From NCBI GenBank assembly GCA_023150845.1, contig JAKLKD010000039.1, positions 1 to 39,404 on the forward strand: 39,404 nucleotides of DNA, read 5' to 3'. Shown one piece after another: positions 1 to 39,404 of the stretch. Every line of letters begins with the position of its first letter. Within the stretch, counting starts at the first letter, position 1. Both the position numbers and the translations under genes were made by a program. Below the pieces are notes generated by a model that worked only from the letters and a program-made list of their open reading frames with translations, was not told the DNA's origin and ran no database searches. The DNA comes from Myxococcota bacterium. Its GTDB lineage: Bacteria; Myxococcota_A; UBA796; CAJQPC01.

Positions 1-194
1 AAGCCGTTCTGGCGCACCCACGAGGCCAGGCCCAAGAGCGGCAGCGAGGGGAAGATGCCCAGCTTCTCAGCGGCCTTCTTCGACAGAGGCTGCTGGTCGG
101 CGGCCTCATGGTACTTCATGAAGAGGATGCGGGTCTTCTTAGACCCCGAGGTGTTGAGCGAGGGCATGGGGGCTCCCGGCGCGTGGTCGGTCAT
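1..194 (-). CDS. Hypothetical protein, N-terminal 64 residues only (runs off the window)
   Basis: An open minus-strand frame runs from an ATG at 194 to the window edge without a stop, so only the N-terminus is visible. It begins MTDHAPGAPMPSLN and continues with a lysine-rich stretch, KKTRILFMKYHEAADQQ, then KKAAEKLGIFPSLPLLGLA. A GAGG lies 4 bases upstream of the ATG, which supports this start. It is divergent from the ABC importer operon that begins about 115 bases away. I do not recognise the family. The segment has no signal peptide and no catalytic motif that I can name; the hydrophobic FPSLPLLGLASWV stretch could be the start of a membrane or core helix. Confidence 0.55.
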   Translation of the reverse strand, partial: MTDHAPGAPMPSLNTSGSKKTRILFMKYHEAADQQPLSKKAAEKLGIFPSLPLLGLASWVRQNG

Positions 195-239
195 CAGCCC
201 TCAGGATAGCACCTTCCCCCGTCAACGGTGCGGCCCGGC

Positions 240-269
240 TTGTGAGCGAGCCCGTCTACGCAGTATACT
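240..269 (+). promoter_or_regulatory. Candidate sigma-70-type promoter of the ABC importer operon
   Basis: A -35-like TTGTGA (240-245) and a -10-like TATACT (264-269) are separated by 18 bases in an otherwise GC-rich stretch. Transcription would begin near 276, upstream of the ATG codons at 302 and 311. This argues against translation from the in-frame GTG at 242. It is the only good -10 hexamer I see in the gap between the divergent genes. Confidence 0.45.
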
Positions 270-310
270 CGTCCACCGTGCGTACACCACTCCTCACCGG
301 AATGCCTACG

Positions 311-2134
311 ATGCCTATCACCGCTCCGTCGTCCCGCGCCCTCGCGCCGCTTCTCCGCGGCCTCGGGCTCACCCTGCCTCTGGCGCTGCTCGCCGGGCTG
401 GTCGGCTGCTCCGGCAGCGGCGGAGACGGCGGCCCCACGGCCTCGACCGGCGGCCCCACGACGAGCCAGGGCCCCGGCAAGGAGCCGACGGTTGAGGAGC
501 TCGGCGGCCGCCGCGACGCCTTGGTGATCGCGGAGCTCTCCGACGCGGACTCTCTGCTCTACGCCGTCTCGCAGTCGGCCTCTGACGCCGCGCTCATCGC
601 GAACCTCAACATGGACAACTTCGAGGCGACCTTCGACTGCTCCTTGAAGTATGAGCCCGCCTTCTACGAGTCCTGGACCTGGGACGACACCCACACCATC
701 CTCAAGGTGAAGCTGCGGGAGGGCGTGAGCTGGTCGGACGGCAAGCCCGTGACCGCCCATGACCTCAAGTTCACCTACGACCTCGTCGCCGACCCCGTCG
801 TCGCCAGCCCCCGGCAGTCCATGCTGGAGAAGATGGTGCCCGGCAAGGCGCCCCTGGTGATCGACGACTACAACGTCGAGTTCCACTACCAGAAGGCGTA
901 CAACACCGCGACGATGCTCCAGCACGCGGGCCTCGCGCCCTCGCCCAAGCACGTCCTGGAGAGCGCCGACCGGGCGAGCCTGCGCGGCAACGACTTCCAC
1001 AAGAACCCCACCACGACGGGCCCCTGGCGCATCGACAAGTGGGAGCCCGACTCCCGCATCGTGCTCGTGCCCAACGAGAAGTTCTCCGGGCCCAAGGGGA
1101 TGACGCCTCGGCTCAACCGCATCATCTTCAAGATCATCCCCGAGTACGCCACCCGGCTCGTTGAGCTGGAGAGCGGCGCCATCGACCTCATGACGGCGAT
1201 CTTGCCCACGGACGCGGCGCGGCTCAAGAAGTCGAACCCCGAGCTGAGCTTCTACCGCCGCGGCTGGCGCTCCAGCGACTACATCGCCTGGAACAACTTC
1301 GACTCCGCCGACTACAAGGCCCAGAAGGAGACGGCGAAGGAGAACCTCGACTGGTCCAAGGTGAAGCGCCACCCGATCTTCGGCGACGTGGCCACCCGGC
1401 GCGCGCTCACGAAGGCCATCGACATCGACAAGCTCATCAAGGACCTGCTCACCACCGACGACGGTGAGGTCTACGGCCGCCGCGCCGTGAGCACCGTCAC
1501 CCCGGCGCTCTGCGACACCCACAACAACGACATCACCCTCATCCCCCTGAACGTCGCCGAGGCCAAGGCCGAGCTGGAGGCCCAGGGCTGGAAGGACACC
1601 AACAACGACGGCGTGCTCGACCGCGACGGCAAGCCCTTCCGGTTCACCCTGCTCACGAACAGCGGCAACGCCCGGCGCAACAAGGCCGCCGTCATCGTGC
1701 AGGACAACCTCAAGGCCATCGGCGTCGACATGCAGATCGAGCAGGTGGAGTCCAACACCTTCTTTGAGCGCCTGCGCAAGAAGGACTACGAGGCCGCGCT
1801 CTCGGGCTGGAGCGCGTCTTTGGCGCCCGACATGAACCCCATGTGGCACAGCGGCGAGAAGTACGAGTTCAACTTCACCGGCTACTCGAACCCCCAGGTC
1901 GATCAGCTCATCGCCGACGCCCTGGAGGAGCCCGACGACGCGAAGTCGAACGCCATGCTCAAGGAGGCCCAGCGCCTGATCTACGAGGATCAGCCCTACA
2001 CCTTCTTGTACTGGATGGACGAGATCGTCGCCGTTCACTCGCGGTTTAAGGACGTTCGGGTGGACATCCTCTCCCAGTACCGGCGCATGGACGCCTGGTG
2101 GGTGCCCGCGAACGAGGTCAAGTACCCTCAGTGA
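311..2134 (+). CDS. ABC transporter substrate-binding lipoprotein, family 5 (DppA/OppA type)
   Basis: This is the extracytoplasmic solute-binding subunit of the peptide-type ABC importer encoded by the next four genes. From the ATG at 311 the protein is 607 residues. It starts with an arginine-containing n-region and a hydrophobic segment (LGLTLPLALLAGLVG) that ends in a lipobox cysteine at residue 33, so it should be lipidated after signal peptidase II cleavage. A Gly/Ser/Thr-rich linker follows. The family 5 signature is clear in WSDGKPVTAHDLKFTYD, and TTGPWRIDKWEPDSRIVL is also typical. The length fits the family (500-600). The ATG at 302 is also in frame; I chose 311 because a GGAA sits 8-9 bases upstream of it. 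The ligand cannot be told from the sequence; peptides, nickel, glycosides and other solutes are all known for this family. Confidence 0.88.
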   Translation: MPITAPSSRALAPLLRGLGLTLPLALLAGLVGCSGSGGDGGPTASTGGPTTSQGPGKEPTVEELGGRRDALVIAELSDADSLLYAVSQSASDAALIANLNMDNFEATFDCSLKYEPAFYESWTWDDTHTILKVKLREGVSWSDGKPVTAHDLKFTYDLVADPVVASPRQSMLEKMVPGKAPLVIDDYNVEFHYQKAYNTATMLQHAGLAPSPKHVLESADRASLRGNDFHKNPTTTGPWRIDKWEPDSRIVLVPNEKFSGPKGMTPRLNRIIFKIIPEYATRLVELESGAIDLMTAILPTDAARLKKSNPELSFYRRGWRSSDYIAWNNFDSADYKAQKETAKENLDWSKVKRHPIFGDVATRRALTKAIDIDKLIKDLLTTDDGEVYGRRAVSTVTPALCDTHNNDITLIPLNVAEAKAELEAQGWKDTNNDGVLDRDGKPFRFTLLTNSGNARRNKAAVIVQDNLKAIGVDMQIEQVESNTFFERLRKKDYEAALSGWSASLAPDMNPMWHSGEKYEFNFTGYSNPQVDQLIADALEEPDDAKSNAMLKEAQRLIYEDQPYTFLYWMDEIVAVHSRFKDVRVDILSQYRRMDAWWVPANEVKYPQ

Positions 2135-2157
2135 CCCGGCGCGGGTGAAGGAAGAGG

Positions 2158-3126
2158 ATGTTCACGTACACGCTCAAGAAGCTGGCGATGGCCTTGCCCC
2201 TGCTCTGGGGGGTCATCACCCTGATCTTCTTCTTGATTGAGCTCTCGCCAGGCGACGCCACGGATCGGTTCTTCACCCCGGAGACCCCGCCCGAGGTCCG
2301 GCAGGCGATCACCGAGAAGTGGGGCCTCGATAAGCCCGCGGTCACCCGCTACGGCATCATGATGGTGAACCTGCTCCAGGGGGACTTCGGCCGGTCGATC
2401 TCCCAGGAGCGGCCGGTGTTTGACATCGTGCTCGACGCCTTGCCCAACACGCTGGTGCTGAGCCTCTTGTCCCTCGTCGTCATCAACCTCGTCGGCGTCG
2501 TGCTGGGCATCATCCAGGCCGCGCGGCAGTACAGCGCGCTCGACGGCGGGCTCTCGGTGCTCTCGTTGTTCTTCTACTCGATGCCGGGCTTCTGGCTGGC
2601 CTTGGTGCTGCAGCTCGTCTTCGGGCTGTGGTGGCCGGTGTTGCCCACCTCGGGCATGATCGACCCGGTCATGCACGACTTCATGACCCCCTCCCAGCAG
2701 ACCTGGGACAAGCTCGCCCACCTCGTCCTGCCGTCCATCGCCTTGGGGGTGTCCTCCGCGGCCTCCGTCGCCCGGTACATGCGGTCGAGCCTCCTGGAGG
2801 TCATCCGCCAGGACTACATCCGCACGGCGAAGGCCAAGGGGCTGCCGGAGTACGTCGTGGTGCTCAAGCACGCCCTGCGGAACGCGCTCCTGCCGATCAT
2901 CACGATCTTGGGCATGCAGCTCCCGTTCTTGGTCTCCGGCGCGGTGCTCGTGGAGAGCATCTTCGCCTGGCCGGGCATGGGGCGCCTCATCGTGCAGGCG
3001 ATCTTCTCCCAAGACACGCCGCTCATCATCGCCTGCTTCTTCATCCTGACGATGCTCGTCGTCGTGGGCAACCTGGTGGCGGACCTGCTCTACGCGGTGG
3101 TGGACCCCCGCATCCGGTTTGAGTGA
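2158..3126 (+). CDS. ABC importer permease, DppB/OppB type
   Basis: This is the first transmembrane subunit of the peptide-type importer, 322 residues, the normal DppB size. It begins with a hydrophobic helix (MALPLLWGVITLIFFLIE), followed by the periplasmic N-terminal part and about five more helices. The EAA loop that contacts the ATPases is visible as RQDYIRTAKAKGLPEYVV followed by HALRNALLP. The conserved ending VADLLYAVVDPRIRFE is the standard DppB/OppB C-terminus. A GAAGGAAGAGG element lies directly upstream of the ATG. The stop codon overlaps the start of the next permease (TGATG at 3124-3128), which indicates translational coupling. Membrane location and role follow from the family. 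Confidence 0.92.
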   Translation: MFTYTLKKLAMALPLLWGVITLIFFLIELSPGDATDRFFTPETPPEVRQAITEKWGLDKPAVTRYGIMMVNLLQGDFGRSISQERPVFDIVLDALPNTLVLSLLSLVVINLVGVVLGIIQAARQYSALDGGLSVLSLFFYSMPGFWLALVLQLVFGLWWPVLPTSGMIDPVMHDFMTPSQQTWDKLAHLVLPSIALGVSSAASVARYMRSSLLEVIRQDYIRTAKAKGLPEYVVVLKHALRNALLPIITILGMQLPFLVSGAVLVESIFAWPGMGRLIVQAIFSQDTPLIIACFFILTMLVVVGNLVADLLYAVVDPRIRFE

Positions 3127-4280
3127 TGGGGGCCCCCGTGACGCCGCAAGACCACAAGCCGAGCCCCCTGGGCTATGTCCCGGGCCTCGGCCACCTCCTG
3201 CGCGGGGACTGGCCGAACGCCATCGGGCTCTCCGTTCAGCTCCTCATCCTCACCTGGGCCGCCGTCGCCGGGTTCCCGCGGCTGGGTGGGCTCTTGTTCC
3301 CCGAGCAAGGCGGCTCGGGCCTGCACCCCTGGATCGCGCTGTTGTCGTGGGTCGGCGTGGTGGGCCTCGTCGGCTACACGACCTGGGCCGGACAGCAGCC
3401 GCCTCCGCCGAAAGACTCCGTGCGCAGCCCCACGGCGGAGCTCATCAAGCAGTTCCAGCGCAACCGCGCCGGGGTCTTCGGCCTGCACATCGTGAGCTGG
3501 ATGATCGTGCTCGCCCTGCTCACGCCGCTGGTGGCGCCCTTTGACCCCGACGCCTTAGACGTCGGCGGCAAGAGCCTCCCACCCCAGCCCGGCTACTGGA
3601 TGGGCACCGACGACTTCGGCCGCGACCTGCTCTCGCGCTCGTTGTACGGCGCCCGCATCTCGCTCTCCATCGGCTTCATCGCCGTGGGGCTCTCGGCCAC
3701 CTTAGGCGCGCTCATCGGCGCCGTGGCCGGGTACTTCGGCGGCTGGGTGGACCGCCTGTCGATGTGGTTGGTCGATCTCCTCCTCGCCTTGCCCCGCCTG
3801 GTGCTGCTCCTGGCCATCGTCGGGCTGTTCCGCTCGGCGGGGGCGCAGTCCTTGTTCCTCATCGTCGTGATCTTGGGGCTCACCGGCTGGATGGGCGTGA
3901 GCCGCATTGTGCGCGCCCAGGTGCTCACGCTCAAGGAGCAGGACTTCGTGCAGGCCTGCCGGGCCATGGGAATCCCCGACTCCCGCATCATCCTCGGGCA
4001 CATCTTGCCCAACGCCATGGCCCCGGTGATCGTGAACGCGTCTCTGGCCATCGGCGGGACGATCTTGACCGAGGCCAGCCTCTCCTTCTTGGGCCTCGGC
4101 GTGCCGCCGCCCACGGCCACCTGGGGCAGCATCATCAACGACGGGCGTGAGTTCATGCGCACGGCGCCCTGGATCACCATCGGGCCGGGCTTGCTCATTG
4201 TGCTCGCCGTGATGAGCTTCAACCTCTTGGGCGACGGCCTGCGCGACGCCCTCGACCCCAAGCTGCGGGGGCGGGCATGA
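3126..4280 (+). CDS. ABC importer permease, DppC/OppC type, with an N-terminal two-helix extension
   Basis: This is the second permease of the importer, 384 residues. The DppC core starts around residue 105 ([16 protein letters not shown]) and shows the typical [15 protein letters not shown]-like motif (here [19 protein letters not shown]). The EAA loop ([18 protein letters not shown] then HILPNAMAP) and the end [18 protein letters not shown] are also present. DppC proteins are usually about 300 residues. Here about 100 extra residues precede the core. They include [19 protein letters not shown] and two predicted helices ([16 protein letters not shown] and [19 protein letters not shown]). The start is the ATG in TGATG at 3126; the GTG at 3123 is in frame but less likely. 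Its stop overlaps the next gene as ATGA. Confidence 0.9.
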
Positions 4281-5272
4281 GCGACGACGCGCTGCTCAAG
4301 ATTGAGGACCTGCGCACCTACTTCCAGATGGAGGGCGGCCTCGCCCGCGCCGTAGACGGCGTGAGCTACGAGATCCGCCCCGGCCGCACCTTGGCCGTCG
4401 TCGGTGAGTCGGGCTCGGGCAAGTCGGTGACGGCCTTGTCCATCCTGCGGCTCATCCCCAGCCCGCCCGGGGTCCACGCCGGGGGCCAGATCCTGTTCAT
4501 GGGCCGTGACCTCACCAAGCTCTCCGAGGCGGAGCTTCGGGACATCCGCGGCAACCAGATCGCCATGATCTTCCAGGAGCCGATGACGTCGTTGAACCCC
4601 GTGTTCACCGTCGGCGACCAGATCGGCGAGAGCCTGCGGCTGCACAAGGGCATGAGCCGGGCCCAGGCCCGTGAGCACGCCATCCAGATGTTGCGTGAGG
4701 TGAAGATCCCCTCCCCCGAGGCCCGGGTCGATGAGTACCCGCACCAGCTCTCCGGCGGCATGCGCCAGCGGGTGATGATCGCCATGGCCTTGGCGTGTAA
4801 CCCCAAGCTGCTCATCGCCGACGAGCCCACCACCGCGCTCGACGTGACGGTGCAGGCCCAGATCCTCGACCTGATGCGGGAGCTGCAGACCCGCAACGGC
4901 ACGGCGATCCTCTTCATCACCCACGACCTGGGCGTCGTCGCCGAGATGGCGGACGACGTGGTGGTCATGTACGCCGGGAAGGTCGTCGAGCGCGCCGACG
5001 TGCAGACCTTGTTCGACGCCCCGACGCACCCCTACACCCAGGGCCTCTTCCGCTCCATGCCCGCTCTTGACGGGCAGCGGGGCCCCCTCATCCCCATCGA
5101 GGGATCCGTGCCTAGCCCCTTGGAGTTCCCCAGCGGTTGCCGTTTCCGCAACCGCTGTCCCCAGGCCACTCAGCGCTGTGAGGAGGCCGAGCCCGCGCTC
5201 CTGGAGCACGGCCCTGGCCACGTCGTCGCCTGCCACGTCGTCGAGGCGAAGCGCCAGGGGGTGAGCGTATGA
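4277..5272 (+). CDS. ABC importer ATP-binding protein, DppD/OppD type
   Basis: One of the two cytoplasmic ATPases of the peptide-type importer, 331 residues. Walker A is GESGSGKS at residues 43-50, the ABC signature is [15 protein letters not shown], and Walker B is [13 protein letters not shown]. The switch histidine is in FITHDLGVV. The C-terminal oligopeptide-transporter extension is present, with the cysteine-containing [15 protein letters not shown]. The ATG overlaps the upstream stop (ATGA at 4277-4280), and the gene's own stop overlaps the next start in the same way (5269-5272). All four importer genes downstream of the binding protein are therefore tightly coupled. Confidence 0.93.
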
Positions 5273-6300
5273 GCGGCTCGTCGCCAGGGGAGGTCCTGCT
5301 TGAGGTCACCGACCTGCAGAAGCACTTCCCCATCCGCCGGGGCCTCCTGAGCCAGGTCGTCGGCCAGGTCAAGGCCGTCGATGGCGTGTCCTTCACCGTG
5401 CGCCGCGGCGAGACCGTGGGCCTCGTCGGGGAGTCCGGCTGCGGCAAGACCACCGCCGGGCGCACCATCCTCCGGCTCATCGAGCCCACCGGGGGTCGGG
5501 CGATCTTTGAGGGCAAAGACATCTTCGCGATGCCCAAGGAGGAGCTGCGCCAGCTCCGCCAGCGCATGTCGATCATCTTCCAGGACCCCTACTCCTCGCT
5601 GAACCCGCGCATGAACGTCGAGCGTATCGTCGGTGAGGCCCTGGAGGTCCACGGGATCGCCAAGGGCGCGGCCCTGCGGGAGCGCGTCGCGGGGCTCATG
5701 CGCCGGGTCGGCCTGCGGGAAGACTCCTTGGAGCGTTACCCGCACGAGTTCTCCGGCGGCCAGCGCCAGCGCATCGGCATCGCCCGGGCCTTGGCCTTGA
5801 ACCCGAGCTTCATCGTCTGCGACGAGGCCGTCTCTGCCCTTGACGTGTCAATTCAGGCTCAGGTGATCAACCTGCTCAAGGAGCTCCAAGGGGAGTTGGG
5901 CCTGTCGTACCTCTTCATCGCCCACAACCTCGCCGTCGTGAAGCACATCTCCGACCGCGTGGCGGTGATGTACCTGGGCCGCATCGTCGAGATGGGCACC
6001 GCGGACGAGCTCTTTGAGTCGCCCCGGCACCCCTACACCCAGGCCTTGCTCTCGGCGATCCCCAAGCCGCGCCCGGGCCGCCCCACGGACCGTGTGCTCC
6101 TGGAGGGCGACGTGCCGAGCCCGGTGAAGCCGCCGCCGGGCTGCACCTTCCACCCCCGCTGCCGCCACGCCTTGCCCAAGTGCAGCCAGGTGAGCCCGGC
6201 CCCGGTGGAGGTCTCTCCGGGGCACACCGTCGCCTGCCACCTCGTCAGCGACGGCCTCACCACGCCCTACCCCATCACCCGCGCCCCCGCGGCGGGCTGA
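5269..6300 (+). CDS. ABC importer ATP-binding protein, DppF/OppF type
   Basis: The second ATPase of the importer, 343 residues. Walker A is GESGCGKT (residues 54-61), the Q-loop region is [12 protein letters not shown], the signature is [15 protein letters not shown], and Walker B is [14 protein letters not shown]. As in DppF proteins the aspartate is followed by EA-VS rather than EPTT. The C-terminal extension has the cysteines of [15 protein letters not shown]. It starts in an ATGA overlap with DppD and ends 13 bases before the MscS-type gene, so the transcript probably continues. Heterodimerisation with the DppD-type subunit follows from the family. Confidence 0.93.
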
Positions 6301-6313
6301 GGAGCGCCCTCTC

Positions 6314-7117
6314 GTGGACGACTGGAGCTTCTGGGTTCGACTCGCCTACGCCGCGGGCATCCTCGTCGTGGCGCGCTACCTCTCCCACTGGGTGCGGGGC
6401 CTCGCCGCCCAGGGCCTGGACCGCACCGACCTCGACCCCTTGGTGCGCCGCACGCTCACCCTCGCCGTGCGGCCGCTCATCTTGCTCGTCGGCCTCAGCG
6501 CCGCCGTGCATGTGCTCAACCTCTCGGCGATCTCCAACGCCATCGCCGCGGCGCTGGGCGGCGCGACCATCGCCATCGGCCTCGGCCTCAAGGGTTACCT
6601 CTCCGACGCAGCGGCCGGCGCGCTCCTGCTCACGGTGCGCCCCTTCCAGGCCGGGGACGCCGTGGTGCTCGGCGGCAAGGCCAGCGGCCAGATCCGCGAG
6701 GTCGGCTTCTTCATGACGGTCTTGGACAGCTACGACGGGAACACCTACTTCGTGCCCAACGGGGAGGTGGCGAGCGCGCTCATCGAGAACATCAGCCGCC
6801 GGGGCACCCGCCGGGTGCTGCTCGTCTACCCCGTTAACCCCGACCTCGACCTCGACGCCGCCCGTGAGGCGCTGCTCAACGTCGTCCGCGCCGACGGCCG
6901 CGCCTTGGCCGAGCCCGCCCCCGCCGTCGAGCTTGTGGAGGTCACCCCCGACTGGGTGAGCGTCCGCCTCGCGGTCTGGAGCAAGAACGAGCATCACGGC
7001 GCGCTCACGGCCTCCGCCCGGGAGGAGGGCCTCAAGGCCCTGCGCCAGCTCGGCATCTACCCGCCCAAACGTCCCCCCGGCACGACCCCTGGCGCGACGC
7101 CCTCCGCCGTCGCCTGA
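6314..7117 (+). CDS. Small-conductance mechanosensitive channel family protein (MscS)
   Basis: A 267-residue inner-membrane protein. Three hydrophobic stretches at about 5-25, 50-75 and 78-105 are followed by the MscS pore-lining and cytoplasmic beta-domain pattern: GGATIAIGLGLKGYLSDAAAG, then RPFQAGDAVVLGG. This matches the AIGLALQGSLSNFAAG...RPF.VGD pattern of the family. The cytoplasmic part (about 110-250) is compact, so this is a minimal MscS of three helices. The start is a GTG at 6314 with GGAG about 10 bases upstream. Its place immediately after the importer genes could be simple operon sharing; a functional link is not evident. Confidence 0.85.
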   Translation: MDDWSFWVRLAYAAGILVVARYLSHWVRGLAAQGLDRTDLDPLVRRTLTLAVRPLILLVGLSAAVHVLNLSAISNAIAAALGGATIAIGLGLKGYLSDAAAGALLLTVRPFQAGDAVVLGGKASGQIREVGFFMTVLDSYDGNTYFVPNGEVASALIENISRRGTRRVLLVYPVNPDLDLDAAREALLNVVRADGRALAEPAPAVELVEVTPDWVSVRLAVWSKNEHHGALTASAREEGLKALRQLGIYPPKRPPGTTPGATPSAVA

Positions 7118-7144
7118 TCTCCACCCCCCTCCCGAGAGGCCCTT

Positions 7145-8986
7145 ATGGCGAACGCCGAGACCACCGCGTCCTTCAAGTCTGTCCCCGAGATGTGGCACCA
7201 CCGCGTGCGCTCCACCCCGGACGCCGACGCGATGTACGGCCGCCGCCCTGACAAGTCCTGGTACACCCTGACCTGGGGCGAGTGTGGGGCCCGGGCGCGG
7301 AACATCGCCTGCGGCCTGCACGCCATCGGCCTGGAGAAAAAACAGCGCGTGGCGATCCTCTGCTCCACCCGGCCGGAGTGGGTCATCATCGACATGGGCA
7401 TCCTCTGCGCGACCGGGGCGACGACGACGATCTACCCGTCGAACACCCCCGAGGACTGCGAGTACATCATCAACGACTCCGAGACGCGCTTCGTCTTCGC
7501 CGAGAACCAGAAGCAGGCCGACAAGCTCATCTCCCAGCGCGAGAAGCTCCCCGGCCTCAAGAACATCATCCTCGTGGACGGCAAAGGCAGCGCCGACGGC
7601 TTCGTGCTCTCTCTGGAGGAGCTGGAGGCCAAGGGCAAGCAGTGGGACGCGGCGAACCCCGGCGAGTACGACGCGGCGATCAACATCTTGGGCCCCGACG
7701 ACCTCGCCACGCTCATCTACACCTCGGGCACCACGGGCAAGCCCAAGGGCGTGATGCTCGTGCACGACTGCTGGGTGTTTGAGGCCGAGGCCATCGACCG
7801 CCTGGGCCTGCTCGGGCCTTCAGGCAAGCAGTACCTGTTCTTGCCCCTGGCGCACAGCTTCGCGAAGGTGCTGGAGTGCGGGTTTATCCGCGTCGGCATG
7901 CCCACCGTCGTGGACGGCGACCTCGACAGCCTCGTGCCCAACCTCCAGGCCACCCAGCCCACGGTGATGGGCGCCGTGCCCCGCATCTTCGAGAAGGTCT
8001 ACAACAAGGTCGTGAGCGGCGCCAAAGAGGGCGGCGGCGTGAAGTACGCCATCTTTAAGTGGGCCATCGGCGTCGGCGGTGAGGTCTCCCGGCTGCGCCA
8101 GGCCGGCCAGGAGCCCTCGGGCCTGCTCGCGCTCAAGCACAAGCTCGCCGACAAGCTCGTCTTCTCCAAGCTCAAGGCGCTCTTCGGCGGCCGCATCAAG
8201 TACTTCGTCTCCGGCGGCGCCCCGCTCTCGAAGGAGATCGCCGAGTTCTTACACGCCGCGGACATCCTCGTCTTGGAGGGCTACGGCCTCACCGAGTCCT
8301 CGGCGGCGAGCTTCGTGAACCGCCCTGACCAGTTCAAGTTCGGCACCGTCGGCGTGGCCTTGCCCGGCGTGAAGGCGAAGATCGCCAACGACGGGGAGAT
8401 CCTCCTCGCCGGTCGCGGCGTGATGCGCGGCTACTACAACCGCCCCGAGGACACGAAGGAGGTGCTCAGCGAGGACGGCTGGCTGCACACCGGCGACATC
8501 GGCGTGCTCGACGGCGAGGGCTTCCTCAAGATCACCGACCGCAAGAAGGACATCATCGTCACCGCGGGCGGCAAAAACATCGCGCCGCAGGAGATCGAGA
8601 ACAAGCTCAAGACCCGCACGGCCTACGTCTCCCAGATCGTCATGCACGGCGACAAGCGCAACTTCTGCGTCGCGCTCATCACCATCAACCAGGAGCAGGT
8701 GGCGAAGTGGGCGGCGGCGCAGGGCCACGCCTGGGCCAGCGCGTCTTACGCGGAGCTCTCCGCGAAGAAGGAGGTCCACGACCTGATCATGGCCGAGGTC
8801 ACCGAGCTCAACAAGACCATCGCCAGCTACGAGACGATCAAGTACATCCACCTGCTCGACCACGAGCTGAGCATCGACAGCGGCGAGCTGACCCCCAAGA
8901 TGTCGATCAAGCGCCGGGTCGTCGAGAAGAACTACTGGGACATCCTGGAGAACTTCTACAAGGGCGCGGGCGAGTCCACCCTCTGA
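7145..8986 (+). CDS. Long-chain acyl-CoA synthetase, AMP-forming (FAA1/FadD15 type)
   Basis: A 613-residue adenylate-forming enzyme that would activate fatty acids to acyl-CoA with ATP. The P-loop motif is IYTSGTTGKPKGVM (about residues 192-205). The A5 motif is LEGYGLTESSAASF. The linker and A7-A8 motifs are DGWLHTGDIGVLDGEGFLKI followed by DRKKDIIVTAGGKNIAPQEIE. The full length, the extended PRIFEKVYNKV region and the C-terminal LKIKYIHLLD-like strand (TIKYIHLLDHELS) point to the long-chain FAA1/FadD15 group rather than to medium-chain enzymes. GAGAGG lies 5 bases before the ATG. It is 27 bases downstream of the MscS gene and convergent with the FG-GAP lipoprotein gene. Chain-length specificity is not readable from the sequence. 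Confidence 0.9.
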   Translation: MANAETTASFKSVPEMWHHRVRSTPDADAMYGRRPDKSWYTLTWGECGARARNIACGLHAIGLEKKQRVAILCSTRPEWVIIDMGILCATGATTTIYPSNTPEDCEYIINDSETRFVFAENQKQADKLISQREKLPGLKNIILVDGKGSADGFVLSLEELEAKGKQWDAANPGEYDAAINILGPDDLATLIYTSGTTGKPKGVMLVHDCWVFEAEAIDRLGLLGPSGKQYLFLPLAHSFAKVLECGFIRVGMPTVVDGDLDSLVPNLQATQPTVMGAVPRIFEKVYNKVVSGAKEGGGVKYAIFKWAIGVGGEVSRLRQAGQEPSGLLALKHKLADKLVFSKLKALFGGRIKYFVSGGAPLSKEIAEFLHAADILVLEGYGLTESSAASFVNRPDQFKFGTVGVALPGVKAKIANDGEILLAGRGVMRGYYNRPEDTKEVLSEDGWLHTGDIGVLDGEGFLKITDRKKDIIVTAGGKNIAPQEIENKLKTRTAYVSQIVMHGDKRNFCVALITINQEQVAKWAAAQGHAWASASYAELSAKKEVHDLIMAEVTELNKTIASYETIKYIHLLDHELSIDSGELTPKMSIKRRVVEKNYWDILENFYKGAGESTL

Positions 8987-8995
8987 GACTTGGGA

Positions 8996-9017
8996 GCCTC
9001 GGCTTATAGGCTGAGGC
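8996..9017. terminator. Candidate bidirectional stem-loop between convergent genes
   Basis: GCCTCGGC (8996-9003) can pair with GCTGAGGC (9010-9017), an 8-bp stem with one G-T pair around the loop TTATAG. It lies 10 bases after the acyl-CoA synthetase stop and contains the TAA stop of the opposing FG-GAP gene in its loop. There is no U-tract, so intrinsic termination is only a possibility. Confidence 0.35.
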
Positions 9018-10434
9018 CCCACACCGCCCCGGCGCCGCTCTCGGCGCCGGTCGCGCCCAAGAAGAAGGTCTCGCCGTCGCCGCTTACGCTGCTGCCGGCC
9101 TTCGCCCCGGCCTCGGGGCCGAGCCAGAGGGCGCCTTCGTCAAACGTGCGGCTGCCGCTGTGCGGACCGTAGAGCAAGGCGAAGGCCCCGGCGTCCGCGC
9201 CGCCGCCGTCGTGTCGCGTGGCGCCGACCCACAGCTCACCGTAGCCGTCGCCGTCGAGATCCCCGGCGCTGTACACCGCGAAGCCGACGCGGTCCCCGGC
9301 GGCGCTGGCGACGATCACGGCCAGGGTGTCGTCCCGGTCCAGGCGGCCGCGGGCGGCGCCAGAGACGAGCCAGACCTCCCCGCCGGGCTCGGCCTCCATC
9401 ACCCCCGTCGCCCAGTCGTTGAGGCCGTCGCCGTCGAGATCCCCTCCGGCGGTCATGGACTTGCCGAGCTGGTCGTTCGCCCCGCGCCCACGGAGCGTGG
9501 TGTCGGCATCGGCGCTCACCGTCGTGCCCGACGGCGGGTCCAAGAAGACGTAGGCCACGCCGGACGCGGCGGCCTCGCCGTCCTCGCCCATGGCGCCGAT
9601 GATGAGGTCCACCGCGCCGTCGCCGTCGAGGTCGGAGGCCGCGCCCGAGGAGCCGAACCAGCCGAGCTTCTGGGCACCCGAGAGCCGGGTGGTGGCGTCG
9701 TTCACGTCCAAGGTCCCGCTGAGCCCGGCGACGACGAAGCCGAAGACCGCGCCGGAGTCTTGGGCGGCGCCGTCCTGGGCCATGCCCAAGGCCCACAAGG
9801 TCTCTTCAGCGCCGGTCCCGGTGACGAAGAGGCCGTTCCCGAGCTGGGCGTCGGCCTCGCCGAAGATCGACGCCGCGGGGCTCGCAGAGTGTAAAGCATC
9901 ACTGTACACATCGACGCGACCGGCCCGGGTGCCACCCGTGGGCTCCCAGAACGCGGAGACGGCGAGGCCGCCCCCGGAGAGCGCGGCGAGGCCGACGCCG
10001 AAGTAGCCGCCGCTGCTCGTGAGCACGGCGTCGGCGTTCTCGGCCAGAAGCTCACCCTCGGGGGCGTTGAACAAGAGCACCGCGCCTGTGCCGCCGCCCC
10101 GGGCCGCCGCCCCGACAGCCCAGGCCTCCCCGACCCGCGCCGCGCTGGTGCCGACGCCGTCCCCGGCCGCGCCCCGGGCCACCGTAGGCACCGACGAGAG
10201 GCTCACCTGCCCCTCGACCCGCCCGGTGTCGCCGGTCTCGCCGGTCTCTCGGCCCGTCTCGCCGGTCTCCCCGCCGGTCTCCCGCCCTGTCTCCCGGCCC
10301 GTCTCGCCGGTCTCTTCAGAGTCTAGGCGGCCGCTGTGGCCGTCGCCGGTCTCTGCGGAGTCGACGACACGGGGTGCCTTGTGAGGACCACAGCCGCCCA
10401 GCGTGAGGGTGACCAGGAGCAGAGGAGTTCTCAT
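9004..10434 (-). CDS. FG-GAP repeat lipoprotein with a Glu-Thr-Gly low-complexity linker
   Basis: A predicted surface or periplasmic lipoprotein of 476 residues with no recognisable catalytic site. A short hydrophobic leader (LLLVTLTLGGC) ends with a lipobox cysteine at residue 15. Residues about 38-72 are a repetitive ETG/RETG/DTG linker. The rest is a series of integrin-alpha-like FG-GAP blades. Three carry calcium-loop DLDGDG motifs at about 268-273, 332-337 and 392-397, each followed by an IIGA-, ATGV- or WVGA-like strand. Such proteins form calcium-binding beta-propellers, often on the cell surface. It is divergent from the mevalonate operon (66-base gap) and convergent with the acyl-CoA synthetase. 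The linker DNA (about 10219-10320) is made of imperfect 9-15-base tandem units. Confidence 0.82.
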   Translation of the reverse strand: MRTPLLLVTLTLGGCGPHKAPRVVDSAETGDGHSGRLDSEETGETGRETGRETGGETGETGRETGETGDTGRVEGQVSLSSVPTVARGAAGDGVGTSAARVGEAWAVGAAARGGGTGAVLLFNAPEGELLAENADAVLTSSGGYFGVGLAALSGGGLAVSAFWEPTGGTRAGRVDVYSDALHSASPAASIFGEADAQLGNGLFVTGTGAEETLWALGMAQDGAAQDSGAVFGFVVAGLSGTLDVNDATTRLSGAQKLGWFGSSGAASDLDGDGAVDLIIGAMGEDGEAAASGVAYVFLDPPSGTTVSADADTTLRGRGANDQLGKSMTAGGDLDGDGLNDWATGVMEAEPGGEVWLVSGAARGRLDRDDTLAVIVASAAGDRVGFAVYSAGDLDGDGYGELWVGATRHDGGGADAGAFALLYGPHSGSRTFDEGALWLGPEAGAKAGSSVSGDGETFFLGATGAESGAGAVWGLSL

Positions 10435-10500
10435 CGCCCTGGTGTACCACGCCTGTAGGAGCCTTGCGCAGAGGTTCAGAGGGCGCTATCCACGCCCCGT

Positions 10501-11781
10501 ATGAGCTCCCGCATCCCCGGCTTCTACAAGCTTCTGCCCCAGGCGCGCCTCGACGCCCTGGAGTCGCACCTCGGCGTCGACACCGCCGGGTTCCTCAGCG
10601 ACGGGCTGCCCCTCGAGACCGCGGACCTCATGGTGGAGAACGTCGTCTCCACCTTCCCGCTGCCGCTCTCCGTGGCGATCAACCTCCTGCTGAACGGCCA
10701 AGACATCGCCGTGCCGATGGTCGTTGAGGAGCCCTCCGTCGTCGCCGCCGTCTCGAACATGGCCCGGCTCACCCGCCGCGCCGGGGGCGTGACCGCCGAG
10801 GCCGACGACGGCGTGATGACCGGCCAGCTCCAGGTGATCCCCAAGGGGGACCCCGAGGTCTGCGCCGCGGCGCTCCGGGCGGAGCTCCCCGCGCTCATCG
10901 CCGCGGCCACCGGGGTCCACCCCAAGCTTGAGGAGCGCGGCGGCGGCCTGCGCGGCGTCGATGTGCGCCTCGTCACCTACGACGAGCCGGGCTTCCCCGT
11001 CGAGCGCTACGTCGTGCTCCACGTTCACCTCGACTGTGTGGACGCCATGGGCGCGAACATGGTGAACACCCTCGTCGAGCGCCTCGCGCCCCTCGTCGAG
11101 GCGATCACCGGCGAGCGTGTGGGCCTGCGTATCCTCACGAACCTCGCCGACCGCCGCCTCGCCCGCGCCCGGGTGAGCCTGCGCCCCGAGCACCTCGACC
11201 CTGAGAACGGCACCGGCGCCGAGGTCGCCGAGGGCATCGCCGCCGCCTGGCGCTTCGCCTGGGCCGACCCCTACCGCGCCACCACCCACAACAAGGGCGT
11301 GATGAACGGCGTCGACCCCGTCGCCATCGCCACGGGCAACGACTGGCGCGCCATCGAGGCCGGGGCCCACGCCTACGCCGCCCGCGACGGCCAGTACCGC
11401 CCCCTCACCCGCTGGGTCGTCGACGCCGAGGGCACGCTCCAGGGCTCCATCGAGCTTCCCCTCCAGGTGGGCACCGTCGGCGGGCCCATCCGGGTGCACC
11501 CGCGGGTCCAGGCGAACCTCGCGCTCTTGGGCGGCCCCCGCGCCCGCCAGCTCGCCGGGATCATGGCCGCCGTGGGCCTCATCCAGAACCTCGGCGCCCT
11601 GCGCGCCTTGGCCACCGAGGGCATCCAGCAGGGCCACATGCGCATGCACGCCCGCAGCGTCGCGGCCATGGTCGGCGCCACCGGGGCCGAGGCCCTGGCC
11701 GTCGCGAAGACCCTCCACAGCCTCGGTGACTTCTCTGAGGAGACCGCGCGACGGGTGCTCGCCGGGCTGCGCGGCTCGTGA
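10501..11781 (+). CDS. mvaA: Hydroxymethylglutaryl-CoA reductase, class II type
   Basis: Reduces HMG-CoA to mevalonate (or the reverse), the committed step of the mevalonate pathway; 426 residues. Motifs fit the class II bacterial enzyme of the Pseudomonas mevalonii type: the glutamate in VEEPS (76-77), CVDAMGANMVNT (180-191), the lysine of THNKG (K266), the aspartate of GNDWR (D282) and the catalytic histidine of GHMRMHAR (H380). These positions nearly coincide with K267, D283 and H381 of the P. mevalonii enzyme. No membrane segment is present. The start is the ATG at 10501; I see no well-spaced Shine-Dalgarno. The gene overlaps the mevalonate kinase start (GTGA at 11778-11781). With the genes that follow, a biosynthetic direction is more likely than mevalonate catabolism. 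Confidence 0.92.
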   Translation: MSSRIPGFYKLLPQARLDALESHLGVDTAGFLSDGLPLETADLMVENVVSTFPLPLSVAINLLLNGQDIAVPMVVEEPSVVAAVSNMARLTRRAGGVTAEADDGVMTGQLQVIPKGDPEVCAAALRAELPALIAAATGVHPKLEERGGGLRGVDVRLVTYDEPGFPVERYVVLHVHLDCVDAMGANMVNTLVERLAPLVEAITGERVGLRILTNLADRRLARARVSLRPEHLDPENGTGAEVAEGIAAAWRFAWADPYRATTHNKGVMNGVDPVAIATGNDWRAIEAGAHAYAARDGQYRPLTRWVVDAEGTLQGSIELPLQVGTVGGPIRVHPRVQANLALLGGPRARQLAGIMAAVGLIQNLGALRALATEGIQQGHMRMHARSVAAMVGATGAEALAVAKTLHSLGDFSEETARRVLAGLRGS

Positions 11782-12638
11782 GCGGGGCCTGGATCGGGCG
11801 CGCGCCGGGCAAGCTCATCCTCTTGGGTGAGCACAGCGTCGTCGTCGGCCACCGCGCCATCGCCGCCGCCGTGTCCCGGGGCACGACGGTGCGGCTGGAC
11901 CCCATCGACGGGCCGACCCGCCTCGGCGAGTCCGCGATCCAAGACGACCGCCTGATGACCGCGCTCCAGGCCGTGCTCCCCGCTGAGGGCCTGGAGGTGC
12001 ACATCTCGACGGACCTGCCCGTCGGCCGGGGCATGGGCAGCTCCGCGGCCTTGGCCATCGCCCTGCTCCGCGCCCGCGCCGCCCGGGAGGGGCGCGCCCC
12101 GAGCTTCGCCGAGCTTCACCGCGACGGCTTCGTCATCGAGCGGGTCTTCCACGGCAACCCCTCGGGCCTCGACCACTGCGTCGTGGCCATGGGCGGCGCG
12201 GTGCTCTACCGCCGCGGCGAGGCCCCGACGCCGCTCCAGATGCCGTCTTATGCGGTCGTGGTCCTCGACAGCGGCGTCGCCGGGGACACGGGGCAGCTCG
12301 TCGCCGGGGTGGCCTCTCGCAGGCCCGGCGTCGATCCCGCGCTCAACCGTCTGGGAGAGCTCGTCGAGCTCGCGCTCCCCGCGCTCCACGATCCTCACGC
12401 CCTGGGCGGGATCATGAACGAGGCCCACGGGCGGCTGCGCGAGATCGGCGTCTCGACGCCCTCCTTGGACGACATGTGCGCTCTGGCGCTCCAGAACGGC
12501 GCTCTCGGCGCCAAGCTCTCCGGCGCGGGCGGGGGCGGGGTCGTCCTCGCTTTGTGCCCCGATGGTGGGGAGGGTCTTGTTCAAGCCGCCGCGCGGCGTA
12601 AGATCGCGGCGTTTGCTTGTCGGCTCCCGGAGGCATGA
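11778..12638 (+). CDS. mvk: Mevalonate kinase (GHMP family)
   Basis: Phosphorylates mevalonate to 5-phosphomevalonate with ATP. The protein is 286 residues from a GTG start that overlaps the HMG-CoA reductase stop. The three GHMP-kinase motifs are in order: APGKLILLGEHSVV near the N-terminus, the phosphate-binding loop LPVGRGMGSSAALAIA around residues 80-95, and the C-terminal KLSGAGGGGVVLAL. The GEHSVVVGH motif and HGNPSGLDH are specific to mevalonate kinases within the GHMP group. Its stop shares bases with the decarboxylase start (TGATG at 12636-12640). It acts second in the operon-encoded pathway. Confidence 0.9.
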   Translation: MSGAWIGRAPGKLILLGEHSVVVGHRAIAAAVSRGTTVRLDPIDGPTRLGESAIQDDRLMTALQAVLPAEGLEVHISTDLPVGRGMGSSAALAIALLRARAAREGRAPSFAELHRDGFVIERVFHGNPSGLDHCVVAMGGAVLYRRGEAPTPLQMPSYAVVVLDSGVAGDTGQLVAGVASRRPGVDPALNRLGELVELALPALHDPHALGGIMNEAHGRLREIGVSTPSLDDMCALALQNGALGAKLSGAGGGGVVLALCPDGGEGLVQAAARRKIAAFACRLPEA

Positions 12639-13627
12639 TGGCAACGGCGATCGCTCACCCAAACATCGCGCTGGTCAAGTACTGGGGTAAACGAGACGTT
12701 GACCTCAACCTGCCGTCGACCAGCTCGATCTCGGTGACCCTCGACTCGTTTCAGACCCAGACCACCGTGCGTTGGGACTCCCCGCGTGACCTCGCTTGGG
12801 TGGACGGCAAGCCCGCGACCCCGGCGGACGCGAAGAAGATCTTCAAGCACCTCGACCTCATCACCCCAGGCCGCCCCCCGGCCCGGGTGATCACCCACTC
12901 AAACTTCCCCGTCGCCGCGGGCCTGGCCTCGTCGTCATCCGCCTTCGCCGCGCTGACCATCGCCGCCGCCGACGCCGCCGGGGAGCGTTTCTCCCCCGAG
13001 GAGCTCTCCTGCCTGGCCCGCCAGGGCTCGGGCTCGGCCTGCCGCTCCTTGTGGGGCGGCTTCGTGGAGTGGCGCCGGGGCATGCTCAGCGACGGCAGCG
13101 ACTCCCACGGCCTGCACCTCGCCCCCCGGGACCACTGGGACCTGCGCGTCGTGGTCGCGATCATCGACGGCGGCCAGAAGAAGATGCCCTCGACCAAGGG
13201 CATGATCCACACCATGGAGACCTCGCCGATGTACCAGGCCTGGACGCTTTCGTCCGACCGGGACGTGAGCGAGGCCCGGCACGCGATCATGGAGCGGGAT
13301 CTGGAGAGCCTGGGCCAGGCCATGGAGCGCTCCACCCTCAAGATGCACGCGACGATGATGACCGCCGACCCGCCGATCCGCTACTGGAAGTCCACGTCGG
13401 TCTGGGCCATGGACGCCGTCGAGGATCTGCGCCGCCAGGGCATCTCCGCCTGGTGGACCATGGACGCGGGCCCGAACGTGAAGATCCTCTGCGAGGCCGA
13501 GCACGCCGAGCACATCGCCCAGCGCCTCCGGGTGCTCGTGGACGAGGTGCTCGTGCTCAAGATCGGCGAGGGTCCACGCCGTGTGCCCGACGACGAGGAG
13601 GCCCTTGCCCGCTTCCCCGTCCGCTGA
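12638..13627 (+). CDS. mvaD: Diphosphomevalonate decarboxylase
   Basis: Converts mevalonate 5-diphosphate to isopentenyl diphosphate with ATP hydrolysis and decarboxylation; 329 residues. The diagnostic N-terminus HPNIALVKYWGKRD is present. So are the phosphate-binding loop NFPVAAGLASSSSAFAAL, CRSLWGGFVEW, and the late aspartate motif WWTMDAGPNVKIL. The ATG at 12638 lies in a TGATG overlap with the kinase and has GGAGG at 12629-12633. An ATG three bases earlier (12635) and a TTG at 12617 are alternative starts. The last 47 bases overlap the next gene if that gene starts at 13581. Confidence 0.92.
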   Translation: MATAIAHPNIALVKYWGKRDVDLNLPSTSSISVTLDSFQTQTTVRWDSPRDLAWVDGKPATPADAKKIFKHLDLITPGRPPARVITHSNFPVAAGLASSSSAFAALTIAAADAAGERFSPEELSCLARQGSGSACRSLWGGFVEWRRGMLSDGSDSHGLHLAPRDHWDLRVVVAIIDGGQKKMPSTKGMIHTMETSPMYQAWTLSSDRDVSEARHAIMERDLESLGQAMERSTLKMHATMMTADPPIRYWKSTSVWAMDAVEDLRRQGISAWWTMDAGPNVKILCEAEHAEHIAQRLRVLVDEVLVLKIGEGPRRVPDDEEALARFPVR

Positions 13628-14498
13628 CCGCGCGCTGACCGTCCTCGCCCCGGGGAAGCTCGTGCTCGTCGGGGAGTACGCCGTGCTCGATGGCGCCCCC
13701 GCGGTCGTCGCCGCCGTAGACCGGGGCGTGCGCTGCGAGGTGCGCCCGGGCGACGCCGTCGAGACCCCCGCCGACGACCGCTTCGCCCGCGCCGCCCTCC
13801 AGGCCGTCTCGGCGCCGCCCCGGCGGTACCGCTTCTCCGACTGGAACCCCGTGTCTCTGCCCGAGGGCAAGGCGGGCTTCGGCGGGAGCGCCGCGGCCTG
13901 CGTCGCCGCCGTGGTCGCCGGGCGCATCGCCTCGGGCCACACCCTGAGCGGCGCCGACGCGGCCCTCGCCCGGCGGGTCCACCAGGAGGTCCAAGGCTCG
14001 GGCTCCGGGGTGGACGTGCTGGCGTCGTGGTACGGCGGCCTGCGGCGCTTTGAGGGCCTCACCCACACCGCGCTCCCGGCGCGGCGCCTCGTCGCGGTCT
14101 ACTCCGGGCGCTCGGCGTCTACGGGCCCGCGGGTGCAGCGTTACCTCCAGTGGTCGGGCCGCCAGGGCTTTGTCGACGAGTCCGCCGCCCTGGCCGACCT
14201 CTTCGCCGCTGATCCAATCGCCGCATTGCAGCACGGATTTACGCTGCTCTGCAACATGGCTCGGGCCGCCGGGGTCGAGTATGAGACCCCCGGCCTCCGG
14301 CGCATCGTGGACCTCGCCGCGTCCTATGGGGGCGCCGCGAAGCCCTCCGGCGCTGGCGGCGGGGACGTCGCCGTGGCGATGTTCCCCGAGGCTGAGGCCG
14401 AGGCCGCGTTCTGCGCCGCCTGCGCGGCCGAGGGCCTGCCCCCGATCCCCGTGACGATCGCCCTTGGCGCCGCATCGAGCGCCCTCTCGGAGCCCTGA
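13581..14498 (+). CDS. mvaK2: Phosphomevalonate kinase (GHMP family)
   Basis: Converts phosphomevalonate to diphosphomevalonate. The protein is up to 305 residues. GHMP motifs are APGKLVLVGEYAVLDG, GKAGFGGSAAACVAAVVAG and KPSGAGGGDVAVAMF; the GEYAVLDG and GSGSGVDVLASWYGG motifs are those of bacterial phosphomevalonate kinases. The start is uncertain. A GTG at 13581 has GAGGG ending 8 bases upstream and gives a 47-base overlap with the decarboxylase gene. A TTG at 13605 has GAGGAGG only 3 bases upstream and gives a 23-base overlap. No ATG exists before the first motif, so a non-ATG start inside the upstream gene is required either way. The stop overlaps the next start as TGATG. Confidence 0.87.
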   Translation: MCPTTRRPLPASPSADRALTVLAPGKLVLVGEYAVLDGAPAVVAAVDRGVRCEVRPGDAVETPADDRFARAALQAVSAPPRRYRFSDWNPVSLPEGKAGFGGSAAACVAAVVAGRIASGHTLSGADAALARRVHQEVQGSGSGVDVLASWYGGLRRFEGLTHTALPARRLVAVYSGRSASTGPRVQRYLQWSGRQGFVDESAALADLFAADPIAALQHGFTLLCNMARAAGVEYETPGLRRIVDLAASYGGAAKPSGAGGGDVAVAMFPEAEAEAAFCAACAAEGLPPIPVTIALGAASSALSEP

Positions 14499-15586
14499 TG
14501 CCCCCCGACAGCCACGACGCCCCCGCGCCCATCTCGTCCCGCAAAGCCGAGCACATCGCGCTCTGCGAGACGGATGACGTGGCCTTCCGGGCGCAGACGA
14601 ACCTGCTCGACGAGGTGCAGCTCGTTCACGACGCCCTGCCAGAGCTGGCCCTGGAGGACATCGACCTCAGCGTCACCTTCTGCGGCAAGACGCTCAAGGC
14701 GCCCCTCATCATCGCGGCGATGACCGGCGGCACAGCCCAGGCCGAGTCCATCAACCGCACCTTGGCCGACGTGGCCCAGCGCCACGGCCTCGGCTTCGGC
14801 TTCGGCTCCCAGCGGCCCCTGCTCTCCGGGGTGACCGAAGGCTACGCCGTGCGGGACGTGGCCCCGGACGCGCTCATCTTGGGCAACCTCGGCCTCGTCC
14901 AGGCCCGGGAGACCTCCACCGCCGCCATCGAGCGCCTCATCACCACCTGCGGGGCCGACGCCCTCTGCCTGCACCTCAACCCGGCGATGGAGGTGATTCA
15001 GCCCGGCGGTGACGTCGACTTCCGCGACGGCCTCAAGACCATCACGCGGCTCGTGCAGGAGCTCTCCGTGCCCGTCGTCGTCAAAGAGACGGGCTGCGGC
15101 CTCTCCCGTGACCTCGGGCGCCGCCTCGTCGATGTCGGCGTGCGCTGGGTGGACACCTCCGGCGCCGGGGGCACCTCTTGGGTGGGCGTCGAGACCCTCC
15201 GCGCCAAGGCCGACCAGCGGGCCCTGGGGGAGCGTTTCTGGGACTGGGGCATCCCGACGGCGGCCTCGGTGGTGCAGCTCGCCGACCTCGGCCTGGGCAT
15301 CTGCGCGACCGGGGGTGTCGCCGACGGCCTCGCCGCCGCCCACGCCGTCGCCCTAGGCGCCACCGCGGCTGGGGTCGCCCGGCCCTTCTTGCAGGCGCTC
15401 TCCCAAGGAGGCCCCGAGGGCCTGGAGCGCCGGGTGAGGTTGGTCCTCGACGAGCTCCGCTTCGCCCACTTCTTGTCCGGGGCCCGGACCCCCGCGGCGC
15501 TTCAGGCCAAGCCGATCCTCGTCGGGCCGCGCCTCGCCCGCTGGATCCCCAAGGGGAGCCCGCTGCGCGACCGGGCGATGCTGTAG
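14498..15586 (+). CDS. fni: Type 2 isopentenyl-diphosphate delta-isomerase (FMN-dependent)
   Basis: Interconverts IPP and DMAPP using reduced FMN; 362 residues in a TIM-barrel fold. Family motifs are RKAEHIALC near residues 15-23, the flavin-site AAMTGGTAQAESINR (73-87) and GFGSQRPLL (101-109). The substrate and metal motif HLNPAMEVIQPGGD (159-172), VKETGCGLS (195-203) and WVDTSGAGGTSW (217-228) follow. It is the last gene of the overlapping mevalonate operon. Thus all steps from HMG-CoA to both C5 prenyl precursors are encoded together. HMG-CoA synthase is not found in the window. Confidence 0.92.
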   Translation: MPPDSHDAPAPISSRKAEHIALCETDDVAFRAQTNLLDEVQLVHDALPELALEDIDLSVTFCGKTLKAPLIIAAMTGGTAQAESINRTLADVAQRHGLGFGFGSQRPLLSGVTEGYAVRDVAPDALILGNLGLVQARETSTAAIERLITTCGADALCLHLNPAMEVIQPGGDVDFRDGLKTITRLVQELSVPVVVKETGCGLSRDLGRRLVDVGVRWVDTSGAGGTSWVGVETLRAKADQRALGERFWDWGIPTAASVVQLADLGLGICATGGVADGLAAAHAVALGATAAGVARPFLQALSQGGPEGLERRVRLVLDELRFAHFLSGARTPAALQAKPILVGPRLARWIPKGSPLRDRAML

Positions 15587-15632
15587 CCAAGCCCCCAAGA
15601 TCTCGGTTATCCACTGAGGAAAAGGATGACCC

Positions 15633-16166
15633 ATGAACGCCGGACAGCTCCTCCATCGCCTCCCTGAGCCGATCAAGCAGGCCATCAAGGACAAGGTCTA
15701 CCCCCAGCTCCTCCTCGAGGGGGAGACGGTGCCCGAGTGGCACCTCCAGTCCTGGGACGGCGCCTGGTTCCGCCACAACAACAACAAGTGGACCGTGCTC
15801 GTCGTCTACCCCGGCGACGACACCCCGGGCTGCACAGCGCAGCTCCAGGACATGCAGGCCCACTACGCCCGCTTCAAGGAGCTGGGCGCAGAGATCTACG
15901 GGATCAACCCCGCCGAGGCGCCCTCCCACAAGGCCTTCGCCGAGAAGCACGGCTTCACCTTCCCGCTGCTCACCGACCGCGGCGGCGTGGTCGCCCGGCA
16001 GCTCCGGGCCGCGGTGCAGCTCCCGCTCAAGACCGTCATCTTACGCACGGTCTACCTCGTGAACCCCGAGCGGAAGATCCGCCTCGCCAACCGCGGCGCG
16101 CCCCCGGCGTCGGCGATCATCCGCTCCATCGAGGCGCTCCAGCAGGCGACCCGGGCGGGGATGTAG
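15633..16166 (+). CDS. Peroxiredoxin, AhpC/TSA family, Bcp/PrxQ-like
   Basis: A thiol peroxidase of 177 residues. The peroxidatic cysteine lies in YPGDDTPGCTAQ, the Bcp/PrxQ form of the PxxxTxxC motif, at about residue 67. The surrounding thioredoxin-like fold is recognisable (WTVLVVYPG; EIYGINPAEAPSHKAFAEKHGF; LLTDRGGVVARQL). About 35 residues precede the usual start of the domain. No second cysteine follows within the helix after the peroxidatic residue, so a 1-Cys mechanism is likely. AAAGGA lies 6 bases before the ATG. The stop codon lies inside the left copy of the 14-bp direct repeat described below. It is 46 bases after the isomerase gene. Confidence 0.85.
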   Translation: MNAGQLLHRLPEPIKQAIKDKVYPQLLLEGETVPEWHLQSWDGAWFRHNNNKWTVLVVYPGDDTPGCTAQLQDMQAHYARFKELGAEIYGINPAEAPSHKAFAEKHGFTFPLLTDRGGVVARQLRAAVQLPLKTVILRTVYLVNPERKIRLANRGAPPASAIIRSIEALQQATRAGM

Positions 16167-16173
16167 TCAGCGA
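16160..16173 (+). repeat. Left copy of a 14-bp direct repeat flanking the Fic module
   Basis: The sequence GATGTAGTCAGCGA is present here and again, identically, at 17585-17598. This copy covers the last codon and TAG stop of the peroxiredoxin gene. The first palindrome of the array begins one base after it. Flanking bases differ at both ends, so the match is exactly 14 bases. Confidence 0.8.
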
Positions 16174-16174
16174 T

Positions 16175-16316
16175 AAGAAACGATCGTTTCTTTACTCAGC
16201 TCGTTAAGAAACGATCGTTTCTTTACTCAACCCGTTAAGAAACGATCGTTTCTCTCACCAACCCGCTAAGAAACGATCGTTTCTCTCACCAACCCGCTAA
16301 GAAACGATCGTTTCTC
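16175..16316. repeat. Five tandem copies of an 18-bp palindrome at an exact 31-bp period
   Basis: The palindrome AAGAAACGATCGTTTCTT occurs at 16175-16192 and 16206-16223. It recurs with a final C instead of T at 16237-16254, 16268-16285 and 16299-16316. The 16-base core AGAAACGATCGTTTCT is perfectly self-complementary in all five copies. The 13-base spacers (CTCA, then CCCG or CTCG, then TT or CT) are nearly alike, so each unit is a 31-base direct repeat. A 31-bp step is close to three helical turns, which would put five dimer sites on one face of the DNA. The array is much richer in A and T than its surroundings and lies directly upstream of the Fic gene, whose product carries a C-terminal winged helix. 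An operator array is the simplest reading; iteron-like or methylation functions (GATC and CGATCG in every copy) remain possible. Confidence 0.9.
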
Positions 16317-16347
16317 TCACGCTCGCCCGAGGGGAGGCGCTGCACCC

Positions 16348-16389
16348 GTGAGCTTCAACCGGATCGTTCGGCCCCGAGCGCCCCGATGA
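16348..16389 (+). CDS. Possible 13-residue leader peptide coupled to the Fic gene
   Basis: A GTG at 16348 opens a 13-codon frame (MSFNRIVRPRAPR) that ends in a TGA overlapping the ATG of the Fic gene as ATGA (16386-16389). GGGGAGG at 16331-16337 is the only good Shine-Dalgarno in the region and sits 10 bases before this GTG. The Fic ATG itself has no evident ribosome-binding site. The arrangement suggests translational coupling, but so short a frame could arise by chance. Confidence 0.35.
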   Translation: MSFNRIVRPRAPR

Positions 16390-17591
16390 GCCGCGTCACC
16401 GGGGAGTACGACACCATCACCACCACGGGTGAGGCGGTGCGCGCCTTCGTGCCGTACCCGCTGCCTCCTCGGGATCCGCCCTTGGCGCTGGATGGCCGGG
16501 TCGCCGCGCTCCTCGTCGAGGCGAACGCCCGGCTGCGTGAGCTTGAGCTCGCTGGGGACCTCGTCCCCTCCATCGAGTGGTTCGTGTACGCCTTCGTGCG
16601 AAAAGAGGCCATCCTCTCCGCGCAGATCGAGGGCACCCAGGCCACGCTCATGGATCTGCTCAACATCGAGGCCTCCAGCGAGGCCCCGGTCGACGCCGAC
16701 GTGGAGGAGGTCTGCGGTTACCTCTCCGCCGTCGGTTACGCCTGGGACCAGGTCGCCCGGGACGATGGGCTCCCCATCTCCACGCGGCTCCTGTCGGAGA
16801 CCCACCGACGGCTGCTCAGCGGCGCGCGGGGCGCCTTCAAGCAGCCCGGCGAGGTGCGCCGCTCACAGAACTGGATCGGCGGCACCCGCCCGGGCAACGC
16901 CGCCTTCGTGCCGCCCCCGCCCCATCGCCTGCCCGAGCTCCTCAGCGAGTTTGAGCGGGCCATCCATGACGAGAGCGACCTCCCGCCGCTGGTCCGCGTC
17001 GCCTTGTTGCACGTTCAGTTCGAGACGCTCCACCCCTACCTCGACGGCAACGGGAGGCTCGGGCGGCTCCTCATCACCCTGCTGCTGCGGCACTGGGGCC
17101 TGCTCACCCGCCCGTTGCTCTACCTGAGCCTCTACCTCAAGCGGCACCGCGGCGAGTACTACCGCCGCCTCAGCGCGGTGCGTGAGCAGGGGGACTGGGA
17201 GGGCTGGCTCTGCTTCTTCTTGGAGGGCGTCGCCCTGATCGCCGCGGAGACCGTAGACACGGCGCGGGCCCTGCACGCCGTCGTCGAGACGAGCCGCCAG
17301 CGGCTCCTGCACCATGAAGACGCCACCGTGCTCAGCCTGCGGCTCTTTGAGCTGCTGCCCAAGAACCCGCTCCTCTCCGTGAGCCGGGCCATGACGCTCT
17401 TGGGCTGCTCACGCCCCGCCGCCGCGAAGGCCCTGGACGTCTTGGAGGCCGCGGAGATCATGCTCCCCCGGGACGACCACCGCCGAGGGCGTGTCCTCAT
17501 GTTTGAGGAGTACCTCAGCTACCTCCGGCAAGACACGGAGCTAGAGCCCGCGCCGCAGACCCAACCGCAGATGACCCAAGCGCCGATGTAG
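16386..17591 (+). CDS. Class II Fic family protein (AMPylase-type) with C-terminal winged helix
   Basis: Fic enzymes usually transfer AMP from ATP to a target hydroxyl. This protein is 401 residues. An N-terminal Fic_N-like region (about 20-95) contains the inhibitory-helix motif (S/T)xxxE(G/N) as SAQIEG, with S78 and E82-G83. This makes it a class II, self-inhibited Fic. The catalytic motif is complete: HPYLDGNGRLGR at 216-227, with the catalytic H216 and the phosphate-binding GNGR. A C-terminal winged-helix-like segment follows at about 340-390 (SVSRAMTLLGCSRPAAAKAL then LEAAEIM). This domain order is known for many bacterial Fic proteins. The palindrome array lies immediately upstream, so autoregulation through the winged helix is plausible. 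No separate antitoxin gene is adjacent, in line with class II. The target is unknown. Base composition resembles its neighbours. Confidence 0.9.
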   Translation: MSRVTGEYDTITTTGEAVRAFVPYPLPPRDPPLALDGRVAALLVEANARLRELELAGDLVPSIEWFVYAFVRKEAILSAQIEGTQATLMDLLNIEASSEAPVDADVEEVCGYLSAVGYAWDQVARDDGLPISTRLLSETHRRLLSGARGAFKQPGEVRRSQNWIGGTRPGNAAFVPPPPHRLPELLSEFERAIHDESDLPPLVRVALLHVQFETLHPYLDGNGRLGRLLITLLLRHWGLLTRPLLYLSLYLKRHRGEYYRRLSAVREQGDWEGWLCFFLEGVALIAAETVDTARALHAVVETSRQRLLHHEDATVLSLRLFELLPKNPLLSVSRAMTLLGCSRPAAAKALDVLEAAEIMLPRDDHRRGRVLMFEEYLSYLRQDTELEPAPQTQPQMTQAPM

Positions 17592-17605
17592 TCAGCGACT
17601 ACATC
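17585..17605. terminator. Right copy of the 14-bp direct repeat, forming a bidirectional hairpin
   Basis: GATGTAGTC at 17585-17593 pairs perfectly with GACTACATC at 17597-17605 around a 3-base loop (AGC). The first 14 bases (17585-17598) are the second copy of the direct repeat. The left arm contains the TAG stop of the Fic gene; the right arm contains the TAG stop of the opposing membrane-protein gene. The hairpin could end transcription in both directions, although no U-tract follows. Confidence 0.6.
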
Positions 17606-19029
17606 CCGTCCGTAGGCTCACTGGGCGCGGGCACGTCGGCGAGCAAGAAGGTCGCTAGGTCCTGCTCGGCCCGGTAGAGCTTGAGCGCCGAGGCCGGGGA
17701 GAGCGAGCGCTGGCGCACCGTGCCGTCTTCAGAGACGAGCAGCGCGACGATCTCCTGGAGCTCCAGCTCCGTGCGCGCCATGTACTTCCCGGCGACGAGG
17801 CCCACGGCGCCGAGCTCGTAGGGCAGATCCCCCCGCGTGTTGAGGCTGAACCAGACCTTCACCAGCTCCGGGCTGCGGCGGCGGTCGCTGGACTCCCGCA
17901 GGACCTCCACCCGCACGTCTCGGGCCGGGGCGATGCGCTGCAGCTCAAGGTAGAGCAGGTCTTGCAGGCGCTCCGCGTCGGGGGGCGTCACCGGCACGTC
18001 GCCGCCGATGGCGACACGCATGGCGTTGAGGCGGGGGTCGTCCCCTGGGCGGGGCGGCGGCTCGGCGGACTTCACGACCTCAGCGGTCGGGGTCGGCCCG
18101 GCCTCGACCGCCGGGGTGGGCCCAGGCGGCGGCCGAGGAGGCGCCGCGGTGTAGCCCGCCAAGGAGTCCACATAGGCGGTGAAGCCCCAGATCGAGAGCC
18201 CCGCGACGGCGAAGAGCAGGACGTAGACCAGCCAGCGCAGGGAGAGCCGGGGCGCGGCGACCAGCGGCGGCGGCGGCGGACCCGGCTCACGCTCCAGCGG
18301 GCGCGAGGGGGTGCGACGGCTGCGGTCGGACGGCTCGGTCTTGGGCGCGGGCGCCGGGGCCTTGCCCGCGGGGAAACGGATGACCTGGCCCCGGCCGACC
18401 GCCCCACCGCCGCCCGCGGCGACACGGCTGACGACGGGCAGGGGCTCCACGGACGCCAAGGGCAGGTCCACGGGCTCGTCCAGGGGCTCTAAGGGCTCGA
18501 TGGCCTCGACGACGAGGGGCTCCGGCGGGGGGCGCGGCGGCGCCTTCGGCGGCGGGGCCTTCATGGGCTCCGGCGCGGCCTTCACCGGCTCCGGCGCGAC
18601 CTTCACCGGCTCCGGCGCGACCTTCACCAAGGTCGGCTTGGTGGCCTTCGGCGGCGCGGGGGGCGTAGGCGACGCGGGGGGCGTAGGCGGCGCGGCGACG
18701 GCGGGCAGCTCCTCCGGCGCCAGCTCGGTCACGACCACCGGCGGCCGCGGGGCCCGGGGGCCCGTCGTCTTCACCTTGAGGCCCTCCGCGGCGGGCGCGG
18801 CGGGCGCCGCGGGCTTGGGCTCCTCGTCTTCGCCGTCCCAGGCGTCCCAGAGGTCTACGTCAAAACACCCAGCCAAGGCGGGGAGAACGTCGGCGCGCTG
18901 CCAGGGGCCGCCGTCGACGCTGACCGGGTCATCACGGCGCACTACGCCGATTCGGGAGAGCCTGCGCAGCTCCTCCACGTCGTCGATCTGCCTCTGGCCG
19001 TCAGCGGTCCTGACCTGAAACCGCGGCAT
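17599..19029 (-). CDS. Proline-rich single-pass membrane protein of unknown function
   Basis: A 476-residue protein that I cannot assign. The N-terminal ~55 residues look like a small GYF_2-like signalling domain (FQVRTADGQRQIDDVEELRR, then DDPVSVDGGPWQRADVLP). A long Pro/Ala-rich linker (about 70-260) has repeats of the type VKVAPEP (about 135-157). One transmembrane helix lies at about 265-287 (RWLVYVLLFAVAGLSIWGF), followed by a second Pro-rich stretch. A folded C-terminal domain (about 330-465) contains ERLQDLLYLELQRIAPARDV and KVWFSLNTRGDLPYELGAVG. The start at 19029 has AGAGG 7 bases upstream; the reading frame continues much further upstream, but only as antisense to the next gene. The topology resembles regulatory or envelope-spanning proteins common in myxobacteria, which is only an analogy. 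Confidence 0.72.
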   Translation of the reverse strand: MPRFQVRTADGQRQIDDVEELRRLSRIGVVRRDDPVSVDGGPWQRADVLPALAGCFDVDLWDAWDGEDEEPKPAAPAAPAAEGLKVKTTGPRAPRPPVVVTELAPEELPAVAAPPTPPASPTPPAPPKATKPTLVKVAPEPVKVAPEPVKAAPEPMKAPPPKAPPRPPPEPLVVEAIEPLEPLDEPVDLPLASVEPLPVVSRVAAGGGGAVGRGQVIRFPAGKAPAPAPKTEPSDRSRRTPSRPLEREPGPPPPPLVAAPRLSLRWLVYVLLFAVAGLSIWGFTAYVDSLAGYTAAPPRPPPGPTPAVEAGPTPTAEVVKSAEPPPRPGDDPRLNAMRVAIGGDVPVTPPDAERLQDLLYLELQRIAPARDVRVEVLRESSDRRRSPELVKVWFSLNTRGDLPYELGAVGLVAGKYMARTELELQEIVALLVSEDGTVRQRSLSPASALKLYRAEQDLATFLLADVPAPSEPTDGM

Positions 19030-19146
19030 CTGGCCGCCTCTGGGGACGACCTCAGAATGGCACCGCCGGGGGCGCTCGTCAACGGGGCAGGCCGTGGCGC
19101 TGGGGGAGGCGGGAGGATAGGAGGGCGTCCCCTCTGCGGAGAGCAC

Positions 19147-20199
19147 ATGCCCCACGTTGCGGTCATCCCTGGTGACGGGATCGGGCGGGAGGTCCTCGAC
19201 GAGGGCCTCAAGGTCTTGCGGGCGCTGGACGCGCGCCACGGTCTCGACCTGCGCTTCACCCACCTCCCCTATGGCGCCGATCGGTACCTCAGCACGGGGC
19301 TCACGATCACCCCCGAAGAGATGGCCGGGCTGCGCGAGTACGACGCGGTCTACCTCGGCGCGCTGGGCGATCCTCGGGTGCCCTCGAACGTACACGCCAA
19401 GGACATCCTCCTCGGCATGCGCTTCCAGCTCGACCTCTACATCAACCTGCGGCCCTGCGTGCTCCTGGATGAGCGCTACTGCCCCCTCAAGGACCGCCGC
19501 CCCGAGGACGTGCGCTTCACGGTGTTCCGCGAGAACACCGAGGGCCTCTACACCGGCATCGGCGGGCAGTTTAAGCGCGACACCGCCGATGAGGTCGCCA
19601 TCGAGGCCGAGCTCAACACCCGCAAAGGGGTCGAGCGCATCATCCGCGCGGCCTTTGAGCACGCCCGGTCCCGGGGCCTCAAGCGGGTGTGTATGTCGGA
19701 CAAGTCGAACGCCATGCGCCACGGCCACGACCTCTGGCAGCGCGTGTTTAAGCTCGTCGCCGCCGAGTACCCCACCATCAAGGCGAGCCACCTCTACGTC
19801 GACGCCTTGGTCATGGAGATGGTGCGCGCCCCGGACCGCTTCGACGTCATCGTCACCAACAACCTCTTCGGCGACATCGTCACCGACCTCGGCGCGCAGA
19901 TTCAGGGCGGCATCGGGCTCGCGGCTTCTGGAAACCTGAACCCCGAGGCCGGCATCGGGATGTTTGAGCCTGTGCACGGCTCCGCGCCGGACATCGCCGG
20001 GCAAGGGCTCGCCAACCCCCTCGCCGCGGTGCTCAGCGCGGGAATGATGTTGTCCTGGCTCGGTCACGTCGAGCTAGAGCGGCAGATCGAGGACGCCGTG
20101 CGTGTGGCGCTCAACGATGGCCTCGTCACCCGTGAGCTGGGGGGGAGCCTCTCCACCAGCCAGGTCGGCGACGCCATCGTAGCGATCTTGTCCCGCTGA
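19147..20199 (+). CDS. Isocitrate/isopropylmalate dehydrogenase family enzyme (LeuB/homoisocitrate type)
   Basis: An NAD(P)-dependent beta-decarboxylating dehydrogenase of 350 residues. It starts MPHVAVIPGDGIGREV. Substrate-binding arginines are at R92 and R102 (MRFQLDLYINLRP). The specificity loop is FRENTEGLYTGIGG (127-140) with the catalytic tyrosine Y135; K186 is in MSDKSNAM. Metal-binding aspartates are in NNLFGDIVTDLGA (D243, D247), and the cofactor segment is EPVHGSAPDIAGQGLANP. The ENTEGLY loop is nearer to homoisocitrate, isocitrate or tartrate dehydrogenases than to standard LeuB, so the substrate is open. GGAG lies 5 bases before the ATG at 19147. A LeuA-type synthase two genes downstream suggests a 2-oxoacid chain-elongation pathway. 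Confidence 0.85.
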   Translation: MPHVAVIPGDGIGREVLDEGLKVLRALDARHGLDLRFTHLPYGADRYLSTGLTITPEEMAGLREYDAVYLGALGDPRVPSNVHAKDILLGMRFQLDLYINLRPCVLLDERYCPLKDRRPEDVRFTVFRENTEGLYTGIGGQFKRDTADEVAIEAELNTRKGVERIIRAAFEHARSRGLKRVCMSDKSNAMRHGHDLWQRVFKLVAAEYPTIKASHLYVDALVMEMVRAPDRFDVIVTNNLFGDIVTDLGAQIQGGIGLAASGNLNPEAGIGMFEPVHGSAPDIAGQGLANPLAAVLSAGMMLSWLGHVELERQIEDAVRVALNDGLVTRELGGSLSTSQVGDAIVAILSR

Positions 20200-20223
20200 A
20201 CCCTGAGCCCTCTGGAGCCCAAG

Positions 20224-21441
20224 ATGTCGTCTCGCCCGCCCATCGTCTTCCTCGGCGCCAAGCGCACCCCCTTCGGCGCCTTCAACGGCGCGCTCGCCGA
20301 CGTCAGCGCGACGGAGCTCGGCGTCATCGCCTCCAAGGCCGCCTTGGCCCAGGCCGGGGTGAGCGCTGAAGAGGTGGACCACGTCATCTTCGGCAACGTC
20401 ATGCAGACGAGCGCCGACGCGATCTACCTCGCCCGGCACATCGGGCTCAAGGTCGGCGCCCCGGTGCCCACCCCGGCGGTCACAGTGAACCGCCTCTGCG
20501 GCTCGGGCTTCGAGTCCGTGGTGCAGGGCGCCCACCGCCTGCTGCTCGGCGAGAGCACCATGGTCCTCGCGGGCGGCACCGAGAACATGAGCCAGGCCCC
20601 CCACACCCTCCGTGGCCTGCGCAAGGGGCTCAAGCTCGGCGGCGCGCCCATGGGCGACTCCCTCCAGGAGGCGCTGTTCGACACCTACGTCGGCGCCCCC
20701 ATGGCCATCACCGCCGAGAACCTCGCGGAGGTCTACAAGATCAGCCGCGAGGACGCCGACGACTACGGCTTCCGCTCCCAGACGGCCTGGCTCGCCGCCC
20801 ACAACGAGGGCCGCTACGCCCAGGAGCTCACCCCCGTCGTCGTGAAGGACCGCAAGGGCGAGATCACCGTCACCGTCGATGAGCACCCCCAGCTCTCGCC
20901 GCTCGCGCCGGAGAAGAACCGCGCCCGCTTCTCCCGGGAGGCCATGGCGAAGCTCCCGGCGATCTTTAAGAAGGACGGCACGGTCACCGCGGCGAACGCC
21001 TCGGGCATCAACGACGGCGCCGCGGCCCTGGTGTTGACCACCGAGCCCCACGCCGAGTCCCGGGGCCTCACCCCGCTGGGCCGCCTCGTCGCCTGGGGCG
21101 TGGCCGGGGTCGAGCCCAAACACATGGGCATCGGCCCGGTCTACGCCATCCAGCGCGCCCTGGAGATGGCCAAAATGACCCTCGGTCAGATGGAGCTGGT
21201 CGAGATCAACGAGGCCTTCTCCTCGCAGTACCTCGCCTGTGAGCGGGCCTTGGGCCTCAGCCGCGACGTGAGCAACGTGGACTCCGGCGGCGTCGCCGTC
21301 GGTCACCCCTTGGCCGCGTCCGGCGCCCGCATCACCGCCCACCTGCTCTACGAGCTCAAGCGCCGCGGCGCGCGCTATGGTGTAGGCAGCGCCTGCATCG
21401 GCGGCGGCCAGGGCATCGCGGTGATCATCGAGGCCCTCTGA
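20224..21441 (+). CDS. Acetyl-CoA acetyltransferase (thiolase II family)
   Basis: Condenses two acetyl-CoA to acetoacetyl-CoA, or the reverse; 405 residues. The acyl-binding cysteine is C92 in NRLCGSGFESV, the histidine is H361 in VGHPLAASGARI, and the second active cysteine is C391 in SACIGGGQGIAV. NEAF (in EINEAFSSQYLA) is also present. All thiolase catalytic residues are thus intact. TGGAG precedes the ATG by about 6 bases. It lies 24 bases after the dehydrogenase gene and 45 bases before the LeuA-type gene, so the three are probably co-transcribed. It could feed HMG-CoA formation for the mevalonate operon 5 kb upstream, or polyhydroxybutyrate or beta-oxidation; the sequence does not decide. 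Confidence 0.9.
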   Translation: MSSRPPIVFLGAKRTPFGAFNGALADVSATELGVIASKAALAQAGVSAEEVDHVIFGNVMQTSADAIYLARHIGLKVGAPVPTPAVTVNRLCGSGFESVVQGAHRLLLGESTMVLAGGTENMSQAPHTLRGLRKGLKLGGAPMGDSLQEALFDTYVGAPMAITAENLAEVYKISREDADDYGFRSQTAWLAAHNEGRYAQELTPVVVKDRKGEITVTVDEHPQLSPLAPEKNRARFSREAMAKLPAIFKKDGTVTAANASGINDGAAALVLTTEPHAESRGLTPLGRLVAWGVAGVEPKHMGIGPVYAIQRALEMAKMTLGQMELVEINEAFSSQYLACERALGLSRDVSNVDSGGVAVGHPLAASGARITAHLLYELKRRGARYGVGSACIGGGQGIAVIIEAL

Positions 21442-21486
21442 GCCCAGCGCCCCACCTCTCCCGAGCCCCAAGCGGAGCCCCAGCCC

Positions 21487-22743
21487 ATGTCTGAGACCAC
21501 CCACGCCGAGCCTCTGAACGACGGCAGCCTCATCTACGACTGGAACACCCAAGGCGACCGCGTGTCGCCGCCGATGCGCCGGGTCTCGTACTTCGACGAG
21601 ACGCTGCGCGACGGCATCCAGTGCCCCTCGGTGGTGGACCCCCCCATCGAGGCGAAGATGCAGATGATCCGCCTGATGGACAAGCTCGGCGTGCACCACG
21701 TCGACATCGGGCTGCCCGGCGCCGGGGCCCGGGCCGTGGCGGACTGCACCGTGCTCGCCGAGATGATCCGCGACGAGGGCCTCAACATCAAGGCGGCCTG
21801 CGCGGCGCGCACCCACCCCAACGACATCAAGCCCGTCATCGAGATCTCCCAGAAGGTCGGCCTGCCCATCGAGGTCATGGCCTTCTTGGGCACCTCACCG
21901 ATGCGGCTCTACGCCGAGTCCTGGACCGCCGACATCCTGGAGGAGCGCACCCGCGACTCCGTGCGGCTGGCCAAAGGCGCGGGCCTGCCCTGCACCTTCG
22001 TCACCGAAGACACCGTGCGCTCCCAGCCGGCCCTGCTCAGCCGCCTGTTCCGGGGCGCCATCGCTGAAGGCGCGGACGGCCTCTGCCTCTGCGACACCGT
22101 CGGCCACGCCACCCCCGACGGCGTGTTCAACCTCATCCACTTCACCAAGAACCTCATCCGCGCTGAAGGCACCAACACCCGGGTGGACTGGCACGGCCAC
22201 AACGACCGCGGCCACGCCTTGCCCAACGCGCTGATCGCCGTCGAGGCCGGGGCCGACCGCGTGCACGGCACGGTCTTGGGCATGGGCGAGCGCGTCGGCA
22301 ACACCCAGCTGGACCTGTTCTTGGTGAACATGAAGCTGCTCAACGTCGAGGACGCCGAGCTGCACCTGCTGAGCGAGCTCGTGCAGCTCGCGTCTGAGGC
22401 CTGCCACGTCCCCATCCCGGTGAGCTACCCCGTGTTCGGCCGCGACGCCTTCCGCACCGGCACCGGCGTTCACGCCGCGGCGGTGATCAAGGCCCAGAAG
22501 CGCGGCGAGGACTGGCTCGCCGACCGCATCTACTCCGGCGTGCCCGCGGGCTGGTTCGGCCGCCGCCAAGAGATTGAGGTCGGCCACTACAGCGGCATGT
22601 CCAACGTCGTCGCCTGGCTGGTGACCCGGAACATCGAGCCCAAGGATTCCTTGGTGCAGGCGATCTTCGAGCAGGCCAAGGCCGGGAACCGGCTCCTGGA
22701 CGAGCAGGAGATCCTCAGCATCGTCCGGTCCCACGCGGCCTGA
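21487..22743 (+). CDS. DRE-TIM metallolyase, LeuA/homocitrate synthase-like, without a regulatory domain
   Basis: A Claisen-condensation enzyme of the 2-isopropylmalate, homocitrate and citramalate synthase group; 418 residues. The barrel begins with FDETLRDGIQCP (R41-D42, the DRE-type catalytic arginine region). The metal-binding histidines are in VDWHGHNDRG (H236, H238), and the group signature GMGERVGN occupies 265-272. The usual C-terminal allosteric LeuA dimer domain (about 130 residues) is not evident. The last ~120 residues instead look like a short accessory region (GRDAFRTGTGVHAAAVIKA, as in homocitrate and IPM synthases). Leucine feedback inhibition is therefore not expected. It is co-directional with the dehydrogenase and thiolase genes. 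I cannot separate isopropylmalate, homocitrate, citramalate or methylthioalkylmalate-like activity by eye. Confidence 0.82.
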   Translation: MSETTHAEPLNDGSLIYDWNTQGDRVSPPMRRVSYFDETLRDGIQCPSVVDPPIEAKMQMIRLMDKLGVHHVDIGLPGAGARAVADCTVLAEMIRDEGLNIKAACAARTHPNDIKPVIEISQKVGLPIEVMAFLGTSPMRLYAESWTADILEERTRDSVRLAKGAGLPCTFVTEDTVRSQPALLSRLFRGAIAEGADGLCLCDTVGHATPDGVFNLIHFTKNLIRAEGTNTRVDWHGHNDRGHALPNALIAVEAGADRVHGTVLGMGERVGNTQLDLFLVNMKLLNVEDAELHLLSELVQLASEACHVPIPVSYPVFGRDAFRTGTGVHAAAVIKAQKRGEDWLADRIYSGVPAGWFGRRQEIEVGHYSGMSNVVAWLVTRNIEPKDSLVQAIFEQAKAGNRLLDEQEILSIVRSHAA

Positions 22744-22763
22744 GCCGCCCGGGCGGGTGGTCC

Positions 22764-23315
22764 TTACTTGACCATCAGCCCGATGGCGACCGCCGCCGAG
22801 GGGCCCGGAGGCTCGCTGAAGCGGCGGCGAAAGCGGGAGCGTTTGCTGTGGGTGGCCTGGGCGGCGATGGCGGCCTGGGCCACGGGCTCAGTGACCTGCA
22901 CGAGCCGCACCCCGGCGAAGTAGTCCATCGTCGGCACGCCCGAGAAGACCAAGGTGGCGTTGGGCCCCGTGGCCTCGGTCTTCATGATGAGGTTGCCGCG
23001 CAGGTCGTAGAGCACGATGCTGATCAGCGCGGCGCCGACGTCCCCGCAGGCGACGAGCTGGTACTCGATGTCGGACTGCAGGCTCACCAGCATGTACTGG
23101 GAGCTGCCCTCGTCCACGTCCCACGAGGCGTTGGCCTTGAGGCGCCAGCGCTCGGCCTGGGCCTCCTCGATCATGCCGTTCGTGCAGATGCGGGCCGAGA
23201 GCTGGTCGGCCCGGGCCTCGCCGCCGACGCCCCAAGCGGTGAGGCCCACGGCGAGCGCCACGAGCCGCGCCGCCGAAGCCCAAGCTGACCTCTCGCGCCG
23301 AGATGACCGCCTCAA
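22764..23315 (-). CDS. Exported protein of unknown function
   Basis: I do not recognise this 183-residue protein. From a TTG at 23315 it has a classic signal peptide: a positively charged start (RRSSRRERS), a hydrophobic core (AARLVALAVGLTAWGV) and cleavage after EARA. GGGAG lies about 8 bases before the TTG, and the TTG overlaps the upstream stop (TTGA), which is why I chose it. The mature part (DQLSARICTNGMIEEAQAER...) contains two early cysteines and short beta-strand-like stretches (YMLVSLQSDIEYQLVACGD; ISIVLYDLRGNLIMKTEA), consistent with a small beta-sandwich. It is the last gene of the panB-panC operon. Confidence 0.65.
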   Translation of the reverse strand: MRRSSRRERSAWASAARLVALAVGLTAWGVGGEARADQLSARICTNGMIEEAQAERWRLKANASWDVDEGSSQYMLVSLQSDIEYQLVACGDVGAALISIVLYDLRGNLIMKTEATGPNATLVFSGVPTMDYFAGVRLVQVTEPVAQAAIAAQATHSKRSRFRRRFSEPPGPSAAVAIGLMVK

Positions 23316-23653
23316 AGGTTCTCTCCCTTCATTCGGCGCAGCAGCTCGGCCCGCCGCGGATCCTCCTCGGGCGCCTCGGCCCGGGCCGCCTCGCGTAAGG
23401 CGGCGGTCAGGCGACGGTTGTTCAGCAGGATGTGCCACACGAGCAGACCAGCGAGGAGCAGGTTGATGACGCGCAGGGGGCCCTGAAACTCAGGGACTCC
23501 GACGGTCACGAGGAAGCAGGCCCCCAAGAGGTTGACGACCTGCACCGACCAGAACAGACGACGCCGAGTGTACCAGCCCTCGCCGAGATGCACGGCGCGA
23601 TTGATCGCCAAGAGCGCGAAGACGCCCAGAAGTGTGGCCGCGCTCAGATCCAC
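23312..23653 (-). CDS. Small three-helix membrane protein of unknown function
   Basis: A 113-residue protein with about three hydrophobic segments: near 3-18 (SAATLLGVFALLAIN), 32-52 (FWSVQVVNLLGACFLVTVG) and 60-77 (VINLLLAGLLVWHILL). A charged C-terminal helix rich in Arg, Ala and Glu follows. The GTG start at 23653 lies inside the end of panC (10-base overlap); the frame is open a little further upstream, but only within panC. Its stop overlaps the next gene's TTG start. It is probably an inner-membrane protein translated by coupling. No family is recognised. Confidence 0.6.
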   Translation of the reverse strand: MDLSAATLLGVFALLAINRAVHLGEGWYTRRRLFWSVQVVNLLGACFLVTVGVPEFQGPLRVINLLLAGLLVWHILLNNRRLTAALREAARAEAPEEDPRRAELLRRMKGENL

Positions 23654-24477
23654 GGGACCGCCATGTTGTCGATGAGCCGCGTTCTCCCGATCCATCCCGC
23701 GACCAAGGCGCGCGCGGGTCGGTCCAGGGTCGTGAGCGGCCGCAGGTGGTCAGGGTCCACGATCTCAAAGTAATCGAGGCGGTCCACGTCGAGGGCGGAC
23801 AGCCCCGCGGCGCGCAGGGCGGCGACGTCCCGCTCCCCCGACGCCGCCGCGGCGACCACGGCGCGTAGCCCCGCGGAGAGGCTCAGGGCCCGCCCACGCT
23901 CCGCTGGGCTGAGGTAGGTGTTGCGGGACGACATCGCGAGGCCGTCGGGATCCCGGATGAGGGGCCCGCCGATGATCTCGACGGGCAGGCCGAGGTCCGT
24001 CGTCATGCGCCGGATGACGGCGAGCTGCTGGAAGTCCTTCTCGCCGAACACCGCGAGCTGGGGCTGCACGACGCCGAAGAGCCGTGCGACGACGGTGGTG
24101 ACCCCGTCGAAGTGCCCCGGCCGGGCGGCGCCGCAGAGCCCCTCGGTGAGCCCAGCGACGGAGACCGTGGTAGCGCGCCCCGGCGGGTAAAAGTCCGTCG
24201 GGGCGAACACCAGATCGACGCCCTCGGACGCGCAGAGCCGCTCGTCCCCGGCGAGGTCGCGGGGGTACCGCGAGAGGTCCTCGTTGGGGCCGAACTGCAG
24301 GGGGTTCACGAAGATCGAGACCACGAGGCGGTCACAGCGGGGTCGGGCCAAGGCCATGAGCGAGGCGTGGCCGGCGTGTAAGAAGCCCATCGTCGGCACG
24401 AAGCCGATGGTGAGCCCCTCCGCCCGCCAGGCGCGCACCCGCTCCACGAGGGCGGCCAGCGTGGTCAAGGTCTCCAT
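23644..24477 (-). CDS. panC: Pantothenate synthetase (pantoate--beta-alanine ligase)
   Basis: Joins pantoate and beta-alanine with ATP to form pantothenate; 277 residues, the normal size. The nucleotidyltransferase motif is PTMGFLHAGH (28-37), the HIGH-like motif of the family. SIFVNPLQFGPNEDLSRYPR binds pantoate. GEKDFQQLAVIRRM follows, and MSSRNTYLS is the KMSKS-equivalent. It lies 12 bases after panB on the same strand, and these two genes supply coenzyme A precursors. Cytoplasmic. Confidence 0.95.
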   Translation of the reverse strand: METLTTLAALVERVRAWRAEGLTIGFVPTMGFLHAGHASLMALARPRCDRLVVSIFVNPLQFGPNEDLSRYPRDLAGDERLCASEGVDLVFAPTDFYPPGRATTVSVAGLTEGLCGAARPGHFDGVTTVVARLFGVVQPQLAVFGEKDFQQLAVIRRMTTDLGLPVEIIGGPLIRDPDGLAMSSRNTYLSPAERGRALSLSAGLRAVVAAAASGERDVAALRAAGLSALDVDRLDYFEIVDPDHLRPLTTLDRPARALVAGWIGRTRLIDNMAVPWI

Positions 24478-24489
24478 TCTAGGCCTCGC

Positions 24490-25326
24490 TCAGTAGATCT
24501 TCGCGAGCTTAGGCGCGGGCTGCTCGCGATGGAAGGTGTGCCGGGCCTGGGGGAAGGTCCCCTCATGCACCTCGCGGACGTACTGGCGCACGGCCTCGGT
24601 CATCGGGCTCTCCAGCTCGGCGAAGCGCTTGACGAAGCGCGGGTGGAAGGAGCTGTCGAGGCCCAAGAGGTCGTTCACCACGAGCACCTGGCCGTCGCAG
24701 CCCACCCCGGCGCCGATGCCAATGGTGGGGATGTGCAGGGCGGCGGTGACCTCGGCGGCGAGCTCGCCAGGCACCATCTCCAGCACCACGGCGAAGGCCC
24801 CGGCCTCTTGCACGGCCAAGGCGTCGCGCATGAGCTGAGCGGCGGCCTCCTCACCGCGGCCCTGCACCCGGAACCCGCCCAAGGCGTGCACGGACTGGGG
24901 GGTGAGGCCGACGTGGGCCACGACGGGCACCCCGGCGCCGACGATGGCGTCGATGGCCGCGGCCACACGCTCGCCGCCTTCGAGCTTCACCGACTGGGCG
25001 AGGCCCTCCTTCACCAGCCGCCCGGCGCTCTCAAGGGCCTGCTGGGGCGAGACCTGGTACGACATGAAGGGCATGTCGACGGTAAGGTGGGCGGTTCGCA
25101 GGGCGCGGCCGACGCAGCGGCCGTGGTAGACCATGTCGTCTAGGGTGACGCCCAAGGTGTCGGGGAGGCCTTGGAACACCATGCCCAAGGAGTCGCCGAC
25201 GAGCACCATGTCCACCCCGGCGGTGTCCACGATGCGGGCGGTGGTGTAGTCATACGCGGTCACCATCGCGATCTTCTGGTTGTCGGCCTTCATCTGGCGA
25301 AGGTCCAACGCGGTCTTACGGGGCAT
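24490..25326 (-). CDS. panB: Ketopantoate hydroxymethyltransferase
   Basis: Transfers a hydroxymethyl group from methylene-tetrahydrofolate to ketoisovalerate, giving ketopantoate; 278 residues. Conserved blocks are MVTAYDYTTARIVD, the metal-binding VGDSLGMV (D45) and TVDMPFMSY (D84), KLEGG, and the catalytic glutamate of VLEMVPGELA (E183). The ATG at 25326 has GGAG a few bases upstream and overlaps the end of the deoxynucleoside kinase gene by 11 bases. A longer in-frame extension upstream lies inside that gene and is not needed. It is followed directly by panC. Confidence 0.95.
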   Translation of the reverse strand: MPRKTALDLRQMKADNQKIAMVTAYDYTTARIVDTAGVDMVLVGDSLGMVFQGLPDTLGVTLDDMVYHGRCVGRALRTAHLTVDMPFMSYQVSPQQALESAGRLVKEGLAQSVKLEGGERVAAAIDAIVGAGVPVVAHVGLTPQSVHALGGFRVQGRGEEAAAQLMRDALAVQEAGAFAVVLEMVPGELAAEVTAALHIPTIGIGAGVGCDGQVLVVNDLLGLDSSFHPRFVKRFAELESPMTEAVRQYVREVHEGTFPQARHTFHREQPAPKLAKIY

Positions 25327-26056
25327 TCTCTCCGTCCTCAGCAACCTCCGCCGAGACAAAGCTGGCGGCGAGCCGCTCACGCGGCCCGCTGAACAACCCT
25401 GGCTGATCCTCCCGCTCGGCGGGCGCCGATGCAGGGGTAGCGGAGGGGGTTTGACCGCGCAGCCAGCCCCGGATCATCCCGAGGATCACGTCGCGGCCAT
25501 CTTGATCGTCTACGTAGTCGAGCTCGGTGGTGTCGAGGCGGATGACCGGGGCGCGGTCGTACGCGTCGAGGAGCCGATGATAGCGCGCGCGGAGCCCGTC
25601 GAGGTACTCGGCGGTGATGGCCTGCTCGGCGGCGATGCCCCGGCGCTTGATGCGGCGGAGGATCACCTCCGTCGGCGCGTCGAGGAAGAGCACCAGATCA
25701 GGCTTGGGCACGCCGTCCGAGAGCAGGCCCGCGAACCGTTCGTATAGGCGCAGCTCCTCGCCGGACAAGGTCTGCTCGGCGAAGATGCGGTCCTTGTCGA
25801 AGAGGTAGTCGGCGACGACCAGGGGCGCGAAGAGGTCGCCCTGGCGGATGTTGAGCTGCTGGGAGTAGCGCGTCGCCAGGTAAAACATCTGCGCGGGGAA
25901 CGCGAAGCGCTCGGGATCCGCGTAGAAGTTCGCCAAGAAGGGGTTCGCCTCCCAGGGCTCCAGCACGAGCCGGGCGCTCCAGCGCTCGCCAAGAAGTCGG
26001 CAGAGGGTGGTCTTTCCCACCCCGATCAGGCCTTCGATGACGAGGAACTGCGACAT
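25316..26056 (-). CDS. Deoxynucleoside kinase family protein
   Basis: Phosphorylates deoxynucleosides to their monophosphates (nucleotide salvage); 246 residues. The P-loop is EGLIGVGKTT (residues 8-17). The substrate-site glutamate and surroundings are LEPWEANPFLANFY. MFYLATRYSQQL supplies the family Q/R positions, and the lid arginines lie in RRIKRRGIAAE followed by ITAEYLDGLRARYHRLL. The last ~45 residues (TPSATPASAPAEREDQPG...) are a low-complexity tail beyond the normal ~205-residue enzyme. GAGG lies 6 bases before the ATG at 26056. It is the first gene of the operon with panB and panC. The preferred base cannot be read from the sequence. Confidence 0.88.
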   Translation of the reverse strand: MSQFLVIEGLIGVGKTTLCRLLGERWSARLVLEPWEANPFLANFYADPERFAFPAQMFYLATRYSQQLNIRQGDLFAPLVVADYLFDKDRIFAEQTLSGEELRLYERFAGLLSDGVPKPDLVLFLDAPTEVILRRIKRRGIAAEQAITAEYLDGLRARYHRLLDAYDRAPVIRLDTTELDYVDDQDGRDVILGMIRGWLRGQTPSATPASAPAEREDQPGLFSGPRERLAASFVSAEVAEDGENAP

Positions 26057-26251
26057 CCGGTCCTCTGGCGCCCCTCTCGGGCGGACGCCGCGGCCTGGGC
26101 CCACAGCGAGAGAAGGGAGACCGCCCCTCTATCCCAAGGTCGGCCGCCCGTCCGGACGGCGCGCGGGCCTCAATCCGGAACCGAGACCAGACCCTGTCAG
26201 CCCGCCGATCGGCAGATCCGCGCTGGTGAGGTCGTGAGGCCCGTCCGGGCC

Positions 26252-26267
26252 TTGGCACGGAGCTTGC
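26252..26267 (+). promoter_or_regulatory. Sigma-54 (-24/-12) promoter of the SSB-like gene
   Basis: TTGGCACG (26252-26259), four bases, then TTGC (26264-26267) matches the RpoN consensus at every key position, with the invariant GG and GC 10 bases apart. Transcription would start near 26279, leaving an 18-base leader that contains the AGGAG ribosome-binding site. Upstream, the palindrome CCGTCCGGACGG (about 26148-26159) and the inverted repeat GGCCCG-TC-CGGGCC (about 26238-26251) could be protein-binding sites. Sigma-54 promoters need an enhancer-binding activator; none is encoded next to this gene. Confidence 0.75.
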
Positions 26268-26296
26268 GTACTGGCGCCCCTACCCAGGAGCCCATC

Positions 26297-26683
26297 GTGA
26301 AAACTCAGAATCAGGTCATGCTCGTCGGATATGTTGGTCGCCCGCCCAAGATCACCCAGACCGCCCAAGGGGAAGAGGTGGCGAGCTTCTCCGTGGCCAC
26401 CCACCGCAGCGTGCGCGACGGCGACGGCTTCAAGGACGTGCCCGAGTGGCACCCCGTCGTGGCCTTCCCGCCGCAGACGAAGATCGTCGCCCAGCTCCTC
26501 GGCAAAGGGGACGCCGTGGTGATCGTCGGGGATCTCCGCCAAGAGCGCTGGCGTGACGCCGACGGCGCCCCCCGCGCGGCGTCGAAGGTCGTGGTGCGGA
26601 GCCTCAGCGTGCTGAGCCAGCGCCGCGACAACCTCAGCCGTCACCCCGCCGAGCCCGAGCTCCCCGCCGAGCCCGCCGCCTGA
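26297..26683 (+). CDS. ssb: Single-stranded DNA-binding protein, short form without the acidic C-terminal tip
   Basis: A 128-residue OB-fold protein of the SSB family. MLVGYVGRPPKI, GEEVASFSVATHRSV, EWHPVVAF and LLGKGDAVVIVGDLRQERWRD (read as two adjoining strands) match the canonical pattern. It ends ELPAEPAA and lacks the DDDIPF-type acidic tip that recruits partner proteins in housekeeping SSBs. It also lacks the long Gly/Gln linker. The GTG at 26297 has AGGAG 6 bases upstream and fits the sigma-54 transcript start. The last 43 bases overlap the end of the opposing membrane-protein gene. It may be an accessory or conditional SSB; the housekeeping ssb would lie elsewhere. Confidence 0.85.
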   Translation: MKTQNQVMLVGYVGRPPKITQTAQGEEVASFSVATHRSVRDGDGFKDVPEWHPVVAFPPQTKIVAQLLGKGDAVVIVGDLRQERWRDADGAPRAASKVVVRSLSVLSQRRDNLSRHPAEPELPAEPAA

Positions 26684-27165
26684 TCCACCTCCGCCCGGGG
26701 CCGACGCCAGGCCCAGCACCCGAGCGCGATGGGCAGCAAGATCGGCGCGTAAGGCACCGTGGCCTCGCTGCCGATCCAGCCCAGCTCAAAGTCCCAGTCC
26801 GTGAAGGGGAACAAGAGCATGTAGCCCTTGCCGACGTGGCGCTGGGTGAGGTCCAAGGCGAGGTGCAGGCAGCAGCCGCCGAGCAGGTTCATCCACACCA
26901 CCGCCCGCTGGCGCTCCTCAAAGAAGAGCGCCAAGGCCAAGGTCACCGGCAAGAAGCCCACGGGGAGGTGTAAGGCGGCGATGCCCTCCACCAGCCGATC
27001 CGGGGCGCTCACCCCGTGGCGGTGGAGGGACTGCAGCGCCGAGACCGGCGCCCGGCCCACGAGGTCGGGCAAGACCACGCCCAAGGCGAAGCTCGTGAGG
27101 TGGGGGCGCCGGGTGGCGGCCTTCCAGAGGAGCGCCGTGGCGAGGTGGGTCACGAGGTCAGCCAC
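26641..27165 (-). CDS. Membrane protein of the metal-dependent hydrolase (YdjM-like) type
   Basis: A 174-residue inner-membrane protein resembling the LexA-regulated YdjM/PF04307 group. It starts ADLVTHLATALL, with an early histidine. GVVLPDLVGR, ALHLPVGFLPVTLALALFF and GCCLHLALDLTQRHVGKGY then give the usual spacing of His and Asp residues between hydrophobic segments. The end has a Ser/Gly/Ala-rich tail. The start is a GTG at 27165 with GGAGG 10 bases upstream, overlapping the upstream gene by 8 bases. The 3' end overlaps ssb convergently. Function within this family is poorly established; the assignment is tentative. Confidence 0.62.
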   Translation of the reverse strand: MADLVTHLATALLWKAATRRPHLTSFALGVVLPDLVGRAPVSALQSLHRHGVSAPDRLVEGIAALHLPVGFLPVTLALALFFEERQRAVVWMNLLGGCCLHLALDLTQRHVGKGYMLLFPFTDWDFELGWIGSEATVPYAPILLPIALGCWAWRRPRAEVDQAAGSAGSSGSAG

Positions 27166-27622
27166 GCTCGACGAGCCTCCCGCCGCGAAGCCGCAGGCCC
27201 AGGGCCATGACGAGCCCAGTGAGGCCGAGGCCGACCAGACCCAGGCTACGCTTGAGGCCACGCCAGGGGTGGCGCTCGACGCTCAAGAGGCCGAGGCCCC
27301 CGGGCTGCACGGCGGCGATGACGCTGATCGTCTCCCCGGGACGGAGGTCCGGCACGACGCCGTCGATGCGCAGGGCGTTCGTCTGCTTGAGCACGACGAA
27401 GCCCGTCGCATCGACGCTCACCACCTCGACGAGGGCCAAGAACGCCTTACGACCGGGGCAGCGGCCCGGGTTCGCCGCGCAGTCCACGAGCTCGGCCTCC
27501 CGCCGCGACACCCGCTCGCCGTGGGCGAAGACGAGGGCCCCGGCGAAGAGGACGCAGCCGAGCCAGACCCAGCCTCGCCGACCGTCCGTGAGGAGCCCGG
27601 CGACCGCCGACGACGCGCTCAC
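27158..27622 (-). CDS. Two-helix membrane protein with a small extracytoplasmic domain, unknown function
   Basis: A 154-residue protein that I do not recognise. A first hydrophobic helix at about 17-33 (GWVWLGCVLFAGALVFA) and a second at about 127-143 (LGLVGLGLTGLVMALGL) enclose about 90 residues. These include two cysteines (VDCAANPGRCPG) and a beta-rich stretch (VVSVDATGFVVLKQTNALRIDG; GETISVIAAVQPGG) that could be an OB-like fold. The GTG start overlaps the flavoprotein stop (GTGA at 27619-27622). It is the middle gene of a three-gene overlapping operon. Confidence 0.62.
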   Translation of the reverse strand: MSASSAVAGLLTDGRRGWVWLGCVLFAGALVFAHGERVSRREAELVDCAANPGRCPGRKAFLALVEVVSVDATGFVVLKQTNALRIDGVVPDLRPGETISVIAAVQPGGLGLLSVERHPWRGLKRSLGLVGLGLTGLVMALGLRLRGGRLVERG

Positions 27623-28914
27623 GGAGAGACCGGCCCGAGGACCCGTTCAATGAAGGGGTTCACGAGCACCCCCGCCGGGTCGAAGCGGCGACGGAGCGCC
27701 TGGAACTCCGCCCAGCGGGGGTAGAGCGTCGCCAGCTCGCTGTGCTCATGGTCAAAGAGTTTGCCCCAGTGGGGGCGGGCGGCGTGCTCCCGGCCTAGGC
27801 GCAGCATCGCCGGGATGTACTTGGCCGCCGTGGCCGGGTTCGCCGCGTAGCCGCCGAGGTAAGCGCTGGCGCGGCCATAGCAGGGGGAGAGCGCGGCGTC
27901 GTCTGGGGCCACGAATCGCAGCTCTTGGATGAAGTCCGGGACGTAGTCCGCGCGGTCGAGGAGCGCCCACCACTCCTTGAGCGCGTCGTGGGTGGCCTCG
28001 CGGGGGATGGCCAGCTCGACCTCGTGGTGCCGGGCGGGCACGGGCATCGAGAGCACCCGGCGCAGGTCCTCCACCCGGTCGCGGTCACCGAAGCTCGTGG
28101 CCTGGGCGAAGCGGTGAATCCACGGCACCAGCGCGGGGATCAAACGACCGATGGCCAAGAGCAAGGTGAAGATCGGCTGCTGAATGCCAACCCGGTCGAG
28201 GTGCAGCGTGAGGGCGTTGGGGCCCGTGTCCGGCGCGTCGGTGAGGTCGGCGGTGTAGACCTGCGCGCGGCCCACCTTGGGCAGCCACCAGACCTTGACG
28301 TGGCGGTGCGTGGCCACAAGCTCGTCCAGGCGCTCCCGGACCGCGTCAAAGGGCAGGTTGAACAGGCGCTCTTGGAGTCGCTGCCGGGGCAAGGTGCGTA
28401 GGGTCAGCTCCGTGACGACGCCCAAGGCGCCGAGGTGCACCCGCGCGTCCTTGAGCTGGGGGTCGTCGGGACCCAAGGTGACGAGCTCCCCGGCGCCGGT
28501 CACCAATCGCAGCTCGACCACCCCGGCGGAGAGGATCGGCAGCGTCGCCCCGCTCCCGTGGGTGCCCGTGGCCGTGGCGCCCGCGACGGTCTGGGCGGTG
28601 ACGCTGCCGAGGTTCGGCAACATGCGGCCCTCGGCCTCCAAGGCGTCGCAGAGCGTGGCGAGGGTCACGTTTCCGGTCACCCGGACGAGGTCCCCCTCGA
28701 CCTTCACGCCGCGGGGCATCTTGTGGAACATCAGCCAGCGGTCGTGGGGCGCGGCGACCCCGGACCAGGAGTGGCCGCTGCCGGGGAGCTTCACCCGGCG
28801 CCCCTCCGCGGCGGCGTGAGAGAGCATGGTGGCCAGCTCTTCAGGGTCCCGGGGGCAGAGCAGCTCACCCGGTGTAGCGGAGATGGTGCGCGCCCAGTTC
28901 GACCAGCGTGGCAT
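27619..28914 (-). CDS. FAD-linked oxidase, sugar-1,4-lactone oxidase/alditol oxidase type
   Basis: A 431-residue flavoprotein of the VAO/PCMH superfamily. The N-terminal FAD domain has WSNWARTISATP, PGSGHSWSG (its histidine is the likely covalent FAD site) and TATGTHGSG. The C-terminal substrate domain ends with the D-arabinono-lactone-oxidase signature HWGKLFDHEHSELATLYPRW, then FDPAGVLVNPF. Family members oxidise aldonolactones or alditols with oxygen or an electron carrier. The start is the ATG at 28914; the frame is open to 28995 but overlaps the tRNA promoter region. It leads an operon with two membrane proteins, which may suggest a membrane-associated electron route, though this is speculative. 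Confidence 0.88.
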   Translation of the reverse strand: MPRWSNWARTISATPGELLCPRDPEELATMLSHAAAEGRRVKLPGSGHSWSGVAAPHDRWLMFHKMPRGVKVEGDLVRVTGNVTLATLCDALEAEGRMLPNLGSVTAQTVAGATATGTHGSGATLPILSAGVVELRLVTGAGELVTLGPDDPQLKDARVHLGALGVVTELTLRTLPRQRLQERLFNLPFDAVRERLDELVATHRHVKVWWLPKVGRAQVYTADLTDAPDTGPNALTLHLDRVGIQQPIFTLLLAIGRLIPALVPWIHRFAQATSFGDRDRVEDLRRVLSMPVPARHHEVELAIPREATHDALKEWWALLDRADYVPDFIQELRFVAPDDAALSPCYGRASAYLGGYAANPATAAKYIPAMLRLGREHAARPHWGKLFDHEHSELATLYPRWAEFQALRRRFDPAGVLVNPFIERVLGPVSP

Positions 28915-28964
28915 CGCCCAAGCATACCCCGGATCCTCAGCCCCCGGATCTTGCGCGAGCCCCC

Positions 28965-28993
28965 TTGTCAGCTCCTCCCCGACCGGATAGAGC
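28965..28993 (+). promoter_or_regulatory. Candidate promoter of the tRNA-Val gene
   Basis: TTGTCA (28965-28970), a 17-base spacer and TAGAGC (28988-28993) give a -35/-10 pair whose start point would fall near 29000, just before the tRNA. The -35 matches the sigma-70 consensus in five of six bases; the -10 is weak. Confidence 0.4.
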
Positions 28994-29002
28994 ATACCCG
29001 TT

Positions 29003-29077
29003 GGGCGATTAACTCAGCGGGAGAGTGTTACTTTCACACGGTAGAAGTCACTGGTTCAAATCCAGTATCGCCCACCA
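29003..29077 (+). tRNA. tRNA-Val (anticodon CAC), CCA encoded
   Basis: A complete 75-base cloverleaf including CCA. The acceptor GGGCGAT pairs with ATCGCCC, followed by discriminator A and CCA. The D-arm is ACTC/GAGT. The anticodon stem TTACT/GGTAG encloses the loop TTCACAC with anticodon CAC, reading GUG. The T-arm is ACTGG-TTCAAAT-CCAGT. The anticodon stem contains two G-T pairs. A promoter-like element lies upstream and an intrinsic terminator directly downstream, so it looks like a single-gene transcript. Confidence 0.95.
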
Positions 29078-29079
29078 TC

Positions 29080-29113
29080 AAACCCCTCGCCGGTTCGCCG
29101 TCGAGGGGTTTTT
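29080..29113 (+). terminator. Rho-independent terminator after tRNA-Val
   Basis: AAACCCCTCG (29080-29089) pairs with CGAGGGGTTT (29102-29111) around a 12-base loop. The transcript then runs into a T-run that extends to 29113. It begins three bases after the tRNA. The complementary A-run also allows it to work for the opposing gene that ends at 29133. Confidence 0.85.
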
Positions 29114-29132
29114 CGCGTCTGGGGCCGGAGCC

Positions 29133-30008
29133 TCACGCCTTGAGCGCCGCCGCCAGGGTCGCCCGGATCGGGGTCGCCGGTGCGCCGCTGAGCGCCTGCA
29201 CCGCGTCGCTCACCTCCCCCAGCTCGCCCCGGGCCGCGCCTACCTCAAAGGAGGCGAAGAGCTTGGCGAAGACCTCGGGCATGCCCGCCGCGACGAGCCC
29301 CTGCACGAAGCCGTCCACCGGCACGGAGAGGTGGGTCACCGGGCGGCCGCTCAGCTCGCTCAGCAGCGCCGCGAGCTGGTCACCGGTCAGGGCCTCGGGG
29401 CCACTGATCTCCAGGACACGCTGGCCGTCGAAGTCCGACGCCAAGGCCGCCGCGGCCGCACGGGCGCAGTCCGAGCGCGTGACATAGGCGATGGCGCCGT
29501 CCCCGCGGGCGGTGACGAGCTTGCCCGAGGACACGGCGTGCCCCACGGAGCCCAAGAGCACCTCGGCGTAGAGGTTGTTGCGCAGCACGGTGTAGCCAAG
29601 CCCCGAGCCCACGAGCGCCTGCTCGGTGCGCACATGGTCGAGGCCGATGGGGATGGCCGTGTCTTCAGCGGCCTTCGCTAGGGAGGTGTAGAGCACATGC
29701 TTCACCCCGGCGGCCTTGGCGGCCTGAATCGCCCGGAGCTGCTGCTCCGCGCGCCGACCGGGGCGGTCCAAGGCGTCGGTGGAGATGATCAGCGCCCGAT
29801 CGACGCCCTCAAAGGCCGCCTGCAGCGTGGCCTCGTCGTCGTCGAAGTCCACCCGGCGCGCCGTCACGCCCTCAAGCCCCGCGAGCTTGTTCGGGTCGCG
29901 GCTGCCCGCGATGAGCTCGTCGTCACCGCCGAGGGCGACGAGGCGCCGCAGGACCTCCGCGCCAAGCTGTCCAGAAGCACCAGTCACCAGGAGCGTACGC
30001 TTCGCCAT
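29133..30008 (-). CDS. NAD(P)H-binding oxidoreductase, NmrA/QOR2 (QorB-like) type
   Basis: An atypical short-chain-dehydrogenase-like protein of 291 residues. The Rossmann motif TGASGQLGAEVLRRL (residues 8-22) is followed by GSRDPNKL and by VKHVLYTSL in the position of the catalytic strand. LGYTVLRNNLYAEVL is typical of QOR2 quinone oxidoreductases and NmrA-like sensors. It lacks the YxxxK pair of classical SDRs. AGGAGG lies 6 bases before the ATG at 30008. The divergent LysR gene 106 bases away probably regulates it, an arrangement common for LysR with NAD(P)H-quinone reductases. Confidence 0.85.
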   Translation of the reverse strand: MAKRTLLVTGASGQLGAEVLRRLVALGGDDELIAGSRDPNKLAGLEGVTARRVDFDDDEATLQAAFEGVDRALIISTDALDRPGRRAEQQLRAIQAAKAAGVKHVLYTSLAKAAEDTAIPIGLDHVRTEQALVGSGLGYTVLRNNLYAEVLLGSVGHAVSSGKLVTARGDGAIAYVTRSDCARAAAAALASDFDGQRVLEISGPEALTGDQLAALLSELSGRPVTHLSVPVDGFVQGLVAAGMPEVFAKLFASFEVGAARGELGEVSDAVQALSGAPATPIRATLAAALKA

Positions 30009-30056
30009 TGAACACCTCCTGCTGAGGTTCACCCTCAGCGCCTCCATGATGTAGGT

Positions 30057-30076
30057 TTGTCATGCCCATGCGACAA
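30057..30076. promoter_or_regulatory. Inverted-repeat operator candidate between the oxidoreductase and LysR genes
   Basis: TTGTC (30057-30061) and GACAA (30072-30076) form a perfect inverted repeat with a 10-base spacer, which fits the LysR T-N11-A box. It lies in the 106-base gap between the divergent genes. On the minus strand the right arm doubles as a -35-like TTGTCG, followed 17 bases later by TACATC, so binding could control the oxidoreductase promoter. Confidence 0.5.
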
Positions 30077-30114
30077 TCCCGTCGTTTGGCACAATCTGGT
30101 CACCTGGAGCAACA

Positions 30115-30978
30115 ATGCGCTGGGATCTCTTGGCGGTCTTCACCGCCGTCGCCGAGACCGAGAGCTTCAGCCGCGCCGCCGAGCGCCTCGGCCTGCCCCG
30201 CTCGACGGTGAGCCGCCAGGTCTTGGCCCTGGAGGAGGAGCTGGGCGCGCGGCTGCTCCACCGCACCACCCGCCGCGTCACCCTCACCCCGGCCGGGCGG
30301 CGGCTCTTGGAGCAGGTCGGCCCCCACGTCAGCGCCTTGGGCAAGGTCGCCCCGGGGGATCTCGACGAGGGCCCGGCGGGCACCCTGCGCATCACGACCA
30401 CCCCGGACCTCGGCAGCGCGCTCTTGTCCGAGGTGGTCGCGCGCTACACCATCCTGCACCCCGGGGTGAAGGTCGAGGCGCGGCTGACCTTACGGCTCGT
30501 CGATCTGGTCGGCGAAGGCTTTGACCTCGCGCTCCGGGCCGGGGCCACCAGCCTGCCCGACTCCCCTCACCTCAGCGCCAGCCGGATCGGCACCCTGCAG
30601 CTCGGCCTCTTCGCCTCGCCGCGTTACCTCGCCCGGGCCGGGACGCCCAAGACCATCGAGGAGCTCGGGAGCCACGACCTCGTGAGCTTCTCCGAGGCCG
30701 TCACCGTCGAGGGCCTGCCGCCGCCGCGGGTGCTGTGTGATGACACGGCCTTCGTGCGGGGGGTGCTCCGCGCCGGGGGCGGCCTGGGCCCGCTGCCGAC
30801 CTTCTTCGCCGACCAAGACCTCGCCACGGGGGCCCTGGTGCGGGTGCTCCCCGATTGGACGGTGTGGACAGGCAAGGTCTGGCTCGTCACCCCCCACGCC
30901 GCGCACCCGCCGCGCCGGGTCGTCGTCTTCAAGGAGCTGCTTCAAGAAATGTTGCATCGCAGCAATGCCCTGCGGTGA
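30115..30978 (+). CDS. LysR family transcriptional regulator
   Basis: A 287-residue LysR-type DNA-binding regulator. The N-terminal winged helix covers residues 1-60 (FTAVAETESFSRAAERLGL, then RSTVSRQVLALEEELGARLL and HRTTRRVTLTPAG). The two-lobed substrate-binding domain starts near residue 90 (GTLRITTTPDLGSALL) and contains DLALRAGATSLPDSPHL, as in the CrgA/AaeR-like group. ATG at 30115. It is divergent from the QorB-like gene and probably controls both that gene and itself. The stop lies 3 bases from the opposing GH31 stop. Confidence 0.93.
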   Translation: MRWDLLAVFTAVAETESFSRAAERLGLPRSTVSRQVLALEEELGARLLHRTTRRVTLTPAGRRLLEQVGPHVSALGKVAPGDLDEGPAGTLRITTTPDLGSALLSEVVARYTILHPGVKVEARLTLRLVDLVGEGFDLALRAGATSLPDSPHLSASRIGTLQLGLFASPRYLARAGTPKTIEELGSHDLVSFSEAVTVEGLPPPRVLCDDTAFVRGVLRAGGGLGPLPTFFADQDLATGALVRVLPDWTVWTGKVWLVTPHAAHPPRRVVVFKELLQEMLHRSNALR

Positions 30979-30981
30979 GGC

Positions 30982-33429
30982 TCAGCCGCCTAGCTCCACC
31001 ACCCCGCCGGAGGGTGGCAGGCGCACCCAGACGTGCCCGCCCTCGGCGACCCAGCCCGGCGACGCCCCGGACTCCAGGGCCGTGAGGCTCGTGGCCTCAG
31101 CGAGGGCGGCGCCGTCTAAGGTGACTGCCCCCGGCGTGTCGTCGAGGCCCAAGAGCTCAACGACGAGCCCCTGGGTGAACACGGTCCCGGGCGACCAGCT
31201 GAGCCGCGCGCCGTCGTCTGTGGCGGTCTGCGTGATGATCCCGCCGTCATACAGCACAAACTCGCCCTCGGGGCCGGGGAAGACCCGGGCGTAGAGCAGG
31301 CCGGGATCCTCCACGAAGGAGTCCACCGTCTCCGGCGTGTCCGTCGGCGAGAGCGTGTCGATGGTCGGGCGCAGCAGGGGCACCACCCCGCCCTCGGCCA
31401 GATAGAGCGGCAGGGTGTCCAAGGGCGCGGGCACGGTCAGCTCGCCGGGGCCCTCGATGATCGTGTCGTCAAACCAGTGGATGAACCGCCCCGGAGGCAC
31501 CACCAAGGCGCGCTCCCGGGCGCCGCGCTCGATCACCGGGGCGACGAGCAGGTGGTCGCCGAGCATGTAGGTGTCGTCGGGGTGGACGCCGAGCTCGGGA
31601 TACGCCAAGCCCAAGGCGCGCACGATGGGGCGGCCGTCCTGGAGCAAGGCCTGGGCGTAGCTCCACAACATCGGGAACAGCCGCAGGTGCAGGCGGGTGT
31701 ACTCCCGATAGCTGTCGAGCAGCTCCTCATCGAAGCCGTTGTCCGCGGTGGACTCCCAGGCCACGTCGTTTGTGCTGGTCCCGATCTGCATCACCGCCGT
31801 GAGCGCGGTGTGCTGGAACCAGCGCATGAACAGCTCCTTGTCCGGCGGGGAGTGGCGGTAACCCCCGGTGTCTGATGCGAAGAAGGGGAAGCCCGAGGGC
31901 CCGAGGCTCATCGAGGCCGAGACCGCCGCGGGCAGCCCGCCCACCGCCGTGTAGACCTCGCCGTCGCGGTTGGTGTCTTGCTCGCCGTGGCGGGCGAAGC
32001 TCGCGTCGAGGTCGCCGGGCCAGATCACCCGGGTCCAGGCCTGGCTGCCCCAGGTGCCCGCCCGGCACAACAAGAAGCCGCCGTCGGCGGGCAGGAGCTC
32101 GGCGTAGGTCTTGTGGTACAGACGGGCGTACTCACGGTGCATGGTGCGCTCGTCGCTGCCGTCCTCAAAGCCCCAGACGAGGCGCCCGCCGTTGAGCCCG
32201 GGCACGATGTCCTCACCATAATCGAGCTTGAAGCCCTCGATCCCGATGTCGGTGTAACGCTGGATGAGGCTCTGCCAGGCCGAGGTCGCCGCCGGATCGG
32301 TGAAGTCGATGGGGTCCGACCAGTTGTTGAACACCACGGGCACCACGGGCGGGAACCAGCCCTCGTCGAGGGCCTGCTGGTGGAGCGCCCCGGCCTGCTC
32401 TTCGACGTAGGGGGTGTGCCAGAGCGCCATCCGGAATCCGAGGCTGTGCGCGAGGCTGATCATGCCCTCGGGATCGGGGAAGCGGGCGTCGAAGTCGAAG
32501 CTGTTCACGGCGTTGGCGTAGGGGCGGTCGATCCAGTAGCCGCTCGTGGCGAGGTCGAGGTCGCGGAGCGTCTGGAGATCGTCGCGCACCTCGGCCTCGT
32601 CGGCGCTCTCGTCACGCCACACCCAGGGGCCGAGGGCCCAAGGCGCGGGCAAGGTGGGGAACACCGTCGTCTCGTAGTAGCGGCGGGTGACGTCGAGGGG
32701 GTGATCGGCGGCGTAGAGGTGGAAACGGAGGCCGTCCGCGCTGTCGACGCCGACGCCGAAGGTGACCTCGACGAGCGTGTCCTCTTGGGTGGCCACGTCA
32801 AACACGCCGGGGTGGAGATCCTCGACGAACAGGCCCCAGCCCGTCGTGCCGATGAGCAGGGGCACGGGGACGTGGGCCTCGTTGTAGCCGCTCTCTAAGG
32901 CCAGATCGAGCTCAAGCTGCATGGCCCGACGGGCGCCGCGGTGCTCGGGGCGGTCAAAGAGCTCACCGAGGCCGTAGAAGCCCTCGGCGGCGCTCACCCG
33001 CGGGCGCAGGCGCACATAGCCCGCCCGGGCGGCGGTGGCGGCGTCGGGGGTGAGCTGCAGTGCGAAGTTGCCCTCGCCGACCTCCTCGATGGTGAGCGTC
33101 GCCTCGGCGTCTTCAGCGAAGCGCAGGCGCCAGGCGCCGCTCTGGCCCTCGACGGGGAGGATCTCGACGACGGAGACGTAGTCCGCGTCTTTGTCCTCAA
33201 ACCAGGGGTCGTAGCTGAGCGTGTCGGGCAGCTCGTCCCGCAGGCCGAGTTGCAGGCCGTCGGCGGGTAAGGTCAGGAGCGTGGTGTCGTCGCGGCGCAG
33301 GGTGATCATGAGGCCCGGCGCGTCGAGGCTCAGGCAGAAGCGGGCGGCGCAGCCCTCGGCCTCGTCGTCACGGCGGCAGCCGAGGAGCGTGAGCAGGACG
33401 AGCGCGGCGCAGGACGGGACACGAGGCAT
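30982..33429 (-). CDS. Glycoside hydrolase family 31 lipoprotein (alpha-glycosidase)
   Basis: An exported enzyme of 815 residues. The leader LVLLTLLGC gives a lipobox cysteine at residue 18, so it should be membrane-anchored. The N-terminal beta-sandwich (about 30-260) ends with FYGLGELFDRPEHRG (151-165), the conserved GH31 loop. The catalytic barrel has the nucleophile D403 in GFKLDYGED and the probable acid/base D473 in RVIWPGDLDASF. FPFFASDTGGYRHSPPDKELFMRWFQ and YTRLHLRLFPMLWSYA are also typical of the family. C-terminal beta-domains follow. The KLDYGE form of the nucleophile motif, unlike the WxDMNE of alpha-glucosidases, resembles alpha-xylosidases and sulfoquinovosidases; the substrate is not determined. 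GAGGG lies about 8 bases before the ATG. Confidence 0.9.
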   Translation of the reverse strand: MPRVPSCAALVLLTLLGCRRDDEAEGCAARFCLSLDAPGLMITLRRDDTTLLTLPADGLQLGLRDELPDTLSYDPWFEDKDADYVSVVEILPVEGQSGAWRLRFAEDAEATLTIEEVGEGNFALQLTPDAATAARAGYVRLRPRVSAAEGFYGLGELFDRPEHRGARRAMQLELDLALESGYNEAHVPVPLLIGTTGWGLFVEDLHPGVFDVATQEDTLVEVTFGVGVDSADGLRFHLYAADHPLDVTRRYYETTVFPTLPAPWALGPWVWRDESADEAEVRDDLQTLRDLDLATSGYWIDRPYANAVNSFDFDARFPDPEGMISLAHSLGFRMALWHTPYVEEQAGALHQQALDEGWFPPVVPVVFNNWSDPIDFTDPAATSAWQSLIQRYTDIGIEGFKLDYGEDIVPGLNGGRLVWGFEDGSDERTMHREYARLYHKTYAELLPADGGFLLCRAGTWGSQAWTRVIWPGDLDASFARHGEQDTNRDGEVYTAVGGLPAAVSASMSLGPSGFPFFASDTGGYRHSPPDKELFMRWFQHTALTAVMQIGTSTNDVAWESTADNGFDEELLDSYREYTRLHLRLFPMLWSYAQALLQDGRPIVRALGLAYPELGVHPDDTYMLGDHLLVAPVIERGARERALVVPPGRFIHWFDDTIIEGPGELTVPAPLDTLPLYLAEGGVVPLLRPTIDTLSPTDTPETVDSFVEDPGLLYARVFPGPEGEFVLYDGGIITQTATDDGARLSWSPGTVFTQGLVVELLGLDDTPGAVTLDGAALAEATSLTALESGASPGWVAEGGHVWVRLPPSGGVVELGG

Positions 33430-33480
33430 GGTGGACCCTCGAATGGAGGGACAGCATACCTCGCGCTCAGGCGCCTCGGC

Positions 33481-34002
33481 TCAGACGGCCCCGCCGAACA
33501 GCGGGCGCAGGCGCCAGGTGCTCAGGTGCGGGGTGGCGCTCACGACGCGGTTGTAGCCCTTGGCGAGCACGACCTTGCCCTTGCGGGAGAGCATCAGGGC
33601 CAGGGCCGCGCCGCCCAGCACCGAGCCGCCGGGGAAGGTGAAGGCCATGACCGTCGCGCAGAGCGTGCAGAGGCGGCGGTTGACAGCCTCTAGGCGGTGA
33701 AGCTGCCAGCCCGCGCGGAGCAACAAGGCGGAGAAGACCGCGATGAGCACGCTCGTGAGCCACGCGAGGCCCCCGGCGAAGGGCGCGAGCCAGGAGGTGT
33801 GGATCGTCCCCGCGAGGTAAGGCGCCCCGGCCGCGCCGACGAGGCCGACGCCCGCGGTCAACATCCACAGGCGGCCCATCCAGCGCAGCGCGATCTCGAC
33901 CTTGAGGTGCTCCCGCCGGGCGCGCTCTAAACGCGCGAGCACCGCGTCTACGGAGCGGGTGGCGTCGGTGAGCAGGGTCTCGCGGAGGGAGGAGTTGGGC
34001 AC
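33481..34002 (-). CDS. Membrane protein of unknown function with three to four helices
   Basis: A 173-residue protein without a recognised family. An N-terminal amphipathic, probably coiled-coil stretch (about 8-40, RETLLTDATRSVDAVLARLE) precedes hydrophobic segments at about 43-66, 70-97 and 117-137 (FTFPGGSVLGGAALALML). A basic C-terminal tail follows. The start is a GTG at 34002 with GAGG very close to it. It is divergent from the next gene (55-base gap) and lies 51 bases downstream of the GH31 gene start. Confidence 0.58.
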   Translation of the reverse strand: MPNSSLRETLLTDATRSVDAVLARLERARREHLKVEIALRWMGRLWMLTAGVGLVGAAGAPYLAGTIHTSWLAPFAGGLAWLTSVLIAVFSALLLRAGWQLHRLEAVNRRLCTLCATVMAFTFPGGSVLGGAALALMLSRKGKVVLAKGYNRVVSATPHLSTWRLRPLFGGAV

Positions 34003-34057
34003 GGCCTCAGTATAAGCGCGAGCGTCGCCGTCGCCAAGGGCGGGTTAAACGACGGCT

Positions 34058-34762
34058 ATGACGCCGCTCTGCGCCCTTGACCTGCCCACCACCGCCGCGC
34101 GGCTGCGCGCGGTCGCCGCCGCGCCGGAGCGCTGGTGGTCCCCCGACGCCTCCCTCCGCGACGGCCTGCTCCGCGCCGAGGGCCAGCTCCTCCACGTCGA
34201 TCCCGACGGCGACGGCCTCCGCGTGTGGGGGGACGGCCTCGACGCCTCCCTGCGCTGCCTCGACGGGCGGGTTGAGGTCTGGGCGGAGGTGGACCCGGCG
34301 GACCTCCACGAGCACCAGCTCGCCTGGGCGAGCTTGCTCGACGGCCTCGGCTTCGCCGCCCGCCTCGACGCCCCGCCGGTCTGGGCGAGGATCACCGCCG
34401 AGGCCGCGCTCTCCTACAGCGACGCCTGGACGAAGCTCATCGGGCCCCGGGGCCTGCGTGGGGTGCGGGGCCGCCAGCCGGGTCAGCCCCTGCGCCTGCG
34501 CCTGGGCCGGGACGACGAGGGCCTCAACGCCACGATGGTCCGGAGCGCGCCGCCCCGGGCCTTCACCCTCGACCTCGACGCCTTCGGCGGGGCCCGCCTG
34601 CGCGTCGGCCTCTGGCCTGGGGCGACGATGACCGGCCTCGTCCTGGATCTCCTCAGCGCCGAGCCCGCCGACGACGCCCTCCTCGTGTCCTGGCGCGAGG
34701 CCCTGGTGAGCGGGTTCCGCCCGGCCTGGCTCGATCAGGTGAGCCCCGTCGAGCCCGGCTGA
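34058..34762 (+). CDS. Hypothetical soluble protein
   Basis: A 234-residue protein that I cannot assign. It has no signal peptide or membrane helix. Conserved-looking stretches are APERWWSPDASLRDGLLRAEG, LRVWGDGLDASLRCLDGRVE and ALSYSDAWTKLIGP. The alternation of strands and helices suggests a compact domain. Codon use (G or C at almost every third base) supports it as a real gene on this strand. The stop overlaps the NRPS gene end by 28 bases in the annotated frame, or lies 3 bases from it if the NRPS tail is frameshifted. Confidence 0.55.
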   Translation: MTPLCALDLPTTAARLRAVAAAPERWWSPDASLRDGLLRAEGQLLHVDPDGDGLRVWGDGLDASLRCLDGRVEVWAEVDPADLHEHQLAWASLLDGLGFAARLDAPPVWARITAEAALSYSDAWTKLIGPRGLRGVRGRQPGQPLRLRLGRDDEGLNATMVRSAPPRAFTLDLDAFGGARLRVGLWPGATMTGLVLDLLSAEPADDALLVSWREALVSGFRPAWLDQVSPVEPG

Positions 34763-37700
34763 GCCTCAGCCCAAGCGGCGGGCGCCGAGGTGCAGAGGCG
34801 CGGCGACGAGGCCCAAGGACCGGGCGGCTTGGGCGCCGCCGTGGTGAGCAGGCCGCCGCCGAGCACCAGCACGTCGCCGCGGGTGTCCATGCGCCGCCAG
34901 GCGTCCTCGACGGGCACCGCCGGGGGGAAGGAGTCGTCAATGAGCACACAGCCGGGTGGCAGCGCCTCGGCGGGCCAGGCGTCCCCTTCGCTCGTGGCGG
35001 CGAGGATCAGCGGGGCGTCCAGGGCCTCCCGGGACCGGAGGCTCACCCGGACCCCTTCGGCGGCCAAGGTCTCGGCGAGGCGGCTCAGCCGGGCCGCCGC
35101 CTCGGGGCGATCGCAGAGCTGCACCTCGTCCACGCGCGCCCGGCGCCGCAGGGCCGCCAAGGCGCCGAGGCCGATGGCCCCGCAGCCGAAGACACCGACG
35201 GTCAGGGGCGGCGTGAGCCCGGCCCGGGACATCGCCTGGAGCGTGGTCTCGACGACGGCGTAGATCGTCAAGGCGTGGCCGGTGGTGAGGGGGAGCGGGC
35301 TGTTCAGGCCCGCCCCGAAGCGCAGCCGCGTCGGCAGGCGCCCGGCGAGGGACGCCGCCCGGGCCCCGACCTGGGCCGCGAGCGCCAAGGCCGCCTGGGC
35401 CTGGGCCTCTAAGCCGGGCCGCTCCAGCTCGTCCGCGCCGAGGGGCAAGGCGATCACGACGCTCTCCCCCAAAGCGGTGCGGGCGCTGCCGACGACCCGG
35501 GGCCGGTCCCCCTGAGCCGCGCGCCAGGCCGGGCCGAGGCCCTGGGGCAAGGTCGTGATCAAGGCCGCCGCGGGGCCGGGCCGCAGGGCGTCGAGCAGGG
35601 CCGCGGGGGGCTGGCCCAAGGCTTCAGAGGCCCAGAGCGTCACCCGGCTCTCGTCGCCGATCACCCGGGCGGCGACGTGCACGAGGCAGCCCGCCGGGGG
35701 CCGCAGGGCCGAGCGGTCGAGGGAGAGGCCCTCCCGCGGGGCCTGCTCGATGACCGTGACGCTCACCGCGGCGCCGATGGCGCGGCTGGGGCTCAGCCCG
35801 GGGACAGCCCGGAGGAGCTGGCCGGGGCCAGGGGCGTGGGCCAAGGCGGCGTGTAGGCTCGCCGTCGTGTCCTCGGCGCGCTCGATCCGCACGGGCACCA
35901 TCGAGGCCAGGGGCCCCACGAGGCGCGCCGAGGCCCCGTCCCGGCCGGAGACGGCGACGCCGATCTCGACGGGGCCGCCCAAGGCGCGGGTGAGGCCCGA
36001 GAGCAGGTCCACCACGCTCACCCGGCCCGGCCAGCGCGCCTCGGCCTGGGACAAGGCGCCCGCTGGGTCTGGCAGGGCCGGGGCGGGGCGAGAGAGGACC
36101 TCAGCCCAGTAGGCCCGGGCCTCTTCACCGAGGGGCGGCGAGGGCTGGGTGAGGGGCGCGAGGCGCGGCGGCGGGGGCAAGGGCTGGCCGCGCAGCAGCC
36201 GGTCCAGCTCGTCGAGGATGACCTCAAGGCTCCAGCCGTCGGAGATGATGTGGTGCACGAGGAGCAAGATCGCCAGCTCGTCGTCGGAGAGGCGGTAGAG
36301 CCCGAGGCGTAAGGCGGCGGCGCTGAGATCGAGGGGCGTGGCCAGCTCCGCGGCCTCCTCGGCCTGGAGCGCGGCCTCTTGGGCGGCGGGGCGCAGCCCG
36401 AGGAGCTGGCGCGGCGCGGGGATCGGCGGCGGCGGGCCCTCGGCCCACTCCAGGCCCCGAGGCCCACGGACGATCTTCGCCCGGAGCGTGGCGTGGCGCT
36501 GGAGGAGGGTCTGGATCGCGCCCTGGACCTGCTCGTCGGTGTACGCCCCCCGCAAGGTGATCCGGGCGGACCACTGGGCGGGGCGGCTGGGGTCGAGGGC
36601 CTCGGCGTACAAGAACCCCGCGACGACCGGGGGCACGGGCCCCTCCAGGCGCTCGGGACCGGCGTCTGGGGGGGCGTCCTGGGCGGCGGCCTCCTCGGCA
36701 CTGGCAGTAACTGCCAAGAGCAGCGCCCCGAAGCGGGAGCAGCGGTAGATCGTCAGCGGGCGCAGTCCCGGCGGCGGGCGCAGGCGCTCAAAGAGCCGCA
36801 GCGCCGCCAAGGAGTCGCCCCCGGCGGCGAAGAAGTCGTCGTCGTCGGAGCGAGGCGGGGCGCCGAGGGTGGCGGTCCAGGCGGCGAGGAGCCGGGCGCG
36901 CCAGTCCCCTTCGCTCCCCGGCGCCGCGTCCGCCGCCGCGCGCTCGGTGAGCCGCGCCCGGACGGCGCCCTCGTCCACCTTGCCCCGGGACGTGCGCGGC
37001 AGGGGGCTCATCACGACGAGGCGGGGCCGGGCCGCGGCGGGGAGGCGCTCGCCGAGGCGCGCCGCGGCGTCCTCCGGCGGTGTGCCCTCGACGACCCCCC
37101 ACAAGGCGTCGTCGATCACGACGGCGACGGCCTCGTGCACCCCGGGGAGCTGGCGCAGGGCGGCCTCGATCTCCCCGGCCTCGACGCGCTGGCCGCGCAG
37201 CTTGAGCTGGCGGTCGAGCCGGCCCCGGTAAAAGAGCGCGCCGTGGACCCGAACCACCCGATCTCCGCTGCGGTGCCAGGCCTCGCCGTCGATCCGGGCG
37301 TGGGTGAGGCCGAGGGCCTCGTCCGCGAGGCCGACGCCGCCGATGAGCAGCTCGCCGTCCTCAGCGTCTCGGCCCTCGGGATCGACAATGCGCAGGCGCA
37401 CCCCCGGCCAAGGCTCCCCCAGGGGCACCTCGTCGGCGTCAAAGTCTGGCGGCAGGGCGTAGGTGGTGGCGTTGATCGTCGTCTCGGTGGGCCCGTAGAG
37501 GTTGAACAGCCGCGCCCGCCCCGCCCAGCGCCGGGCGAGGTCCGCGGGCAGGGCCTCACCGCCGAGCTGCACGAGGCGCAGGCGGCCCTCGGCGAGCTGG
37601 GCCTCGACGAGCCGGAACAGCGACGGCACCGAGGACCAGACCGTGACGCCTTCGCGGAGGACGGCCTCGGCCAAGGCGTCGGGGTCGCGGGTGAGGCGCG

Positions 37701-39404
37701 GCGGCGCGGGCAGCACGGCGGCCCCGGCGCGGATCGGCGCGAGGAGCTGGCGGAGGGAGGCGTCGAAGGAGAGCGGCGCGGCGGCGAGGCAGCGGTCGTC
37801 GGCGCGGTACCCGAAGCGCTCCTGGGCGAAGCGTAGGTACGCCTCCAGGGCGTCCCGGCGGATCGGCGCCGCCCGGGGCGCCCCGGTCGTGCCCGAGGTG
37901 AGCAGGATCGCCGCCCAGGGGCTCTTGGGCGGGGCCTCGGGGGTCGTCGGCGCGGGGCCGCCCAAGAGGCGGCGCAGGCTGGGCTCGGTGTAGACCCGGG
38001 GCGCGCCGACGGCGTCCAAGGCGGCCTGGGTGCGGGCCGGGGGGTCGTCGGGCGAGAGCGGCATCCAGGCCCGCCCCGTCGCCTGGGCGGCCATGAGCGC
38101 GGCCAAGGCGACCGGCCCCTGATGGAGCCGCGCGGCGATCACCGGGCCCTCCTCGGCGAAGGCCGCCGCCAGCGCCCGGACGGCGCGACCCAGGCGACGA
38201 TGGCCCCAAGGCTCATCGCCGAGGACCGCCGGGGTGTCCTCCCCGTCGAGCACCTCCACGGGCCAGGCCGTGAGCCCCTCGACGACGCTGGCGTCCAGGG
38301 CGTCGAGGGTGGCCTCGCTGAGCAGGCCCTCGGGCCAGGTGAACGAGAGGCCCAGCGCCCCCTCGTGCTCCCAGACGGCCAAGGCGAGGCGGGTGGCCCG
38401 GGTGGCCGTGGCACCGCGAGCGGCGACCACACGCAGGGGCCCGGTCGGGGCGCCAAGGGTTGGGAAGCGGGCGAAGGAGAAGCCCGGCGCGGCGCCGAGG
38501 CTCGGCTGGTCCAAGGATGAGCGTGAGGGCGGCCGGGCGGCGAGGCGCTCGTGTACGGCGCGGCTCAGGGCCTCGACGCCGCCCCGGGCGGGCAGGCGGA
38601 GCGGCGTGGTGTCGGCGAAGCAGCCCACCACGGACTCCAGGCCGGGCAGAGGCGCGTCGCGGCGGGCCTCGGCGATCCGCACCACGACCTCGGCCTGGCC
38701 TGACCAGCGGCCGAGCGCGGCGGTCCAGGCGGCGAGCACCCGGGCGGCGAGGGTGACGCCGAGGGCCGCGGCCTCCTCCTTGAGGCGCTGGGTCGCGGCG
38801 GCGTCGAGGCGGGAGAAGCGGGCGCAGATGGGCCCCTCGCTCGGGCCCTCCCAGGGCAGGCTCGGCGCCGAGAGCGCCGGGGCGGGCGGCGGGCGCGGCG
38901 CCTGGGCCTCCCAGCGGGTCCAGTCGGCGAAGGAGGTCGGGCCCAGCGGGGGGAGGCTCCCCCCGGAGAGCAGGGTGATCAGCTCCTGGGCGATGATCTG
39001 GAGGCTCCAGCCGTCGGCGACGAGGTGGTGCACGAGGAGCAAGAGGCGCGGCCCGGCGGGGCTCTGGAGCAGGCGCAAGACGAGGGGGCCACGCTCGATC
39101 GGCAGCGGGGCGCGCAGCGGGCCGAGGGGGTCGTCGGCGGGGAGCGGCGCGATCCAGGGCGCGCGCTCGGCGTCGAAGTGGAGCGCCTCGTCCTCACCGC
39201 CAGGGCGGAGGCGCAGCATGGGGTGGCGCTGAATGACCTGGGCGGCGGCGGCGCGCAGGGCGTGCTCATCAAGCGACCCCTCCAGGTCGAGCCAGAGCGC
39301 CGAGAAGGGCACAAAGCTCGGGTCGAGGAGGCCGAGGCGCTGGAGCGCCCGCTGGGTGCGCCCACGCGGCGCGGGGCCGGTCTGGGCGGCGGGAGGCGCG
39401 GCGG
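34735..39404 (-). CDS. Nonribosomal peptide synthetase, 3' part: C-A-PCP-C plus an AAR-like Rossmann domain
   Basis: Open to the right window edge; the start lies outside. Numbering residues from the in-frame Val codon at 39312, a first condensation domain occupies about 1-345 (HHLVADG at 95-101). An adenylation domain occupies about 375-790: LLTSGTTGAPR at 470-480; FDAS at 516-519, with the Asp that binds the alpha-amino group; NLYGPTETT at 604-612; RSGDRV; GRLDRQLKLRGQRVEAGEIE at 697-716; RTSRGKVD. A carrier domain follows with the phosphopantetheine serine in FFAAGGDSL (834). A second condensation domain has HHIISDG at 1020-1026. After about 1270 comes an unusual domain with TTGHALTIYAVVET, the dinucleotide motif GCGAIG (1376-1381) and CVLIDDSFP. 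This resembles cyanobacterial acyl-ACP reductase, not a thioesterase or SDR-type reductase. The last ~35 residues may be read in the wrong frame. The incorporated amino acid is not predictable by eye. Confidence 0.88.
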   Translation of the reverse strand, partial: AAPPAAQTGPAPRGRTQRALQRLGLLDPSFVPFSALWLDLEGSLDEHALRAAAAQVIQRHPMLRLRPGGEDEALHFDAERAPWIAPLPADDPLGPLRAPLPIERGPLVLRLLQSPAGPRLLLLVHHLVADGWSLQIIAQELITLLSGGSLPPLGPTSFADWTRWEAQAPRPPPAPALSAPSLPWEGPSEGPICARFSRLDAAATQRLKEEAAALGVTLAARVLAAWTAALGRWSGQAEVVVRIAEARRDAPLPGLESVVGCFADTTPLRLPARGGVEALSRAVHERLAARPPSRSSLDQPSLGAAPGFSFARFPTLGAPTGPLRVVAARGATATRATRLALAVWEHEGALGLSFTWPEGLLSEATLDALDASVVEGLTAWPVEVLDGEDTPAVLGDEPWGHRRLGRAVRALAAAFAEEGPVIAARLHQGPVALAALMAAQATGRAWMPLSPDDPPARTQAALDAVGAPRVYTEPSLRRLLGGPAPTTPEAPPKSPWAAILLTSGTTGAPRAAPIRRDALEAYLRFAQERFGYRADDRCLAAAPLSFDASLRQLLAPIRAGAAVLPAPPRLTRDPDALAEAVLREGVTVWSSVPSLFRLVEAQLAEGRLRLVQLGGEALPADLARRWAGRARLFNLYGPTETTINATTYALPPDFDADEVPLGEPWPGVRLRIVDPEGRDAEDGELLIGGVGLADEALGLTHARIDGEAWHRSGDRVVRVHGALFYRGRLDRQLKLRGQRVEAGEIEAALRQLPGVHEAVAVVIDDALWGVVEGTPPEDAAARLGERLPAAARPRLVVMSPLPRTSRGKVDEGAVRARLTERAAADAAPGSEGDWRARLLAAWTATLGAPPRSDDDDFFAAGGDSLAALRLFERLRPPPGLRPLTIYRCSRFGALLLAVTASAEEAAAQDAPPDAGPERLEGPVPPVVAGFLYAEALDPSRPAQWSARITLRGAYTDEQVQGAIQTLLQRHATLRAKIVRGPRGLEWAEGPPPPIPAPRQLLGLRPAAQEAALQAEEAAELATPLDLSAAALRLGLYRLSDDELAILLLVHHIISDGWSLEVILDELDRLLRGQPLPPPPRLAPLTQPSPPLGEEARAYWAEVLSRPAPALPDPAGALSQAEARWPGRVSVVDLLSGLTRALGGPVEIGVAVSGRDGASARLVGPLASMVPVRIERAEDTTASLHAALAHAPGPGQLLRAVPGLSPSRAIGAAVSVTVIEQAPREGLSLDRSALRPPAGCLVHVAARVIGDESRVTLWASEALGQPPAALLDALRPGPAAALITTLPQGLGPAWRAAQGDRPRVVGSARTALGESVVIALPLGADELERPGLEAQAQAALALAAQVGARAASLAGRLPTRLRFGAGLNSPLPLTTGHALTIYAVVETTLQAMSRAGLTPPLTVGVFGCGAIGLGALAALRRRARVDEVQLCDRPEAAARLSRLAETLAAEGVRVSLRSREALDAPLILAATSEGDAWPAEALPPGCVLIDDSFPPAVPVEDAWRRMDTRGDVLVLGGGLLTTAAPKPPGPWASSPRLCTSAPAAWAEAQPGSTGLT
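34757..34771. terminator. Short inverted repeat between convergent genes
   Basis: GGCTGAG (34757-34763) and CTCAGCC (34765-34771) are perfect inverted repeats separated by one base. The left arm holds the TGA stop of the plus-strand gene. The right arm holds a minus-strand TGA (34766-34768) in the alternative NRPS frame. As a hairpin it would be small, with no U-tract. Confidence 0.35.

What the first reader, a model, noticed from the sequence alone, without database searches (positions are those of the whole stretch)
16175..16316. Five helically phased perfect palindromes upstream of a Fic gene
The 16-bp core AGAAACGATCGTTTCT is repeated five times without a mismatch at an exact 31-bp step, close to three helical turns. 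Only the outer base and spacers vary (two copies end TT, three end TC). Perfect conservation of the symmetric core against drifting spacers points to selection for binding by a dimer. Fic proteins with a C-terminal winged helix are known, but I know of no described phased five-site operator for one. Cooperative binding along one DNA face would give a sharp switch. I propose that the Fic protein, possibly in an AMPylation-dependent state, binds its own array.
Basis: partly seen in the sequence, partly recalled or inferred. Interest (0 to 1): 0.78.

Follow-up and report, generated by a model that had tools for sequence, protein, structure and literature searches.

The report
Phased self-operator array of a Fic toxin
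Five identical DNA palindromes, spaced almost exactly three turns of the helix apart, sit in front of a gene for a SoFic-type AMP-transferring enzyme; the same 31-base spacing, with matching changes in the palindrome sequence, recurs in front of relatives of this gene in at least five bacterial phyla, so it is very probably the enzyme's own multi-site off-switch.

Summary
In detail: five perfect copies of AGAAACGATCGTTTCT, step 31 bp, lie before a Fic gene. There is no other copy within two mismatches in the 7.13-Mb genome. The sister genome's Fic has the same array (cores 96% identical, spacers 41%). Among 100 related Fic genes, one well-supported clade of 48, spanning Myxococcota, Planctomycetota, Acidobacteriota, Latescibacterota and Pseudomonadota, has a 31-bp-phased palindrome array directly upstream in 38 cases by a strict rule; none of the 52 outside the clade has one. 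Palindrome sequence differs between subclades, both halves changing together, while neighbouring genes share nothing. In several phyla the middle palindrome fills or overlaps the -35/-10 spacer. The protein is a SoFic-family class II Fic enzyme with a C-terminal winged helix. Best explanation: the Fic dimer represses its own promoter by filling the array. Autorepression by a Fic-HTH protein is already shown for CccR (one 46-bp operator), so the principle is known. The conserved multi-site phased array, and its place in the SoFic anti-phage family, appear undescribed in the papers searched. No binding was tested; AMPylation dependence is untested.

The parts
16176..16191 (.). palindrome 1, AGAAACGATCGTTTCT
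   Evidence: exact 16-bp palindrome
16207..16222 (.). palindrome 2
   Evidence: 31-bp step
16238..16253 (.). palindrome 3
   Evidence: 31-bp step
16269..16284 (.). palindrome 4
   Evidence: 31-bp step
16300..16315 (.). palindrome 5
   Evidence: 31-bp step
16386..17591 (+). Fic gene, 401 aa, SoFic-like, class II Fic with C-terminal winged helix; proposed repressor that reads the array
   Evidence: Fic_N and Fic in Pfam, PADLOC SoFic E 3.9e-106, AlphaFold2 pLDDT 89.3 and PDB fold matches to SoFic
16617..16634 (+). codons 78-83 SAQIEG, motif of the class II inhibitory helix
   Evidence: E82 and G83 invariant in 58 relatives; CccR has SARIEG
17031..17066 (+). codons 216-227 HPYLDGNGRLGR, Fic catalytic motif, intact
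   Evidence: H216, P217, D220-R224, G226, R227 invariant in 58 relatives
17328..17543 (+). codons 315-386, winged helix-turn-helix domain; putative recognition helix codons 343-355 at 17412-17450
   Evidence: three helices and a strand in the AlphaFold2 model; fold match to SoFic, whose C-terminal domain is a winged helix

Best explanation
The five palindromes are the operator array of the Fic gene itself. A Fic dimer binds the symmetric 14-16 bp sites through its C-terminal winged helices. Because the sites lie 31 bp (about three turns) apart they face the same side of the DNA, so bound dimers can touch or bridge and fill the array together, shutting the fic promoter with a steep dose response. 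This keeps a SoFic-type AMPylating toxin at a low level until it is diluted, titrated or changes state. Shown here: array, conservation, co-variation, exclusivity, promoter overlap in relatives, protein fold. Inferred: that Fic is the binder, repression, cooperativity. Speculative: control by ATP or AMPylation state.
For: (1) Same array before the sister-genus Fic; core 96% and spacer 41% identical. (2) Similar palindrome pairs at lag 31: 35 pairs in 24 of 89 Fic upstream regions, 1 in 2795 control windows from the same loci; other lags 0-3. (3) On a 100-row tree the array is confined to one clade with 100/100 support: 38 of 48 rows inside, 0 of 52 outside. (4) At sites chosen only by the 31-bp lattice, complementarity of pairs 2 to 8 from the centre exceeds shuffles, e.g. 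44/83 against 28.2 (sd 4.1) at pair 7. (5) Five genomes: GAARCGATCGYTTC occurs only at the Fic array. (6) Flanking genes are shared only with the sister genome; no ORF family recurs beside more than 3 of 48 clade loci. (7) In Planctomycetota loci the operator is exactly the 17-bp promoter spacer (TTGACT-AAGAAGCGATCGCTTCT-TAGACT, L068; likewise L069, L065; L075 in Acidobacteriota), and it overlaps the -10 in beta- and gammaproteobacteria. (8) Winged helix in the model. (9) CccR precedent.
Against: No binding or expression data. No sigma-70-like promoter is found in the window array itself, so where RNA polymerase binds here is unknown. Tandem duplication explains part of the perfect identity. 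Recognition-helix types and operator types match by subclade, but this is only a few independent contrasts. Outside this clade SoFic relatives have other dyads, so the array is not needed for the family as a whole.
Confidence: 0.82

Rival explanations
1. The array is read by an unlinked regulator (for example a TetR-family protein such as PsrA, whose motif as I remember it, GAAAC-N4-GTTTC, looks alike), which controls fic.
For: The remembered PsrA consensus fits the window core (own knowledge, not tested).
Against: The genome has no second site. The site sequence changes with Fic subclade to TTAAAG..CTTTAA, GAACG..CGTTC and GTCAAG..CTTGAC while the 31-bp step stays. The array travels with Fic into unrelated contexts including a plasmid.
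Confidence: 0.07
2. The palindromes act as RNA hairpins in the fic leader (attenuation or RNA binding).
For: Paired changes also fit hairpins; the sites precede the gene.
Against: In relatives the central site lies inside the -35/-10 spacer and a further site lies upstream of -35, so neither would be transcribed from that promoter. The would-be loop GATC is itself symmetric. The exact 31-bp step is not needed by hairpins.
Confidence: 0.04
3. A neutral minisatellite: a 31-bp unit duplicated by slippage, without function.
For: Spacers 3 and 4 are identical; spacers are 71% alike within the array.
Against: Cores stay at 96% against 41% for spacers between two species; the same step recurs in other phyla with unlike units.
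Confidence: 0.02
4. A variant of the best explanation: autoregulation, but each Fic dimer bridges two neighbouring palindromes, one winged helix on each, so that dimers form a chain; this would explain why the step, not the site number, is fixed. Its confidence is a share of the best explanation's, not in addition to it.
For: CccR HTHs are 70.2 A apart and its boxes are separated by 26 bp (PMC9755527); facing half-sites of neighbouring palindromes here are about 23 bp centre to centre, near 78 A by simple geometry.
Against: Each palindrome is symmetric by itself, and some loci show a single strong site. The dimer of this protein was not modelled.
Confidence: 0.25

Closest known systems
CccR of Yersinia pseudotuberculosis (PMC9755527; PDB 7xux)
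   Same: Class II Fic domain with S-x-x-x-E-G inhibitory helix, C-terminal HTH, dimer, represses its own promoter through inverted repeats near the -35 and -10 boxes.
   Different: One operator, AGATAATCAT-N26-ATGATAATCT (46-nt footprint), instead of an array of compact palindromes at 31 bp; a T6SS effector; fold match only TM 0.58.
SoFic anti-phage family (Shewanella SO_4266, PDB 3eqx and 3zcn; E. coli EcSofic, PMC12249575)
   Same: Full-length profile match, same domain order, winged helix at the C-terminus.
   Different: No DNA binding or operator is mentioned in the EcSofic passages found, which report an antitoxin gene AS1 downstream; the Coxiella paper states that SoFic DNA binding had not been shown. 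SoFic-like genes outside this clade have longer dyads, not the array.
Coxiella burnetii CbFic2 (PMC10628234; PDB 8cil)
   Same: Fic enzyme with an HTH that binds DNA; its title reports DNA-binding-induced (de)AMPylation.
   Different: Random DNA was used in its assays; no operator is known.
Phd-Doc operators (toxin-antitoxin)
   Same: Fic-fold toxin under a palindromic autoregulatory operator.
   Different: DNA binding is by the separate antitoxin Phd, not by the toxin.

Membership tests
SoFic family | Full-length match to the SoFic profile | tested here: met
   PADLOC SoFic E 3.9e-106, profile 5-359 of 361
SoFic family | NCBIfam SoFic equivalog cut-off | tested here: not met
   158 bits against a cut-off of 550: a family relative, not the same enzyme by that standard
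SoFic family | Class II inhibitory helix and intact catalytic motif | tested here: met
   SAQIEG and HPYLDGNGRLGR, invariant key residues in 58 rows
SoFic family | C-terminal winged helix | tested here: met
   AlphaFold2 model and PDB matches 3zcn, 3eqx, 7cb8
SoFic family | Abortive anti-phage defence | not testable with these tools
   needs a phage assay
CccR-type Fic autorepressor | Inverted repeats over the gene's own promoter | tested here: inconclusive
   met in relatives with clear promoters; in the window the repeats are there but no promoter was recognised
CccR-type Fic autorepressor | Single operator with two boxes separated by 26 bp | tested here: not met
   compact palindromes in 31-bp steps
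CccR-type Fic autorepressor | Direct binding and repression by the Fic protein | not testable with these tools
   needs gel shift and reporter
Phd-Doc type operator | Separate DNA-binding antitoxin gene beside the toxin | tested here: not met
   no ORF family recurs near more than 3 of 48 clade loci

The most novel reading that the evidence does not exclude
The array is not only an off-switch for transcription but a DNA-held safety for the toxin: array-bound Fic has its winged helix kept away from the catalytic domain, whose contact is needed for EcSofic toxicity (PMC12249575), so loss, titration or degradation of the array during infection would release active enzyme and derepress the gene at once.
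Probability: 0.1. Interest if true: 0.88.

Novelty: new variant of a known kind. Interest (0 to 1): 0.62.

Why it matters
How SoFic-type toxins stay silent in healthy cells and switch on during infection is stated as open in PMC12249575. A conserved, sequence-defined multi-site operator with one apparent target in the genome makes the DNA arm of that control directly testable. It gives a predictive signature (31-bp palindrome lattice) for Fic autorepressors across phyla, and natural sets of matching recognition helices and operators for the study of specificity and cooperativity.

Tried and rejected
A search for the exact tandem of two cores found it only in this genome among 58; relatives carry changed palindromes. 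The palindromes in L007, L008 and L013 at first looked downstream of Fic; those loci hold Fic on the minus strand, and the arrays are upstream. A link between single recognition-helix residues and half-site bases was looked at and not claimed: too few independent changes. The promoter scan of the window found nothing. Gapped inverted-repeat statistics showed excess at many gaps and were used only as a sign that other SoFic relatives have longer dyads. Several protein alignments failed on stop codons and were redone. The 2009 SoFic structure paper (PMC2674511) was not held. Considered and rejected: RNA hairpins, minisatellite, unlinked regulator (see rivals).

Full report
Observation. The window holds five copies of AGAAACGATCGTTTCT at 16176, 16207, 16238, 16269 and 16300, each 31 bp after the last, without a mismatch. 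They lie between a peroxiredoxin gene (15633-16166) and a Fic gene (16386-17591), both on the plus strand. In the 7.13-Mb genome there is no further copy with up to two mismatches. By base composition 5e-5 copies are expected.

The protein. Pfam gives Fic_N and Fic; PADLOC gives SoFic at E 3.9e-106 over the full length. The NCBIfam SoFic equivalog cut-off is not reached. The inhibitory-helix motif SAQIEG and the catalytic motif HPYLDGNGRLGR are intact. An AlphaFold2 model from 58 sequences has mean pLDDT 89.3 and ends in a winged helix (helices 315-326, 332-339, 343-355, then a strand). Best solved folds are 7cb8 (TM 0.82), SoFic 3zcn and 3eqx (0.73-0.74), CccR 7xux (0.58) and CbFic2 8cil (0.56).

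Relatives in the order. The sister genome of the same genus has the Fic gene in the same place (84% identity) with at least six such sites on the same 31-bp lattice. Cores are 96% and spacers 41% identical between the two. More distant orthologues in other gene contexts have GAAGCGATCGCTTC or GAACG....CGTTC sites, again at 31 bp. In five genomes the pattern GAARCGATCGYTTC occurs only in front of the Fic gene.

Relatives elsewhere. A scan of one genome per species gave 80 loci from many phyla. Pairs of palindromes (at least 6 of 8 base pairs each) show 36 cases at lag 31 and 0-3 at every other lag from 12 to 59. With a similarity condition there are 35 pairs in 24 of 89 upstream regions and 1 in 2795 control windows. 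Taking the best palindrome of each region and looking 31 bp away, 17% of neighbours reach 6 of 8; at other distances 0-1.3% do. A tree of 100 Fic proteins puts all 38 array bearers (strict rule) in one clade of 48 with full support; 0 of 52 outside. The label was set from the DNA alone. The clade spans Myxococcota, Planctomycetota, Acidobacteriota, Latescibacterota and Pseudomonadota. Most of the ten clade members that miss the strict rule look like decayed arrays by eye, for example L011, L060 and L091; this is a judgement, not a test. At lattice neighbours chosen without regard to symmetry, complementarity is above shuffles at pairs 2 to 8 from the centre. Related sequences are not independent, so the shuffle numbers overstate certainty; the spread over subclades with unlike motifs is the stronger argument.

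Promoter geometry. In four loci of Planctomycetota and Acidobacteriota the palindrome is the 17-bp spacer between -35 and -10, for example TTGACT-AAGAAGCGATCGCTTCT-TAGACT; in beta- and gammaproteobacteria it overlaps the -10. Usual site centres are near -70, -39 and -8 from the start codon. This is where a repressor would act, and it speaks against an RNA role. In the window the last site centres at -78 and no promoter was recognised.

Who binds. Flanking genes are shared only with the sister genome and no ORF family recurs near more than three of 48 clade loci, so no other regulator travels with the array. In Citrobacter freundii plasmid NZ_CP119052.1 the Fic gene follows a relaxase gene, with the array in the short gap. 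The recognition helix differs between subclades in step with the operator type, but with too few independent changes to claim more.

Mechanism. Most likely the Fic dimer represses its own promoter and fills the same-faced sites cooperatively. Binding and cooperativity are inferred. Whether one dimer sits on each palindrome or bridges two is open: in CccR the HTHs are 70.2 A apart and its boxes are separated by 26 bp (PMC9755527); facing half-sites of neighbouring palindromes here are about 23 bp apart.

Comparison and novelty. Autorepression by a Fic-HTH protein is known from CccR, and the idea that HTH domains fused to Fic regulate fic was raised in 2009 (PMC2686095). Nine literature searches found no multi-site or phased operator read by a Fic protein, within an open-access library only. 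The finding is a new variant of a known kind, and it extends to a family studied for anti-phage defence whose control is open (PMC12249575).

Noticed in passing
L084-L118, L119-L148, upstream of the Fic start: SoFic relatives outside the array clade often have one long dyad instead, e.g. TTATTTAAGAAAAACCGCATTTGCTTAAATAA in Delftia (L089): probably another operator form, half-sites about 20 bp apart.
   Followed up: partly
L017-L020, L027, L028: A further Fic group in the same order has TAAGCGCAGG...CCTGCGCTTA-like dyads just before the gene.
   Followed up: no
L149 3890-4003 (Citrobacter freundii plasmid NZ_CP119052.1): Fic gene with a TTAAAG-type array directly after a relaxase gene; at least 13 similar Enterobacteriaceae plasmids carry this Fic gene.
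   Followed up: partly
window 10501-15586: Run of genes that reads like a mevalonate pathway (HMG-CoA reductase, GHMP kinases, decarboxylase, type 2 isomerase); only the last was checked, as FMN-dependent dehydrogenase family.
   Followed up: no
window 9004-10434 (minus strand): Protein with a low-complexity GETGETGRETGGETGETGRETGETGDTG stretch near its N-terminus.
   Followed up: no
L042, L041; L094, L112: Near-identical Fic genes in records labelled Klebsiella MAG and delta proteobacterium, and in Paracoccus and a spirochaete MAG: recent transfer or mis-binned contigs.
   Followed up: no
L056, L073, L074; L059, L078: A few clade loci share neighbouring ORFs with each other, one of them with a helicase-like start; possibly defence-island context.
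   Followed up: no
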